A DNA stretch of 64,000 bases from Armatimonadota bacterium. GTDB lineage: Bacteria > Sysuimicrobiota > Sysuimicrobiia > Sysuimicrobiales > Humicultoraceae. Location of the stretch: the NCBI GenBank assembly GCA_031459855.1, contig JAVKHP010000001.1, positions 1,346,059-1,410,058 on the forward strand. Reading direction: 5' to 3'. A program made the translations under genes and the position numbers. Positions within the stretch are counted from its first letter, which is position 1; the number at the start of each line of letters is the position of its first letter. Below the pieces are notes generated by a model, which did not search any database, was not told where the DNA came from, and saw only the letters and a program-made list of their open reading frames with translations. Below are positions 1 through 64,000 of this stretch, piece after piece.

Positions 1-613
1 TGCCCAGGGGGTCGGCGCGCTGGACGTGCACGATGGACACGTCCGGTTGCAGGGCCGGCACCAGGACCACGGGCTCGCCCGGCGCCCAGGGGTTGTCGAC
101 CACCACGGCCTTGGGTGGGGAAGCGCGCTGCGCGGCCGCGGCGTCGTGCGCGCCGCCTGTGGCCCGCGCGCCCCACGACAGCACGGGCGCGTCCGCCAGC
201 ATGTCGGAGCCCAGCAGGCTGCGGGTGGGCATGAAGGGCACGCCCATCTCACCGGCCAGGAAGCGGCTGACCATGGCCAGGTGGCTGTAGTCCTCGTGGA
301 CGAGGGTGCCGTCCTCGATGCCCCGGCGCCAGCAGTACGTGACCCCGAACCGCTCCAGGTTGCCCGACCCCGATGCGGTGCGCCGGACCAGCCCTGCGCC
401 GACCAGCTGGTCCATGCCCAGGGAGAGGTTGCAGCCCACGACGGTGAGGTCGCCGATCCTCTGGCGGATGATCTCGAAGGTGAGCGCCTGCGGGCAGCGG
501 CCGATGTTCTGCCCGCCCATGCCCAGGACGCTCCCCGGCCGCACGAAGCGCGCGACCGCCTCGGCTGCCGTCATGACCTTGGGCGCAGGACGCGCCGCAC
601 TGCGCAGGGCCAC
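1..613 (-). CDS. CoA-transferase family I subunit A (partial, runs off left edge)
   Basis: Subunit of a heterodimeric CoA-transferase of the glutaconate / 3-oxoacid type, which moves CoA between carboxylic acids. About 204 residues are visible. The glycine-rich GMGGQNIGR segment, the later RSLLGSDML stretch and the closing VPALQPDVSIVHVQRADPLG are typical of the alpha subunit. I chose GTG at 613 because a GGAGG lies just upstream; an in-frame ATG at 574 is the alternative. The partner subunit would lie beyond the left edge. A minus-strand promoter at 874-904 should drive it, giving a leader of about 250 nt that contains a tandem repeat array. The divergent LysR gene is its likely regulator. 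Family assignment is firm; the substrate is unknown. Confidence 0.85.
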   Translation of the reverse strand, partial: MALRSAARPAPKVMTAAEAVARFVRPGSVLGMGGQNIGRCPQALTFEIIRQRIGDLTVVGCNLSLGMDQLVGAGLVRRTASGSGNLERFGVTYCWRRGIEDGTLVHEDYSHLAMVSRFLAGEMGVPFMPTRSLLGSDMLADAPVLSWGARATGGAHDAAAAQRASPPKAVVVDNPWAPGEPVVLVPALQPDVSIVHVQRADPLG

Positions 614-662
614 GCTCGTCCTCCGTGCATCCACGCGCCTGCCCGCCGCACTGACGGGCCAT

Positions 663-810
663 GGATCCGCCCTGACGACCCGCTACGGGCCCGCCGCGGC
701 CAGAAGACTGCAGATCCCGCCCTGACGACCGGCCACTGGCCCGCCACGGCCAGAGACCGCGGATCCCGTCGTGACGACCGGCCCCGGCCCGCCATCCCAG
801 GCCGCGGATC
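663..810. repeat. Three imperfect tandem repeats, about 49 bp each
   Basis: Copies begin at 663, 712 and 761 with GGATCC/AGATCC followed by a GACGACC core and a GGCCCGCC block; a fragment of a fourth begins near 806. Copies 1 and 2 are exactly 49 bp, copy 3 about 45 bp. On the minus strand each unit has GGCC elements able to pair, for example CTGGCC with GGCCAG in copy 2. The array lies in the probable leader of the CoA-transferase transcript. The rest of 614-865 shows no gene. Confidence 0.75.
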
Positions 811-865
811 CGCGGCGGTGACAGGCCACGCCACGCCGCCCGCCCCAACGGCAGATGCCGCGCGC

Positions 866-945
866 GTGCCTGCATTATAGGGAGCGTCCAATTGATAATG
901 TCAAATAAGGATTGCACGGAATATCAAAAGCAAATATTATACATG
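866..945. promoter_or_regulatory. AT-rich divergent promoter/operator between CoA-transferase and lysR
   Basis: A short AT-rich island in very GC-rich DNA. Minus strand: TTGACA (899-904) and TATAAT (874-879), spacer 19 bp. Plus strand: TTGCAC (912-917), 17-bp spacer, TATTAT (935-940). The dyad TTGATAATGTCAA at 892-904 fits the T-N11-A LysR box and overlaps the minus-strand -35. A second dyad, AATAT...ATATT, spans 920-938. The arrangement is the classic LysR autoregulatory and divergent activation layout. Confidence 0.7.
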
Positions 946-1926
946 GCGATGGCCCACGCCCTCGCGCCAGACCCACGCCCGCCCCTGCCGCTGGGGCCGC
1001 TGCGGGCGTTCCACCACGTGGTCGTCCACCAGGCCGTGCACCGGGCGGCGCGCGCCCTGGGCGTCACGCAGCCCGCGGTCACCCAGCAGCTGCGCAGGCT
1101 GGAGCAGGCCACCGGGGTCGTCCTCTTCGAGCGCGACGGTCGCCGGTTGGTGCTCACCGAGGCGGGCCGGACGCTGGCCGGCTACGCCCAGCGCATCTTC
1201 GACCTGGTGGAGGCCGCGCAGGACGCCCTGGCCGGTGAGCGGGCGCTGCGCACCGGCGTCCTGCGCGTGGGCGCGAGCCGCACGGCCGGCGCGTACTACG
1301 TCGCCAACCTGCTCGACCGGTTCAAGCAGCGCCACCCCGGCGTGAAGGTCAGCCTGACCGTGGCCAACTCCGAGATCGTCCTGGACCGGATCAAGGACTT
1401 CTCGCTCCACGTGGGGCTCGTGGCCGGTCGACCCGACGACCCGGCGCTCGTGACGCGGCCGCTGGTCCGGGACCGCATGCTGGTGGTCCTCCCGCCGGGC
1501 CACCCGCTGGCGCAGCGGGCGCGCGTCTCCGTCCGCGATCTGCGCGGCTGGCCGCTGGTCCTGCGCGAGCCGGGGTCCACCAGCCGACGCCTCATCGAGG
1601 AGGCCGCAGCAGCCCACGGGGTCGTGGTCGACGTCGCCATGGAGCTGGAGAGCAACGAGGCCATCAAGAGCGCGGTGGCCGACGGCATCGGCGTGGCCAT
1701 CATGGCCCAGGCCGCGGTGGCCCAGGACCTGGCCAGCGGACGCCTGGTGGGCCGGCCGCTGCGCGAGCCGCTGGTGTTGGACTTCGCGCTGGTCTACCAC
1801 CGCGACCGGATGCTGGCCCCGGTGCTGGCCGCGTTCCTGGCAATGGTTCCGGCGTCGGTGCGCCGGGCCCCACGCCAGCAGCAGAGGAAGACCCGCGCCG
1901 GGGCAGGAACCAAGGGGCCGGCGTGA
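943..1926 (+). CDS. LysR-family transcriptional regulator
   Basis: DNA-binding regulator of about 327 residues, a normal length. The N-terminal winged HTH (about residues 15-75) includes AARALGVTQPAVTQQLRRLE. The effector-binding periplasmic-protein-like domain follows from about residue 95 (GVLRVGASRTAGAYY...). ATG at 943 or 949 is the best start because the domain begins right after; neither has a Shine-Dalgarno. The predicted -10 ends at 940, so the transcript may be leaderless from 949. It diverges from the CoA-transferase gene, whose promoter carries a LysR-box dyad, so that operon is the probable target. It also precedes the PbfA gene by only 21 bp on the same strand and may be cotranscribed with it. 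Confidence 0.93.
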   Translation: MAMAHALAPDPRPPLPLGPLRAFHHVVVHQAVHRAARALGVTQPAVTQQLRRLEQATGVVLFERDGRRLVLTEAGRTLAGYAQRIFDLVEAAQDALAGERALRTGVLRVGASRTAGAYYVANLLDRFKQRHPGVKVSLTVANSEIVLDRIKDFSLHVGLVAGRPDDPALVTRPLVRDRMLVVLPPGHPLAQRARVSVRDLRGWPLVLREPGSTSRRLIEEAAAAHGVVVDVAMELESNEAIKSAVADGIGVAIMAQAAVAQDLASGRLVGRPLREPLVLDFALVYHRDRMLAPVLAAFLAMVPASVRRAPRQQQRKTRAGAGTKGPA

Positions 1927-1941
1927 GAACCCGGAGGCGTC

Positions 1942-3309
1942 GTGATGGAGCGCGTCGTGCCCAAACCCTCGGAAGGTGACGTGAACCTCTCGCCGCGGCG
2001 GGCGGCGTGGCAGGCGGCGATGCTGGACGAGCCGACCCGCGCGCTGCTCGCCGAGGACGCGCGCTACTTCCTCCACCAGGCGCTGTCCACGCCGTGCCTG
2101 ACCGCCCTGCGACGGTGCGAGGGCATCTACCTCGAAGACCTCCAGGGTCGCCGCTACATGGACTTCCACGGGAACAGCGTCCACCAGGTGGGCTTCGGCA
2201 ACCCGGCAGTGGTGGCGGCGATCAAGGCGCAGCTCGACGCGTTGAGCTTCTGCCCGCGCCGGTTCACCAACGAGCCGGCGGTGGCCCTGGCGCGGAAGCT
2301 GGCGCAGCTCGCGCCGGGCGACCTGCACAAGGTGCTGTTCTGCCCCAGCGGTACCGGCGCCATCGGCATCGCCCTGAAGCTGGCCCGCACGGTGACCGGT
2401 CGCTACAAGACGATCTCCATGTGGGACGCCTTCCACGGCGCCTCCCTCGACGCCATCTCGGTGGGCGGTGAGGAGCTGTTCCGGCGCGACGTCGGGCCCC
2501 TGCTGCCGGGCACCGAGCACGTGCCGCCGCCCGACCCGTACCGCTGTCTGTGGGACTGTCAGGCGCGGGGCGGGTGCGACCTCAAGTGCGCCGGCTACAT
2601 CGAGTACGTGCTCGAGAAGGAGGGCGACGTGGCCGCCGTGATCGCCGAGACGGTGCGTGCCACGCCGGTGATTCCGCGGCGCGAGTTCTGGCAGGCCGTG
2701 CGCGCGGCGTGCGACCGTCACGGTGCGTTGCTCATCCTCGACGAGATCCCCACGGCGCTGGGGCGCACCGGTGCGATGTTCGCCTGCGAGCACTACGGCG
2801 TCGTCCCCGACATCCTCGTGCTGGGGAAGGGTCTGGGCGGTGGCATCATGCCCCTGGCGGCGGTGCTGGCCCGCGAGCGCTTCGACGTGGCGGCCGACCG
2901 GGCCCTGGGCCACTACACCCACGAGAAGAACCCGGTGGCCGCCGCCGCGGCGCTGGCCACGCTGCAGTACATCGAGGACCACGGCCTCGTCGAGCGGGCG
3001 CGCGTGCTGGGCGAGCACGCCCTGCAGCGGCTGCGCGCCATGCAGGCCCGCCACCCGCTGATCGGCGACGTGCGCGGGCTGGGGCTGCTGCTGGGCGTCG
3101 AGCTGGTCACCGACCGCGCCACCCGGGCCCGGGCCGTCGCCGAGGCCGAGGCGGTCATGTACGCGGCGCTGACCCGCGGGCTGAGCTTCAAGGTCAGCAT
3201 GGGCAACGTCCTGACCCTGGCGCCGCCGCTCGTGATCACCCGCGCCGAGCTCGACCGTGCCCTGGACATCCTCGACGACAGCCTCGCGGAGGTCGAACGG
3301 CACCGATGA
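1942..3309 (+). CDS. pbfA: Class III aminotransferase-fold enzyme, PbfA-like (R)-1-hydroxy-2-aminoethylphosphonate ammonia-lyase
   Basis: PLP enzyme of about 455 residues. The region from residue 50 onward (GIYLEDLQGRRYMDFHGNS, RFTNEPAVALARKLAQLAPG, YVLEKEGDVAAVIAE, VLGKGLGGGIMPLAAVLARE, GHYTHEKNP) follows the PbfA subgroup I know closely. PbfA eliminates ammonia from the hydroxylated form of 2-aminoethylphosphonate. The PLP lysine is in LGKGLGG and the Asp in LDEIPTALG. An internal cysteine cluster, C-x3-C-x5-C-x3-C, sits around residues 199-214. ATG 1942 or the adjacent ATG 1945 could start it. The stop overlaps the next gene by ATGA. I see no phosphonatase or phosphonate transporter nearby, so the substrate could be a related amino-phosphonate or amino-phosphate. 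Confidence 0.75.
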   Translation: MMERVVPKPSEGDVNLSPRRAAWQAAMLDEPTRALLAEDARYFLHQALSTPCLTALRRCEGIYLEDLQGRRYMDFHGNSVHQVGFGNPAVVAAIKAQLDALSFCPRRFTNEPAVALARKLAQLAPGDLHKVLFCPSGTGAIGIALKLARTVTGRYKTISMWDAFHGASLDAISVGGEELFRRDVGPLLPGTEHVPPPDPYRCLWDCQARGGCDLKCAGYIEYVLEKEGDVAAVIAETVRATPVIPRREFWQAVRAACDRHGALLILDEIPTALGRTGAMFACEHYGVVPDILVLGKGLGGGIMPLAAVLARERFDVAADRALGHYTHEKNPVAAAAALATLQYIEDHGLVERARVLGEHALQRLRAMQARHPLIGDVRGLGLLLGVELVTDRATRARAVAEAEAVMYAALTRGLSFKVSMGNVLTLAPPLVITRAELDRALDILDDSLAEVERHR

Positions 3310-3965
3310 TCGACCAACCCCCCCTGGCTCCGGGCCAGACGCTGCTGTACACCCTGCGCCACGGCCTCACCGAGCTGAACCGCACCAAGCGCACGGGCGG
3401 CCGCCTGGACGTCCCGCTGGCCGACGAGGGCCGCCGGCAGGCCGAGGAGGCCCGCCAGCGCTTCGCGGGCACGGCCCTGGACGTCGTGATCGCCTCGAGC
3501 CTGCGCCGCGCCATCGAGACCGCCGAGATCGTCACCGGGTGGCCGCGCGAGCGCATCGTGATCGACGACCTCGCCGTCGAGCGCAGCTTCGGGCAGATGG
3601 AAGGCCTGACCCAGGACGAGATCCGCGTGCGGTTCCCCGACGTGATCTACGTGCCGATCGACCACGTCCGGTACTCCCTCAACCCGCCCGGCGGCGAGTC
3701 GTTCGAGGCGCTGCGCGCCCGCGCGCGGACGTTCCTCGCGCGCGTGCTGGCGGCTTATGGGGGCAAGCGCATCCTGGTCTCGTCGCACCAGAACTTCATG
3801 CAGCAGCTGCACGGTGAGCTGCGCGGCCTCGACCCCTACGCCGCGCTCAAGTACGACATCCTCAACCTGGAGCTGAACCAGTTCCACCTGGACGTCGATG
3901 GCCGACTGCTGGCCCACCGCGTCTACCAGCTCTGCCCCGACGCCGCCAAGTACCCGTCGTTCTGA
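3306..3965 (+). CDS. Histidine phosphatase (phosphoglycerate mutase-like) family protein
   Basis: Cytosolic phosphatase or mutase of about 219 residues. The N-terminal signature LRHGLTELNRTKRTGGR is the RHG box with the catalytic His. The family's second half (SSLRRAIETAEIVTG, then ERSFGQMEGLT, and VSSHQNFMQQL with the second catalytic His) is complete. Its ATG overlaps the stop of the PbfA-like gene, so the two are translationally coupled. Coupling suggests it acts on the same pathway, perhaps dephosphorylating a product, but its substrate cannot be read from sequence. Confidence 0.88.
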   Translation: MIDQPPLAPGQTLLYTLRHGLTELNRTKRTGGRLDVPLADEGRRQAEEARQRFAGTALDVVIASSLRRAIETAEIVTGWPRERIVIDDLAVERSFGQMEGLTQDEIRVRFPDVIYVPIDHVRYSLNPPGGESFEALRARARTFLARVLAAYGGKRILVSSHQNFMQQLHGELRGLDPYAALKYDILNLELNQFHLDVDGRLLAHRVYQLCPDAAKYPSF

Positions 3966-3977
3966 CGGCGGGACGGG

Positions 3978-5303
3978 ATGGCGGCCGCAGACGGGCGAAA
4001 CGGGGCGGTGGTCGCGGACGCCCGGCGGCTCCAGGCGGCGATCGAGGACCTGACCGCGCAGCTCGCGCAGCGGTTCCCGGCGCGGGTCCGCGGGCTGCGC
4101 CGCGTGGGCCGTGAGGCTGAGTTCCCCCTGGTCTGGCCCGACGGTCGGGCCGCGCCGGTGGCCCGCCTGTGGGACGGGCTGCGCACGCACAGCGCCGCCC
4201 GCGTCCGCTACGACGACCCCGACCGGACCGTCATCGCGCGCGTGGACGTCGGCGGCGCGGGCTACGAGGTCGAGGTCGGCCGCGCCACGGTCGAGGTGGT
4301 GCTGCCGCCCGTCGACGACCTGCACACGCTGGCGCAGGTGTCGGCGTCCGCTATCGGCCGGCTGGTGCAGGTGGCCACCGCTGCGCGCCTGCGCGTGCTG
4401 GGCTACGGCATCCAGCCCCGGACCCAGGCCCGCGCCGGCCTGATCACGCCCAAGCGCCGGTACGCCGCGTTCTACCGCAGCCTCGGGCGGCCGTGGTTGC
4501 CGTTCACCACCACGGCCAGTGACCAGGTGCACGTGGACGTCGGGCGCGACGAGGTCGTCGGGGTGGTCAACGTCCTCAACCTGCTCTCCGGAGCGATCAT
4601 CGCGCTCACGGCGAACTCGTCGGTCTACGCGGGGCGCGTGGGGCGGTTCTGCTCGGGGCGGGAAGGCCTGCTGTGGGGGCTGGGCGAGCGCCACGGCATG
4701 CCGCCCCGGCCGTTTGCCGACCTCGAGGACTACGTCCGGTTCGTCTGCCAGCAGCCGTGCGCCGTGCTGCGGCGCGGCCCCTCGTACGCGGCGTACGGCC
4801 GTCCGCTGGCGGCCTACCTGCAGACGCGCGGCCCGGACCTCGACGCGTTCCTCTGGCACGAGCACTACTTGTGGTACAGCGCGCGGCCCCGCGCGCAGCA
4901 CGCCACCGTGGAGGTGCGGCCGGCCTGCCAGCAGCCGCCCGAGGACCCGCTGGCCGCCGCGGCCCTGGCGCTCGCCCTGGTGGAGGGCTGGCGCGAGGCG
5001 CAGGCGCTGGTGGCCGAGGCGCTCGGGGGCGATGCGCTGGGGCGCCGCGCGTGGCGAGTGATGGCGGCCTACCGGCGCGCCGCCGTCCGCTGCGGCGTGC
5101 GCGCGCCCGAGCCGGCCCCCCGGTTCCTGGCGCGCCTGCTGGACGTGGCGACCGACGCGCTGCGACGGCGCGGGCGGGGCGAAGAGCGCTTGCTGGACGG
5201 CCTGCGGCGCCGCCTCGAGACGCGGCGGCTGCCGGCCGACGACGCCGTGACCACGTTTCGCCGCGGCGGGGCTGCGGCGCTGGTGGCGGCGCGGGCGCTG
5301 TAG
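3978..5303 (+). CDS. Glutamate-cysteine ligase family 2 (GCS2) protein
   Basis: ATP-dependent carboxylate-amine ligase of about 441 residues, of the group that makes gamma-glutamyl-cysteine or similar gamma-glutamyl amides. Recognised by VGREAEFPLVWPDG near residue 45, YGIQPRTQARAG near 150, TTASDQVHVDVGRDE near 185, LTANSSVYAGRVGRF near 210 and ATVEVRPACQQPPED near 310. It starts 13 bp after the phosphatase gene and is probably in the same operon. Its presence beside a PbfA-like enzyme is unexpected. Thiol biosynthesis, or gamma-glutamylation of an amine intermediate, are both possible. Family is confident; exact product is not. Confidence 0.8.
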   Translation: MAAADGRNGAVVADARRLQAAIEDLTAQLAQRFPARVRGLRRVGREAEFPLVWPDGRAAPVARLWDGLRTHSAARVRYDDPDRTVIARVDVGGAGYEVEVGRATVEVVLPPVDDLHTLAQVSASAIGRLVQVATAARLRVLGYGIQPRTQARAGLITPKRRYAAFYRSLGRPWLPFTTTASDQVHVDVGRDEVVGVVNVLNLLSGAIIALTANSSVYAGRVGRFCSGREGLLWGLGERHGMPPRPFADLEDYVRFVCQQPCAVLRRGPSYAAYGRPLAAYLQTRGPDLDAFLWHEHYLWYSARPRAQHATVEVRPACQQPPEDPLAAAALALALVEGWREAQALVAEALGGDALGRRAWRVMAAYRRAAVRCGVRAPEPAPRFLARLLDVATDALRRRGRGEERLLDGLRRRLETRRLPADDAVTTFRRGGAAALVAARAL

Positions 5304-5359
5304 GCGCCCGCGCGTGCGGTGCACGAGAGGAGACCAGACAGCCTGCGAGGAGGGAGACC

Positions 5360-6130
5360 ATGGGACGGCTGGACGGCAAGGTGGTGTTCATCACCGGTGC
5401 AGGGAGCGGCATGGGGCGCGCCGCCTCGGTGCGGTTCGCGCGCGAGGGGGCCAGGGTGGTGGTCGCGGAGGTGGCCGAGGCCGCAGGGCGCGAGACCGTG
5501 GACGAGGTGCACGCCGCGGGCGGCGAGGCGCTCTTCGTGCGCACCGACGTCTCGCGCGAGGCGGACGTGGCCGCGGCGATCCGCGCGGGAGAGGCCGCGT
5601 TTGGCCGCATCGACGTCCTCTACAACAACGCCGGGATCTTCCCGCCCGAGGACGGCTCGGTCGTCGACCTGGACGAGGCGGTGTGGGACCGGGTGATGGC
5701 CGTCAACCTGAAGGGCATCTACCTGGTCTGCAAGCACGGCATCCCGGCGCTGCTGCGCGCGGGCGGCGGGTCGGTGATCAACATCGCGTCGTTCGTGGCG
5801 CTGGTGGGGTGCACCGTGCCGCAGGACGCCTACACCGCCAGCAAGGGCGGGGTCATCGCGCTCACCAAGTCGCTGGCCGTGCAGTTCGGCCCCCGGGGCA
5901 TCCGCACCAACGCCATCTGCCCCGGGCCCATCGAGACGCCACTGCTGACCGAGTGGCTGCTGACCAACCCCGAGGCGAAGGCGGTGCGCCTGGCGCGCAT
6001 TCCCATGGGGCGCTTCGGCCGGCCCGACGACATCGTGGCGATGGCGCTCTACCTGGCGTCCGACGAGTCGAGCTGGACGAACGGCGCGGTGCTGGTGGTC
6101 GACGGCGGGATCACGTCCAACTACTTCTGA
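5360..6130 (+). CDS. SDR-family NAD(P)-dependent oxidoreductase
   Basis: Classical short-chain dehydrogenase of 256 residues. It has the GAGSGMG nucleotide-binding motif near residue 12, NNAG near 90, the catalytic Ser in INIASFVAL, YTASK with Tyr and Lys near 155, and the C-terminal VDGG. GAGGAGGGAGACC before ATG 5360 is a strong ribosome-binding site. It lies 56 bp after the GCS2 gene on the same strand and may be the last gene of that operon. The substrate is not predictable; the N-terminal VVAEVAEA suggests NAD preference (acidic residue after beta 2), though this is weak. Confidence 0.92.
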   Translation: MGRLDGKVVFITGAGSGMGRAASVRFAREGARVVVAEVAEAAGRETVDEVHAAGGEALFVRTDVSREADVAAAIRAGEAAFGRIDVLYNNAGIFPPEDGSVVDLDEAVWDRVMAVNLKGIYLVCKHGIPALLRAGGGSVINIASFVALVGCTVPQDAYTASKGGVIALTKSLAVQFGPRGIRTNAICPGPIETPLLTEWLLTNPEAKAVRLARIPMGRFGRPDDIVAMALYLASDESSWTNGAVLVVDGGITSNYF

Positions 6131-6180
6131 GGGCGGGGGCCGCGGGCGCACGGGGCGGTCGTCCATCCGCGCTGGCGGCC

Positions 6181-7032
6181 TCATGGCGGCGCGTCCAGCG
6201 GCACCATGGTCCACGCGCCGTCGCGCAAAGCGGCCACCTCGGTGCAGCCCACCTCGCGCAGCAGCGCGTCTGCTTCCTGGTGGTGGTCCGTCACCTGGGC
6301 CGGGGAGTGGGCGTCGGTGGTGACCAGCAGGCGGATGCCCAGGGCCAGGCAGCGGCGGAGGATCCACGGGCTCGGGTACGGGCTGCGCACGGCGTCGCGC
6401 CAGCCGGCCGTGTTGAGCTCCACGATCAGGTCGGCCCGCGCGCAGGCGTGCAGGGTGGCCTCCACCTCGCGCACGTACCAGGCGTCGTCCTCCCGGAAGT
6501 AGCGGTTGCCGGCGTTCCACTTCTTGACGCGGTCCAGGTGGCCGACGATGGCCACCCCGCCCCAGGCCGCCAGTCCCCGGATGCGCTCGTAGTAGGCGCC
6601 GACCAGTCGCCGCACCTCGCCGGCGAAGTGGCGGTGCAGCCCCTCCTCGAAGCCGCGCCGGGTGAGGTCGTACGCCCACGGAACTCCCAGGGCGGTCTCG
6701 CCGAGGAAGTGCACCGAGCCGATGAGGAACTCGAACGGGTACGGCGCGACCAGGGCCCAGAGGGCGTCGTGGCGCTCGGGGATGTAGTCGAACTCCAGCC
6801 CCAGGTGGACGGCCAGGCGGCCCTGCCAGGCTGCGCGCACGCGGGCCACGTCGGCGCAGTAGGCCGGCAGGTCGGCGGCCCGCATCGCGGCCTCGTCGGG
6901 AAAGTCCAGCGGTGCGTGGCTGGTGACCCCCAGCGCCCCCAGCCCCGCGGCGGCCGCAGCCTCGGCGTACTGCGCGATCTCGCCGATGCCGTCGCAGTAG
7001 CGGTTGTGGGTGTGGTAGGCCGTCCGGATCAG
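6181..7032 (-). CDS. PHP-domain histidinol-phosphatase (HisJ-like)
   Basis: Metal-dependent phosphatase of about 283 residues. The PHP signature AYHTHNRYCDG starts at residue 5; LGVTSHAPLDFPDE, LGLEFDYIPE, SVHFLGE, GHLDRVKKW and the C-terminal TTDAHSP supply the other metal ligands. HisJ members remove phosphate from histidinol phosphate, but no his genes are nearby. The reading frame has no ATG, GTG or TTG before the first metal motif. The only upstream candidates are CTG at 7032 or ATC at 7029, which straddle the stop codon (7029-7031) of the preceding gene, with AAGGAG upstream. Translation is therefore probably coupled and uses a non-canonical start. Confidence 0.85.
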   Translation of the reverse strand: MIRTAYHTHNRYCDGIGEIAQYAEAAAAAGLGALGVTSHAPLDFPDEAAMRAADLPAYCADVARVRAAWQGRLAVHLGLEFDYIPERHDALWALVAPYPFEFLIGSVHFLGETALGVPWAYDLTRRGFEEGLHRHFAGEVRRLVGAYYERIRGLAAWGGVAIVGHLDRVKKWNAGNRYFREDDAWYVREVEATLHACARADLIVELNTAGWRDAVRSPYPSPWILRRCLALGIRLLVTTDAHSPAQVTDHHQEADALLREVGCTEVAALRDGAWTMVPLDAPP

Positions 7033-7928
7033 AGCGATTCGGCTCCTTCGGTACGCAACGGCCCGCCGGGTGCCCGCAGGAGCTCGGCCAGGATCTCCAC
7101 GCCGCGGGCGATGCGGGGGCCGGGCCGGTTGAAGTAGGCGCTGGCGTCGGTGAGGTAGACGCGCCCGGCCCGCACCGCCGGGAGCGCGTCCCAGCCCGGC
7201 CGGCCGGTCACCAGGTGGCGCTCTTGGCGCGTGCGCGCGATGTCGAACCCGCAGGGCATGAGGACCACCACGTCGGGCGCGGCATCGAGCACCTGCTCCC
7301 AGTCCACGACGAACGACTCCTGGCGCGGCCGTCCCAGCACGTCGATCCCGCCCGCGGCCTCCACCATCTCGGGCACCCAGTGGCCGGCCACGAAGAGCGG
7401 ATCGAGCCACTCCAGGCAGACGACCCGCGGCCGCGGTGCGGGCGGCGGCAGCCGGCGGACCCGTTCGATGCGCGCCCGCAGCGCGCCGACCAGGGCGGCG
7501 GCCGCCGTGTGGGCGCCGGTGTGCTGGCCGACGTCGAGGATCGTCTCCAAAATGTCGTCCAGACCGCGCGGCTCCAGCGAGAGGATGGAGGGCGTCCCTG
7601 CGAGCACCCGCGCGGCCCGGCGCACCTCGGTGAACGACGGCGCGCACACCCGGCAGAGCTCCTGCGTGAGGATGAGGTCGGGCGCAAGCGCGGCGAGTTG
7701 CGCGGCGTCGAGGTGGTAGACGCTGGTGCCGGTGTGCACCGCGCGGCGGATCGTGGCGTCGATCTCGGCGCTGGGCCGGTCGGCGGTCACCACGGCCTGG
7801 CTCAGCGCGGGCAGCGCGCGCACCTCGGGTGGCCAGTCGCAGTCGTGGGAGACCCCCACCAACCGGTCGCCCAGGCCGAGCGCGCAGACGATCTCGGTGG
7901 CGCTGGGCAGCAGCGAGACGATCTTCAC
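7029..7928 (-). CDS. Cobalamin-type ABC substrate-binding domain protein (BtuF-like)
   Basis: About 299 residues of the helical-backbone (class III) metal/cobalamin-binding fold: [20 protein letters not shown] at the start, [20 protein letters not shown] near 75, and [10 protein letters not shown] near 220. There is no signal peptide: the beta-strand IVSLLPS begins at residue 3. It resembles the cytosolic cobalamin-binding stand-alone forms found next to corrinoid genes, rather than an exported BtuF. The stop overlaps the HisJ-like gene. No ABC permease or ATPase of the BtuCD type is in view. It lies 22 bp downstream of the MFS gene on the same strand, forming a probable three-gene unit. Confidence 0.82.
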
Positions 7929-7950
7929 CGCGGCGGCCTCCCGCTGGGGC

Positions 7951-9315
7951 TCACGGCGCGTTCCAGGGCGTCCGGCCCGTCGCCGCGGGCGCAGGCGGCA
8001 CGGGCTCCGCGGCCGCGGCCCGTGGCGTCGCCCCCGCGGGCATCCGCCCCGTCTCCTCCGGCGGCCGAATGTGCCGGAAGCACGCGAACAGCAACAGGTC
8101 GTAGGCGATCTTCATGGCGCCGGCGATCACGAAGGGCGCGCCGAGCCCCACCAGCTGCATCGACGCTCCCGCCACCAGCGGGGTCGTGGCCTGCGCCACG
8201 TTGCGCACGATGTTGGTCAGGCCGGCTGCCGCGATGCGCTCTTCCGGGTCGACCACGGCCACGACGTAGGACTGCCGCACGGGCACGTCCATCTGCGACA
8301 GGGCGAACCGCGCCAGCAGCAGGCCGATCGCCCACGCCAGCGACGGCGCCAGCGGGATCGCCATCAGCAGCACGTTGGACGGCAGGTGGGTCGCCACCAT
8401 GGTGTTGACCAGCCCGATGCGCTCGCCCAGCCGCCCGGCGGCGTAGAACGACGCCGCCTGGAGCAGGCCCGCGCCCAGGAAGACGGGCCCCAACACGTCG
8501 GGCCCGGCCCCCCACCGCGCGCTGAAGTAGAACGCGATCATGCTCTGCACGACGAAGCCGCCCGCCAGCGAGTCCACGACGAACAGCGCCGCCAGCCGCA
8601 GCACGGTGCCCCGCGAGCGCCGCAGGCCACTGGCGGCCTGCGCCACCGTCACCGCCTCCACGTGCGGGCCCAGCCGGCTGAACAACCTCAGCGTGACCAT
8701 GCCGAGCGCGGCGTACACCAGGAACATGACACGGAACGCGTCGTCGGCGGTCAGCCCCGCCCGCTGCAGCAGCGCCGGCACCCCGGCCGCCAGCGCGCCG
8801 AGCGAACCTGCCAGCGCGCCCACCAGGTTGTACAGCGAGAAGGCACGGGTGCGGCGGTCGGCGGAGGTGGTCAGGGGGAGCATGGCCTGTTCGAGCGACA
8901 GGAACGGACCGACCTCCCCGGTGGTGACGCCGACGGTCCCCGTGAGCGCGACGAGGAGCAGCACAGGGTAGGATGTGGTGACGGCGAAGGCGACACCGCT
9001 GCCTACCATGCCCAGCGCCGACAACATCAGGATGCGGCGTCGGCCGTAGCGGTCCGCGGTGGCGGCGAACACCGCGGTCAGCGCCGCCGAGCCGAGCAGG
9101 GTTGCCGTGAGAATGGCCCCGACCTGCCAGGGGGCCCAGCCGGCCCGGTTCAGGTAGACGCCCAGCAGCACCGCCTGGAAGCCGTACGCGAACGTGCGGA
9201 CGGCGCGCGCTGCCAGGATGCGCTGCCCGTCGGGCGCAAGCCAGGCCAGCACCCGTCCCGTCTCACCGGAGGCTCGCCGGTCGGGTGCGCTGGTGGGAAG
9301 TCCCCCAGGCCGCAT
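7951..9315 (-). CDS. MFS transporter
   Basis: Integral membrane permease of about 454 residues with roughly 11-12 hydrophobic segments starting near residue 30. The loop [11 protein letters not shown] after segment 2 is the MFS motif A (G-x-x-x-D-R-x-G-R-R). The C-terminal 35 residues are Pro/Ala-rich and cytoplasmic. The frame stays open far upstream on the shadow of pckA, so the start is uncertain. ATG 9315 is the first start codon clear of pckA and leaves a normal N-tail; a GTG just before VLAWLAP would be shorter. Substrate unknown. Divergent from pckA; 9316-9459 is the shared promoter region, and I recognise no clear promoter in it. Confidence 0.88.
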
Positions 9316-9459
9316 ACCCCGGGGGTTCGCGCGCCCCGGGGTCCGGTCCTGGCGGCCGGCGGGAAGCCCGGCCGGCGACCGCGAACTACTCCGCTGGCTT
9401 CGGGACGTCCCAGGGGGGCGGCGGCGCTGGGGGCGTCCTGCGCGCCTGGAGGTGGGGAC

Positions 9460-11067
9460 GTGGTCATCGAGGAAGGCATCCGGAGCCGCCATGGACTGGA
9501 ACTGCAGGGGATCGAACCGGGCGCGGTGGCGTGGAACCTCCCCCCCGCGGCCCTCTACGAGCACGCCATCCGCCGGCGCGAGGGCCACCTGGCGGCCGAC
9601 GGCCAGCTGGTGGTGGTCACGGTGCCACACACCGGACGATCGCCCCAGGACAAGTTCGTCGTGCGGGAACCGTCCAGCGAGGCCCACATCTGGTGGGGGA
9701 GGCACAACCGGCCGATTCCGCCCGAGAACTTCGAGCGGCTGCACCGGCGCCTCCAGGCCTACCTCCGCGGCCGGGACCTGTTCGTCCAGGACCTGTTCGT
9801 CTGCGCCGACCCGCGCTACCGCCGGGGCGTGCGGGTCATCACCGAGTACGCCTGGCACAGCCTGTTCGCCCGCACGATGTTCATCGTGCCCGACGAGCGC
9901 ACCCGCGCCCAGCACACGCCCGAGATCACCGTCATCGACGCGCCCGGCTTCCTGGCCAACCCGGCCGAGGACGGCACCCGCTCGGAGGTGTTCATCCTGC
10001 TGCACCCGGCCCGCAAGCTGGTGCTGATCGGCGGCACGACCTATGGCGGGGAGATCAAGAAGTCGGTGTTCACCCTGCTGAACTACCTGCTGCCGCTGGA
10101 GGGCGTGCTCTCCATGCACTGCTCGGCCAACCGGGGTCCTGCGGGCGACGTGGCGCTGTTCTTCGGCCTCTCGGGCACGGGGAAGACCACGCTGTCCGTC
10201 GACCCCGACCGGGCGCTCATCGGCGACGACGAGCACGGCTGGTCGGACGAGGGGATCTTCAACTTCGAGGGCGGCAGCTACGCCAAGACGATCCGCCTGT
10301 CCAAGGAGGGCGAGCCGCAGATCTACCAGGCCACGCACATGTTCGGCACCATCCTCGAGAACGTGGTGATGGATCCCCTGACCCGTCGGCTCGACCTGGA
10401 CGACGACGCGCTGACCGAGAACACCCGCGCGGCCTTCCCCATCACCTACATGCCGAACGTCTGGCCCGGCGGCGTGGCCGGGCATCCGCGCGCCGTGGTG
10501 TTCCTGACCTGCGACGCCTTCGGCGTGATGCCGCCCATCGCGCGCCTGACCCCCGAGCAGGCGATGTACCACTTCCTGACGGGCTACACCGCCATCGTGG
10601 CGGGCACCGAGAAGGGCATCACGGAGCCCACCGCCACGTTCTCGGCCTGCTTTGGGGCGCCGTTCATGGCGCAGCGCCCCACGGTCTACGCGCAGATGCT
10701 CGGCGAGCGCCTCAGGCGCCATGGGACCACGGTCTGGCTGGTGAACACCGGCTGGAGCGGGGGCGCCCAGGGCGCGGGCGGCGAGCGCATCAAGCTGGCG
10801 TACACCCGGGCCATGGTGCGTGCGGCGGTCGCGGGCGTCCTGGACGACGTGCCCGCCACCCCCGATCCGGTCTTCGGCGTGCTGGTGCCCGAGCGCGTGC
10901 CGGACGTGCCAGCGGAAATCCTGCATCCGCGGGCGACGTGGGCCGACCCGGCGGCGTACGACGCCAAGGCCCGGGACCTGGTGGCGATGTTCCACCGCGC
11001 GTTCGAGGAGTTCGCGCCCTACACCTCGGCGGCGGTGCGGGCCGCCGGGCCGCGCATGCCGCAGTAG
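9460..11067 (+). CDS. pckA: Phosphoenolpyruvate carboxykinase (ATP)
   Basis: Converts oxaloacetate and ATP to PEP, ADP and CO2: the first step of gluconeogenesis, or its reverse. The 535-residue length is standard for the ATP type. Key motifs: [18 protein letters not shown] (substrate and metal lysines) near residue 195, the kinase-1a loop [11 protein letters not shown] near 240, kinase-2 LIGDDEHGW near 258, and [10 protein letters not shown] near 430. GTG 9460 is preceded by GGAGGTGGGG at a good distance, and the amino-terminal [12 protein letters not shown] fits family starts. pfkA follows 117 bp downstream, putting glycolytic and gluconeogenic control points side by side. Confidence 0.97.
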
Positions 11068-11184
11068 CGTGGGCGGTCCGGCGCTCGGGGCGGTCGGTAC
11101 CGTGCGGGTGGTCGGGCCCGTGCGGGCCTTCGGAGCACGCGGCGGGCGCGGCGCCGCGCCGCGCCGGGCGCAGCGGGGGCGGCC
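11068..11184. other. GC-rich pckA-pfkA spacer
   Basis: Holds two 18-bp near-repeats (GGTCGGTACCGTGCGGGT and GGTCGGGCCCGTGCGGGC, about 11088-11123). After these comes a self-complementary GCGCGGCGCCGCGC block near 11145, which could form a strong stem but has no U-tract. I see no convincing promoter. Confidence 0.4.
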
Positions 11185-12273
11185 GTGAGCGTGCGCCGGC
11201 GCATCGGCGTCCTAACCGGCGGCGGGGACTGCCCCGGGCTCAACGCGGTCATCCGGGCGGTGGTGCTGTCCGCTGTGCGCGGGTTCGGGTGGGAGGTCGT
11301 CGGCGTCCTCGACGGGTTCGACGGCCTGCTCCACGACCGCACGCGCCCGCTGGGCATCGAGGAGGTCCGCGGCATCCTGGCCCAGGGCGGCACGATCCTG
11401 GGCACCTCCAACCGTGGCAACCCGTTCGCCTGGCCGGTGGTGCGCAACGGGCAGGTCGAGGTCGTCGACGCGTCCCCCATGGTCCTGGACCGCCTGCGCG
11501 CGCTGGACCTCCAGGCCCTGGTCGTCATCGGCGGCGACGGGACCCTGCACATCGCCCAGCAGCTCTACGAGATGGGCGCGCCGGTGGTGGGCATCCCCAA
11601 GACCATCGACAACGACATCGCCGCCACCGATGTGACTTTCGGCTTCGACACGGCCCGGCTCACCGCCACCGAGGCGATCGACAAGCTCCACTCCACGGCG
11701 GAGAGCCATCACCGCGTCATGGTGGTGGAGACCATGGGCCGCAACGCCGGCTGGATCGCCCTCGAGTCGGGGATCGCCGGCGGCGCCAACGTGGTGCTGA
11801 TCCCCGAGATCCCCTACCGGCTGGAGGCCGTGGTCGCGGCCATCGAGGACCGTGCGCGGCGCGGGCGGCCGTGGTCGATCGTCGTGGCCGCAGAGGGCGC
11901 GCACCCCGTGGGCGGGACGCAGGTGTACCAGGACACCGGCGGCCCCGGCCGGCTGCCGCGGCTGGGCGGCATCGGGCAGCAGGTGGCGGCCCAGCTGGCC
12001 GAGGCGACCGGACGCGAGACGCGCTCGCTGGTGCTGGGGCACCTGCAGCGCGGCGGCAGCCCCACCCCCTTCGACCGCCTGCTGGCGACGCGCTTCGGCG
12101 TGCGCGCCGTCGAGTGCATCGCCGCCGGACGTCTGGGCGTCATGGTGGCCCTGCGGGGCACCGAGATCGTCGACGTGCCGCTTGCCGAGGCCATCGCCAC
12201 CCCCAAGCGCGTGCCGCCCGACGGCCAGCTGGTGCGTACGGCGAAGGCGCTGGGGATGTCGGTGGGGACCTGA
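11185..12273 (+). CDS. pfkA: 6-phosphofructokinase
   Basis: Phosphorylates fructose 6-phosphate. 362 residues. Motifs: TGGGDCPGLNAVIRA at the N-terminus, GGDGTLHIA near 115, PKTIDNDIAATDVTFGF near 135 (catalytic Asp in TIDND), ETMGRNAGWIAL near 180, and LGHLQRGGSPTPFDR near 280. The residue pair that tracks phosphoryl donor is Gly (in GGDGT) and Lys (in PKTIDND). That is the mixed class known mostly as ATP-dependent in actinobacteria, whereas PPi enzymes normally carry Asp and Lys. GTG 11185 is the start; the motif begins at residue 8. Confidence 0.93.
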   Translation: MSVRRRIGVLTGGGDCPGLNAVIRAVVLSAVRGFGWEVVGVLDGFDGLLHDRTRPLGIEEVRGILAQGGTILGTSNRGNPFAWPVVRNGQVEVVDASPMVLDRLRALDLQALVVIGGDGTLHIAQQLYEMGAPVVGIPKTIDNDIAATDVTFGFDTARLTATEAIDKLHSTAESHHRVMVVETMGRNAGWIALESGIAGGANVVLIPEIPYRLEAVVAAIEDRARRGRPWSIVVAAEGAHPVGGTQVYQDTGGPGRLPRLGGIGQQVAAQLAEATGRETRSLVLGHLQRGGSPTPFDRLLATRFGVRAVECIAAGRLGVMVALRGTEIVDVPLAEAIATPKRVPPDGQLVRTAKALGMSVGT

Positions 12274-12416
12274 CCCGTGGCCCCGGCGGCGCCCCTGCGG
12301 GGCAGCCCGCGGGCCGGTCGGTCACGGGCGGTCTGGTCGCGGGACAATGGGGCCGGCGGTGTCCCGGCGCGGCAGCCCGCGGGCCCATCGCGCAGCGCGC
12401 GGCGGCCCGGGCGTCG
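12274..12416. repeat. Two-copy degenerate repeat, about 69 bp, in convergent spacer
   Basis: Between the convergent pfkA and ABC permease genes. Copies starting near 12279 and 12348 share GGCCGGCGG-like starts and a common GGCAGCCCGCGGGCC block (about 12302 and 12371). No gene or clear intrinsic terminator with a U-tract is visible. Confidence 0.5.
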
Positions 12417-13184
12417 TCAGCGGATCAGCCGGCGGCGCATCAGCCGCAGCGGGGCCGGGAACAGCGCGACGGTCACCGCCAGCATCCAGGCGACGTCGGC
12501 CAGGACGCGCGCGTCGGCCGTGCCCAGCGCCAGCGCCCGCGCCACGCGCACGACGTGCGAGAGCGGGGTCAGCCACGCCGCGACCTGCACCCAGGCCGGC
12601 AGGGCGTCCAGGGGGAAGAAGACGCCGCTGAACATGAACATGGGCGTGACGAACAGGGCGAAGTAGAACGTGAAGTAGTCGATGTTGGGGTTGATGGCCG
12701 TGAACGTCATGGCGATGACCGCGAACATCAGCCCTGCCAGGAAGAACACCGGCGGGAGCAGCAGCGCCAGGGGCGAGCGCACCACCCCGAACAGCGTGAT
12801 GACCACCAGGAAGGCGGTGCCGTAGAGCACGCTGCGCGTCGCGCCCCAGGCGATCTCGCCCACCACCACGTCCTCCACGTTCAGGGGAGTGGTGATGACG
12901 GCGTCGTAGGCCTTCTCGTAGTACATCTGCACGTAGGCGTTGTAGGTGCACTCGAACGTCGCCCCGAACATCGCGGCCGTGGCCACTAGGCCCGTGGCCA
13001 CGAACGTCAGGTAGGGCAGGCCGCCGATGGTGCTCAGGTAGGCGCCCAGCCCGAACCCCATGGCCAGCAGGTAGATGACCGGCTCGAGGAAGTTGACGGC
13101 CACCGACTCGGGGAAGATGCGCCGGAAGATGTAGACGTTGCGTTGCCAGAACCGCAGGGCGCCCCGGGGCCAGAAGAGCCTCAT
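12417..13184 (-). CDS. ABC-2 type transporter permease (NodJ/DrrB-like)
   Basis: Membrane subunit of 255 residues with about six hydrophobic segments. NFLEPVIYLLAMGFGLGAYL near residue 32 and the amphipathic region around YYEKAYDAVITTPLNVEDVV are characteristic of the NodJ-type ABC-2 permeases that export lipo-oligosaccharides, drugs or polysaccharides. Its ATG overlaps the stop codon of the ATPase gene (TGATG), so the two make a coupled exporter. Substrate unknown. Confidence 0.88.
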   Translation of the reverse strand: MRLFWPRGALRFWQRNVYIFRRIFPESVAVNFLEPVIYLLAMGFGLGAYLSTIGGLPYLTFVATGLVATAAMFGATFECTYNAYVQMYYEKAYDAVITTPLNVEDVVVGEIAWGATRSVLYGTAFLVVITLFGVVRSPLALLLPPVFFLAGLMFAVIAMTFTAINPNIDYFTFYFALFVTPMFMFSGVFFPLDALPAWVQVAAWLTPLSHVVRVARALALGTADARVLADVAWMLAVTVALFPAPLRLMRRRLIR

Positions 13185-14137
13185 CAGTCGCGCAGCATCC
13201 TCCCGGTGAGCTTGAGGAAGACGTCCTCCAGGGTCGCGCGGCGCAGGATCGCCGCCTCGACGTCGACCCCCGCGGCACGGATGCGGTGGAGCACCGCTTC
13301 GCCGTCGGCCGTGTAGAGGAGGACCAGGTCGCCGTGCACTTCGTGGGCGTCGGCGGTGTCGCCCGCCGCGGCCAGCACGCGGCGCAACCCGACCCCGCCC
13401 TCGCCGTCGCGCGCCAGCCCGTGCAACTCCACCACCTCGCGGCCCACGTGGGCACGGATCAGCTCGGCCGGCGTCCCTTCGGCCACGATCCGGCCGCCGT
13501 CCATGATGGCCACCCGGTCGCACAGCGCGGCGGCTTCCTCCATGTAGTGGGTCGTCAGGATCTGCGTGACGCCCCGGCGCTTGAGCTGGCGCAGTTTCTC
13601 CCACACCAGCTGGCGGGCCTGGGGGTCCAGCCCGGTGGTCGGCTCGTCGAGGACCAGCAGGTCGGGGTCGGCGACCAGCGCACGCGCCACCATCAGGCGC
13701 CGGCGCATGCCGCCGCTGAGGGTCTCGACGCGGTCGGCCGCGCGCTCGGCGAGCGCCACGAACGCCAGCAGCTCGTCGGCCCGCCGCCGGGCCGTGGCCC
13801 ACGGCAGGTCGAAGTAGCGGCCGAAGATCACCAAGTTCTCGCGCACCGACAGCGCCGTGTCCAGGGTGTTCTCCTGCGTGACCACCCCCAGCCGGGCCTT
13901 GATGGCCCGCGCCTGGGTGCGCACGTCGCAGCCCAGCACCTCCAGGCGGCCCGCCGTGGGCGGCAGCACGCAGTAGATCATCTTCATGGTGGTGGTCTTG
14001 CCCGCACCGTTGGGCCCCAGGAAGCCGAAGCACTCGCCGCGGCGCACGGTGAACGTGATGCCGTCGACGGCCACCAGGGCACCGTAGCGCTTGGTGAGAC
14101 CCTCGGCCCGCACGACGGCGTCCGGGACGTCACGCAT
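13184..14137 (-). CDS. ABC transporter ATP-binding protein (NodI/DrrA-like)
   Basis: ATPase of about 317 residues paired with the ABC-2 permease. Walker A is GPNGAGKTTTMK, the Q-loop VVTQENTLD, the signature LSGGMRRRL, Walker B LLVLDEPTTGLDP and the H-loop TTHYMEE. The C-terminal 90 residues form the DrrA-type regulatory extension ending ATLEDVFLKLTGRMLRD. ATG 14137 follows GGTGGG at 9 bp and is my preferred start; ATG 14146 or 14188 would extend it over the end of the CNNM gene. Confidence 0.9.
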   Translation of the reverse strand: MRDVPDAVVRAEGLTKRYGALVAVDGITFTVRRGECFGFLGPNGAGKTTTMKMIYCVLPPTAGRLEVLGCDVRTQARAIKARLGVVTQENTLDTALSVRENLVIFGRYFDLPWATARRRADELLAFVALAERAADRVETLSGGMRRRLMVARALVADPDLLVLDEPTTGLDPQARQLVWEKLRQLKRRGVTQILTTHYMEEAAALCDRVAIMDGGRIVAEGTPAELIRAHVGREVVELHGLARDGEGGVGLRRVLAAAGDTADAHEVHGDLVLLYTADGEAVLHRIRAAGVDVEAAILRRATLEDVFLKLTGRMLRD

Positions 14138-15608
14138 CGGCGCCATCCCACCGGGCGGCGTCGCGTACGGTGCGGGGTTGGGGGCCATCCTCCAGGCGTG
14201 CTGCGGCCCCGTGCTGCCCCGGCGCTGGCGGTGATGGAGGGGACGTCGCGCCCGGGACGTCGGGCGATCCGGCCGCGGTGGGCTCTTCGGGCGTGCCGGG
14301 GCCGCGCGGGGACTCCTCCGCCCGGGTGACGAGCACCTTGTCGACGCGGTGCCCGTCCATGTCGACCACCTCGACCCGCCATCCGGGCAGCAGCACGTGG
14401 TCCCCGGTAGTGGGGATGCGATCCAGCACCGTCATGACCAGGCCGCCCACGGTCTCGTAGCCTTCGCCCTCTGCGGGCAGGGCCTCCAGGCCCAGCAGGG
14501 CTTTGAACTCGTCCGCCGGCAGCATGCCGTCGACGAGCCACGAGCCGTCCGGCCGCCGGACCACCGACGGCATCGCGGCCTCGCCCGCCTGCGGGATCTC
14601 GCCCACGATCGCTTCGAGGATGTCGTCGCTCGTCACCAGTCCCTGCAGCCCGCCGTACTCGTCGATCAACAGCGCCGTGTGCGTGCCGGCCTGCCGGAAC
14701 TGGTCCAGCACCGATAGGGCCGGGGCGGTCTCGGGGACGAACAGCGGGCGCTGCGCCAGCGCCCGCAGGTCGATCGGGCGTCCGGCCATGAGGTGGACGA
14801 GCAGGTCGCGCGCCTGCACGATGCCCACGACCCGGTCGAGGGTGCCCTCGGCCACCGGGTAGGCAGCGTAGCGGCTCGAGGTCACCTTGCGGCGGATGTC
14901 CTCGAGCGAGTCGTCCACGTCGAGCCAGACGATCTCGGTGCGCGGGGTCATGATGGCGCTGACGCGGCGGTCCGCCAGGCGGAAGACGCGCTCGACCAGC
15001 CTGCGCTCGCCCGGCTGGAACACCCCGGCCTCGGCGCCGCGTGCGATCAACAGCCGGACTTCCTCTTCGGTGACGGGCGGCTCGGCCACGGCCGGCACCC
15101 GCAGCAGGCGCGCGACCAGCTCGGTGAGGGCGCTGAGCACGTGGACCACCGGGGCCGCCACGGCCGCGAGCCCGCGCATCGCGGGCGCCAGCGCGGCGGC
15201 CAGGCCTTCCGGCGCCGCCAGCGCGACGCGCTTGGGCACCAGCTCGCCCAGCACCAGCGAGAGGACCGTGATGAGCACCACGACCAGGCCGAGCGCCGTC
15301 GCCTGGGCGTAGGGCGCCAGGGCCGGGACCGTGGCGAGCCACGCAGCCAGCGGCTGCGCCAGGGTGGCACCGCCGAACGCGCCCGCGAGGATGCCCACGA
15401 GCGTGATGCCGACCTGCACGGTCGAGATGAACCGGCTGGGCGTGCGCAGCAGGTCCAGCGCCACGCGGGCGCCGCGATCGCCCGCGGCCGCCCGCTGCTC
15501 CAGGCGCGTGCGCCGGGCAGCCAGCATGGCGATCTCGGCCATGGCGAACAGCCCGTTGGTCAGCACCAGCAGCAGGAGGATCAGGATCTCCAGGGACAGG
15601 TCGCGCAT
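14130..15608 (-). CDS. CNNM/CBS-domain membrane protein (CorC/hemolysin family)
   Basis: 492 residues. The N-terminal CNNM transmembrane domain (about 1-190, three to four hydrophobic segments, with ELVPKRVAL) is followed by tandem CBS domains (about 205-330; VFRLADRRVSAIMTPRTEI, LLIDEYGGLQGLVTSDDILE). A CorC_HlyC transporter-associated domain (about 345-425; PDGSWLVDGMLPADEF) and a Pro/Ala-rich tail of 60 residues complete it. Such proteins act in Mg2+/Co2+ efflux or sensing. Its stop overlaps the start of the ABC ATPase. It begins directly after the SIS gene, so four minus-strand genes form one operon. Confidence 0.93.
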   Translation of the reverse strand: MRDLSLEILILLLLVLTNGLFAMAEIAMLAARRTRLEQRAAAGDRGARVALDLLRTPSRFISTVQVGITLVGILAGAFGGATLAQPLAAWLATVPALAPYAQATALGLVVVLITVLSLVLGELVPKRVALAAPEGLAAALAPAMRGLAAVAAPVVHVLSALTELVARLLRVPAVAEPPVTEEEVRLLIARGAEAGVFQPGERRLVERVFRLADRRVSAIMTPRTEIVWLDVDDSLEDIRRKVTSSRYAAYPVAEGTLDRVVGIVQARDLLVHLMAGRPIDLRALAQRPLFVPETAPALSVLDQFRQAGTHTALLIDEYGGLQGLVTSDDILEAIVGEIPQAGEAAMPSVVRRPDGSWLVDGMLPADEFKALLGLEALPAEGEGYETVGGLVMTVLDRIPTTGDHVLLPGWRVEVVDMDGHRVDKVLVTRAEESPRGPGTPEEPTAAGSPDVPGATSPPSPPAPGQHGAAARLEDGPQPRTVRDAARWDGADA

Positions 15609-16643
15609 CTACCAGGTCACCGTGACCTTGCGCAGCCCCCGGGGGGCGTCGGGGTTCAGGCCCCGGGCGACCGCCAGGTAGTAAGCGAAGAGGTGCACCG
15701 CCGGCGCCGCCGCCACCGGCACGAGGGCTTCGGGCAGCCGGACGTCGGCGGCCAGGTCGCCCGGATCGTCGCCGAAGGCAAAGGTGAGGGTGGGCACCGA
15801 CCGCTGGCGCAGCGTCACCCGCAGGTCGATCAGGCTCGCGCGGGTGCGTCCGGGCGGCAGCAACAGGATCACGGTGCGGGTCCGATCCAGCGCCGCGATG
15901 GGCCCGTGGAGCAGCTCGGCTGCCGACATCGACTCGGCGAACGCGTAGGCGCTCTCCTTGAGTTTCAGGGCGGCCTCGTCGGCGACGCCGAGCATGTACC
16001 CGCGCGTGGTGACGATCCACGGCTCGCGCCTGGCGTAGCGCCGCGCCAGCGCCTGGAGCGTGGCCGCGCGGGCGATCACCGCCGCGGTTGCGTCGGGCAC
16101 CCGCGCCAGCGCGCGCCCCAGCCCGCGGTGCTGCGCCCAGCCGGCGACGAGGGCGGCCAGCGCAGCCAGCGACGCGGTGAAGGTCTTGGTGGCCGCCACG
16201 GCGCGTTCGGGCCCGGCACCCAGCGGCAGCACGTGCCCGCTGTGCTGCGCCAGGGGCGCGGTGGGATCGTTGGTGATGGCGATGGTGAGCGCGCCCTGCC
16301 GGCGGGCCTCGGCCACCACTTCGGCGACGTCCACCGAGCGGCCCGACTGCGAGATGCCGATCACGACCCCTGCCGACCAATCGGGCGTGCGGCGGTAGAG
16401 CGTCGTCACCGAGGGCATGGCCGTGGCCGTGGGCAGCCGCAACAGCGTCTCGACGAGGTACTGGCCGTAGATGGCCGCGTTGTGGGACGTGCCCCGCGCG
16501 ACGAACACCACCACGGCCGGGGCGCGACGCCGCAGCGCCTCGCCGATGGCGCCGATGGCGGCGGCCTGCTCGGTGAGCAGGCGGGCCAGTACCGCCGGCT
16601 GCTCCTGGATCTCGGCCAGCATGGCGTGGGTCGGCGTGGGCAC
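15609..16643 (-). CDS. SIS-domain sugar-phosphate isomerase/deaminase (GlmS isomerase-like, AgaS/FrlB type)
   Basis: 344 residues with two SIS domains and no glutaminase domain. VFVARGTSHNAAIYGQYLVE and GISQSGRSVDVAEVV (about residues 50-130) are the first. VTTRGYMLGVADEAALKLKE, ESMSAAELLHGP and the C-terminal segment form the second. Stand-alone members deaminate or isomerise amino-sugar phosphates or fructoselysine phosphate. GTG 16643 has a GGAG ribosome site; ATG 16622 is an alternative. It diverges from an HTH-only GntR protein, matching the common pairing of GntR regulators with amino-sugar enzymes. Confidence 0.85.
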   Translation of the reverse strand: MPTPTHAMLAEIQEQPAVLARLLTEQAAAIGAIGEALRRRAPAVVVFVARGTSHNAAIYGQYLVETLLRLPTATAMPSVTTLYRRTPDWSAGVVIGISQSGRSVDVAEVVAEARRQGALTIAITNDPTAPLAQHSGHVLPLGAGPERAVAATKTFTASLAALAALVAGWAQHRGLGRALARVPDATAAVIARAATLQALARRYARREPWIVTTRGYMLGVADEAALKLKESAYAFAESMSAAELLHGPIAALDRTRTVILLLPPGRTRASLIDLRVTLRQRSVPTLTFAFGDDPGDLAADVRLPEALVPVAAAPAVHLFAYYLAVARGLNPDAPRGLRKVTVTW

Positions 16644-16800
16644 AAGACGGACTCCGCTGCGCTGGTGAACCGGCAGACCCCTTCGTCGGCGCCTGCCCGG
16701 TCCCTGCCAGACCGGCTGTCGGAGAGTGTGGAGATCGTCGCGCTGGCCGCGCACCGGCGGCGGGGCGCTGCCCGTGGCAGGAACCGCCTGCGCGAAGCCC

Positions 16801-16820
16801 AATGATCATACCATTATGAC
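16801..16820. promoter_or_regulatory. AT-rich dyad at the divergent gntR/SIS boundary
   Basis: TCATA (16806-16810) and TATGA (16815-16819) form a short inverted repeat that includes the GntR-protein ATG. On the minus strand it supplies TATGAT with GTGACG 16 bp upstream, a weak promoter for the SIS operon. It is the only AT-rich patch in the area, so it is a plausible operator for the GntR protein. Confidence 0.4.
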
Positions 16821-17046
16821 GAATGCCGTCACGCGGCGCTTGCCGGCGCCGCTGTACTACCGGGTTGAGACCTGGCTGCGGCAGTACCTGGCTCGCGACG
16901 GCCTGGCGCCGGGCACGTGGATGGCGATCCCAGAGGCGGTCCTGCGCCAGCTGGGCGTGAGCCGGATCACCGTGCGCCGGGCGATGGAGCGTCTGGTGCA
17001 GGAGGGCCTGATCTCCCGCGTGCCCGCACGGGGCGGTGTGCCATGA
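16816..17046 (+). CDS. GntR-type winged-helix protein lacking a sensor domain
   Basis: Only 76 residues: a GntR DNA-binding domain (LYYRVETWLRQYLARDGLAPGT, then LRQLGVSRITVRRAMERLVQ, then EGLISRVPARGG) that stops where the family's GRGTFV segment would end. Normal GntR proteins add a FadR, HutC or aminotransferase-like domain of 130-400 residues. The stop overlaps the ATG of the DUF4392 gene (ATGA). The alternative is that a frameshift at the CGGGGCGG stretch near 17030 separates what should be a GntR-DUF4392 fusion; the DUF4392 frame is open upstream across this domain. Probable regulator of the divergent SIS operon. Confidence 0.72.
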   Translation: MTNAVTRRLPAPLYYRVETWLRQYLARDGLAPGTWMAIPEAVLRQLGVSRITVRRAMERLVQEGLISRVPARGGVP

Positions 17047-18095
17047 CGTCGGTCGAGCTCGACGCGCGGCACCTCAAGGTGGGCGAGGCCATCGACCGCC
17101 TCTGCACCATCGAGATCACGGGCCGCGGTGTCGTCGGCGACCTCTACGCCGCCGCGCGTGCCGTGCACCACGGGCCGCTGTGTCTGACGGTCGCGCGCGT
17201 GCTGCTCGAGCGCGTCACGCCGGGTGACGTGGTGGTCATCGCCACCGGCCTGCCCACCTATCCGTGGTTCTCGGGCGAGCAGGACGGCCCGGTCGGCGCG
17301 GCGACGCTGGCGCGGGCGCTGGTGCTGGGTCTGGCCGCGCGGCCGGTCATCCTGACCGAGCCCAACCACGTGGAGATGTGCGCAGCGGCGGTGCGCGGCG
17401 CGGGCCTCTACGCCCGGGGCGTCGACGAGGCCCTGCGGCTGCCCACGACCGCCGCCGTCACGGGCTTTCCCCTCGACTGGGCCGAGGCCGAACGCGCCGC
17501 CGAGGCGATGCTGGCGCGCCTGCGGCCGAAGGTGCTGCTGGCCATCGAGCGGCCCGGCGCCAACGAGCACGGCCACTACCACAGCGCGGGCGGGCACCGG
17601 CTCACCGACCACTGCGCCAAGGTCGACGTGCTGTTCGCGCGGGCGCGCGCGGCCGGCATTCCCACCGTGGGCGTCGGCGACGGTGGCAACGAGCTGGGCT
17701 GCGCGCTGATCCGCGAGGCCGTGTTCGCGGCCGTGCCCCGCGGCCGTCGCTGTCAGTGCCCGTGCCAGGGGTCGGTGGTGCCCGCGACGCCCACCGACTA
17801 CCTGGTGCTCACCGCGATCTCCAACTGGGGGGCCTATGGCATCGCCGCGGCCATGGCGCTGCTGCTGGGCCGGCCCGAGGTGCTGCACACCCCCGAGATC
17901 GACCGGCGCGTGCACGACCTGTGCGCGGCCGCCGGTGCCAACAACGATGGCCCCGGCCTGCTCGACGTGGGTACCGACGCCGTGCCGGTGGAGCTCCACG
18001 GCGCCGTGCTGGCGTTGCTGCGCTTCATGGTCGGCAGCGGCATCGACTTCGGCCGGTTGTACCGCGAGCCCCGCTACCCATGGCTGGCGATCTGA
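17043..18095 (+). CDS. DUF4392 / D-glutamate cyclase-like protein
   Basis: 350 residues. The central LAIERPGANEHGHYHSAGG and GVGDGGNELGCALI segments mark the DUF4392 family, named for the C-terminal domain of mitochondrial D-glutamate cyclase (D-glutamate to 5-oxo-D-proline). The N-terminal half contains VVIATGLPTYPWFSGEQDGPVGA. A cysteine-rich RCQCPCQG sits near residue 237. The gene is translationally coupled to the HTH-only GntR protein. Whether this bacterial member cyclises D-glutamate or a sugar-acid is not known from sequence. Confidence 0.78.
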   Translation: MTSVELDARHLKVGEAIDRLCTIEITGRGVVGDLYAAARAVHHGPLCLTVARVLLERVTPGDVVVIATGLPTYPWFSGEQDGPVGAATLARALVLGLAARPVILTEPNHVEMCAAAVRGAGLYARGVDEALRLPTTAAVTGFPLDWAEAERAAEAMLARLRPKVLLAIERPGANEHGHYHSAGGHRLTDHCAKVDVLFARARAAGIPTVGVGDGGNELGCALIREAVFAAVPRGRRCQCPCQGSVVPATPTDYLVLTAISNWGAYGIAAAMALLLGRPEVLHTPEIDRRVHDLCAAAGANNDGPGLLDVGTDAVPVELHGAVLALLRFMVGSGIDFGRLYREPRYPWLAI

Positions 18096-18132
18096 GACGG
18101 CCCGCGGTGCCCATGCCGCCCGACGATCGGCG

Positions 18133-18292
18133 ATGGCCACGGTGACGCCTGCCGAGCTGCGCGCCCGCATCGCGGCGCTCCCCCGCGTGCGGCTGGCCTG
18201 GGGACTGAACCTCCTGGGGGACGGGCTGCGCGACCTGTTGAACCCCAGGATGCCTGTGGCGGGCGTGAACGAGGGGGGCCGTGCGGTGCGCC
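18133..18292 (+). pseudogene. Deletion scar: D-cysteine desulfhydrase start joined to an oligopeptide permease (OppC/DppC) end
   Basis: From ATG 18133 the frame reads TPAELRARIAALPRVRLA, the usual first residues of PLP-dependent D-cysteine desulfhydrase/ACC-deaminase-like enzymes. From about 18199 the same frame becomes GLNLLGDGLRDLLNPRM, the usual last residues of OppC/DppC permeases; the intact DppC in this window ends GFNLVGDGLNEATNPRLNE. No body of either protein is present. I infer one large deletion, or an assembly join, near 18200. The frame then runs on into the antisense of the next gene, so no functional product is expected. Confidence 0.6.
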
Positions 18293-19276
18293 CTACTCGG
18301 GCGCACGCGCGTAGACCTCGGGGTTGGCCACGTGCGCCGGACGCTCCCCGCGCAGCACCGCCAGCACCGCCTCCGCGCAGGCCCGGTCCATGCGGGCCAG
18401 CGTCTCCCGGGTGTGCGAGGCCACGTGCGGGGTGGCCACCACCTGGTCGAGCTGGACGAGGGTCCAGTCGACGGGCGGCTCCTCGACGAAGACGTCCAGT
18501 CCGGCGCCGGCGAGGTGGCCGCTCTGCAGGGCCCGCAGCAGCGCAGCCTCGTCCACCACGGGGCCGCGGCTGGTGTTGATCAGGATCGCGCCGGGCTTCA
18601 TGCGGGCCAGCGTCGTCTCGCCGATCAACCCCCGCGTGTCGGGCAGCAGCGGCACGTGGATCGACACGAAGTCGCTCTGGGCCAGCAGTTCGTCCAGCGC
18701 GCACAGCCGCACGCCCAGCGCGCGGGCCGCGCCCTCGTCGGGGGCCACGTCGTACGCCAGGACCCGCAGCCCGAAGCCGGCGGCGCGCCGTGCCACGGCG
18801 CGGCCGATGGCGCCGAAGCCCACCACGCCCAGGATCTTGCCGTAGACGTCGATGCTGATGGCGCGGTCCCACTCGCCCGCCTTCATGCGCCGATCGAGCC
18901 AGGCGACGCGCCGCGCCGTCGCCAGCAGCAGCGCCATGGCGTGGTCGGCGACCGCCTCGGTGTTCACCCCGCGGGTGGTGGTGACGACCACGCCCCGTGC
19001 CGTGGCGGCGGCCACGTCCACCGAGTCGAGCCCGACGCCCCGTCGGGCCACGATCCGCAGCCGCGGCGCGGCGGCCAGCACGCGGGCCGTGATCGGCTCG
19101 GTCCCGGCGATGATGGCGTCGGCGTCGCCCACCAGCGGGAGCAGGTCGGCCTCGGTGAGGCGTCCGGCCTTCGGGTAGAACACCACCTCGACGCCGGCGT
19201 CCCGCAGCAGGCGCAGGGGTTCGTCGCTGGCGCGGCCGACGTCGGGACTCAGCAGGCAACGCGCGCGCCGGTTCAT
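18293..19276 (-). CDS. D-2-hydroxyacid dehydrogenase (phosphoglycerate dehydrogenase-like)
   Basis: 327 residues. Substrate-binding lobe 1-100, then the NAD-binding domain with LGVVGFGAIGRAVARRA near 150 (G-x-G-x-x-G). The catalytic set is Arg in NTSRGPVVDEAAL, Glu in FVEEPP and His in VATPHVASHTRET. It lacks the ACT domain of full SerA. The start ATG 19276 overlaps the end of the DapA-family gene, indicating an operon. The pairing suggests a catabolic or 2-keto-acid pathway rather than serine synthesis. Confidence 0.9.
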   Translation of the reverse strand: MNRRARCLLSPDVGRASDEPLRLLRDAGVEVVFYPKAGRLTEADLLPLVGDADAIIAGTEPITARVLAAAPRLRIVARRGVGLDSVDVAAATARGVVVTTTRGVNTEAVADHAMALLLATARRVAWLDRRMKAGEWDRAISIDVYGKILGVVGFGAIGRAVARRAAGFGLRVLAYDVAPDEGAARALGVRLCALDELLAQSDFVSIHVPLLPDTRGLIGETTLARMKPGAILINTSRGPVVDEAALLRALQSGHLAGAGLDVFVEEPPVDWTLVQLDQVVATPHVASHTRETLARMDRACAEAVLAVLRGERPAHVANPEVYARAPE

Positions 19277-20208
19277 GGCCGGGCCGCTACCGCGCCCACG
19301 GCCACGGGCGTGGCGCCGGCGTGGGCCAGGTCCAGCGCGGCCAGGAGCTCGTCGAGCTCGGCGCGGCTCTCGGGGTCCAGGGCCGGGCCCGGATGCCGGA
19401 TGGCAGCCGAGGCGATCACGCCGCGGCGGCGCAGGATCTCCTTGCGCAGCGCCAGGCCGATGCCCGGCTGGCCCTCGTAGCGGATCAACGGCAGGTAGCG
19501 GTAGAAGATCGTGCGGGCAGCCACGCGGTCGCCCGCCGTGTAGGCCGCGTAGATGGCCACCAGGATCTCGGGGAACGCGAACCCGGTCATGGTCCCCGCC
19601 GCGCCGCGCGCCAGCTCCTCGTAGAAGTACACCCCGCCCATGCCGCCGTAGACTGCCACCGGCTGCCGGGCCGCGGCCCGCACCTGTGCGACCTTCACCG
19701 GTGACGGCAGTTCCTCCAGTTTGATGGCGCGGGCGCGGGGGAGGTCGTCGGTCAGCGCGGCCAGGAATGTGGCCGGCATCACCACGCCGGAGAACACCGG
19801 CTCGTCCTGCACCACGAGCGGTGCCCGGGTGGCGTCATGCACGCGCCGGTAGAACTCGCGGACCGCGTCCAGGCTGCGCAGGTTGACCGGTGGCGCCACC
19901 ATGAGTGCGGTCGCGCCCAGCGCCTCGGCCTCCTGACCGTACCGGATGGCCAGGTCGGTGGCCGGCGCCGACGCCCCCGCCACGACGGGCACACGTCCCG
20001 CGGTCCGACGGACCACGGTGGCCACCACCTGCCGCCGCTCCTCTTCCCCCAACTTGTGCGCCTCGCCGAGGATGCCGAGGATCGTCAGGCCGTGGACGCC
20101 GGCAGCCAGTTCGAACTCCACGACGCGCTCCAGGCTGGTCAGGTCGAGCCGGCCGTCGTCGGTAAACGGTGTCGGGAGGATGGCGTAGACGCCCGGGGGC
20201 AGGGTCAT
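19273..20208 (-). CDS. Dihydrodipicolinate synthase / N-acetylneuraminate lyase family protein
   Basis: 311-residue TIM-barrel aldolase. PTPFTDDGRLD at residue 12 and the GILGEAHKL loop near 45 (in place of GTTGE) are family landmarks. The Schiff-base Lys is in RAIKLEELP near 157. The usual catalytic Tyr position (YNxP) reads VQDEPVFSG, so the Tyr is replaced. It is therefore unlikely to be a true DapA and may be an aldolase or dehydratase of another keto acid. GGAG 7 bp before ATG 20208 supports the start. The coupled downstream dehydrogenase could reduce its product. Confidence 0.85.
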   Translation of the reverse strand: MTLPPGVYAILPTPFTDDGRLDLTSLERVVEFELAAGVHGLTILGILGEAHKLGEEERRQVVATVVRRTAGRVPVVAGASAPATDLAIRYGQEAEALGATALMVAPPVNLRSLDAVREFYRRVHDATRAPLVVQDEPVFSGVVMPATFLAALTDDLPRARAIKLEELPSPVKVAQVRAAARQPVAVYGGMGGVYFYEELARGAAGTMTGFAFPEILVAIYAAYTAGDRVAARTIFYRYLPLIRYEGQPGIGLALRKEILRRRGVIASAAIRHPGPALDPESRAELDELLAALDLAHAGATPVAVGAVAARP

Positions 20209-20320
20209 CGCAGAACTCCTGGCGGTGGATTCGAGCCAGAGGAGAACTCAGGCTCCTTCGGGTATTACGCAACGGACCCCGGCGCCCCTGCTGCCGGTTG
20301 CCGTCGCCGTGCGCGATCGT
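20209..20320. other. Divergent spacer between DapA-like and amidase genes
   Basis: Short divergent region. I see the DapA-like ribosome site on the minus strand but no convincing promoter pair or operator. Confidence 0.3.
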
Positions 20321-21616
20321 ATGCCCATGACCACGACGACACCGACGATCCGTCCCGAGCGCCTGCGCGCCCGCCTGGAAGCCCTGGCCAGGGTGGGCGC
20401 CGACCCCGAGGGCGGCGTCAGCCGCTTTCCGTACAGTCAGGCCCACGCTGACGCCGTGCGGCTGGTGGCGGGCTGGATGCGCGAGGCCGGCCTGGCGGCG
20501 GGTTGCGACCCCCACGGCAACGTCGTGGGTACCCGGGGAGGGCGCAGCGGCTGGCCTGCGATCCTGCTGGCCTCGCACCTGGACAGCGTCCCGCAGGGCG
20601 GCATCTTCGATGGCGCGCTCGGGGTCGTTGCCGGCGTCGAGGTGGCCCAGGCGCTGCACGAGGCCGGCCGGGCGCTAGGGCACGGGCTGGCGGTGCTGGG
20701 CTTCGCCGACGAGGAAGGCCACTGGTTCGGCGTGGGCACCCTCGCGTCCCGGTGCCTGGTGGGGGACGTGCCGCCGGGGGGCTTCGAGACGCTGCAGGGA
20801 CGCGACGGCCGCACGCTGGCTGCCGCGCGCGCCGCGTTCGCGCACGGGCTGCCGACCGCGCACGTGCCGTCCGCGGTCGGCGCGTACCTCGAACTGCACG
20901 TCGAGCAAGGTCCGGTGCTGGCCGCCAGTGGTCGCCGTGTGGCCGCCGTGAGCGCCATCACGGGGATCGCGCGCACGCGGGTGGCGTTCGACGGCGAGGC
21001 CAATCACGCGGGAACCACGCCGATGCGCGGCCGACGCGACGCGTTGGTCGGCGCCGCCGGGGTCGTGCTGGCCGTGCGCGCGCTGGCCGAGGCGGCGGGC
21101 GCGCCGACCGTGGGCACGGTGGGCGCGCTGCGCGTGCACCCTGGTGCCGCCAACATCGTCCCCGGCCGCGCCGAGTTCACGGTGGAGGTCCGCACGCCCG
21201 ACGGCGCGCGCCTGCGCCGACTGTGCGAGGACATCGAGGAAGAAGTCCGCACCGCGGCAGGGCGTGAGGGCCTGACGATGCAGATGGCCCCGTGGGACCT
21301 GCGGGATCCGGTGCCGATGGCGCCCGAGGTGCGGGGTGTCATCGAGGAGGCCATCGCCGCGCTGGGGCACGAGCCCTTCGCCATGCCCAGTGGTGCCGGG
21401 CACGACGCGATGATCCTCGCCCCGCACATGCCGGCGGGCATGATCTTCGTGGCCAGCCAGGGAGGCATCAGCCACTCCCCGCGCGAGTGGACCACGTGGG
21501 AGGACGCCGCGCTGGGGGCCGAGGTGCTGCTGCGCACCGTGCTGCTGCTCGACGAGCGCGGTCCGCTGCCGGCGCGCACGCTGCCCGCCCACGGGCGGCC
21601 GACGGCGCCCCCGTAG
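20321..21616 (+). CDS. Zn-dependent hydantoinase/carbamoylase family amidase (N-carbamoyl-L-amino acid hydrolase / allantoate amidohydrolase type)
   Basis: M20-type amidase of about 431 residues. Metal and substrate motifs: SHLDSVPQGGIFDGALG near 83, ADEEGHWFGVGTLASR near 128, ELHVEQGPVL near 190, DGEANHAGTTPMRGRRDAL near 225, SGAGHDAM near 365, GGISHSPREW near 385. It hydrolyses N-carbamoyl or ureido substrates, releasing CO2 and ammonia. The start could be ATG 20321 or 20327; neither has a clear ribosome site. The LivKHMGF importer follows on the same strand and could supply its substrate, though a 231-bp gap separates them. Confidence 0.9.
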   Translation: MPMTTTTPTIRPERLRARLEALARVGADPEGGVSRFPYSQAHADAVRLVAGWMREAGLAAGCDPHGNVVGTRGGRSGWPAILLASHLDSVPQGGIFDGALGVVAGVEVAQALHEAGRALGHGLAVLGFADEEGHWFGVGTLASRCLVGDVPPGGFETLQGRDGRTLAAARAAFAHGLPTAHVPSAVGAYLELHVEQGPVLAASGRRVAAVSAITGIARTRVAFDGEANHAGTTPMRGRRDALVGAAGVVLAVRALAEAAGAPTVGTVGALRVHPGAANIVPGRAEFTVEVRTPDGARLRRLCEDIEEEVRTAAGREGLTMQMAPWDLRDPVPMAPEVRGVIEEAIAALGHEPFAMPSGAGHDAMILAPHMPAGMIFVASQGGISHSPREWTTWEDAALGAEVLLRTVLLLDERGPLPARTLPAHGRPTAPP

Positions 21617-21847
21617 ACCACTCCCGAGCATCGGCCGCCGGCCCCAGGCCCGTGGCCGTCTGCGCCGGCACAAGGACGGCCGCCTGCCCGGTAGGGACGA
21701 TGGACGTGGGGGGCGGGCAGACCGGACCCGGGCGCAGGAGTGCTGCGCTGGCGGCGGGAAAAACAGCACTCACCGGGGCCGGACACGGTGCTGTGCGGCG
21801 GGCGTCCGGCCGGTGATACGCGTAGACGCCGCAAGGGGGTACCTGCG
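21617..21847. other. Spacer upstream of livK-like gene
   Basis: GC-rich stretch. I see a GAAAAACAGC patch near 21758 but no gene or firm promoter. An AAGGGGGT ribosome site lies at the right end. Confidence 0.3.
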
Positions 21848-23086
21848 ATGGGGCAGGTCAGGCGCGGTCTGGTCCTCGCCGTGGCGGCAGGGACGGCGCT
21901 GGCGGTGGCGGTGGCCGCCGCCGGCGTGGCGGGCCCGGCCCCGCGGCTGGAGCGCAACATCAAGGTCGGCATCGTCGACACCTACAGCGGGCCGCCGGCG
22001 GTCTTCGGCAACGACGCGCTCAACGGGTTCAAGCTGGCCCTGGCCGACATCAACCGCGAGGGCGTGCTCGGCGCGAAGATCGAGTTCGTCACGCGCGACG
22101 AGCGTTTCTCGCCGGAGATCGGGCTCAGCATGGCCCGCGAGCTGGTGCTGCAGGAGCGGGTGGATCTGCTGGTGGGCACCATCAACAGCGCCACCGCGCT
22201 GGCCATCTCGGCATTCGCCCGGGAGCAGCGCATGCCGTTCATCGTGTGGATCTCCAAGAGCGAGGCGATCACCGGGGCCAAGGGCCACCGCTACGTCTTC
22301 TCCACCGGTGAGAACACGGCCATGGCGGGCAAGGCGCTCGCCGAGGCCCTGGCGAAGAAGGGCTACACGCGGTACTGGCTGGGGGCCGAGGACTACGAGT
22401 ACGGCCACGCCATCACCAACTCGTTCTGGCGCTTCACCAAGCGGGTCAAGCCCGATGCCACCCTGGCGGGCCAGACGTGGTGGCGCCTGGGCGAGATCGA
22501 CCTGGTCCCCTACCTGACGCAGATCATGCAGGCCCGGCCCGAGGTGGTGTTCTTCGGCACCGGCGGCGCGGGCATGGCCAACGTCCTGCGCACGATGCGC
22601 GTGCTGGGGTTCGCAGCCCGCGTGCCCGCTGCGATCCACACCGCCATCGACCACGCCGTGCTGCGGCCGCTGGGCCCCAACGCGCCCGAGGGGGTCTTTG
22701 GCACCATCGACTACCTGTTCTACTACCCCGAGTCGCCCGCCAACCAGGCGTTCGTGCGGGCGTTCCAGGCGGCCTACGGCGGCCCGCCGGGCTTCCCCGC
22801 CTTCCACGGCTACATCACCGCCCACTTCATCGCCGAGGCGTACAGGAAGGCGCGCACGCTGGACCGCGAGAAGTTCATCGACGCGCTGGAGGGCCTGCGG
22901 ATCGCCACGCCCGTCGGCCCGGTGGAGATGCGGCCCTGCGACCACCAGGCGGTGCTGCCCCTCTTCTTCGGCGTGACGAAGAAGACGCCGCAGTTCGAGT
23001 TCCTGGTGGCCTCCGACATCGTCACGATCCCGGGGCCCGAGGTCATGCCGACGTGCGACGACATCCGCCGGGCGCGGGGGCAGTAG
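21848..23086 (+). CDS. livK: Branched-chain amino acid-type ABC transporter substrate-binding protein
   Basis: Exported periplasmic or membrane-associated binding protein, 412 residues. Signal peptide at 1-31 (VLAVAAGTALAVAVAAAGVAG). The class I binding fold begins IKVGIVDTYSGPPAVFGND, followed by GFKLALADINREGVLG and MARELVLQERVDLLVGTINS. The C-terminal region is complete. AAGGGGGT lies 7 bp before ATG 21848. First gene of a five-gene importer. The ligand may be amino acids, urea or amides rather than leucine; the upstream amidase hints at an N-carbamoyl or ureido compound. Confidence 0.92.
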   Translation: MGQVRRGLVLAVAAGTALAVAVAAAGVAGPAPRLERNIKVGIVDTYSGPPAVFGNDALNGFKLALADINREGVLGAKIEFVTRDERFSPEIGLSMARELVLQERVDLLVGTINSATALAISAFAREQRMPFIVWISKSEAITGAKGHRYVFSTGENTAMAGKALAEALAKKGYTRYWLGAEDYEYGHAITNSFWRFTKRVKPDATLAGQTWWRLGEIDLVPYLTQIMQARPEVVFFGTGGAGMANVLRTMRVLGFAARVPAAIHTAIDHAVLRPLGPNAPEGVFGTIDYLFYYPESPANQAFVRAFQAAYGGPPGFPAFHGYITAHFIAEAYRKARTLDREKFIDALEGLRIATPVGPVEMRPCDHQAVLPLFFGVTKKTPQFEFLVASDIVTIPGPEVMPTCDDIRRARGQ

Positions 23087-23172
23087 CGGCGTAGCGGCCG
23101 CGCGCCCCATGGGACGGGCCGCCCGCGGCGCACGCTCGCCAGGGGCGTCGCCGGCATGAGTGTGGGCGATCC

Positions 23173-24051
23173 GTGGACCTGACAGCCCTCACGAGCCAGC
23201 TGCTGGTCGGCCTGAGCCGGGCGATGATCCTCTTCATCGTCTCCGCCGGGCTCAGCTTCGTCCTGGGCGTCCTGCGCGTGCCCAACGTCTTCCACGGGTC
23301 GCTGTACATGCTCGGCGCCTTCGTGGCCTGGACGGTGGCGACGCGCCTGGGCGAGGGGCCGGGCAGCCTCTGGGTGGCCCTGCTGCTGGCGCCCCTGGTG
23401 GTGGCGGCCGTAGGCCTGGTGATTGAGCGCACGCTGCTGGCACGCCTCTACCAGCGCGAGCACCTGATGCTCATCCTTTTCACCTTCGGGGTCATGCTCG
23501 TGCTCAACGACCTGGTGAAGCTCGCCTGGGGGCCCGATTACCGCTCGGTCGTCCCGCCGCCCGCGCTCCAGGGCGCGGTGGTCGTCGCGGGCGTGGCGGT
23601 GCCGCGCTACAACCTGTTCCTCCTGGCGGTCGGTCCGGCGGTGGCTGCGGCGCTGTGGGTGTTCACGCACCGCACCCGCGTGGGCAAGATCGCCCGGGCG
23701 GCGGCGGTCGACCGCGAGATGGTCGCCGTGCTGGGGATCGACGTGAGCCGGGTGTTCGCCCTGGCCTTCCTGGTGGGGTGCTACCTGGCCGGGCTCGGCG
23801 GCGCGCTGGTGGCGCCCACCACCAGCATCACGCTGGGGATGGACCACACGATCATCATCGAGGCGTTCCTCATCGTGACCATTGGGGGGCTGGGCAACAT
23901 CTGGGGCGCGCTGGTGGGGTCGCTGCTGTTTGGCATCACCCAGTCGGTCGGACTGCTGGTCTGGCCGCAGTTCGCCATCGTCTTCCCCTACCTGGCCGTG
24001 GTGCTGGTGCTGCTGGTGCGGCCCACCGGGCTGCTGCGGTCGGTCTGGTGA
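23173..24051 (+). CDS. livH: Branched-chain amino acid ABC transporter permease
   Basis: 292 residues with about eight hydrophobic segments. Family motifs: AGLSFVLGVLRVPNVFHGSLYMLGAF at the front, VIERTLLARLYQREHLMLIL near 85, and IVTIGGLGNIWGALVGSLL near the end. GTG 23173 is the only fitting start, as the ATG at 23157 is out of frame. LivH normally dimerises with LivM, whose gene follows after 7 bp. Confidence 0.92.
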   Translation: MDLTALTSQLLVGLSRAMILFIVSAGLSFVLGVLRVPNVFHGSLYMLGAFVAWTVATRLGEGPGSLWVALLLAPLVVAAVGLVIERTLLARLYQREHLMLILFTFGVMLVLNDLVKLAWGPDYRSVVPPPALQGAVVVAGVAVPRYNLFLLAVGPAVAAALWVFTHRTRVGKIARAAAVDREMVAVLGIDVSRVFALAFLVGCYLAGLGGALVAPTTSITLGMDHTIIIEAFLIVTIGGLGNIWGALVGSLLFGITQSVGLLVWPQFAIVFPYLAVVLVLLVRPTGLLRSVW

Positions 24052-24058
24052 GCCCGGC

Positions 24059-25174
24059 ATGCTGACCGCGGCGGCACAGGAGCGGGCGCCGAGCGCGCGC
24101 CGTCCCGCCGCGTGGCTGGCGCTCGCCGCCGCCGTGCTGGCGGCACCGGCGGTGCTGCCGCCCTTCTACGTGTACCTGGGAGCGCTGGTCCTGGTCATGG
24201 GGCTGCTGGCCGCCAGCCTCAACCTCGTGCTGGGCTACGGCGGCCTCTACCAGTTCCACCACGGGGTGTTCTACGGTGTGGGCGCGTACGCCCTGGCCCT
24301 GACGATCACCCGCCTGGGCTGGCCGGCGTGGGTGGGGATCCTGGTGGCCCCGCTGGCGGCGGCCGCCGCGGGGTGGGCCATCGGCGTGTTCTGCGTGCGT
24401 CTGACCCGGCTCTACTTCGGGATGCTGCAGATCTCGCTGGGCTCGCTGCTCTGGGCCGTGGCGCTGCGCTGGTACCCGGTCACCGGCGGCGACAACGGCA
24501 TCCACGGCATTCCGCTGCCGGCACCCCTGCACACGCTGAGCGGGGCCTACGTCTTCATCGCGGTGACAACGGGGCTGGCGTTTGGGGCGCTGTGGTGCAT
24601 CGTGCGCTCACCGTTCGGGGCGACCCTGCAGGCCATCCGCGACAACCCCCAGCGCTGCCAGGTGGTGGGGATCGACGTGCGGGCCCATCAGCTGCTGGCC
24701 ATCGTCCTTGCCGCCGGATTCGCGGGGCTCGCGGGCGCGCTCTACGTGGTCCTGGAGCGGTCGGTCTTCCCCACGATGCTGTTCTGGGTGCTCTCGCTGG
24801 AGATCTTCGTCATGTGCCTGCTGGGCGGCTGGTTCACCTTCTCCGGGCCGCTGGTGGGGGCCGCGCTGATCGTCGTGCTGCGCGCGTTCGCCGGACGACA
24901 CACCGAGTACTGGACGCTGATCCTGGGCACCATCCTCATCCTGTTGATCTTCTTCATGCCCGAGGGGATCATGGGCTTCGTGGGCGAGCGCCTGCGCCTG
25001 CGGGCGTCCGGGGGCGCGGCCGCCCGGCGTGGCGTCGCCGGCCCGGACGCTGTGGGTGGTCCGGCCCGGGACGTGACCGCGGATGCCGGCGGGGCGGCCG
25101 GCAGCGGGACGGGACGCGGGGCGCCTGCGCCGGCGGCGGACGACGCGGGCGGAGCGGAGGGTGCCCGTGGCTGA
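24059..25174 (+). CDS. livM: Branched-chain amino acid ABC transporter permease
   Basis: 371 residues, second membrane subunit. SLNLVLGYGGLYQFHHGVFYGVGAYA and AIRDNPQRCQVVGIDVRAHQ (the cytoplasmic coupling loop) identify LivM. The last 55 residues are a low-complexity Gly/Ala/Pro/Asp tail with no family counterpart, overlapping the beginning of the ATPase gene by 8 bp. Confidence 0.92.
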   Translation: MLTAAAQERAPSARRPAAWLALAAAVLAAPAVLPPFYVYLGALVLVMGLLAASLNLVLGYGGLYQFHHGVFYGVGAYALALTITRLGWPAWVGILVAPLAAAAAGWAIGVFCVRLTRLYFGMLQISLGSLLWAVALRWYPVTGGDNGIHGIPLPAPLHTLSGAYVFIAVTTGLAFGALWCIVRSPFGATLQAIRDNPQRCQVVGIDVRAHQLLAIVLAAGFAGLAGALYVVLERSVFPTMLFWVLSLEIFVMCLLGGWFTFSGPLVGAALIVVLRAFAGRHTEYWTLILGTILILLIFFMPEGIMGFVGERLRLRASGGAAARRGVAGPDAVGGPARDVTADAGGAAGSGTGRGAPAPAADDAGGAEGARG

Positions 25175-25916
25175 GCTCCTCCGGGTAGACGACGTGCACA
25201 AGGCGTTCGACGGCTTCCCCGCCGTGCGCGGCGCGCACCTGTCGGTCGAGGCCGGGCGCGTCGTCGCCGTCATCGGCCCCAACGGCGCGGGCAAGACCAC
25301 GCTGTTCAACCTGATCACCGGCGTGCTGACTCCAGACCGCGGCCGCATCGTCTTCGCCGGCGAGGAGATCGGCCGCCTGCCGGCTCACCTCCGCTGCCGG
25401 CGGGGGCTGGGCCGCACCTTCCAGCTCGCCACCGTCTTCCCGCGTCTGACGGTGTTCGCCAACGTGCAGGTCGCGGTGCTGGCCCGCCAGGGGCGTAGCC
25501 GCGAGCTGCTGCGGCCGGCGACGCGCTTCGGCGTGGACGAGACGCGGGCGATCCTCGAGGTCACCGGCCTGCTCGCTCGGGCGGACGAGGTGGCGGGCAC
25601 GCTCTCCCATGGCGACCAGCGGATCCTCGAGATCGCTATCGCACTGGGCAGCCGCCCGCGGCTGCTCGTGCTCGACGAACCCACCGCGGGGATGTCGCCG
25701 GAAGAGACGGCCGCCACCATCGGGCTCATCGGCCGCCTCGCGCGCGAGGGCGGGCTGACGGTGCTCTTCTGCGAGCACGACATGGACGTGGTGTTCTCGG
25801 TCGCCGAGAGCATCATGGTCATGCGGCAGGGCCGCACCATCGTGCAGGACACTCCTGACGCCGTGCGGCGCCACCCCGAGGTGCAGGAGGCGTACCTGGG
25901 GGTCGCCGGTGCCTGA
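25167..25916 (+). CDS. livG: Branched-chain amino acid ABC transporter ATP-binding protein
   Basis: 249 residues. Walker A IGPNGAGKTTLFNLITG, Q-loop RTFQLATVF, Walker B LLVLDEPTAGMSPEE and H-loop FCEHDMDVVF. The signature motif is LSHGDQR instead of LSGGQ or LSYGEQR, which is common in LivG. GTG 25167 lies 6 bp after GGAGG; GTG 25161 would sit directly on the ribosome site. Coupled to LivF by an 8-bp overlap. Confidence 0.92.
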   Translation: MAELLRVDDVHKAFDGFPAVRGAHLSVEAGRVVAVIGPNGAGKTTLFNLITGVLTPDRGRIVFAGEEIGRLPAHLRCRRGLGRTFQLATVFPRLTVFANVQVAVLARQGRSRELLRPATRFGVDETRAILEVTGLLARADEVAGTLSHGDQRILEIAIALGSRPRLLVLDEPTAGMSPEETAATIGLIGRLAREGGLTVLFCEHDMDVVFSVAESIMVMRQGRTIVQDTPDAVRRHPEVQEAYLGVAGA

Positions 25917-26694
25917 GCGACCGCACGCCGCCGTACCGTCGCAGCCAGCCGGGCCACCCCAGCCCGCCGGGGCGCCGCAGCGAGGCGGGGCACCCCAACC
26001 CCTGCTCCTGGTCGAGGACCTCCACGCCTACTACGGGCAGAGCCACGTGCTCTTCGGCGTCTCCCTGCGCGTCGATCGCGGCGAGGTGGTCTTCCTGCTG
26101 GGCCGCAACGGCGCGGGCAAGAGCACCACGCTCAAGAGCATCATGGGTGTCGTGCCGCCCCGACGCGGGCGCGTGTGGTACAAGGGCGAAGACCTCACCG
26201 GGCGGCCGCCCCACGAGATCGCCCGGCGCGGCATCGGGTACGTGCCCGACGACCGGCGCATCTTCGCCGACCTGACCGTGGCCGAGAACCTCGAGATCGC
26301 CACGCGCGACGGTGGCGGGTACTGGACGCTGGGCCGCGTCTTCGAGCTCTTCCCGGTGCTGCGGGAGAAGCAGCGGCACAAGGGCGGCCACCTCAGCGGC
26401 GGCGAGCAGAAGATGCTGGCCATCGCCCGGGCCCTGGTGGGCGACCCCGAACTCCTGCTGCTGGACGAGCCCATGGAAGGCCTGGCGCCGCTGCTGGTGC
26501 GGGCGCTGGAGGAGCGCATCGCGGCGCTCAAGGCCACGGGCCTCACGGTGTTGCTGGCCGAGCAGAACGTCCATGCGGTCCTGCGCCTGGCCGACCGCGG
26601 CTACGTCATCGACGACGGGCGCATCCGCTACGAGGGGACCGTGGCCGACCTGCGGGCGAACGACGAGGTGCGCCGCCGGTACCTGCTGGTGTGA
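25909..26694 (+). CDS. livF: Branched-chain amino acid ABC transporter ATP-binding protein
   Basis: 261 residues. Walker A LGRNGAGKSTTLKSIMG, signature LSGGEQKM, Walker B LLLLDEPMEGLAP, H-loop AEQNVHAV; YVPDDRRIFADLTVAENLE is typical of LivF. Residues 8-30 are an extra Pro/Gln/Gly/Ala stretch with a repeating PQPAGA/PQRGGA pattern. The underlying DNA repeats with a period of about 18 bp, so the N-terminus has been extended by tandem duplication. Confidence 0.92.
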   Translation: MPERPHAAVPSQPAGPPQPAGAPQRGGAPQPLLLVEDLHAYYGQSHVLFGVSLRVDRGEVVFLLGRNGAGKSTTLKSIMGVVPPRRGRVWYKGEDLTGRPPHEIARRGIGYVPDDRRIFADLTVAENLEIATRDGGGYWTLGRVFELFPVLREKQRHKGGHLSGGEQKMLAIARALVGDPELLLLDEPMEGLAPLLVRALEERIAALKATGLTVLLAEQNVHAVLRLADRGYVIDDGRIRYEGTVADLRANDEVRRRYLLV

Positions 26695-26725
26695 GCCGGG
26701 TAGCGCGCGCAGCCGCACCGGGCGT

Positions 26726-26890
26726 CAGGCCGTCCCGCGCGCCGCTGGTGCGCGTCACACCGTCCCGGGTGCCCCCGGCGCGTCACGCCGTTTCGCGCGC
26801 CGTCGGCGCGCGTTCCACCGTCCCGCGCGCCGCCGACGCGTCATGTCGTCCCCGTGGACCGTCGGCACATCACGCCATCCCGCGCGCGCC
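26726..26890. repeat. Six tandem units of 28-30 bp
   Basis: Units start near 26726, 26756, 26784, 26814, 26842 and 26871, each reading roughly CACxCCGTCCCGCGCGCC followed by a GxCGGCGCGT end. The array lies between the convergent livF and Gfo/Idh/MocA genes; the last unit contains the stop codon (26870-26872) of the latter. No gene or U-tailed terminator is visible in it. Confidence 0.75.
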
Positions 26891-28004
26891 CCGACCTGCC
26901 GGGGCCGTCGCGACCGCCTGGGCGGCCTGGTACGCGCACTCCAGGGCAGTGGCCAGGCTTCCCATCGCGGACTCCAGCGCCACGGCCGGTGGCCGGCCCT
27001 GCGCGATGGCGTCGAGCACGTCGACGACCAGCGCGGCCACCGCGTCGCGGAAGACGTCCTCCTTGGTGCCGGGGAGCGTCTGACGGAGCTCCACCGTCCA
27101 CGGCCGGAACAGGGTGCGCCCCTTGCCCATGAGGTTGCGGTCGTACTGCGCGGTGGCCCGCACGGCGTCGGCGCCCAGGGCCTGCACCAGTGCGGGGATC
27201 TCGTCTTCTTCCAGTAGCGCCACCCCCCTCCAGGCGCAGCGGCACCCAGCCGTGCAGCTCCACGACCCCGCGGTCGAACACCAGGCGCACGACGGTGCGC
27301 TCGATCTCGTAGGGGCGGTCGAACGAGTGGCAGAACGTGGCGAAGATGGCGCCCGGGTATTCGACGGCGCAGTAGGCCCGGTCGACCGGCCCGTCAGGGC
27401 GCTGGTAGATGCGCGCCAGGAGCACCGCGGGGCGCCCCAGCAGCTGCTCGAAGACGTCGAAGAAGTGGACGCCGTGTTCCACGAAGATGCCGCCAGAGCG
27501 CGCCGGGTCCCAGAACCAGTGGCTGGGCGCCAGCGGCTCGTCGCTGGCCAGGTTGTCCACGGCCACGCGGGTGAGGGCGCCCAGCGCGCGGGTGGCAAGC
27601 AGGCGGCCGACCGCGCGGTAGAGCGGGTTGAAGCGCATGTGGTAGTCGACAGCCACCACCCGTCCGGCGTCGGCCGCCAGGCGGCAGAGGCGGTCGCAGT
27701 CGGCGAGGGTCAGCACGGGCGGCTTCTCCAGCAGCACGTGCTTGCCGGCGGCAAGCGCCGCCGCGGCCATCTCGGCGTGCAGGTATGGCGGCGACGCCAC
27801 CACCACGAGGTCCACCGGGGCCTGCGCCAGCATCGCCCGGTAGTCGGCGCTCCAGTAGGGGATGCCGTAGCGCGCGGCGGTGGCCTGCGCCGTCGCCTCC
27901 ACCGAGCCGACCACGGCGGTCAGGGTCACGTCCTCCACCGTCCGGAGCGTCTCGATCAGGAACCGGCCGTACCGGCCGGCGCCGATGATGCCCACGCGGG
28001 TCAT
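26870..28004 (-). pseudogene. Gfo/Idh/MocA family oxidoreductase, frameshifted at a G6/C6 run
   Basis: NAD(P)-dependent sugar-type dehydrogenase. The amino-terminal VGIIGAGRYGRFLIE Rossmann motif, LLEKPPVLTLADCDRL (the EKP motif) and DYHMRFNPLY are intact. After about residue 258 (VPLRLEG) the frame breaks, and the C-terminus (VALLEEDEIPALVQALGAD onward) continues one base out of phase to 26870. Removing one base from the C6 run at 27223-27228 gives one 377-residue reading frame of normal length. ATG 28004 has a perfect AAGGAGGT. It may be a recent mutation, a sequencing error in a homopolymer or, less likely, programmed slippage. It diverges from the ROK-regulated operon and probably served the same pathway. 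Confidence 0.85.
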
Positions 28005-28224
28005 GTGCGGACCTCCTTGCCCACGACTGCACACGGACAGCAAGCGTCTGCGGACTCCCCACACTATGGTACGCGACGGCATGGCGCGCGGGGACGTTGC
28101 GAGTACCGCGAAGTTGCCATAGCGCATCTCCCAAATCTGCCGACCTTGCAGACGAGGTGCGCCGTCATGAGACGCGCGCCTTCCGGGGAAGCGCCACCAT
28201 CTACGTCCAGGGCGCGAGGTTCTC

Positions 28225-28265
28225 TTGACGGTGGCCGAGACTTTCTTATAGCCTTTGTTATAAGA
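28225..28265 (+). promoter_or_regulatory. Promoter and operator of the ROK-led operon
   Basis: TTGACG (28225-28230), 16-bp spacer, TATAGC (28247-28252). Overlapping its -10 is a 7-bp inverted repeat, TCTTATA (28244-28250) and TATAAGA (28259-28265), with an 8-nt gap. The AT-rich dyad stands out in GC-rich DNA and sits where an autorepressing ROK protein would bind. The rest of 28005-28293 shows no gene. Confidence 0.6.
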
Positions 28266-28293
28266 TAAAACGAAAGTCGCGGCAGGCGGGGCG

Positions 28294-29502
28294 GTGCTGG
28301 GAGTGCGACGGTCCGAAACCAAGTCACGCTCGTGGAGCGGCCGCCCTCCCGCCGACCTGCCCTCCAACTCCCTGCGCATCCTCAGCGCCCTGCGAGGGCG
28401 TGCCCGCTCCGCCGCGGAGCTCGAACGAGCCACCGGCTTCAGCCAGCTCACCGTCCGGCGCCATGTGGAGGCGCTCCAGCGGCAGGGGCTGGTGGCCCTG
28501 GCGGGTTTCGGACGGTCGAACGGGGGCCGGCAGCCGCGTCTCTTCAAACTGGTGTCAGACAGCCGTCTGGCGCTGGCCATCCACCTGCAGTTTCCCGGGG
28601 CCAGCGTGGCCACCGTGGGGCTGGACGGCAGGATCGTCGCCGCGCGGCATGTCCCCGTGGACGGCGCTGAAGATCCCGTGACGGTGCTGCACCGGCTTGC
28701 CGATGCCGCGGAGTCCCTTGTGCGACGGGTGTCGAGAGGACGGCTGATCGGCCTCGGCGTGGCGCTGCCCGGATACGCAGATCTAACGCGGGGAATTGCG
28801 TTGCGCATCGGGCGGGCATCCGCCTGGAGGGACGTTCCTGTCACTGATAGCCTGTCCCGGCGGCTGGGTCTCGCCGCGTGCCTGGTGCACGATACAGCCG
28901 CCATGGCGCTCGCCGAGTCCGAGGTCGGCGATGCCCGCGGACAGCAGCACTTCGCGTTCGTGCTGGCCGAAGAGGGCGTAAGCGCCGGGTTGTTCCTGGA
29001 CGGCACGGTCTATCAGGGCGCGTTTGGCAACGCCGGCCTCCTCGGCCACATGACGGTCAGGCCGGCTGGTCGCCTGTGCTTGTGCGGCAGCGCAGGGTGT
29101 GTGGAGGCCTACGCCTCCGTGCGCGCGCTGGTAGAGCGGTCCCTGGAGCTCGGCGTGGAGACCGCCGGGGCCCCGCCTTCGCATCGCGACGTGATCCGGT
29201 TTGCGCTGGATGGGCGGGAGCCCTTCCGAACCGTGCTGGACGAGGCCTTGAACCTCCTCGGCATCGCGATCGCCAACTTGGCAAAGATCCTGGAGGTCCG
29301 CACGGTCTTCGTGGGCGGCTATCCAGCCACCCTGCCAGAAGCGGTCCGCCAGCAGGTCTTCGATGTGGCGCGCGCGCACCTCCAGCCCCCGCTGCGAGGC
29401 AACTTCGAGATCCGCTACAGCCGCGTCCGCGATGCCGGGCTGGTCGGTGCGGCTATTCCTGTGATTCGTCGGTTCATGGGAACCCCGGTGGCCACGCGAT
29501 GA
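28294..29502 (+). CDS. ROK-family transcriptional repressor (NagC/XylR type)
   Basis: 402 residues. N-terminal winged helix (about 25-85) with ELERATGFSQLTVRRHVEALQ; C-terminal ROK sugar-kinase fold from about 90. It includes the zinc motif LCLCGSAGCVEAY near 265, which stabilises ROK proteins. The kinase ATP loop (DLGGT) is degenerate, as usual in repressors. GTG 28294 is the only plausible start near the domain. Its stop overlaps the next gene (ATGA). ROK repressors release DNA on binding a sugar or sugar phosphate, so the operon probably handles a carbohydrate-like compound. Confidence 0.9.
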   Translation: MLGVRRSETKSRSWSGRPPADLPSNSLRILSALRGRARSAAELERATGFSQLTVRRHVEALQRQGLVALAGFGRSNGGRQPRLFKLVSDSRLALAIHLQFPGASVATVGLDGRIVAARHVPVDGAEDPVTVLHRLADAAESLVRRVSRGRLIGLGVALPGYADLTRGIALRIGRASAWRDVPVTDSLSRRLGLAACLVHDTAAMALAESEVGDARGQQHFAFVLAEEGVSAGLFLDGTVYQGAFGNAGLLGHMTVRPAGRLCLCGSAGCVEAYASVRALVERSLELGVETAGAPPSHRDVIRFALDGREPFRTVLDEALNLLGIAIANLAKILEVRTVFVGGYPATLPEAVRQQVFDVARAHLQPPLRGNFEIRYSRVRDAGLVGAAIPVIRRFMGTPVATR

Positions 29503-31265
29503 GCGCCATGGAGGCTACGCTCCTCGGCCCCGATCGTGTCCGCGCTGGCGGTCAGACGCGGGTGGAGCTGCGACTGCGCATGCGCGAGCCGCTGGAGGCC
29601 GGGGCATCCATACGTCTACGCGTGCCGCTGGGCTGGACGCCTCCCTCGCTGGAGGGCGGGGCCGGGTTGACCCGCTGGCACGTGGCCGGCCGTGCGCTGG
29701 TGCTGGGCGAAGTCGTGCGCCGGCGCCACCTGCAATTGAACGTGACCGGTGGCCGCCTCCGTCCTGGCGACGAGATCGTGGTCACCTACGGCGCTGGCCC
29801 TGAAGGGGCCACGGTGCAGCCGTGGGTGACCGATGCGCCGTGCGCGTTCGAGGTCGAGGTCTGCCGGCACAACGAGCGACGCTACGGTCCAGGTGGTTCG
29901 ATTCCCATCGCCGTGGACCCAGGTCCACCGGCATACCTGCATGTCGTGGCGCCGTCGGGCGCGCGCCCCGGCATCGAGGTTGCCATCCGCGTGCGGGTGC
30001 TTGATGCGTTCGGTAACCTCTGCCAGGCCTGCGAGACCGACGCGCTGGTGGCCGGGATGCACTCCCTCCGCGTTCAGCGCGGGTGCGGCGAGGTGCACGT
30101 CCCCTTCCCCACGGCGGGTGTCTACCGGGTTGACGTCGCGCTCCGCGATCCGGATCTGTCGGGACGCTCGAACCCGTGCAGGGTCGCGCGGGACGCGCCC
30201 GCGATCTGGTGGGGCGATCCCCACGTGCACACCACGCTCTCCGACGGGGTGGCGTCGCCCGACTTCGCTCTGGCCTACGGGCGAGACGTTGCGTGTCTGG
30301 ACTTCACCGCCATCACCGATCACGACGTCGAATACCATCACGCCTGGTTTACCAGGCGGTGTCAGCGTCTGACGGACGAGGCGTGGGCGGCGCTGGCCGA
30401 GACCATCGGTCGGTACCGCACCGGGGGGCGGTTCGCGGTCCTGCGGGGGTACGAGTGGACCGGGCGCCCGTACGGGGACCGGTGCGTCTACCTGTGGTCC
30501 GATGGAAGCGCCATCTGTCGGTACGAACCGAATGACGCTGCCACACCGGCGGAACTGTGGCAAACGCTACGACGAAGGGCGCCCCACCAGGCACTGGTGG
30601 TCCCTCACACCCCTGCATCCGGTTTCATGGGGACAGACTGGACCGAGCACGACGACGAGCTGGAGCCCCTCGTGGAGATCTACTCCATGCACGGAGCGTC
30701 AGAGTGTGCCGGCGGCCCCGCAGAGATGATCGGGGCAGTGCCGGGCCGATACGTCCGCGACGCGCTCGCCCGAGGGTACCGCATGGGGTTCGTGGCGGGC
30801 GGCGACATGCACAGCAGCCAGCCGGGCAACCCGGTCCTGGCCGTCGGCCCGTATCGCACGCTACGTTTCAAGCCGGGCCTGACCGCGGTCGTCGCCGATC
30901 GCCTCGATGAGCGGGCCATCCTGGATGCCATGCGAGATCGGCGGACATACGCGACCACCGGTGCTCGCATCCTGCTGCAGTTTTCGGTGAACGGCGTGCC
31001 ACTGGGTGGCCAGCTCGCCCTTGGTGCTGACGGGCCGGTCGTGGTGCACGGAACCATCCACGGAACGGCTGCGCTGGCCGAGGTGGCCGTGGTCCGGGAC
31101 GGCGCGCCTGCGTACGTGGCGCGCCCCCTGCAGGAGGATGCCGAGATCCGTTGGGAGGATCCGGCGCCCGTCGGGGGAGGGGGCGGTTCGTATTACTACC
31201 TGCGTGCAATCCAGGTCGATGGTGAGGTGGCCTGGTCGAGTCCTGTCTGGGTGAACCGCCCGTGA
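29499..31265 (+). CDS. CehA/McbA-family PHP metallohydrolase with N-terminal beta-sandwich domain
   Basis: 588 residues, no signal peptide. Residues 1-230 look like a beta-rich, Ig-like accessory region. From about 232 a PHP-type metal site appears: WGDPHVHTTLSDG, TAITDHDVEYHH, VVPHTPASGFMG, and later VAGGDMHSSQPGNP; ILDAMRDRRTYATTGARI is a family hallmark. A C-terminal beta domain follows. Characterised relatives include carbaryl hydrolases and phosphoesterases; the natural substrate here is unknown. Coupled on both sides by start-stop overlaps. Confidence 0.82.
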   Translation: MSAMEATLLGPDRVRAGGQTRVELRLRMREPLEAGASIRLRVPLGWTPPSLEGGAGLTRWHVAGRALVLGEVVRRRHLQLNVTGGRLRPGDEIVVTYGAGPEGATVQPWVTDAPCAFEVEVCRHNERRYGPGGSIPIAVDPGPPAYLHVVAPSGARPGIEVAIRVRVLDAFGNLCQACETDALVAGMHSLRVQRGCGEVHVPFPTAGVYRVDVALRDPDLSGRSNPCRVARDAPAIWWGDPHVHTTLSDGVASPDFALAYGRDVACLDFTAITDHDVEYHHAWFTRRCQRLTDEAWAALAETIGRYRTGGRFAVLRGYEWTGRPYGDRCVYLWSDGSAICRYEPNDAATPAELWQTLRRRAPHQALVVPHTPASGFMGTDWTEHDDELEPLVEIYSMHGASECAGGPAEMIGAVPGRYVRDALARGYRMGFVAGGDMHSSQPGNPVLAVGPYRTLRFKPGLTAVVADRLDERAILDAMRDRRTYATTGARILLQFSVNGVPLGGQLALGADGPVVVHGTIHGTAALAEVAVVRDGAPAYVARPLQEDAEIRWEDPAPVGGGGGSYYYLRAIQVDGEVAWSSPVWVNRP

Positions 31266-32290
31266 TGGGCGGTCGGCGCGATCCACGCGCGGCGCATCCC
31301 CTGGCAGCGTGCGATACGGGCACCGCAGCGGACCGGGGGATCGTGGTCGGGATTGACCTCGGCGGCACGAAGGTGGCGATCGGTCTCGTGTCTCGCTCTG
31401 GGGATGTCGACAGGTTCCGCAGCCGCCCGACGCTGGCCGCGGACGGCGCGGGCGCCGTAGTGGGCCGGCTTGCCGCGCTGGTGCGTGAGGTGGTCGCCAC
31501 CTTGCCGGGCGGAATGGGAGCCGTGGCGGGTGTCGGGCTGGCCACCCCGGGCATCGTGGACGGCCACACCGGCACGGTGCGCTACGCGACGCCAGCCCTC
31601 CCGGGCTGGACGGGCCTGGCGTTGGGGCCGCGTCTCGCCGAGATTCTCGGTCTGCCGGTGTTCGTACACAACGACGGGCACGCGGCGGCGGTCGGCGAAT
31701 GGACGGTTGGCGCGGCAGCGGGTGCGGCGGACGCTGTCGTGGTCGTCCTCGGCACCGGGATCGGCGGCGGGATCATTGCTGGCGGTCGCCTCCTGCGGGG
31801 ACACCTGGGCAGTGCAGGCAGGATAGGCCACCTGAGCGTCGAGGCTGGCGGTCGGCGCTGTTGGTGTGGAGCGCGGGGCTGCATCGAGCAGTACGCGTCT
31901 GGGTCGGCCGTGGCGCGTGACGCACAGGCCGCCATCGATGGCGGCGGGGCCACGGCGTTGCGTGCGGTGCGGCGGCCGCTGACGGCAGCCGATGTGGTGC
32001 GAGCCGCCAGGCGCAAAGACCGGCTGGCCCTTGGGCTCCTGTCCGAGGCCGGACGACACCTGGGTGTGGCGCTGGTGTCAGTGGTGAACATGCTGAACCC
32101 ACAGGTCATCGTGGTCGGCGGCGGCCTCGCGGAGGCGGGCCAGTTGCTCCTCGGCTCCGCTGAGGAGGTCCTCCGCGAGAGGTTGCCGGCTCCGGTCTGG
32201 GCCTCCGTCGAGGTCCGCCCCTCGACCCTGGGGTATCGCGCGGCAGTGGCCGGAGCCGGCCTGCTGGCGTGGGAGCGCCTTCGGGCATGA
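31265..32290 (+). CDS. ROK-family sugar kinase (glucokinase-like)
   Basis: 341 residues. ATP loop [14 protein letters not shown] near 25, catalytic Asp in [13 protein letters not shown], zinc site [19 protein letters not shown] with the downstream IEQYASG. Unlike the upstream ROK repressor it has no HTH and retains all kinase motifs, so it should phosphorylate a hexose or amino sugar. ATG 31265 overlaps the previous stop (TGATG); GTG 31262 is an alternative. The stop overlaps the ATPase gene. Confidence 0.9.
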
Positions 32291-33048
32291 GTCGCTTGAC
32301 GGCGGGTCCCAAGATCGTCGTGAGCCATGTCACCCACCGGTTCCCCGCGGAGGAGGCCGAGCGGGGGCTGGCTCTCCAGGATGTCAGCCTGACCATCGCG
32401 CCCAACGAGTTCGTGGCCGTGGTCGGGCGCAGCGGATGCGGCAAGACGACGCTGCTCAACCTGATCGCGGGGTTGCTGCGGCCCACAGCAGGCGAGGTGC
32501 GCGTAGACGGCCGCCCGGTAGAGGGCCCCGGTCCCGATCGCGGCATGGTGTTCCAACACTCGGCGCTTTTCCCGTGGTTGACCGCGATTCAGAACGTAGA
32601 ATTCGGCCCGCGCAACCTGGGCGTGCCACCGGACCGCCGCCGCGCACTGGCACGGGAGCTCATCGACCTGGTGCGGCTTCGCGGGTTCGAGAACCGGTAT
32701 CCGCGAGAGCTGTCTGGCGGCATGAAGCAGCGCGTGGCCATCGCCCGGGCGCTCGCCACCGACCCGGAGATCCTCTTGATGGACGAGCCGTTTGGCGCCC
32801 TCGACGAGCTCACACGGGCCGAAATGCAGGAAGAGTTGCTCCGCATCTGGGAAGCACGCCGCAAGACAGTGGTCTTCGTGACCCACAGCATCATGGAAGC
32901 GATCTACCTGTCGGATCGCGTGATCGTCCTGAGCCCCCACCCGGGCCGGGTCCGCAAGGAAGTGCCCATCGCCCTCCCGCGGCCCCGCCAGCGCTCGTCC
33001 GGCGCGTTCATGGCCTACTACGAGGAGATCCATGGCAGCATCTTCTAG
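32287..33048 (+). CDS. ABC transporter ATP-binding protein (TauB/SsuB type)
   Basis: 253 residues. Walker [40 protein letters not shown] (typical of the nitrate/sulfonate/taurine class), signature [15 protein letters not shown], Walker [18 protein letters not shown]-loop [18 protein letters not shown] 32287 overlaps the kinase stop. It energises the two permeases that follow. Confidence 0.93.
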
Positions 33049-33853
33049 GCCCCAGGTGGTGAGCCGCAGCGGGAGTGCCCAGCGCATGGTGGGGGTGCTC
33101 ACCATCGCCACGTTGCTGGTCGCCTGGGAGGTCGCGGGCCGCGCTGGCATGCTCAGCCCGTACCACTTCCCGCGGCCATCGCGCCTGCTGGCCACCCTCG
33201 GGGATCTGGTCGTGGTCGGGTTTCCGGTGGGGGTGACCGTCTGGCAACACGTGGGAGCCACGGTGGCGCGGATCGTGCAGGGATACGTCCTGGCCGCGGT
33301 GCTGGCGATTCCGACCGGGTTGGTGGTGGGCGGTACGCCTGCGCTCGACCAGGCCTCGGCACCGGTCATCACGTTCGCCCGTTCGGTGGCCACGATCAGC
33401 TTGCTGCCCCTGGCGGTGGCGTGGTTTGGGGTGGGGGAGCTGGCTCGAGTGCTGCTCATTGCCTACGGATGCTTCTGGGTCATCCTGACCAACGTGATCG
33501 AGGGCGTCAAGTCCGTAGACCGGGAGCTGATCCGGGCGGGCCGCGTCTTGGGTGCCTCGCCCCGACAGGTATTCACCCGCGTGGTGCTCCCGGCTTCGAC
33601 TCCTCGGATCTTCGCGGGCATGAAGGTCGCTTTGGGCCTGGCCTTCATGGTCATCGTGGGCGTGGAGATGATCGGGACGATCAAGGGTCTGGGCGCCCTG
33701 ATCATGGAGGCGCGCACCTTCTACCGCAGTGACGCGGCCATGGTCGGTATGGTGTTCATCGCCCTGTTCGGCTACACGTTGTCCCGCCTGCTCGACAGGC
33801 TGGAGCGCAGCCTCCTGCCGTGGAGCGCGGGTGTGGAGGAGACGGGACGGTGA
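33032..33853 (+). CDS. ABC transporter permease (TauC/SsuC type) 1
   Basis: 273 residues with about six hydrophobic segments. The EAA-type coupling loop is [25 protein letters not shown], and [16 protein letters not shown] near the front is typical. Overlaps the ATPase gene by 17 bp and the second permease by 4 bp. Most Tau/Ssu systems have one permease gene acting as a homodimer; two distinct ones suggest a heterodimer, as in some pyrimidine or riboflavin transporters. Confidence 0.92.
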
Positions 33854-34620
33854 GCACGCGCCACGCCAGCCGCCGCATCGGGGTGTCGTGGTCCGGGGTC
33901 GGTGCCGTCCTGGTGGTCTGGCAGGCGGTATCCACCTCCGGGGTGATCGATCCGGTCGTCTTTCCCGGCCCGGTGGAGGTGGTATGGGCCGCGCTGACGC
34001 TGGCACCGCCCGAGCGGGTCCTCGTCCATGTCCGCAGCAGCCTGGTGCGCATCGTCTGGGGGTTTGCGCTTGGCGCCGGGTTGGGCGTGCTCATCGGTGT
34101 GGCGTCGGGGTGGTACCGACGGCTGGGCCACGTGCTGCGGGCGCCCATCGAACTGCTGCGGCCGATTCCGCCGCTGGCGTGGATTCCCATGGCCATCATC
34201 TGGTTTGGGCTCGGCGAAGCGTCGAAGGTCTTCATCATCTTCCTGGGCGCGTTCTTTCCGGTCGTGACCAACGCCCACAAGGGGATGATCGGCATCGACC
34301 CGGACCTGTTCCGCGCCGCCCAGACGCTGGGGGTGCGCGGCTGGCGGTTGCTCCTGCGCGTCGCGCTGCCGGCCGTGCTGCCGGACCTCGCCACGGGCGT
34401 CCGCGTCGGGTGGAGCCTCAGCTTTGGCGCCCTGGTCGCTGCTGAACTCATCGCCGCCGATCGCGGCCTGGGCTTCATGATCATGAACGCCCGCGAGCTG
34501 GGCCAGATCAGCGTGATCATGTACGGCATCATCGTGATTGGTGCACTGAACTTTCTCACCGACTGGTTGATGCGGGAACTGCTGTTCAAGCGGCGGTTGC
34601 GCTGGCATTTTGGGGCGTAA
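33850..34620 (+). CDS. ABC transporter permease (TauC/SsuC type) 2
   Basis: 256 residues, about six hydrophobic segments. VVFPGPVEVVWAALTL near the front; LRPIPPLAWIPMAIIWFGLGEASKVFII and LFRAAQTLGVRGWRLLLRVALPAVLP (coupling loop) identify the class. GTG 33850 overlaps the previous stop. Clearly different in sequence from permease 1, so it is not a recent duplicate. Confidence 0.92.
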   Translation: MSTRHASRRIGVSWSGVGAVLVVWQAVSTSGVIDPVVFPGPVEVVWAALTLAPPERVLVHVRSSLVRIVWGFALGAGLGVLIGVASGWYRRLGHVLRAPIELLRPIPPLAWIPMAIIWFGLGEASKVFIIFLGAFFPVVTNAHKGMIGIDPDLFRAAQTLGVRGWRLLLRVALPAVLPDLATGVRVGWSLSFGALVAAELIAADRGLGFMIMNARELGQISVIMYGIIVIGALNFLTDWLMRELLFKRRLRWHFGA

Positions 34621-34662
34621 CGAGCACGAGGGTAGCAGCAAGACGACGAGGAGGGATGGCCG

Positions 34663-35703
34663 ATGGGCGGGTTCGCGAGGTTGAGTGTGGTGGTGGCCCT
34701 GGTGGTGGCGGTGGCCGGACCATCGTTGGCCGCGCCAGGTGGGACGCTGGAGATCAAGACGCTCTCCCTGGGATTCGGCGTGGACCCCGTATTTGCGCCG
34801 CATATCATCGCCATGGAGAAGGGATGGTTTCGTGAGGCCGGCTTCGAGCGGGTCGAGACCAAGACGTTCACCGCCGGCGCGCTCGCCGGCGAAGCGCTGG
34901 CGGCGGGGCAGATCCAGTTGTGGACGCCCGGCAACCTGCCCCCGATCAGCATGCGGCACAACGGGCTGCCGATCGTGGTCCTGGGCACCAATACCCTGGC
35001 CTACATCGACAGGCTGGTGGTACGGGCCGACGCCAACGTCCAGCGACCGGCCGACCTCTACAACATCCGCATCGGGCTCCTGGAGGGGTCGGTGGCTTCA
35101 GCTGTGCTCTATCGTATCGCTGAGTACTACCGGCTCGACGTGCGACGGTTGCAGGTCGTGAACCTGCCGCCGCCGGAGCAGCTCACGTCGCTGATCAACA
35201 ACAACATTCAGGCGTTCATCTGCTGGAACCCCTGGCCGTACCTCGCGCAGCAGCGGGCCAACGTGAAGATCCTGCATACGGGGACCGTGAGCCACTTTGC
35301 CGACGACGACGGCCGCAAGGTCCAGACCTCCAACACCCGGTCCATCTTCGTGGTTTCCGAGGACTTCATCCGGCGGTCGCCCAACGCCGCCCGGGCCATG
35401 ATGCGGGTGTTGCTGCGGGCCCAGCTGTACGTGTCGGACCCGAAGAACCGCGACGAGGTCATTGCGACCATCTCCAGGTTCCTGCAGCAGCCGGTAGAGC
35501 AGAACCGCGCGCTGTGGGGCGACTACGTCTTCGACCCCCGCTTCGACAAGAAGTACTGGGAGGACATGAAGGTCTACACGGATTTCCTGGCCAAGACCGG
35601 GCGCATCCGCAATCCGGTGGACCCCCTGGAGTACACCTACACCGGGTATGTGGAGGAGTTCAACCCGGCCCTGGTGACGCTGAGGGGGAAGTGGAAGCCG
35701 TAG
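34663..35703 (+). CDS. ABC transporter substrate-binding protein (SsuA/TauA/NMT1-like)
   Basis: 346 residues with a signal peptide (about 1-24, LSVVVALVVAVAGPSLAAP) and no lipobox. ISMEKG-type family landmark reads HIIAMEKGWFREAGFE; the GQIQLWTPGNLPP and INNNIQAFICWNPWPYLAQQ segments belong to the type II solute-binding fold. GGAGG lies just before ATG 34663. Ligand unknown; the enzymes around it favour a sugar-like or esterified sugar compound rather than a sulfonate. Confidence 0.9.
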   Translation: MGGFARLSVVVALVVAVAGPSLAAPGGTLEIKTLSLGFGVDPVFAPHIIAMEKGWFREAGFERVETKTFTAGALAGEALAAGQIQLWTPGNLPPISMRHNGLPIVVLGTNTLAYIDRLVVRADANVQRPADLYNIRIGLLEGSVASAVLYRIAEYYRLDVRRLQVVNLPPPEQLTSLINNNIQAFICWNPWPYLAQQRANVKILHTGTVSHFADDDGRKVQTSNTRSIFVVSEDFIRRSPNAARAMMRVLLRAQLYVSDPKNRDEVIATISRFLQQPVEQNRALWGDYVFDPRFDKKYWEDMKVYTDFLAKTGRIRNPVDPLEYTYTGYVEEFNPALVTLRGKWKP

Positions 35704-35709
35704 GCGCGC

Positions 35710-36744
35710 ATGAGCCGTAAGCGTCCCGGCTTCGGCATCATCGGCGCCGGGTACATCAGTGACTACCACATCGTGGGCCTGCGCGAGGCCGGCGCCGAGG
35801 TGCTGGCCCTGTGCGGGCGCCGGGCCGAGGCGGTGCGGGCCAAGGCGATGCGCTACGGTATTCCGTACGCCACCACCGACCCTGATGCGCTGCTGGCACG
35901 GGAGGACGTCGATGCGGTGGTGATCGCGACCCCCGATTCTACCCACGAGTCGCTCGCCCTGGCCGCAGTGCGCGCGCACAAACCGATGCTGATCCAGAAA
36001 CCCATGGCGCGCAACGGGGCGGAGTGCCGGCGCATTCTGGCGGCGGCCGAGGCGGCCGGTGTGCCGGTCTTCGTGAGCTTCATGCACCGCTATCTGGAGG
36101 AAGTGGAGCAGACGCGCCGCCTGCTGGTCCAGGGGACGCTGGGGCCGATCCACAGCGTTCGTCAGCGCAACGCCACGCCGGGAGCCGGGTGGGCAGCCTG
36201 GTTCTACCGGAAGGCCGATGTGGGTGGGGGCGTCGTGCTGCAGCTCGGTACCCACGGGATCGACCTGCTGCGGCACCTGTTCGGAGAGATCGCGGCTGTC
36301 TGGGCCACGACGGCCACGTTCCGCCGGGAGCGCGTGCTGGACGACGGCACGGTGGTGTACCCCGACAACGAGGATCATGCGGTCGCGGTGTACCGCTTCG
36401 CGTCGGGCCTGCGGGCCGTACACGAGATGGACTACACCGAGGTAGCGGGCACCGACCGGTTCCGGATGGAAATCTACGGCGAGCGCGGCACGGCATGGCT
36501 GCGCACGGAGCGCGGGCGCCTGGCCGTGGCGGTGCCCGACGCGACCGGCAAGCCCGCGTGGTCTGCCCTCGACCTACCGCCCGAGCGCCCCGGGGCCAGA
36601 CAGCACGCGCACCTGATCGCCATGCTGCGGGGCGAGGTGCCACCGGACGACTCGGGGCGGGCCGGCCTGGCATCGGTCCTTGTGGCCGAGGCGATCTACC
36701 GGTCGGCGGCCTCGGGCCACTGGGAGGACGTTGAGCGGTGGTGA
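35710..36744 (+). CDS. Gfo/Idh/MocA family oxidoreductase 1
   Basis: 344 residues. Rossmann motif FGIIGAGYISDYHIVGLREA at the start, MLIQKPMARNGAECRRIL (EKP-like, here QKP), then the substrate domain with GGVVLQLGTHGIDLLRHLFGE. It oxidises or epimerises a polyol or sugar with NAD(P). The Glu of EKP is Gln, which is seen in some members. Starts 6 bp after the binding-protein gene and overlaps the next dehydrogenase gene. Confidence 0.9.
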   Translation: MSRKRPGFGIIGAGYISDYHIVGLREAGAEVLALCGRRAEAVRAKAMRYGIPYATTDPDALLAREDVDAVVIATPDSTHESLALAAVRAHKPMLIQKPMARNGAECRRILAAAEAAGVPVFVSFMHRYLEEVEQTRRLLVQGTLGPIHSVRQRNATPGAGWAAWFYRKADVGGGVVLQLGTHGIDLLRHLFGEIAAVWATTATFRRERVLDDGTVVYPDNEDHAVAVYRFASGLRAVHEMDYTEVAGTDRFRMEIYGERGTAWLRTERGRLAVAVPDATGKPAWSALDLPPERPGARQHAHLIAMLRGEVPPDDSGRAGLASVLVAEAIYRSAASGHWEDVERW

Positions 36745-37793
36745 GCACGCCCATCAGGTTTGGTGTGCTCAGCTTTGCCCACTACCACGCCGAGTTCTGG
36801 GCGGAGGCGGTCGCGAACCATCCCGAGGCGCGTCTGGCGGGCGTGTGGGACGAGGATCGCTCCCGAGGAGAGGCCGCCGCGGCCCGCCATGGCACCCGCT
36901 ACTTCGCCGAGCTGAACGCCCTGCTGCGGGAGTGCGACGCGGTGGGCGTCACGTCCGAGACCGCCCGACACGCCGATCTCGTGGAGGAAGCGGCCCGTGC
37001 CGGCGTGCACATCCTGTGCGAGAAGCCCATGGCTGCCACGCTCGCCGATTGCGACCGCATACAGCGTGCGGTCGAAGCGTCCGGGGTCGTGTTCATGCAG
37101 AACTTCCCCAAGCGCTTCGACCCGGTCAACCTCGACCTGGTCGCCCGAGTCCGGAGGGGCGATCTCGGTCACGTGGTCCTCGTGCGGATCCGACACGGCC
37201 ATGGCAGAGGCCACCAGCCAGAGTTCTTGCGGCAGTGGTTTGTCGACCCCGACCTGGCCGGTGGCGGGGCGCTGCTGGACGAGGGCGTGCACGCCGCTGA
37301 CTTTCTGCTGTGGCTGCTCGGTCCCCCTGAGCAGGTGACCGCGGTCGTGTCCCACCGGGCGCTGGGATTGCGGGCGGAAGACACAGCCGCGGCGATCTTC
37401 ACCTTCCCGGAGGGCAGCCTGGCCGAGGTCGTCACGAGCTGGAGCTTCGCCGCGGCCGAGCAGTCCATCGAGGTGTACGGGACCGAGGGGACGGCCCTGC
37501 TGTCGGGCGTCGATCTGGCATCGCGGGACTTTGCGTGCCCTCCTCACCTGAAAGTCTTCCGGCGCGGCGGCACTGTTGGCACGTGGGAACCTTCGCCCGC
37601 AACCACGACCTTCGGCGGCCAGCGGTTCCATCAGAGCGGCCCCAGGCATTTCATCGAGTGCCTGCGCGGCGGCCGGCAGCCGCAGCTTGGCGTGGAGGAA
37701 GGCCGGCGCGCTGTGGAGATGGTCCTCGCAGCCTACCGCGCCGCAGCCAGCGGGCGCAGCGAGTCTGTGGTCTTTGCGAGGGCGCCGCGGTGA
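36738..37793 (+). CDS. Gfo/Idh/MocA family oxidoreductase 2
   Basis: 351 residues. Rossmann start FGVLSFAHYHAEFWAEAVAN (degenerate, without G-x-G-x-x-G), EKP motif LCEKPMAATLADCDRI, then VFMQNFPKRFDPVN and LLDEGVHAADFLLWLLGPPE. The nucleotide loop being altered to LSFAHYH is a known subtype. GTG 36738 has GGGAGG 10 bp upstream; GTG 36741 is equally in frame. Two consecutive dehydrogenases suggest sequential oxidation and reduction through a keto intermediate. Confidence 0.9.
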   Translation: MVSTPIRFGVLSFAHYHAEFWAEAVANHPEARLAGVWDEDRSRGEAAAARHGTRYFAELNALLRECDAVGVTSETARHADLVEEAARAGVHILCEKPMAATLADCDRIQRAVEASGVVFMQNFPKRFDPVNLDLVARVRRGDLGHVVLVRIRHGHGRGHQPEFLRQWFVDPDLAGGGALLDEGVHAADFLLWLLGPPEQVTAVVSHRALGLRAEDTAAAIFTFPEGSLAEVVTSWSFAAAEQSIEVYGTEGTALLSGVDLASRDFACPPHLKVFRRGGTVGTWEPSPATTTFGGQRFHQSGPRHFIECLRGGRQPQLGVEEGRRAVEMVLAAYRAAASGRSESVVFARAPR

Positions 37794-39307
37794 TGGTGCC
37801 GGGCTACGAAGGGCTCAAGGCGTACTTCGGTGACCTGCACAGTCACTGCAACGTCGGGTACGGCTACGGCGCGCCCGAGGACGCCTATGCCAACGCGCGG
37901 CTGCAGCTGGATTTCGCCAGCGTGACGGCCCACGCGGCCTGGCCGGACATGCCTGCTTCCGACGCTCGGCTGTCGGACACCATCGCGTATCACCAGCGCG
38001 GCTTCGCACAGGCAGCGGCCCGGTGGCCCCGCCTGCGGGCGGTGACCAATGCGGCCAACGACGAGGGGCGCTTTGTCACCTTCCTCAGCTACGAGTGGCA
38101 CTCCCTGCGCTACGGTGACTACAACGTCTACTATCGGGACGGCGATGGCGAGATCGTGCCCGCGGTCGATCTGGAGGGGCTTCAGGCGGCGATACGGGAG
38201 CTGACCGCTGCGGGTCGACCCGCGCTCCTCATCCCCCATCACATCGGCTACCGGGTCGGCTACCGGGGCATCGATTGGGCAGCGTTTGCCCCGGAGTGCT
38301 CGCCCATCGTCGAAATCGTTTCCATGCACGGCGTCGCCGAGTCCGACGACGCCCCCTATCCGTATCTCCACACCATGGGCCCACGGCACGGCCCCAGCAC
38401 CATGCAGCACGGCTTGCGGCTTGGGAAGGTGTTTGGTGTCATCGGATCCACCGACCACCACGCTGCCCATCCCGGGAGCCACGGATGGGGGCGCGCCGGA
38501 GTCTGGGCTGCCGAGCTGACGCGCCAGGCGATCTGGGAGGCGCTGCGGCGACGTAGGACGTACGCCTTGACCGGCGACCGTATTGTGCTGGCCTTTGCCG
38601 TCAACGGGCAGCCGATGGGATCAATCCTGGGTTTCGCCCGCCGCCGGCGTATCGAGGTGGCCGTTGAGGCTGGAGGTGCGATCGACTACGTCGATGTGGT
38701 GCACAATGGTCGGTTGCTTCATCGGTGGACACCCGCTGTGCGTGATGACACCTCCGACTCCTGGAAGGTGGCGCTGGAATTGGGGTGGGGGGATCGAGCC
38801 GTGCCCGTTCGATGGCGGGTCGACCTCAGCGTGGAGCACGGCCGGTTGTTGGACGTAGAACCGCGGCTGCGGGGCCACGACGTGGTGTCCCCCGGGGGAG
38901 GGAGTACTGAGCATCTCGTCCTGAGCGCATGGGAACGTCGTGGGGATCGGGTTCTGCTCGAGACCACCACCTGGGGCAACCCCAATCCGTTGACGCCCGG
39001 CATCCAGGCCATCAGCCTGCACGTCGCCGGCGCTGAGGCCACCCGGATTGTGGGGCGTATCAACGACCAAGACGTCGCCGTCTCGCTGGCCGCGCTCCGG
39101 GACGGCGCGGAGGTGCGCTATCTCGGGGGATTTCGCACAGCGGCGTTTCGGTTCGGCCGCGCAGCAAGCCGCGGCGAGTTTTCTGGATCCTTTGCGCTGG
39201 AGCATGAGAGCGAAGGTGAGGGCGACTGGTACTACGTCAGGGTACGCCAGACGAACCATCAGTGGGCCTGGAGCTCGCCCATCTGGGTAGGCAGGTCCAA
39301 CGCATGA
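37793..39307 (+). CDS. CehA/McbA-family PHP metallohydrolase 2
   Basis: 504 residues, last gene of the operon. The PHP site starts at residue 11 (YFGDLHSHCNVGYGYG), then FLSYEWHSLRYGDYN, LIPHHIGYRVG, EIVSMHG and VIGSTDHHAAHPGSHG, with IWEALRRRRTYALTGDRIVL. A C-terminal beta-domain of about 220 residues follows. Unlike the first CehA-like protein it lacks the N-terminal beta-sandwich, so the two are paralogues with distinct architectures. ATG 37793 overlaps the previous stop (TGATG). Confidence 0.83.
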   Translation: MVPGYEGLKAYFGDLHSHCNVGYGYGAPEDAYANARLQLDFASVTAHAAWPDMPASDARLSDTIAYHQRGFAQAAARWPRLRAVTNAANDEGRFVTFLSYEWHSLRYGDYNVYYRDGDGEIVPAVDLEGLQAAIRELTAAGRPALLIPHHIGYRVGYRGIDWAAFAPECSPIVEIVSMHGVAESDDAPYPYLHTMGPRHGPSTMQHGLRLGKVFGVIGSTDHHAAHPGSHGWGRAGVWAAELTRQAIWEALRRRRTYALTGDRIVLAFAVNGQPMGSILGFARRRRIEVAVEAGGAIDYVDVVHNGRLLHRWTPAVRDDTSDSWKVALELGWGDRAVPVRWRVDLSVEHGRLLDVEPRLRGHDVVSPGGGSTEHLVLSAWERRGDRVLLETTTWGNPNPLTPGIQAISLHVAGAEATRIVGRINDQDVAVSLAALRDGAEVRYLGGFRTAAFRFGRAASRGEFSGSFALEHESEGEGDWYYVRVRQTNHQWAWSSPIWVGRSNA

Positions 39308-39434
39308 CGTGGCCGATGGATTACCAAGGCCACCGGACTCAGGTCGCAGTCCGGGCCCTGGAGCATGGGGTCGGGCCGACGACCTCTTGAGCCTCTTCGT
39401 CGATCCCCTCCCGCGAGCGCCCCGCTCGCCCCTG

Positions 39435-39463
39435 TTGACGACCGCCGGCCGGGCTGCTATGGT
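39435..39463 (+). promoter_or_regulatory. Promoter of glnA
   Basis: TTGACG (39435-39440), 17-bp spacer, TATGGT (39458-39463), about 100 bp upstream of the start codon. This places the transcription start near 39470. Confidence 0.5.
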
Positions 39464-39522
39464 ATGGCCAAGTTCTCATAGCCTCGCTGGGCCATGACGC
39501 CCCCGGATCCGGGGGCGTTTTT
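39464..39522 (+). terminator. Leader stem followed by intrinsic terminator upstream of glnA
   Basis: A perfect 22-nt palindrome, 39497-39518 (ACGCCCCCGGA mirrored), runs straight into five T residues (39518-39522). Before it, ATGGCC (39464-39469) can pair with GGCCAT (39490-39495). If the predicted promoter is right, the terminator lies inside the glnA leader and could attenuate it. Otherwise it ends the upstream operon. Confidence 0.65.
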
Positions 39523-39563
39523 GCGTTCCTGCGGCCCCGCGGGGAGCGGAGGAGGGAGCTGGT

Positions 39564-41018
39564 ATGGCGATCGTGGGCGACCGCCCGACCGCCGACGTCG
39601 CGGCGAGTCCCGAGCAGGTCCTGGCCATGGCGCGCGAGCGGGGGGTCCAGATCGTGGACCTCCGGTTCACCGACCTGTTCGGCATGTGGCAGCACTTCTC
39701 GATCCCGGTCACCGAGCTGTCGGCCGACCTGTTCACCGACGGCATCGGCTTCGACGGCAGCAGCATCCGCGGCTTCCAGCACATCCACGAGTCGGACATG
39801 ATCCTCATCGGGGATCCGTCCACGGCCGTGGTCGACCCGCTCAGCCGCATCCCCACCATGCTGCTGACGTGCGACGTCTACGATCCCGTCACCCGCGGCC
39901 GCTACACCCGCGACCCCCGGTTCATCGCCCAGAAGGCGGAGGAGTACGTGCGCAAGAGCGGCATCGCCACCACGGTGTACTTCGGGCCGGAGGCGGAGTT
40001 CTTCGTGTTCGACGAGGTCCGCTACGACCAGACCGCCAACCAGGCGTTCTACATGGTGGACAGCAGCGAGGGCATCTGGAACAGCGGGCGCGACGAGAAG
40101 CCCAACCTGGGCTACAAGCCGCGGCACAAGGAGGGCTACTTCCCCGTGCCGCCGTCGGACAGCCTGCAGGAGTTCCGCAGCGAGCTGGTCCTGAAGATGC
40201 AGGAGGCCGGCATCGAAGTCGAGGTGCACCACCACGAGGTGGCCACCGCCGGGCAGTGCGAGGTCGACATGCGCTTCAAGAGCCTGACCCGCATGGGCGA
40301 CCAGATGCAGCTGTACAAGTACCTGGTGAAGATGCTGGCCCGCGCGCACTTCAAGACGGCCACCTTCATGCCCAAGCCCCTGTTCGGCGACAACGGCTCG
40401 GGCATGCACTGCCACCAGAGCCTGTGGAAGGACGGGGTGAACCTCTTCTACGATCCCCGCGGCTACGCCAACCTGAGCCAGCTGGCGCGGTGGTACATCG
40501 GCGGCCTGCTCAAGCACTCGCCTGCGCTGCTGGCGTTCGCGGCGCCCACGACCAACTCGTACCGGCGCCTGGTGCCCGGGTTCGAGGCACCGGTGAACCT
40601 GGTCTACTCCAAGCGCAACCGCAGCGCCGCCGTGCGCATCCCGGTCTACTCCAGCAACCCCAAGGCGGTGCGCATCGAGTACCGGCCGCCCGACCCCCTG
40701 GCCAACCCCTACCTGGCGTTCGCGGCCATGACCATGGCCGGGCTGGACGGCATCAAGCACAAGATCGACCCCGGGGAGCCCATGGACGTGGACCTGTACG
40801 AGCTGCCGCCCGAGGAAGCGGCCAAGGTCAAGCAGGTGCCCGGGTCGCTGGACGCGGCGCTCGCGGCGCTGGAGGCCGATCACGCCTTCCTGCTGGAGGG
40901 CGACGTGTTCACCAAGGACGTCATCGAGACCTGGATCGAGACCAAGCGCAGGAAAGAGGTCGACTACATCCGGCTGCGGCCCCACCCATCGGAGTTCTAC
41001 CTGTACTACGACGCGTAA
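39564..41018 (+). CDS. glnA: Glutamine synthetase, type I
   Basis: Makes glutamine from glutamate, ammonia and ATP in the cytosol. 484 residues, typical of GSI. Signatures: [17 protein letters not shown] near 70, [12 protein letters not shown] near 140, [13 protein letters not shown] near 225, [19 protein letters not shown] near 275, [23 protein letters not shown] near 355. Tyr412 in [20 protein letters not shown] matches the adenylylation site of the GSI-beta group, so GlnE-type control is possible. GGAGGAGGGAG before ATG 39564 is a strong ribosome site. Monocistronic, flanked by terminators. Confidence 0.98.
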
Positions 41019-41052
41019 CGACGTCAGGCCGTCAGAGCACGGTGAGTCGCCG

Positions 41053-41080
41053 GGGGAGGCGGGAGCGCTCCCGCCTCCCC
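41053..41080 (+). terminator. Perfect 14-bp hairpin after glnA
   Basis: Arms 41053-41066 and 41067-41080 are exact reverse complements (GGGGAGGCGGGAGC and its complement), with no loop bases and no U-tract. It begins 35 bp past the glnA stop and is a likely transcription end signal or RNA 3' stabiliser. Confidence 0.65.
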
Positions 41081-41115
41081 GCGTGTTCCAGGCGAGCTGC
41101 GGCCGGGCTGCAGCC

Positions 41116-41223
41116 CTGCCGTGGGCACGTACCACCAGGAAGTGCTGCGCGCCTGCGCCTGCCAGTCCGCGTCTTGCTGCTGTCACCTCCTGCTGCCGTG
41201 GGCACGGTGCCACCAGGAAGTGC
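41116..41223. repeat. Two 31-bp direct repeats, 77 bp apart
   Basis: Copies at about 41116-41146 and 41193-41223 share CTGCCGTGGGCACG, a variable base or two, then CCACCAGGAAGTGC. The GTGGGCAC/GTGCCAC part is itself nearly palindromic. No gene is seen in 41019-41359 besides these elements. Confidence 0.65.
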
Positions 41224-41359
41224 AGGACGGGAGCAGAACCACGGGAGCAGAAACAGACACGCCCGGGTGAGCCCGCGCAGCGTGCGCGCTACGGCCACGG
41301 CGTGCCCCACCGCGCCGCGGGAGGAGGCGGGCCGTGAGGCGGGCTGCGAGGAGGCGGGT

Positions 41360-41761
41360 ATGGCGCAGGCGTCATTCGCCAGCGCCCTGGAAAGGCGCGA
41401 GGAGATCACCATCGCCGTCCGCGGGCGGCGCACCGGCAAGACGATCACGCTGCCGGTCTGGTTCGTGCACGACCGCGCGACGCTCTGGTTGTTGCCGGTG
41501 CGGGGGTCGCGCAGCCAGTGGTTCAAGAACGTCGTGGCCACCCCCACGATCACGGTGCGGGCCGGCCGGCAGCGGCAGACCCTGCCCGCCTACCCGGTGA
41601 GGGACGCCAGGACCGTGAGGGCGGTGGTGCGGAAGTTCCAGGCCAAGTACACGCCAGCCGAGATCGCCCGGTACTACGACGTCTTCGACGCGGCGGTGCG
41701 CGTGCCGCTGGGGACGGCGGCGCGCAGCCGACGCACGCGGGGTAGCAGGCGCCCCGCCTGA
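41360..41761 (+). CDS. Nitroreductase/quinone reductase family protein (deazaflavin-dependent split-barrel)
   Basis: 133 residues of the split beta-barrel fold related to F420-dependent nitroreductases: EEITIAVRGRRTGKTITLPVWFVHD, then LWLLPVRGSRSQWFKNVVATPTITV. The TGK/TGR and WFKN segments are family landmarks. Such proteins reduce quinones or nitro compounds with reduced F420, but several small members have no tested activity. It is monocistronic with GAGGAGGCGGGT before ATG 41360. A second possible F420 enzyme (LLM class) lies at 47598-48485. Confidence 0.72.
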   Translation: MAQASFASALERREEITIAVRGRRTGKTITLPVWFVHDRATLWLLPVRGSRSQWFKNVVATPTITVRAGRQRQTLPAYPVRDARTVRAVVRKFQAKYTPAEIARYYDVFDAAVRVPLGTAARSRRTRGSRRPA

Positions 41762-41783
41762 GCGCGCTGTCAGCCGACGTTCA

Positions 41784-41850
41784 CCGGACGGCGTCCGGGG
41801 CGTAGGCGGTGTGCCCGGGCGCAGGCGGTCTGCCGCCACACGCCGTCCGG
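41784..41850. repeat. Long inverted repeat in dpp upstream spacer
   Basis: CCGGACGGCGT (41784-41794) and ACGCCGTCCGG (41840-41850) are perfect 11-bp arms around a 45-nt loop that itself holds two 19-bp near-repeats (GGCGTAGGCGGTGTGCCCG type). It could end transcription of the upstream gene or form a structured leader. The remainder of 41762-42102 shows no gene; a good ribosome site lies at its right end. Confidence 0.6.
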
Positions 41851-42102
41851 GCGGTGCCGGCTACTCCTCGCCGCACGACGTCTAAGTGTGGCGGACCGCC
41901 CGCTGCGGTCCGGGCCGGGGGCGTGGTCCCGCAAGGCGCGTGGCACGGTCCGGACGTTGCGGCCCACCCGCCGTGGCAGGCGTTTGCTGTCACTTGCCTC
42001 CCGTCGCATCGGGGCAGGGGCCGGCATCCCGGCGTCAAACAGAACCTCGCAGACTGCACGCTACCGCAGAGCAGGTGCAGCGACGTCGTGGGAGGAGACA
42101 GC

Positions 42103-43674
42103 ATGCGTGTGTGGTTGGCGATCGTGCTCTCGGGCGTGGTCCTGGCGACGAGCGCCGCCGCCGGGCCCGCCCAGCCCCAGCGTGGCGGCACGGCGGTCGT
42201 CGCGCTGGGCAGCGATCCGGAGACGCTGAACCTGGGCATCACCACCAGTTTCCCCGTGGGCGCCGTCGGCGCCAGCCTGTACAACGGCCTGATCTGGGTG
42301 GACCCGCGCGGCGAGATCCAGCCGCAGCTGGCGGCGTCGTGGACGATCTCGCCCGACGGGCTGCAGTACACGTTCCAGCTGCGGCCCAACGTGAAGTGGC
42401 ACGACGGCCGGCCCTTCACCGCGGCAGACGTGAAGTTCACCATGGAGGAGGTCACCGGCAAGTACCAGGGGCGGTTCCGGCGCGCCTTCGAGCAGATGGA
42501 CCGCATCACCGTCGTCGGGCCGACGACGCTGGTGATCCGGTTCAAACGACCGTTCGCCCCGTTCCTGCGGCTGCTGTCGGTGTTCGACTGCCCGATCCTG
42601 CCCCAGCACGTCTACGCCGGCGGTGACGTCCTGCGCCACCCGCGCAACATGGAGCCGGTGGGCACCGGCCCGTTCCGGTTCCGCGAGTGGGTGCGCGGCG
42701 ACCGGATCGTCCTCGAGCGGAATCCGGACTACGTCGACCCCGTCTACCTCGACCGGCTGGTCTTCCGCGTCTTCCCCAGCCCCACGCTGCGCGTCACCGC
42801 GCTGGAGACCGGCGAGCTCGACCACATCTCCGACTTCTACCTGCCGAAGACCGACGTGGACCGCCTGCGGCGCAACCCCGCGATCCGCGTGCGTATCGGA
42901 CAGCCGATTCCCTCGGTGGGGTTCTTCTACATGAACACCCGCCGCCCGCCCCTCAACAACGTGAAGGTGCGGCAGGCGCTGGCCTTCGCCATCAACCGGG
43001 TGCAGATCACCCAGCAGGCGATGGCCGGGTTGGCCCGCCCGGCGCGCGGGCCGTTCGGCGACGGGTTCCGGTGGGCGTGGTCGCCGGCGGCGGACTTCAA
43101 CAAGCTCTACCCCTACAGCCCCGAGCGCGCAGCCGCGCTGCTGGACGAGGCGGGGTTCCCGCGGGGCGCGGGCGGCGAGCGGCCGATCCGCCTGCGGCTC
43201 GTCTACGACGCGGCACGGGCGCCGCTGGTGGCGGCGGCGGCCATCATCCAGGACAACCTCCGCGCGGTGGGCGTGGCGGTCGAGCTGGTGCCGGTGGACG
43301 CGGCGGTGCGCATCGACCGGGTCTACATGCGGGCCGACTTCGACCTGGCGCTGGAGACCTACACCAGCAGCGGCGACCCGGCCATCGGCTACCACCGCAT
43401 CTACGCCACGGCACCCCCGCGCGTGCCGTTCGTGAACGCCAGCGGCTACAGCAACCCCGCCGTGGACGAGCTCCTGACCCGCGCCACCGAAGCGACGTCG
43501 CGCGCGGCGCGCGCGCAGGCGTACGCCGAGGTCGGCAAGCTCCTGGCCGCGGACCTGCCGGCGCTGATGCTCTTCGACGAGGTGGGGGTGGACGCGGCCC
43601 GGGCCACCCTGCGCGGGGTGTGGACGGGCGCCGACGCGCGCGACCGGTGGGACGCGGTGTGGATCCAGAAGTAG
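42103..43674 (+). CDS. dppA: Peptide/nickel-type ABC transporter substrate-binding protein
   Basis: 523 residues, exported (signal peptide about 1-21). Family 5 binding protein: QRGGTAVVALGSDPETLN at the mature start, LAASWTISPDGLQYTFQLRPNVKWHDGRPF, NMEPVGTGPFRF and NVKVRQALAFAINR. GGAGGAGACAGC precedes ATG 42103. First gene of a full DppABCDF-type importer; ligand may be peptides or other oligomers. Confidence 0.93.
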   Translation: MRVWLAIVLSGVVLATSAAAGPAQPQRGGTAVVALGSDPETLNLGITTSFPVGAVGASLYNGLIWVDPRGEIQPQLAASWTISPDGLQYTFQLRPNVKWHDGRPFTAADVKFTMEEVTGKYQGRFRRAFEQMDRITVVGPTTLVIRFKRPFAPFLRLLSVFDCPILPQHVYAGGDVLRHPRNMEPVGTGPFRFREWVRGDRIVLERNPDYVDPVYLDRLVFRVFPSPTLRVTALETGELDHISDFYLPKTDVDRLRRNPAIRVRIGQPIPSVGFFYMNTRRPPLNNVKVRQALAFAINRVQITQQAMAGLARPARGPFGDGFRWAWSPAADFNKLYPYSPERAAALLDEAGFPRGAGGERPIRLRLVYDAARAPLVAAAAIIQDNLRAVGVAVELVPVDAAVRIDRVYMRADFDLALETYTSSGDPAIGYHRIYATAPPRVPFVNASGYSNPAVDELLTRATEATSRAARAQAYAEVGKLLAADLPALMLFDEVGVDAARATLRGVWTGADARDRWDAVWIQK

Positions 43675-43677
43675 CCG

Positions 43678-44664
43678 GTGCCCTCGGGCCGTAGCACGCC
43701 GCTGTGGCGCTACGCGGCGGGCCGGCTGGCGCAGGCCGTCCCGCTGCTGGCCGGCGTCGTCGTCGTCAACTTCACGCTGATCGCGCTGGCGCCCGGCGAC
43801 CCGATCACGACGCTGCTCGGCGAGTACCCCGCACCGCCCGACTACGTGGCGCAGCTGCGGCAGGAGTTCGGGCTCGACCGCCCCCTGCCCGTCCGCCTGG
43901 TGCGCTACGCGTGGAACGTCGCCCGCGGCGAGCTGGGGTTCTCGTTCGCGTACCGCCTGCCCGTGGCCACGCTGGTGGTCGGGCGCCTGGGCAACACCCT
44001 GCTGCTGATGGCCACCGCGCTGTGCGTCGCGGCCGTCGTGGGCGTCGCCCTGGGCGTGGTGGCGGCGCGCCGGCCCGGGGGCGGGGTGGACACGGCGGCG
44101 ACCGGGGTGGCGCTGGCGGGCTTCTCGATCCCCGACTTCTGGCTGGCGCAGCTGCTGGTGCTGCTGTTCGCCCTGACGCTGGGCTGGCTGCCCGCGCAGG
44201 GCGTCCGCTCGGTGCGCGAGGAGTACACGGGGCTCGCGGCGGTCGTCGACGTGGCGCGCCACCTGGTCCTGCCGGCTGCGGCCCTGTCGTTCCGCTACAT
44301 GGCGCTCATCGCCCGCCTGACCAGGGCGGCGATGCTGGAGGCCCTGAGCCAGGACTTCGTCCTGGCGGCCCGCGCCCGCGGGCTGGCCGAACGGGTCGTC
44401 CTGGTGCAGCACGGGCTGCGCAACGCCGCCCTCCCGGTCGTCACCGTGATCGGGTATAACTTCGCCTTCGTCCTGGCCGGCTCGGCGCTGGTCGAGACGG
44501 TGTTCGGCTGGCCGGGCGTGGGCCGGTTGCTCTACGACGCCATCCTCAAGCGCGACACGCCCGTGCTGCTGGGGGTGCTGCTGGTCGTCTCGGCCACGGT
44601 GGTCGTCGTCAACCTGCTGACCGACCTCCTCTACGCGGTCCTCGACCCGCGGGTGCGCTACTAG
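43678..44664 (+). CDS. dppB: Dipeptide/oligopeptide ABC transporter permease
   Basis: 328 residues, about six hydrophobic segments. GDPITTLLGEYP near 40 and LRQEFGLDRPLPVRLVRY near 60 are DppB hallmarks; the coupling loop is SQDFVLAARARGLAERVVLVQHGLRNAALPV. GTG 43678 lies three bases after the dppA stop. Forms a heterodimer with DppC. Confidence 0.95.
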   Translation: MPSGRSTPLWRYAAGRLAQAVPLLAGVVVVNFTLIALAPGDPITTLLGEYPAPPDYVAQLRQEFGLDRPLPVRLVRYAWNVARGELGFSFAYRLPVATLVVGRLGNTLLLMATALCVAAVVGVALGVVAARRPGGGVDTAATGVALAGFSIPDFWLAQLLVLLFALTLGWLPAQGVRSVREEYTGLAAVVDVARHLVLPAAALSFRYMALIARLTRAAMLEALSQDFVLAARARGLAERVVLVQHGLRNAALPVVTVIGYNFAFVLAGSALVETVFGWPGVGRLLYDAILKRDTPVLLGVLLVVSATVVVVNLLTDLLYAVLDPRVRY

Positions 44665-45501
44665 ATGGGCACACCGGCCGAGATCTGGCGCCGCTTCCGC
44701 CGCCGCCGCGCCGCACTGGTGGGCCTGGGGTTGGTGGCCGTGCTGGCGGCCGTGGCGCTGGCCGCGCCGTGGGTGGCGCCGTTCGACCCGCTGGCCACCT
44801 CGCTGGCTCATCTCGCGCCGCCGGGGCGGGGTGGGCATCTGCTCGGCACCGACCACCTGGGCCGCGACGTGCTGAGCGGCGTGGTGTGGGGCAGCAGGGT
44901 CTCGCTGGTGGTCGGGGTGAGCGCAGCCGCCACCTCGGTGGTGCTCGGCATCGTGATCGGCGCGCTCGCCGGGTACTACGGCGGCGCGGTGGACGCGTTG
45001 CTCGGGCGCCTGACGGAGCTGTTCCAGGTGATCCCGCGCTTCGTGCTGGCGCTGCTGGTGGTGGCGCTGTTCGGAACCGGGCTGCTGAAGTTGATCCTGG
45101 TCATCGGCATCCTGTCGTGGCCCCAGGCGGCGCGGGTGGTGCGGGGACAGTTCCTGGCGCTGCGGGGCGCCGCCTACGTGGACGCGGCGCGCATGCAGGG
45201 ACAGCCGGCGACGCACATCATGCTGCGGGAGATCCTCCCCAACGCGCTGCCGCCGGTGGTGGTGATCGGGTCGCTGGACGTCGCGGTGGCGATCCTGCTG
45301 GAGGCCTCGCTGGGCTTCTTCGGGCTCGGCGACCCCAACCTGGTCTCCTGGGGCGGCATGCTGAACGCGGCCCAGGCCCACCTGCGCGAGGCCTGGTGGA
45401 TGAGCGTCTTCCCCGGCCTGGCCATCTCGTGGGCCGTGCTCGGCTTCAACCTGGTGGGCGACGGTCTCAACGAGGCCACCAACCCGCGGCTGAACGAGTG
45501 A
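44665..45501 (+). CDS. dppC: Dipeptide/oligopeptide ABC transporter permease
   Basis: 278 residues, about six hydrophobic segments. LLGTDHLGRDVLSGVVWGSR near 52 and YVDAARMQGQPATHIMLREILPNALP (coupling loop) are typical, and the C-terminus GFNLVGDGLNEATNPRLNE is the family end. ATG directly abuts the dppB stop. The same C-terminal motif survives as a fossil at about 18199-18250. Confidence 0.95.
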   Translation: MGTPAEIWRRFRRRRAALVGLGLVAVLAAVALAAPWVAPFDPLATSLAHLAPPGRGGHLLGTDHLGRDVLSGVVWGSRVSLVVGVSAAATSVVLGIVIGALAGYYGGAVDALLGRLTELFQVIPRFVLALLVVALFGTGLLKLILVIGILSWPQAARVVRGQFLALRGAAYVDAARMQGQPATHIMLREILPNALPPVVVIGSLDVAVAILLEASLGFFGLGDPNLVSWGGMLNAAQAHLREAWWMSVFPGLAISWAVLGFNLVGDGLNEATNPRLNE

Positions 45502-45507
45502 CCTGGC

Positions 45508-46566
45508 ATGGCTGACGTCCCGCCCGACACCCTGCGCGCATCGCCCGGACCGGCCGACGGCATCCTGCCCCACCCCCTGCGCGCATCGTCCGGATCAGCC
45601 GACGACGTCCTGCTCTCCGTGGAGGACCTGCACACCCACATCGTCACCCCGCGCGGCGTCGTGCGCGCGGTGGACGGGGTCTCGCTGACGGTGCCCGTCG
45701 GTGGCGCGGTGGGCCTGGTGGGCGAGTCGGGTTCGGGGAAGTCGATGACCGGGTTCTCGATCCTGCGCCTGTTCCCCACCCGCGGCGCGCGCATCGTCGG
45801 CGGGCGCGTGCGCTTCGCGGGCCGGGACCTGCTGGCGCTGCCGGAGGAGGAGATGCGCCGGCTGCGTGGCGGCGAGATCGCCATGGTGTTCCAGGACCCG
45901 ACCACCTACCTGAACCCGGTGCTGCCCGTCGGGCACCAGGTGGCCGAAGCCTACGCCGTGCGGCACGGGTGGGCCGGCGCCCGCGCGCGCGCCGTGGAGG
46001 CCCTGGCCCAGGCAGGGCTGCCCGACCCGGCCGAGGTCTACCGCCGCTACCCCCACGAGCTCTCGGGCGGCATGCGCCAGCGCGCGATGATCGCCATGGC
46101 CACGGTCTGCCGGCCGCGGCTGTTGATCGCCGACGAGCCCACCACCGCGCTGGACGTCACGATCCAGGCCCAGATCCTCGACCTGCTGGCGCGCCTGCGA
46201 CGCGAGCTGGGGATGGCGCTCCTGCTGATCACCCACGACCTGGGCGTGGTGGCGGAGGTCTGCGAGACGGTCTACGTGATGTACGCGGGGCGCATCGTCG
46301 AGGCCGGCCCCACCGCGGCGGTGTTCGCCCGGCCGGCGCATCCGTACACCGAGGGGCTGCTGGCCAGCGCGCTCTCGGTGGAAGAGGCCCGGCCCATCGT
46401 GCGCGTGCTGGAGGGCGCGGTGCCCGACCTCGCCGCGCTCCCGACGGGCTGTCGCTTCCACCCGCGCTGTCCTAGCGCGCTCGACCGCTGCCGTACTGCC
46501 GACCCGCCCGAGATCTCCATGGGCGCGCAGCGCGCGGCCTGCTGGCTCCACGCGCCGCCACCGTGA
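45508..46566 (+). CDS. dppD: Dipeptide/oligopeptide ABC transporter ATP-binding protein
   Basis: 352 residues. Walker [28 protein letters not shown], signature [14 protein letters not shown], Walker [18 protein letters not shown]-loop [12 protein letters not shown], and the C-terminal oligopeptide domain with [16 protein letters not shown]. The first 32 residues are extra: a 45-bp in-frame tandem duplication (about 45531 and 45576) encodes [12 protein letters not shown] and [12 protein letters not shown]. Overlaps dppF by 4 bp. Confidence 0.94.
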
Positions 46567-47585
46567 TCCTCGAAGGCCGCGGCCTGGTCAAGCGCTTCCC
46601 GTGGGGCCGCGCGTTCCTCGGCCCCCGCCGGTGGGTGCACGCGGTCACGGACGTCACGCTGGGCGTGGGGCCCGCCGAGACCCTGGCCGTGGTGGGCGAG
46701 TCCGGGTCGGGCAAGACGACGACCGGGCGGTTGCTGGCCGGGTTGGAGGCGCCGACCGCCGGCGAGGTGTGGTTCGCGGGCGCGCCCGTCTCGACGCTGC
46801 AGGGCGACGCCTGGCGGCGCTACCGGCTGGGCGTCCAGGTCGTCTTCCAGGACTCGCAGGCGTCGCTGAACCCGCGCCAGACCGTCGAACAGGTGCTACG
46901 CACCGCCCTGGCCGCGCGGGCCAGGGCCGGCGCGCCGGCGCGCGGCGCGGGAAAGGAGGACGCCGCGGGGCAGGACGACGTCGCGGCCGTCCGGCGTCTG
47001 CTGACCGAGGTCGGGCTGGAGCCGCCCGAGGTCTTCCTGCGGCGGTTTCCGCACCAGCTGTCGGGCGGCCAGCGCCAGCGGGTGAACATCGCCCGGGCGC
47101 TTGCGGTCGACCCCGAGGTGATCGTCGCCGACGAAGCCGTCTCGGCGCTCGACCTGTCGGTGCGCGCGCAGATCCTGCTGTTGCTGCAGCGGGTCCAGCG
47201 CCAGCGGCAGGTTGCGTTCGTCTTCATCAGTCACGATCTGGCCGTGGTCCGTGCGGTGGCGCACCGCGTGGCCGTGATGTACCTGGGGCGCATCGTGGAA
47301 GACGGCCCGACCGAAGCCGTCTTCCGCCGGCCCGGCCATCCCTACACGGCGGCGTTGCTGTCAGCCACGCCGGTGCCGGACCCACGGGCCGCGCGGACGC
47401 GCCGGCGCATCCTGCTGCCCGGCGACCCGCCCTCGCCGCTCGCCCCGCCCGACGGCTGCCCGTTCCACCCGCGCTGCCCCATGGCGCAGGAGATCTGCCG
47501 GCGCACGTTCCCACCGCTCGTGGACCTGGGCGGCGGGCAGCGCGCGCTGTGTCACTTCGCCGGGGAGGTGTCGGGAACGTCGTAG
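46563..47585 (+). CDS. dppF: Dipeptide/oligopeptide ABC transporter ATP-binding protein
   Basis: 340 residues. Walker A GESGSGKTTTGRLLAG, VVFQDSQASLNPRQTV, signature LSGGQRQRVNIARALA, Walker B VIVADEAVSALDLSV, H-loop FISHDLAVVRAV; C-terminal CPFHPRCPMAQEICRR. GTG 46563 overlaps the dppD stop. An insert around residues 115-140 (Ala/Gly-rich, RARAGAPARGAGKEDAAGQD) lengthens it. Convergent with the LLM gene after a 12-bp spacer. Confidence 0.95.
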   Translation: MILEGRGLVKRFPWGRAFLGPRRWVHAVTDVTLGVGPAETLAVVGESGSGKTTTGRLLAGLEAPTAGEVWFAGAPVSTLQGDAWRRYRLGVQVVFQDSQASLNPRQTVEQVLRTALAARARAGAPARGAGKEDAAGQDDVAAVRRLLTEVGLEPPEVFLRRFPHQLSGGQRQRVNIARALAVDPEVIVADEAVSALDLSVRAQILLLLQRVQRQRQVAFVFISHDLAVVRAVAHRVAVMYLGRIVEDGPTEAVFRRPGHPYTAALLSATPVPDPRAARTRRRILLPGDPPSPLAPPDGCPFHPRCPMAQEICRRTFPPLVDLGGGQRALCHFAGEVSGTS

Positions 47586-47597
47586 CGTCTTGGGCAA

Positions 47598-48485
47598 TTA
47601 GCCCCTGGCCGCCTCCAGGAAGCGGCGCACCGCGTGGATGTGGGCCTGCGGGGTCGGCAGCCCGGCCCGCATCGTGACCACGCTCACGTGGGTGGCGCCC
47701 AGGCGCCGCCAGCGCTCGACCTCCTGCCGCCACTGGTCGGGCGTGCTGCCGGCGATGGCGATGCGGCCCTCCAGACCGATGGCGGCCGGGTCGCGGCCCG
47801 CCTCGCGCGCGTAGCGCCGCAGGCGCTCGACCTGTTCGGCGCGGTCCTGCTGGGGCAGGCGCTCGCGCTCGGTGCGCAGCGTGCCGCCGGGGAACCAGCC
47901 GTCGGCCAGGCGCGCGGTGCGACGAATGGCCGCATCCGACTCCCCGCCCATCCAGATGGGGATCGGCCGCTGGACCGGGAGCGGGTTGATGCCGGCGGCG
48001 GTGATGCGGTGGCGGCGCCCGCGAAACGTCACGACCGGCTGGGTCCACAGCAGCCGCAGGACGTGGATCTGCTCCTCGATGGCGGCACCGCGGCGGCGGA
48101 AGTCCATGCCCAGCGCCTCGTACTCCACCGAGTTCCAGCCCAGCCCCACGCCCAGGCGCAGGCGGCCGCCGCTCAACACGTCGACCTCCGCCGCCTGCTT
48201 GGCCACCAGCGCGGTCTGGCGCTGCGGGAGGATCAGGATGCCCGTCACCAGCTCCAACCGCCGCGTCACGGCCGCCAGGTAGCCGAAGAGCACGAGCACC
48301 TCGTGAAACATGTCCTCGCTCGTGTAGCCCAGCCACCCGGGGCGGTGCGTGACGTCGGCACCCAGCACGTGGTCGTAGGCCAGCAAGTGGTGGTAGCCCA
48401 TCTCCTCCACAGCCTGGGCGAAGTCGCGGATCGCCACGGGATCGGTGCCGATCTCGGTCTGGGGAAACACCACGCCAATGCGCAT
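47598..48485 (-). CDS. LLM-class (F420-dependent) oxidoreductase
   Basis: 295-residue TIM-barrel luciferase-like monooxygenase family protein. MRIGVVFPQTEIGTDP at the start, YDHVLGADVTHRPGW near 40, VTGILILPQRQTALVAKQAAEVDVLSGGRLRLGVGLGWN near 90, and PIWMGGESDAAIRRTARLADGWFP near 175 define the F420 subgroup. It probably oxidises or reduces a small molecule with coenzyme F420. GGAGG lies 4 bp before ATG 48485. Confidence 0.9.
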   Translation of the reverse strand: MRIGVVFPQTEIGTDPVAIRDFAQAVEEMGYHHLLAYDHVLGADVTHRPGWLGYTSEDMFHEVLVLFGYLAAVTRRLELVTGILILPQRQTALVAKQAAEVDVLSGGRLRLGVGLGWNSVEYEALGMDFRRRGAAIEEQIHVLRLLWTQPVVTFRGRRHRITAAGINPLPVQRPIPIWMGGESDAAIRRTARLADGWFPGGTLRTERERLPQQDRAEQVERLRRYAREAGRDPAAIGLEGRIAIAGSTPDQWRQEVERWRRLGATHVSVVTMRAGLPTPQAHIHAVRRFLEAARG

Positions 48486-48598
48486 GCGTCCTCCGGGCTT
48501 CACGCCATGGATGGTCGGAACGCCCTCAGTATAGCAGGACCAGCGCGGGCAGGACGCGTGCCGCTGCGGCGGGAATGGCGGCCGTCGCGCCGCGTGCG

Positions 48599-48706
48599 CA
48601 GCCACGCCCGCAGCCGTGCCCGCGGCCGCGCTGGGAGCCGTGCTCGCGGCCGCGCCCGGAGCCGTGCCCTAAGCCGTGCTCGCAGCCGTGCCCGCGGCCC
48701 GGCGCT
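48599..48706. repeat. Tandem array, 24-bp period with 12-bp sub-period
   Basis: At least four consecutive units begin AGCCGTGCCCGC, AGCCGTGCTCGC or AGCCGTGCCCT, followed by GGCCGCGC-type ends (unit starts near 48612, 48636, 48660 and 48684). It lies between the LLM promoter region and the adenine deaminase stop codon, just touching the latter. No coding function is supported. Confidence 0.65.
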
Positions 48707-50541
48707 CAGGCGGGATCCGGCAGGAAGAGATCCACCAGCTCGCCGCGGTCCACGTCCACCAGGCCCAGGTCGGTCAGGCGCAACGCGGGGGCCACCGCCA
48801 GGGGCAGCACACCCAGCGCCATGATGGGCGAGCGGTTGACGAAGCCCAGCTCACTGGCAAGCGCCGTGCGAAACGCGGCGAGCTGCTGGGCCACCACGGC
48901 CACCGGCTGATCGGACATGATGCCGGCGACCGGCAAGGGCACGCCGGCCAGCACCGTCTCGCCGCGGACCGCCACGATGCCACCGTCGTGGGCGATCACC
49001 CAGCGCGCGGCGACCGCCATCTCGGCAGCCGAGCGTCCCAGCACCAGCAGGTTGTGGCTGTCGTGCGCCCATGTCGTGGCCACGGCACCGTGCTGGAGCG
49101 CGCCGCGCACGAGCCCCAGGCCGACGGTGCCCGTGCGGCCGTGGCGCTCGAACACCGCCGCCAGGCACAGGTCGGTCGCTTCCCAGTCGAGCGTGCCCGC
49201 GGCCACCGGCACCGTGGCCTCCCCCGCGCGCGTCACCGTCCCTGTGGGAAGCATCTCGATGACGCGCACCCGCGCCGTGCGCGCGGTGCGGCCCGCGGCG
49301 GGCACCGCGATGTGGAACCGCTCCGGTCCCGGCGGGGCGAGCCGCACCGTCCCGCGCCCCACGCCGCCGGACGCCTGCGCCGACGGCCAGGCGCCCGGTA
49401 CGGGCCGGCCGTCCTTTGCCACCAGCACGCCCCGCGCGAACACCATCTGCGCGCGGAACTCCTCCAGGTCGTCTGCCAGCACCAGGTGCGCGACCAGGCC
49501 CGGCGCGATGCCGCCCCGGTCGTACAGCCGCATGCGCCGCGCCGGCGCCAGCGTAGCCGCGCGGATCGCGTCGACCGGGTCCCAGCCCAGCCGGATCGCC
49601 TCCCGCACCAGCACGTCCAGGTGGCCGCGGGCCACCAGGTCGTCGGCCATCACGTCGTCGGTCACCAGGCAGACGTTCAGCGCGCGGCCGTACTCCTCGG
49701 CCGTGCGCAGCACGTCGGGCGCCAGCGACTTCTCCTGGAGGAGCAGCGTCATGCCGGCGCGCAGGCGCTCGCGCGCCAGCTCGGCCGTCACCAGCGTGTG
49801 GTCGGACGTGATGCCCGCGGCCACGAACGCCGCCAGGTCGCCGTCGCGCAGGTTGGGCGCGTGGCCTTCCACCACCGCGCCGGCTGCCAGGGCCGCGCCG
49901 ACGATCGCGTGCATACGCTCGTCCCCCGCCAGCACCGCCGGGTAGTCCATCACCTCGCCCAGCGCCACGACGCGCTCCCAGCCCAGCGCGGCGCGCACCT
50001 CGGCGGGCCCGATGGCGCTGCCTGCGGTCTCCAACGCCGTGGCCGGTACGCAGGAGGGCACCTGGAAGAAGACGTCCAGCGGCAGGTCGCGGCTGGCCTC
50101 GAGGAGCAGGCGCATGCCCTCCAGGCCCATGACGTTGACGATCTCGTGCGGATCGGGCGTCACCGTCAACACCCCGCGCGGCACCACCGCCTCGGCGAAC
50201 GCGGCCGGCAGTACCATGCTGCTCTCGATGTGCAGGTGGCAGTCGACGAGTCCCGGCACCGCGAAGCGCCCCCCACCGTCGACGCTGACCGTGGCGGGGC
50301 CGGGCGTCGCCTCCAGCGGGAAGATCCGGGCGAAGAGCCCGCCGGCGATCCCGATGTGTCCGGGCAGCACCTCGCCGGTGTAGACGTTGACGACGCGGAC
50401 GTTGCGGATCACCAGGTCGAACGGGCGGCGGCCTGCGGCAGCGGCGGCTGCGATCCGGTGGGCCTTGGGGTCTGCCGCGGCGATCCAGCGGGCCTCGGGG
50501 GCTGCCCCAGCGGAACGGTGAGCCGACGGCTCGGACGGCAC
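48706..50541 (-). CDS. ade: Adenine deaminase
   Basis: Deaminates adenine to hypoxanthine. 611 residues, near the usual 570-600. Amidohydrolase metal motif GLVDCHLHIESSM near 95, TPDPHEIVNVMG, DYPAVLAGDERMHAI, VEGHAPNL near 210, VTDDVMADDLVARGHLD near 300, and the C-terminal domain with TTWAHDSHNLLVLG and GIVAVRGETVLAGVPLPVAGIMSD. GTG 50541 is 7 bp after AGGAGG. The first 40 residues are Ala-rich extra sequence. It follows the MFS gene by 11 bp, so the permease may move purines. Confidence 0.93.
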   Translation of the reverse strand: MPSEPSAHRSAGAAPEARWIAAADPKAHRIAAAAAAGRRPFDLVIRNVRVVNVYTGEVLPGHIGIAGGLFARIFPLEATPGPATVSVDGGGRFAVPGLVDCHLHIESSMVLPAAFAEAVVPRGVLTVTPDPHEIVNVMGLEGMRLLLEASRDLPLDVFFQVPSCVPATALETAGSAIGPAEVRAALGWERVVALGEVMDYPAVLAGDERMHAIVGAALAAGAVVEGHAPNLRDGDLAAFVAAGITSDHTLVTAELARERLRAGMTLLLQEKSLAPDVLRTAEEYGRALNVCLVTDDVMADDLVARGHLDVLVREAIRLGWDPVDAIRAATLAPARRMRLYDRGGIAPGLVAHLVLADDLEEFRAQMVFARGVLVAKDGRPVPGAWPSAQASGGVGRGTVRLAPPGPERFHIAVPAAGRTARTARVRVIEMLPTGTVTRAGEATVPVAAGTLDWEATDLCLAAVFERHGRTGTVGLGLVRGALQHGAVATTWAHDSHNLLVLGRSAAEMAVAARWVIAHDGGIVAVRGETVLAGVPLPVAGIMSDQPVAVVAQQLAAFRTALASELGFVNRSPIMALGVLPLAVAPALRLTDLGLVDVDRGELVDLFLPDPA

Positions 50542-50552
50542 GGCGTTCCCTC

Positions 50553-51773
50553 CTATACCTCGCGCAGCGGTGCGGCAGCGGGCTGCAACCGGCTGCCGGG
50601 ATGCGCGGTCATCGCAGCGGCCGCCAGCGCGGCGGCCAGCAGGAACCCTGAGGCCACCACGAAGGCAGCCCGGAAGCCAAACCCATCGATGACGAACCCC
50701 ACCACGAGCGGCGCGACCACGGCCCCCAGGTCGCCCAGCGTCCGGTTGATGCCGAGCGCCGTGCCCCAGTGCGCCTCGGGAACCCGGTCGGTGATCATGG
50801 CGATGACGAAGCTGCCGCCCAGGTTGGCCCACGACACGAGCGAGACCGCCAGCACCAGGCTGGCGGGCGAGCCCACCGCGAGAAAGCTCAGCACCGAGAG
50901 CGCCAGCACCACCAGACCGCCGATCACCACCGGACGCGTCCCGTGCCGGCGCACAAGCCAGCCACCCAGCAGCGCGCTGACGAACCGCTGGAGCGTGCCC
51001 GCCATGAGCAGGGTGCCGATGACCGCGGCGCTCAAGTGCACCTCGCGCGCGGCATAGAGCGGGATCAGCGTGGTGAGCACCCCGCCGTGGAAGAAGAGGA
51101 AGGCGAACATGCAGAGGCCCGGCCCCACCACGTCGCCGGCGCGCGGGCGCAGGGCCGTCGCTGCCGCGCCCGCTGGCGGATCGGCCGGAGGATCGGGCGC
51201 CGGCAGCCTGCGGCCGGTCGCTGCCGCCAGCAGACCCGCTACCACCGACAACGCGAAGGCAGCCCGCCAGCTCAGCCAGTCGGCGAGCAGGCCGCCCGCG
51301 GCCGGGCCGAGCGCGCTGCCCACCAGCCCGGCCAGCTGGTGGGCGCTGAACAGCTGCGCTTTCGTCTCCGGGGTGGCCAGGCGGGCCAGCCAGAACTGCA
51401 CCGACAGGAAGAACAACGCCGAGCCCACGCCCATGATCGCGCGTCCGACGATCACGAGCCAGAACGTCGGTGCCGTCGCCGCCACCAGCGCCCCCGCCAC
51501 GAGGATCGCGCCGCCGGTCGCCACCGCCTGCGGCAGCTGCGAGCGCGCCACGTACCGGCTCATGGGCATGTTGAACAGCAGCCGGACGCCGTTGTAGACC
51601 CCCAGCGCCAGCGCCACCGCACCCGCCGAGACCCGGAAGTCGCGCTGGATCTGCGGGACCAGCGGACCCATGAACGAGACGCCCAGGTCGATCACCAGCA
51701 GCAACGCCAGCAGCGGCACCGCGCCGGCGGCGGCCGCCGACCAGCCTCGGGCGAGGGTGCGCGTGGAGGACAC
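50553..51773 (-). CDS. MFS transporter
   Basis: About 406 residues with 12 hydrophobic segments. It has the first-helix pattern LLLVIDLGVSFMGPLVPQIQRDFRVS, NGVRLLFNMPMSRYVARSQLP (degenerate motif A) and WANLGGSFVIAMITDRVPEAHWGTALG. I prefer GTG 51773, which has GGAG 5 bp upstream. The frame is open to GTG 51821, but that codon lies inside a tandem repeat and lacks a ribosome site. In operon with adenine deaminase, so purine uptake is a fair guess. Confidence 0.88.
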   Translation of the reverse strand: MSSTRTLARGWSAAAAGAVPLLALLLVIDLGVSFMGPLVPQIQRDFRVSAGAVALALGVYNGVRLLFNMPMSRYVARSQLPQAVATGGAILVAGALVAATAPTFWLVIVGRAIMGVGSALFFLSVQFWLARLATPETKAQLFSAHQLAGLVGSALGPAAGGLLADWLSWRAAFALSVVAGLLAAATGRRLPAPDPPADPPAGAAATALRPRAGDVVGPGLCMFAFLFFHGGVLTTLIPLYAAREVHLSAAVIGTLLMAGTLQRFVSALLGGWLVRRHGTRPVVIGGLVVLALSVLSFLAVGSPASLVLAVSLVSWANLGGSFVIAMITDRVPEAHWGTALGINRTLGDLGAVVAPLVVGFVIDGFGFRAAFVVASGFLLAAALAAAAMTAHPGSRLQPAAAPLREV

Positions 51774-51799
51774 CCGTGCTCCGGTCAGGGTGTGGGACG

Positions 51800-51990
51800 T
51801 TGTGGGTTGTTCCTCTTGCACTTTATCGTGTTTCCATCCGCATGCACGCGTGGTTCCGCAGTACCAGCGTTACGTCGCGCGCTGTTCCTCTCGCACGGCC
51901 CGAGGATCTCGCCGCGGCGTGGAACGCGATCATGTGCCGCCGTTACGTCGCGTGTTGTTCCCCTCGCACATTCTCGTGCGGGTGACGGCC
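51800..51990. repeat. Three tandem copies, about 73-74 bp, upstream of the MFS gene
   Basis: The core TTGTTCCTCTTGCAC-type segment recurs near 51808, 51882 and 51957, the last two preceded by GTTACGTCGCGC/GTTACGTCGCGTG (about 51869 and 51942). Copy 1 includes the alternative MFS start GTG 51821. Read on the minus strand, each copy carries GTGCxAGAGGAACA. No other gene is visible in 51830-52045. Confidence 0.65.
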
Positions 51991-52045
51991 ACTCCGCGCT
52001 CCGATCAGCGCGTGGGACGCTGGGCGCCTGCCATGCGGTGTGGCG

Positions 52046-52576
52046 CTAGGAGCGCGGGTTGACCGGTGAGAACCCCGGACCGCGGTCCGGCTGCGGGATC
52101 GGCAGCCCCGGAATCGCCGGGCCCTGGTACGGATCGAGCCGGAAGTACTCGGGCGGCGACGTCGGCCGGCCGGGGCCGGTCTGCGGTCCCGGTCCGGGCC
52201 GCAGCTGGTAGAGCTGCCCGTCGTGGTAGAAGAGGATGATCGGCTCGCAGTCGCCCTGCTGCGCGCCCGGGAGCTGACCCGGCAGCTGCTGCCCCGGTCC
52301 TGGCATGGGCAGCGGGACGAACTCGCGCAGGTTCGGCGCGGGCCCCGGTGCGCCGGGGAGTGCCGGCGCCTGCTGCTGGAGCGGCGCCTGCTGCGGGAAC
52401 GGCGCCGGCTGACCCGGCAGGAACGGCTCGAGGGTCTGGGCCGGCCGGACGAGCGGGCGCGGGCTCGCGGGCGCAGCCGCCGCCTCGCGGCCGGCTCTTA
52501 CGCCCGCCGCGTACGCGAGCGCCCCCACGACACCCGCCACGACGATGACCAGCACGAGCACGCGCGCTTTGCCCAT
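52046..52576 (-). CDS. Proline/glutamine-rich protein with N-terminal membrane anchor
   Basis: 176 residues, no recognised family. One hydrophobic helix at about 5-27 (VLVLVIVVAGVVGALAYAAGV) is followed by a Pro/Gln/Gly-rich, probably disordered region and a short conserved-looking end (DCEPIILFYHDGQLYQLRPG). Topology suggests an uncleaved signal anchor with the rest outside the membrane. GGGAGGCGG at 8 bp supports ATG 52576. Function unknown; possibly a cell-envelope spacer protein. Confidence 0.65.
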   Translation of the reverse strand: MGKARVLVLVIVVAGVVGALAYAAGVRAGREAAAAPASPRPLVRPAQTLEPFLPGQPAPFPQQAPLQQQAPALPGAPGPAPNLREFVPLPMPGPGQQLPGQLPGAQQGDCEPIILFYHDGQLYQLRPGPGPQTGPGRPTSPPEYFRLDPYQGPAIPGLPIPQPDRGPGFSPVNPRS

Positions 52577-52673
52577 GACGTCCGCCTCCCAGGGCTCGAT
52601 GGCTCCAGGGTAGCACAAAACGGCCGGCGGTTCACGTGCAAGTTGGCCGGCTCAGCGGACGAGGAGGCGTACC

Positions 52674-52865
52674 GTGAACTTTGAGCGGTTCGCCGTCGTG
52701 CGTCTGCCGTTTGCGCTCACGGACCAAGAGGTCACCAAGAACAGGCCAGCCACCGGCTCGTCCGGGGCCAGTTGGGCCATCTCAGCCCTGCCGATGAAGC
52801 GCGGGTCCGCGAGGGCCTTGCGGCGCTCTTTGGGCTGGCGCGCAGGAACCTGACCGGGGGCGAGC
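52674..52865 (+). pseudogene. PemK/MazF-family toxin remnant with the middle deleted
   Basis: GTG 52674, behind GAGGAGG, encodes NFERFAVVRLPFALTDQEVTK-type sequence ending KNRPA, the usual start of PemK/MazF toxins. From about 52768 a different frame reads GQLGHLSPADEARVREGL and then AALFG, the usual end of the same family. About 60 central residues are missing. The upstream stretch ending ADEEAYREL (stop at 52684) overlaps the toxin start as an antitoxin tail would. This is a dead toxin-antitoxin locus at the edge of the defence island. Confidence 0.6.
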
Positions 52866-53091
52866 GCGGTGAACCGCGAACTGGAAGAGCCTCCGCCGGT
52901 CGGAGAAGGCCGGGATGACGGGAGGAAGACGCCATCACCAACATCCGGGAAGCGTAGGCCCCAGACGACCGGTGCGGTCGCAGGTGGTTTGGCAAGGGGA
53001 AAGTAAGTAGAGGATGACAGAGGCCCTGAGGTTGCCCAGGCGGGGATAGTAGGCTGCCCTGTACTGGTCTCAGGCGCCGACGGAGGGATCA
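52866..53091. other. Spacer with a possible HicB-like fragment
   Basis: Around 52920-52960 one frame reads EEDAITNIREA and stops, resembling the end of the HicB antitoxin core (S/T-x-E-E-A-x-x-N-I-x-E-A). It is too short to be sure. No intact gene or clear promoter is visible here. Confidence 0.3.
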
Positions 53092-53094
53092 GTG

Positions 53095-53979
53095 ATGGCT
53101 GAGATGACCGCGAAGCGACGGGGAGAGCTTGTCCGCGGGGTACTCAGCATTCTGGCAGCGGCACCTGACGGTCTTCCCGCGAAGGAAGTGCTACAGCGGC
53201 TTCAGACTATCGTGCCGCCAACGCCATTCGAGGAAAGCGATTATCCGAACCGGCCCGGTGTGCGCCGGTACGAAAAAATCGTCCGTTTTTCGACGATCAA
53301 GGCCGTAAAGGCGGGTTGGCTGACAAAGGAAAAAGGCCGATGGTCGATCACGGATCAAGGACGGGAGGCTTTCAAGCGCTATCAGGACCCTCAAGAGTTG
53401 GCACGGGAGGCGGACAAACTTTACAAACAATGGAAGTTGTCCGTCCCAAGCGGTTCGGTCGATGAAGAGATTGAGACGGAGCCGACAGCGACGGTAACGA
53501 TTGAAGAAGCGGAAGAGATGGCCTGGCGTGAGATTGAGGACTACTTGATGAACATCAGCCCCTACGACTTTCAAACTTTGGTGAGTTCGCTTCTGAAAGG
53601 GATGGGCTATCACGTGGCCTGGACGGCACCACCTGGCCCCGACGGGGGTACCGACCTTATCGCCTTTTCCGATCCGCTCGGAACCCGACCTCCGCGAGTT
53701 CGTGTTCAGGTAAAGCGGAGGCAGGACAAGGTCTCGGTGGAGGGATTGCGGGCTTTCATGGCGGTTCTCGGGAACGAGGACATCGGCCTGTTCATTTCGA
53801 CCGGAGGGTTTACTAAGGAGGCTGAACAGGAAGCACGGTCGCACCCGGCCCGGCGCATTACCTTACTCGACCTGGAGAAACTCTTCGACTTGTGGGTGAC
53901 CTACTACAAGGACATACCCGAAGAGGGACGGCGACTGCTGCCGCTAAAACCCATCTACTACCTGGCGCGGGAGGGTTAG
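53095..53979 (+). CDS. mrr: Mrr-type restriction endonuclease
   Basis: 294 residues. N-terminal winged-helix Mrr_N domain (about 8-95; VLSILAAAPDGLPAKEVLQRL) and C-terminal Mrr catalytic domain. The latter has YDFQTLVSSLLKGMGYHV near 165, then GPDGGTDLIAFSDP and RVRVQVKRRQDKVS, giving the D-x(n)-Q-x-K variant of the PD-(D/E)xK site. Mrr enzymes cut DNA carrying methylated or other modified bases. ATG 53095 or GTG 53092 start it, with GGAGG upstream. G+C is visibly lower than the metabolic genes. It probably complements the adjacent type I system by attacking foreign-modified DNA. Confidence 0.88.
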   Translation: MAEMTAKRRGELVRGVLSILAAAPDGLPAKEVLQRLQTIVPPTPFEESDYPNRPGVRRYEKIVRFSTIKAVKAGWLTKEKGRWSITDQGREAFKRYQDPQELAREADKLYKQWKLSVPSGSVDEEIETEPTATVTIEEAEEMAWREIEDYLMNISPYDFQTLVSSLLKGMGYHVAWTAPPGPDGGTDLIAFSDPLGTRPPRVRVQVKRRQDKVSVEGLRAFMAVLGNEDIGLFISTGGFTKEAEQEARSHPARRITLLDLEKLFDLWVTYYKDIPEEGRRLLPLKPIYYLAREG

Positions 53980-54294
53980 CGACCTACCGGAGATGCGGGT
54001 CTGAATCTGGTTAACGGAGTGGGCTTGTTGCAATGGCTGTGATCCAGGGAAGATGCGTTCGTTTTCCTTGGGTCGTTGAGCGCGTTTGCTCGGGGGCCAT
54101 GAGGCCTGAGGAGCTTCGGTCTGGTGTGACCGTCGGTGGAGTCCTTCCGGACGTTGCGGTGGCGTGGCAAGAACCTCCTCCGGGAAGGGAAATATAACAA
54201 GACTTCTGGCGCCGGGAATCGGCGTCAGCCTGAAGGGCGGGGTTGGGTCAGGCGAAAAGACCAAGGTTGTAAACCTGGCTGGGAGCGTGCACGC
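53980..54294. other. Spacer upstream of the type I restriction operon
   Basis: 315 bp without a gene. A TATAAC -10-like element sits at 54193-54198 without a convincing -35. Near 54243-54262 the short inverted repeat TTGGGTC...GACCAA precedes the hsdM ribosome site and could be an operator. Nothing else recognised. Confidence 0.35.
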
Positions 54295-55971
54295 ATGGCG
54301 CGACGCGTGAGGGCATCTAGCGCTGTCAAGCTGAGGAAAGCGTCTTCCTCTGGGCTACGTGCTTCAAAGGCCCGGCCTACCAACTCCACGGGTGCTGTCG
54401 TCGGCTACGAAGCCGAGCTCTGGCGCATGGCCGACGCGCTGCGCGGCTCGATGGACGCCGCCGAGTACAAGCATGTCGTCCTTGGCCTCATCTTTCTCAA
54501 GTACATTTCCGATGCCTTCGAGGAACACCGCGCACGGCTTGAGGCCGAGCGCGCCGAGGGGGCAGACCCCGAGGACCCCGACGAGTACCGCGCCCAGAAC
54601 GTTTTCTGGGTCCCGCCCGAGGCCCGGTGGGAGCGCCTGCGGCAGAGTGCCCGCCAGCCTGAGATCGGCCAGATCGTGGACCAGGCGATGGAAGCCGTCG
54701 AGCGCGACAACCCCTCGCTTAGAAACGTCCTCCCCAAGGATTACGCCCGGCCGGCCCTGGACAAGCAGCGCCTCGGGCAACTGATCGACCTCGTCACCAA
54801 CATCCGCGTGGGCGACGCCGACGCCCGGGCCAAGGACGTCCTCGGCCGCGTGTACGAGTACTTCCTGGGACAGTTCGCCAGCGCCGAGGGGAAGAAGGGC
54901 GGCGAGTTCTACACGCCCCGCTGTGTGGTCCGCCTGCTGGTCGAGATGCTGGAGCCGTTCCAGGGGCGCGTCTACGACCCGTGCTGCGGCTCGTCGGGGA
55001 TGTTTGTCCAGTCGGTGGAATTCATTGAAGCTCACGCTACGGGCAACGGCAACGGCGGCCGCGCGCGCAGTCAGATCAGCATCTACGGCCAGGAATCGAA
55101 CTACACTACCTGGCGGCTCGCGAAGATGAACCTGGCCATTCGCGGGATCGACGGCCGGATCGAGCAAGGCGATACCTTCCACAACGACCGCTTCCCCGAC
55201 CTCAAGGCCGACTTCATCCTGGCGAATCCGCCGTTCAACACGAAGGCGTGGGGCGGCGAGCAGCTGCGGGAGGACAAGCGCTGGAAGTTCGGCGTCCCGC
55301 CCGTGCGCAACGCCAACTTCGCCTGGGTGCAGCACATCATCCACCACCTTGCTCCGACGGGCTACGCCGGTTTCGTGCTGGCCAACGGGTCCATGTCCTC
55401 CAACCAGTCTGGCGAGGGTGAGATCCGCAAGAACATCATCGAGGCTGACTTGGTGGACTGCATGGTTGCGCTACCCGGTCAGCTCTTCTACTCGACGCAG
55501 ATCCCCGCCTGTCTCTGGTTCCTTGCCCGTGACAAAAGCGGTCGGCCTCCCGCTGGACGGAGGGAGCCTCTCCGGGATCGACGGGGTGACGTGCTCTTCA
55601 TCGACGCCCGGAAAATGGGCGTGATGGTGGACCGCGTCCACCGGGAGCTCACCGACGAGGAGATCCAGCGCATCGCCCGCACCTACCATGCCTGGCGCGG
55701 GGAGAAGGAGGCCGGCGAGTACCGGGACGTGCCCGGCTTCTGCAGGAGCGCCACGCTGGAGGAGATCCGCCAGCACGGCCACGTGCTCACGCCCGGCCGC
55801 TACGTCGGTGCCGAGATTCAAGAGGACGGTGACGAGCCGTTCGAGGAGAAGATGAAACGCCTAGTGGCGCAACTGCGCGAGCAGCAGGCCGAGGCGCGCC
55901 GGTTGGAGGAGGCCATCGCCGCCAATCTCGCGCACCTTGGCTATGCTTTGGACGAGAGGGATAAGCAGTGA
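54295..55971 (+). CDS. hsdM: Type I restriction-modification DNA methyltransferase subunit
   Basis: 558 residues; N6-adenine methyltransferase of an R-M-S complex. N-terminal HsdM helical domain ([23 protein letters not shown]) at about 40-175. The SAM-binding region has [15 protein letters not shown] and [12 protein letters not shown] near 235. Catalytic motif IV is ANPPFN near 310. VGRV-type linker [14 protein letters not shown] is typical. GGGAG lies 9 bp before ATG 54295. Its stop overlaps the MNT gene (GTGA). Confidence 0.96.
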
Positions 55972-56276
55972 TCCCGGCCATCGAACAGCGCCGAGGCGAG
56001 CTTGAGGCCCTTTGCCGCCGCCTTGGGGTGCGCCGACTGGAGGTCTTCGGCTCCGCAGCGACGGGCGAATTCCAGGGGGAGACCAGCGACCTGGATTTCC
56101 TGGTGGAATTCGAACCGCCCATCGGCTCAGGCTACGCCGACCGCTACTTCGGGCTGCTGGAGGCCCTGGAGGCGCTCTTCGGGCGGCCGGTAGACCTGGT
56201 CGTCGCCTCCGCCATCAAGAACCCCTATTTCCTCGAGTCGATCGAGAAGACCCGGGTCGTGCTCTATGCGGCTTGA
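55968..56276 (+). CDS. mntA: MNT-type nucleotidyltransferase antitoxin (MntA-like)
   Basis: 102 residues, minimal nucleotidyltransferase. [20 protein letters not shown] carries the G-S...D-x-D catalytic motif, here with 11 residues between GS and D-x-D. VDLVV near 80 supplies the third strand. Known MntA proteins neutralise HepT by adding AMP units to its tyrosine. It is translationally coupled to hsdM (GTG 55968) and overlaps the HEPN gene by 11 bp, so it is embedded in the restriction operon. Confidence 0.88.
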
Positions 56277-56607
56277 GGCGAAGAAGTACCTCTACGATAT
56301 CCAGCAGGCCACAGAGCTCATCGCCGGCTTTACGGCGGGGAAGACCTACGCGGACTATGAGAGGGAGGCCATGCTGCGTGCCGCCGTGGAGCGCCAGTTC
56401 GAGATCATCGGTGAGGCCCTCTCGCAGCTCGCCCGCTTGGACGAGGCCGTGGCCGCGCGGATCAGCGAGTACCGCCGCATCATCGCCTTCCGCAACATCC
56501 TGATCCACGGCTATGCGGAAATAGACCACCGCATCGTCTGGGACATCGTCCAATCTAAACTGCCCACGCTGCGCCGCGAGGTGGCGGTCCTGCTGGAGGA
56601 GAAATAA
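56266..56607 (+). CDS. hepT: HEPN-domain ribonuclease toxin (HepT-like, DUF86)
   Basis: 113 residues, all-helical HEPN protein. RNILIHGY near residue 83 is an exact R-x4-H-x-Y motif, the RNase site plus the tyrosine AMPylated by MntA. EAMLRAAVERQFEIIGEAL is the preceding family helix. Paired with the MNT gene it should form a toxin-antitoxin module. Its position between hsdM and hsdS is unusual and may guard the restriction operon against loss or shut-off. Confidence 0.9.
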   Translation: MRLEAKKYLYDIQQATELIAGFTAGKTYADYEREAMLRAAVERQFEIIGEALSQLARLDEAVAARISEYRRIIAFRNILIHGYAEIDHRIVWDIVQSKLPTLRREVAVLLEEK

Positions 56608-56670
56608 CCATGGCCAGCGGAGCACGCGGCCTGAGAGCAGCCGTAGGCGGCAACCTGTAGGAGCTGGGTT

Positions 56671-57956
<1,286 letters not shown>

Positions 57957-57960
<4 letters not shown>

Positions 57961-59612
57961 ATCCATCCAAGGACTACCGGCACGATCTAGACTACCTTCT
58001 GCAACAAGACCTTATCGCTAATTTCATTCCATCTATAGGGCAAAAGCCTTGGCAAGTTGTTTATGCCATTGATGACAGGGGTCCCGACAGATCTGCTATC
58101 TTTTGTGCGTTGTTGGAGCGCAAAGCGGTTAAAGGGGCGTTGGAGAAGGACGGCTGGGACTTGGCCATAGGCGATGGCCTTCCTGGTTTCAGTCAGTCCT
58201 GGCAAGAAGGGAAAACAACAACGACTTACCACCGATTCGGCACCGAAGGACTGCGCCCTCTAGTTATATCGAGGAACTTCCACGGAGCGTTCCCTTGCTA
58301 CTTAGAGCTGTGCGAAGAGTTTCGGCTCTTCCATAACCTTGCGGAGGATCATCAGCGTGGGCTTTTGTTGGACTTCGATGAATCGGGGTATGAAGTAGAA
58401 GTAGCGCGGATAACCGAACGCAAAGTAGAAGTAAACTGGAGATACTTGCTGCAGTTCCTTGCAGCTACGCAACTGTATCTTGCCATATACTTCGACTCTA
58501 TCCGTTATTCTATGATCCCATTGGAGAAGGTTCCCAAAGAGAAGCAACAGTTAGAATATCGAGAGAAGAAAATGCGGTACTCTGTAAATGTTCGGGAATG
58601 CGATTTCCAGAGAGACTACCGTACATTGTCCCGCCTGTTGGGCAAGGTTATCGTTGCGCCGCTGCCCATTAAGAAATGTGGCAAGTGGCCATTCGAGGAG
58701 AGAGGGACGGACCCCGAGGTGTCATTTATCATCGGCGTTACTCCTGATGGCCGATTCCAAGAGTTCACTTCCAACCCAGAAAAGCTTTCTAACTATTTCG
58801 GCGCCAATCAAGGGGCGCCGCACTACCTGACGCCAGTGTATTTTAGAAAGGAGGTGTTGCAAAAATACTACGCGGAACCCGATCGATATTCTGTTGAGGA
58901 TGGTTATCTCCGCTGTCTTGGTCTTTGGGGGATGCAGATCGATAACGATCATCCGACCCACGTTATTGCGTTCCTTGGTGACCTTGGTCGCGATCTCCCT
59001 TACCGCGAGCGCTTGCACTGGAAGCAGTACAATGTGCCGCCGCCAGCAAATGCAGGTATCAGTGCCACCTGTTTCCGTCGGAGCTTTCTAGCGCAATTTG
59101 CTGATCCCGAGAGTGTAGATCTCGTTTTTACCCAGAAGTACCAGGAATTGAACAAGACCTGGCGTGAACGGATGGGATGGCCGCTTTTTCTCGAGCCAAA
59201 ACCTGGGGATGAGCATGTCTTAGCGGTGCACATTCCCGTTACTGGTTCCCAACGTGAGTTAGACGAGCAAATTCTGGCTCTTACAAAACTGCTTGTGGAC
59301 TCGCTCAACGAACAGGGACTGGAAAGGGAGTTGACCGAGAAACGCAAAGAGGAGCGAGGCATCCAAAAGTTTGAACGCTTCCTTAAAAACAAGGGATGTA
59401 AGCATGGAGAAGAAATAATCGTCTTTCTACGAGACCTTCAAGGTCTTCGCTCTGCTGGTGTAGCTCATCGCAAGGGCAGTGAGTATGAGCGACGATTAGA
59501 AAGATTAGGAATACTGGGAAAGGATAATCGAGACGTGATGAAAATTCTATTGATGCGAGCGGTAAATGCTCTTCACTTACTGCTGCTTGACTGCGTGCAG
59601 GGTATGGAATGA
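57957..59612 (+). CDS. Unknown 551-aa protein between hsdS and hsdR, HEPN-like C-terminus
   Basis: No family recognised. Soluble, charged, no signal or membrane segment, roughly 50% G+C against about 70% in the flanks. The first half is rich in aromatic and beta-type segments ([21 protein letters not shown], then [21 protein letters not shown]). The last 60 residues are helical and contain [11 protein letters not shown], an R-x5-H arrangement like the RNase motif of HEPN domains, followed by RRLERLGI and a Leu-rich helix. It is start-stop coupled to both hsdS and hsdR, so it is a bona fide operon member. It may be an accessory effector or regulator of the restriction system. The HEPN idea is an inference from a short motif. 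Confidence 0.75.
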
Positions 59613-62600
59613 AGAGAGCGTTGTACGAGTCAGAAGTCGAATCGGTTGCCCTTTCGTGGCTGGAATGGCTCGGCTGGACGATCAAGCACGGCCCGGAGAT
59701 CGCCCCGGATGGGCTGTTTGCCGAGCGGCAGGACTACCGCGAGGTGGTGTTGACGCAGCGGCTGCGAGATGCCATGGCACGGCTGAACCCGGACCTGCCC
59801 CAGGAGGCGCTGGAGGATGCTTTCCGCAAGATTACAAATCCCGAGGGCGCCACGCTCGAAGCCCGCAACCGTGCATTCCACCGGATGCTCGTGGACGGTG
59901 TGACCGTAGAGTACCGACGACCCGACGGAACCATCGCCGGGGCACAAACGCGAGTCCTCGACTTCGAAGATCCGGAAAACAACGATTGGCTGGCGGTGAA
60001 CCAGTTTACGGTCAGCGAGAATCGCCACACGCGCCGGCCAGACATCGTCCTGTTCGTCAACGGGCTCCCTCTTGCCATCATCGAATTGAAGAATCCCGCC
60101 GACGAGGAGGCCACCATCTGGACGGCCTTCCAGCAACTCCAGACCTACAAAGCCGAGCTGCCGTCGCTCTTTTCGCTCAATGAACTGCTGGTCATCTCCG
60201 ACGGGCTCGAGGCGCGCCTCGGTACCCTCACAGCCGGTCGGGAATGGTTCAAGCCTTGGCGTACGATCTCGGGGAAACAGGTCGAGGATATCGGGGTGTC
60301 GCAGCTCGAGGTCCTGCTGAAGGGTGTCTTCGACCGCAGGCGCTTTCTTCAACTCCTGCGAGATTTCATCGTCTTCGAGGATGATAGAAGCGGGAAACTC
60401 GACAAGAAGGTTGCAGGATACCACCAGTTCCACGCGGTTCAGGTGGCTGTGGCCGAAACACTCCGGGCAGCACATTTGCGAGCCGAGGCCGATCACGTGG
60501 CCGAGCAATCTGGCCGCTATGAGGCAGGCCGAAAACCCGGCGGGAAACCTGGCGACCGTCGAATCGGTGTTGTCTGGCACACGCAGGGATCCGGCAAGAG
60601 CCTCACCATGGTGTTTTACGCAGGGCGGATCATCCGCGAACCAGCGATGGAAAATCCGACCCTTGTCGTCCTCACCGACCGCAACGACCTGGACGATCAA
60701 CTCTACGGCACCTTCGCCCGCTGCCAGGGTCTCCTGCGCCAGCCGCCGGTGCAGGCCGAAAGCCGCGCCCACCTGCGCGAATTGCTCTCCGTGCAGGCGG
60801 GCGGGGTGGTCTTCACCACGATCCAGAAGTTCCTGCCGGAAGAACGCGGCGATCGCCACCCGATCCTTTCCGAGCGCCGCAACATCGTCGTCATTGCAGA
60901 TGAAGCCCACCGCAGCCAGTACGACTTCATTGACGGCTTCGCCCGTCACATACGCGACGCGTTGCCGAACGCCTCGTTCATCGCCTTTACGGGCACGCCG
61001 CTCGAACTCGAAGACCGAAACACCCGTCTGATCTTCGGCGACTATATCTCCATTTACGACATCCAGCGCGCGGTCGAGGACGGGGCGACCGTGCCGATCT
61101 ATTATGAGAGCCGCCTGGCCAAGCTCGAGCTGGATGAACAGGAGCGGCCGAGGATCGACCCAGAGTTCGAGGAAGTCACCGAGGGCGAGGAGGTCGAGCG
61201 GAAAGAGAAGCTCAAGACGAAGTGGGCGCAGCTCGAGGCGATTGTCGGGGCGGAGAAGCGGATTCGTCTGATCGCCCAGGACGTCGTGGAGCACTTCGAG
61301 CGACGCCTCCAGGCGTTGGACGGGAAGGCCATGGTCGTGTGCATGAGCCGGCGCATCTGCGTGGATCTGTACCGTGAGATCGTGAAACTGCGGCCCCAGT
61401 GGCACCACGACGATGACGACAAAGGTGTGGTCAAGGTCGTCATGACCGGCTCGGCGTCCGACCCCTCGGACTGGCAACCCCATATTCGGAATAAACAGCG
61501 CCGCGAACTCCTCGCAAATCGCTTCCGGAATCCCAACGATCCCTTCGAGATGGTGATCGTGCGCGATATGTGGCTGACGGGGTTCGACTGCCCGAGCCTG
61601 CACACGATGTACCTGGACAAGCCCATGCGCGGTCACGGGCTCATGCAGGCCATCGCGCGCGTCAACCGCGTCTTCCGCGATAAGCCCGGCGGGCTCGTGG
61701 TGGATTACCTGGGTCTCGCCCACGAACTGAAGCAGGCGCTGGCGACCTATACCGAGAGCGGCGGGACCGGCTGGACGGCGATTTCGCAGGAGAAAGCGGT
61801 CACCGTCATGCTCGAAAAGTACGAGGTCTGCAGCGACCTCTTCCACGGCTTCGACTGGTCGCGCTGGAAGACAGGGCGCCCCGAGGAGCGCTTGAGTCTC
61901 CTCCCCGCTGCCCAGGAGCATATCCTTGGCCAGGAGGACGGAAAGGAGCGGCTACTTGCGGCGGTGCGGGATCTCTCGCGCGCCTTCGCCCTCGCTGTCC
62001 CCCACGAGGAGGCCATGCGGATCCGCGACGACGTGGCGTTCTTCCAGGCGGTGCGGGCCGCCCTGGTCAAGCGCGCGCCGGGAGAGCCGAAGGCCGAGGA
62101 GGAACTGGACCAGGCCATCCGCCAGATCGTCTCCCGTGCCGTGGCACCCGAGGGCATGGTGGACCTCTTTGCCGCCGCCGGCTTGAAGAAGCCCGACATC
62201 TCGATCCTTTCTGACGAGTTCCTGGCCGAGGTCCGGGGTATGGAGCACAAGAATCTGGCCGTGGAGCTTTTGCGCAAGCTCCTCGCCGGTGAGATCCGGA
62301 CGCGGCGGCGGAAGAACGTCGTCCAGGCGCGGTCGTTCGCCGAGCTGCTCGAGCAGGCGATCCGGCGCTACGAGAACCGTGCCATCGAGGCGGCACAGGT
62401 GATCGAGGAGCTGATCGCCCTCGCCAAGGAGATGCGCGAAGCCGACCAGCGCGGCGAGGCGCTGGGGCTCACTGAAGAGGAGCTCGCCTTCTACGACGCG
62501 CTGGAGACCAACGACAGCGCGGTGAAGGTGCTGGGGGAGCCCACGCTGCGGCGGATCGCGCAGGAGCTGGTGCGCACCGTCCGGGACAACGTGACCGTGG

Positions 62601-62758
62601 ACTGGACGGTGCGTGAGAGCGTGCGGGCGCAGCTTCGGGTGGTCGTCAAGCGCATCCTCCGAAAGTACGGCTACCCGCCGGACAAGCAGGAGAAGGCTAC
62701 GCTCACAGTGCTTGAACAGGCGGAAGCGTTGTCGGAGGTGTGGGCGCAGGCGGCATGA
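59609..62758 (+). CDS. hsdR: Type I restriction endonuclease/translocase subunit
   Basis: 1049 residues, normal HsdR length. N-terminal nuclease: [21 protein letters not shown] near 140 (PD...E-x-K). Helicase motor: [19 protein letters not shown] near 325 (Walker A), [12 protein letters not shown] near 430 (DEAH box), [10 protein letters not shown] near 455 and [17 protein letters not shown] near 680 (motif VI). The C-terminal 250 residues bind the M2S core. Last gene of the operon; ATG 59609 overlaps the unknown gene. Confidence 0.97.
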
Positions 62759-62803
62759 TGCGGCCTGGCGGGGGATCCGGGCGAGTTCTGGCTCCCGGGT
62801 GAC

Positions 62804-64000
62804 CTACCAACCCACCGCGTAGGACAGCCTGCGGGGATCGGCGGCTGCGGCCACCACGCCCTCGGCGGGGTCGCGCAGCGCCGCGCAGACCCCGCCCGCC
62901 TGCGGCGTCCACTGGGGCCAGGACTCCACCCGGTGGCCTCGGGCCTGCAGGTCGGCACGGACTTCCTCGGGGATGCGCGCTTCGGCCCGCACCAGGCCTG
63001 GCTCGTAGCGGTGGGGGTGGGTGGAGGCCGGGAAACTGTAGGTGGCGACCCGGGCCGCCTCCACCGCCTCCTGGGGGTCCATCCCGTACTCGATGAGGTT
63101 GAGGAGAAACTGCAGCATGGCCTGGGGCTGCACGTCGTAGCCGGGCGTCCCGAAGGCCAGGACGAATCCGTCCGCGCGGGTCACCACGGCGGGGCTGGGG
63201 GTCAGCCGGGGGCGCTTGCCCGGCGCCACACAGGCGGGGTGGAAGGGGTCCAGCCAGGACTGGCTGCCCCGCGGCGAGATGACGATCCCTAGCCCCGGCA
63301 CCAGAGGTGTCTCCAGCACGCCGTCGCTGGGCGTGGCGGAAAAGGCGTTGCCGTCGCTGTCGACGATGCACACGTAGCTGGTGTCGGCGGCTCCCTCCCG
63401 CCCGCCGGCCCAACGGGGCTCGGGTGGGGGAACCGGGGCGGCGGGGCGTCCTGCGTCCCCAGGTTCCGGCATGCCGGGGAACGCCCGGCGGGGGTCGATG
63501 CGGTCCCGCCACCTGGCAGCGTACCCTTTGGACAGCAGCACGTCCACCGGCACCGGCACGAAGTCCGGGTCCCCGTAATACGCGTGGCGGTCGGCGAAAG
63601 CCGCCAGTAGCGCCTGCAGGATCAGGTGGAGGCTGTCGGCGGACTTGTGGGGGAGGGAGGCCAGGTCATAGCCTTCTAGGATGTTGAGGGCCTGCAGGAG
63701 CACCGGGCCCTGGCACCACGGCCCGCACCCGAAGACGTCGTATCCCCGGTAGGTGGTGCGCACGGGAGGCTCCTGCCCGACGCGGAAGCGGGCGAGGTCG
63801 TCGGTGGTCAGCAGTCCCCCTTCTTGCTGACAGAACGCGGCCAGCCGCTGCGCGATGTCGCCCCGGTAGAACCGGTCGCGCACCGCCTGCAGGCCCTGCG
63901 CCCGGGAGGTGGTCGTGCCCTCGGCCTCCACCAGCAGGCGCAGGGTGGCGGCCAGCTCGCGCTGGACCAGGACCTCGCCCACCTGCGGCGGGCGGCCGCG
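62804..64000 (-). CDS. ggt: Gamma-glutamyltransferase family protein (partial, start beyond right edge)
   Basis: About 398 C-terminal residues of the Ntn-hydrolase that cleaves gamma-glutamyl amides such as glutathione. PPVRTTYRGYDVFGCGPWCQGP and LNILEGYDL mark the large-subunit end. The predicted nucleophile Thr lies in the stretch AADTSYVCIVDSDGNAFSAT, where self-cleavage would occur; the usual TTH triplet reads DTS. LTPSPAVVTRADGFVLAFGTPG closes the active site. Transcribed toward hsdR with a 45-bp convergent spacer. This is back to high G+C, so the defence island ends at about 62760. Confidence 0.9.
   Translation of the reverse strand, partial: RGRPPQVGEVLVQRELAATLRLLVEAEGTTTSRAQGLQAVRDRFYRGDIAQRLAAFCQQEGGLLTTDDLARFRVGQEPPVRTTYRGYDVFGCGPWCQGPVLLQALNILEGYDLASLPHKSADSLHLILQALLAAFADRHAYYGDPDFVPVPVDVLLSKGYAARWRDRIDPRRAFPGMPEPGDAGRPAAPVPPPEPRWAGGREGAADTSYVCIVDSDGNAFSATPSDGVLETPLVPGLGIVISPRGSQSWLDPFHPACVAPGKRPRLTPSPAVVTRADGFVLAFGTPGYDVQPQAMLQFLLNLIEYGMDPQEAVEAARVATYSFPASTHPHRYEPGLVRAEARIPEEVRADLQARGHRVESWPQWTPQAGGVCAALRDPAEGVVAAAADPRRLSYAVGW

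Follow-up and report, generated by a model that had tools for sequence, protein, structure and literature searches.

A conserved glnA leader of the Sysuimicrobiales, probably a variant ANTAR antitermination target

Introduction

ANTAR proteins are widespread, and the models used to search for their RNA targets fail in divergent lineages. In the published targets, as described in passages of PMC3369931, a hairpin termed P2 overlaps the terminator and the arrangement is found mostly before nitrogen genes; the genes behind ANTAR targets listed there by Ramesh et al. 2012 include those for ammonium transporters and glutamine synthesis. According to portions of the work on the EutV-RNA complex (PMC8934654), the G at position 4 of the hexaloop (G4) stacks on Tyr164, no contact is made to the A at position 1 (A1), which may serve to prevent closure across the loop, and Met172 of EutV is needed (Walshe et al.). 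The same portions describe a single hexaloop as the minimal binding motif; yet each hexaloop of the dual motif needs contact to prevent termination in the EutV system. For Actinobacterial ANTAR RNAs, excerpts of PMC8164766 state that divergence made the classical search model fail.

Here we analyze the leader of a glnA gene located in a 64,000-nucleotide stretch of the genome of an Armatimonadota bacterium of the order Sysuimicrobiales (contig JAVKHP010000001.1, positions 1,346,059 to 1,410,058). This whole stretch is called the window, and coordinates refer to it unless stated otherwise.

Results

The glnA gene (39564..41018, + strand, ATG at 39564) encodes a glutamine synthetase of 484 aa (Pfam Gln-synt_C 1.5e-136, Gln-synt_N 9.5e-32) and follows a ribosome-binding site read from the sequence, AGGAGGGAG (39550..39558, + strand). 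Upstream on the same strand is a listed ORF with a DUF3604 match (37535..39307), whose true start may be further in. A promoter-pattern scan located TTGACG-N17-TATGGT with a TG before the -10 (39435..39463, + strand), a promoter already proposed in the first-pass annotation; this was the only sigma-70-like site found between 38700 and 41500 (shuffle mean 0.2), and a similar -35/-10 layout is visible in the glnA leaders of relatives. Transcription usually starts about 6-8 nt downstream of the -10, and the likely start here, judged from the -10 position, is 39470..39471 on the + strand.

An intrinsic terminator lies downstream (39496..39522, + strand); it is composed of a 10-bp stem (39496-39519) with the letters GACGCCCCCG-GATC-CGGGGGCGTT and a U-run (39518-39522). 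The perfect 22-nt palindrome with five Ts noticed at first pass before the glnA ribosome site is indeed present upstream of AGGAGGGAG: the palindrome (39497-39518) sits within the terminator stem and the Ts occupy 39518-39522. The leader also contains a hairpin absent from that list of leader structures, the putative antiterminator hairpin P2, GGGC(CATGAC)GCCC (39489..39502, + strand; 4 bp), with its hexaloop at 39493-39498 and G4 at 39496. Nucleotides 39496-39502 are common to both structures, and because the 3' arm of P2 is the 5' arm of the terminator, P2 and terminator are mutually exclusive. Folded alone, the terminator stem reaches -20.3 kcal/mol versus -5.7 kcal/mol for P2, so that stopping would be the default and P2 would need help to form. 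The folding energy of the 61-nt leader is better than that of shuffled sequences (z -3.1). By itself, the core word GGCCNNGRCGCC is no rarity in a window this rich in GC (3 occurrences versus 4.6 expected); the unusual part is the promoter-P2-terminator arrangement together with its conservation. When the whole window was searched with the Rfam covariance models, no match at or above the gathering score was obtained.

A further stem, ATGGCC...GGCCAT, had been assigned to the leader at first pass. Its letters are present (39464-39469 and 39490-39495), but a pairing partner is kept in only 1 of 28 related leaders, the window's own, and the 5' arm lies directly after the -10, ahead of the expected RNA start; this stem was rejected as a chance match. 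After the glnA stop, the window carries a long GC-rich inverted repeat without T-run, GGGGGAGGCGGGAGC/GCTCCCGCCTCCCC (41053-41083), which is possibly a terminator of another type, and near-identical repeats GCCGTGGGCACG...CCACCAGGAAGTGC are found at ~41117-41145 and ~41194-41222.

Conservation was analyzed by a GlnA protein search of 61 genomes, followed by reading of the upstream DNA. From 45 rows (24 + 21; L021 included twice), 28 leaders with P2-terminator were retained; loci where no P2-terminator was seen directly before that glnA were dropped (L006, L008, L010-L014, L019, L021, L022, L024, L030, L032, L144, L146, L147). The 28 leaders share a layout consisting of a promoter, ~20-40 nt, then [G/A]GGC-N6-GCC[C/T] running into the terminator. 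Covariation in related glnA leaders had been named in advance as the check on an attenuated leader, and it was found in the 28-leader alignment: RNAalifold returned the terminator only, with two-sided changes at 5 of its 10 pairs. The terminator was paired in 96.7% of cells, versus 54-69% for slid versions. For P2 combined with P1, the upstream hexaloop hairpin, 80.2% of cells were paired (P2 100%, P1 63.7%) versus 35-47% when slid. The outer pair of P2 is GC in 20 leaders, AU in 6 and GU in 2; the six leaders with A-U fall in two groups of relatives and may represent two events. Promoter and terminator alike are real features of the glnA leader, conserved with covariation across the 28 aligned leaders of the order.

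The reach of the element was assessed with R1, a covariance model of the glnA leader run on 46 and then on 193 genomes. At E<=0.001, R1 matched 34 of 43 genomes of the order and none of the 150 outside it, where the best match had an E of 0.0029. At E<=0.1 it matched 36/46 genomes, all in the order; because 14 of the 150 outside genomes are also matched at E<=0.05, weak matches are not evidence. On 80 glnA loci of other phyla, R1 gave 8 weak matches; the best (20.3 bits) was weak and downstream of glnA, so the glnA leader was not found in these loci. Seven of the loci dropped above (L006, L008, L010, L012, L013, L014, L019) have a model match 1.3-4.2 kb upstream on the same strand, and several of these matches precede an amt gene. 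L011 has a weaker upstream match (16.7 bits), with a P2 loop that starts with T, and for the second glnA copy of G001 (L144/L269) no upstream match was found (best 9.3 bits).

The 46-genome run gave 91 matches, of which 28 are the training leaders themselves, 44 were read in addition and 19 were not read (16 with E >0.005, and G026:C87, G039:C162 and G035:C32:38981). With two weaker matches from the window's own genome, the 28 and the 44 constitute a set of 74 elements, including 46 non-glnA elements. Among the latter, the gene that follows is amt in 16 cases and probably in one more, a REC-ANTAR gene in 9, a small ORF in 7 and doubtfully in another 2, a GNAT acetyltransferase gene in 3, an amino-acid permease gene in 3, LysE in 1, an aminotransferase gene in 1 and unclear in 3-4. 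These labels rely on Pfam for representatives (including 6 of the amt loci) and on reading of the translations for the remainder; the permease-like ORF of L263 gave no Pfam match. In the window's own genome, R1 matched glnA (E 4.6e-12), the small ORF (E 0.001) and two tandem elements before amt (E 0.13 and E 5.9). Taken alone these last two are not significant, but G020 and G026 show the same tandem arrangement before amt. Two other matches of this genome were dropped (E 0.64 and E 3.2); the first stands before a DAHP-synthase-like ORF, named by eye, and comprises the terminator part only. No R1 match was detected before the REC-ANTAR operon of the same genome.

Tandem P2-terminator units were observed before amt at L202 (own genome, C1 ~1.1545 Mb), L208, L214 and L265, and before a REC-ANTAR gene at L220. 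The small ORF, with a conserved DPxxLWVGTWxP, follows a P2-terminator in seven genomes (L201, L205, L206, L212, L217, L219, L264) and is 47-59 aa long in the six measured. The own-genome copy, L201, is at C1 ~3.0749 Mb on the minus strand; at L206, L212 and L219 the next large ORF after the small ORF is convergent. Its product is possibly a small regulator of nitrogen metabolism.

Every one of the 74 elements has the form GGC-N6-GCC. All carry G4, a count that is partly circular: the pattern used to anchor the 28 glnA leaders demanded this base, and R1 scores it favourably in the other elements. Loop position 1 is C in 73 elements and A in one (L254), and position 6, on which the terminator imposes a constraint of its own, shows C, T or A but never G; with such bases the P2 loop would be unable to close by a 1-6 Watson-Crick pair. 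The outer pair of P2 forms in 66/74 elements (shuffle mean 54.7, max 61 in 2000 shuffles), and because its 5' base is outside the terminator, its covariation speaks for P2 specifically. The next pair outward forms in 34/74, not clearly above shuffles (mean 27.6, max 37), and pairs further outward are at chance level in the 74 elements. When A1 hexaloops were sought before amt and glnA in 18 ANTAR-bearing genomes of other lineages, scattered matches without pattern were obtained.

P1 was not found in the window's leader, where the best G4 hexaloop hairpin has 1 bp. A G4 hexaloop hairpin of at least 4 bp is present in 12 of the 28 glnA leaders (for shuffled sequences, a mean of 1.7-1.8 and at most 7 in 200 shuffles), and in the glnA leaders of one family it is a perfect GGTAC-N6-GTACC hairpin. 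Non-glnA elements showed no enrichment (7/46 with at least 4 bp versus a shuffle mean of 4.5), and P1 as a general feature is unsupported outside part of the glnA leaders. Among elements with a recognisable -10-like box (many had no fitting box), the distance from the -10 to P2 is 22-30 nt for most glnA and small-ORF genes and some amt genes, and 6-7 nt in 10 elements, which precede three GNAT genes, four REC-ANTAR genes, two amt genes and one glnA-containing operon. In this short-spaced class the 5' end of the RNA would coincide with P2, with no space for P1.

The window's own genome carries one ANTAR gene (Response_reg + ANTAR), located behind a gene for a GAF-GAF-HisKA_2-HATPase kinase; the two genes are side by side at ~640.9-643.4 kb of its main contig. 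ANTAR (PF03861) was detected in 39 of 43 genomes of the order versus 26 of 150 others, and by coordinates 18 of the 39 genomes with ANTAR have such a gene no more than 5 kb away from a glnA. Genus g3 of the same family (G002, G008, G009, G010) is without ANTAR, without the element and without a close GlnA orthologue, the only GlnA found being distant (~41-43% identity); as the match between ANTAR and the element rests on this one ANTAR-lacking genus, it may reflect a single loss. The ANTAR-bearing genomes without R1 match, G003, G005 and G012, are 69-89% complete. The own ANTAR protein aligns with EutV and Rv1626 across the receiver and ANTAR domains. At the position of EutV Met172, the 31 distinct ANTAR rows of the order, a count that leaves out the shorter, diverged type of L256, L257, L258 and L262, have Arg in 28 and Gln in 3, and among 26 rows of other lineages 22 have Met, 2 Arg, 1 Gln and 1 Ser. 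These four loci encode REC proteins with a shortened, diverged ANTAR domain and have a short-spaced element in front.

Discussion

There is good support for the first-pass suggestion that glnA is preceded by an attenuated leader: relatives keep promoter, terminator and glnA together, the stem covaries, and the element also stands before amt and other nitrogen genes. The elements, the overlap of P2 with the terminator, the covariation, the recurrence before nitrogen genes and the co-occurrence with ANTAR genes point to a conditional terminator of the ANTAR antitermination type, with P2 stabilised by a REC-ANTAR protein, a reading that we regard as probable. RNA polymerase would start near 39470 and the terminator (39496-39519) would form by default, releasing an RNA of ~50 nt. 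By analogy with EutVW, which provides the model for the signal, its direction and the phosphorylation, a phosphorylated REC-ANTAR protein would, when the nitrogen signal is present, bind the six-base loop of P2 (39489-39502) as the hairpin emerges. With P2 bound, nucleotides 39496-39502 would be held, the terminator could not close and glnA would be transcribed. As regulators, the GAF-GAF-HisKA_2 kinase and the product of the genome's only ANTAR gene are likely. As for the nitrogen sensing first attributed to the leader, the support is indirect; the leader is short and without Rfam match, and the sensor role points to a protein, probably the REC-ANTAR protein with the GAF histidine kinase rather than the leader RNA itself.

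Several observations stand against the ANTAR reading: the C at loop position 1, the P1 that is missing in the window's leader and not enriched in non-glnA elements, the Arg in place of Met172, the dependence of the ANTAR-element match on one genus, the lack of an R1 match before the genome's own REC-ANTAR operon and the partly circular G4 count. The loop C and the Arg, together with a P1 that is undetectable in many elements, would also fit a terminator that is conditional but opened by another RNA-binding protein or by a small-molecule-binding RNA. We consider this unlikely, since ANTAR targets have just this layout, with a G4 hexaloop at the 5' side of a terminator that precedes nitrogen genes, REC-ANTAR genes themselves follow the element in 9/46 cases, and 18 genomes have ANTAR and glnA as neighbouring genes; moreover, no Rfam family is matched and an aptamer would not fit into the short-spaced elements. 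A different possibility is that the hairpin terminates the upstream DUF3604-type gene and that glnA has a promoter further down. This gene shares the strand of glnA and stops ~190 nt upstream of the hairpin; however, a good promoter separates the two, and the scan found no second promoter-like site between 39522 and glnA. In relatives, the promoter-P2-terminator remains with glnA behind other upstream genes, whereas a hairpin that merely closes an operon would not retain a promoter ahead of it, and the same arrangement heads amt and ANTAR genes. Such an origin of the hairpin is therefore very improbable.

P2 could also be a DNA operator for a repressor or an activator near the start site, the terminator being incidental. 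It is true that the start site has an inverted repeat nearby, GGGCCNNGACGCCC, and that P2 lies 6-7 nt from the -10 in 10 elements, and operator-only copies would have been missed because R1 requires a terminator. The spacing is nevertheless 22-30 nt in other elements, the outer pair of P2 covaries, P2 runs into a terminator stem that covaries as well, and P2-terminator units occur in tandem before amt, so that we give the operator hardly any credence. For the ANTAR reading, we tentatively extend the proposal, with slightly less than even confidence: the order may use a second ANTAR recognition code, in which a single C-N-N-G-A/G-C hexaloop, sometimes at the 5' end of the RNA, would suffice and would be read by an ANTAR domain whose Met plug is replaced by Arg. 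This code would run a nitrogen regulon (glnA, amt, transporters and the new small protein) as well as ANTAR genes, and the changes of loop base and plug residue would then be a matched protein-RNA co-change.

The elements of the order represent a large, self-consistent set of candidate ANTAR targets with a different loop base and often one detectable hairpin, and the set bears on whether one hexaloop suffices for antitermination. They offer a natural candidate for protein-RNA co-change that can be compared against the EutV structure, and a candidate nitrogen regulon, with an uncharacterised small protein among its members, in a lineage known here mostly from draft assemblies. Within the collection of papers searched, none combining ANTAR, ammonium transporter, glutamine synthetase and terminator was found, although passages of PMC3369931 report such targets in similar words.

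Glutamine riboswitches of the glnA type are likewise leaders upstream of glnA; unlike them, the leader described here lies in a window without any Rfam family at gathering score. Its features are closer to those of the targets of EutV (Enterococcus eut), NasR (Klebsiella nasF) and AmiR. Like these targets, as far as the cited passages describe them, it has a six-base-loop hairpin of at least 3 bp with G at loop position 4, the 3' arm of P2 is the 5' arm of the terminator, and the element stands before nitrogen genes; as in the EutV system, the genome encodes a HisKA_2 kinase and REC-ANTAR pair. In an alignment with EutV (PDB 6wsh/6ww6), the own ANTAR protein keeps the equivalents of Arg142, Lys143, Lys149, Glu160 and Arg175; Tyr164 is replaced by Phe, also aromatic, and Met172 by Arg, Lys147 by Arg, Arg168 by Gln, Asn173 by Asp and Arg177 by Pro. 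The RNA differs from the known targets, as those passages present them, by its C at loop position 1 where they have A, and by a P1 that is clear in only some glnA leaders, with some RNAs appearing to start at P2. A comparable divergence from the classical model is reported in excerpts on Actinobacterial ANTAR RNAs (PMC8164766), for which the A1/G4 dual stem-loop served as the reference, whereas the elements of this order have C1 and often one hairpin. Because Ramesh et al. list amt and glutamine synthesis targets in the passages of PMC3369931, this kind of element is known; because A1 and P1 both belong to the published definition and the window's leader has C1 and no detectable P1, we classify it not as a plain member but as a variant that would work like an ANTAR target.
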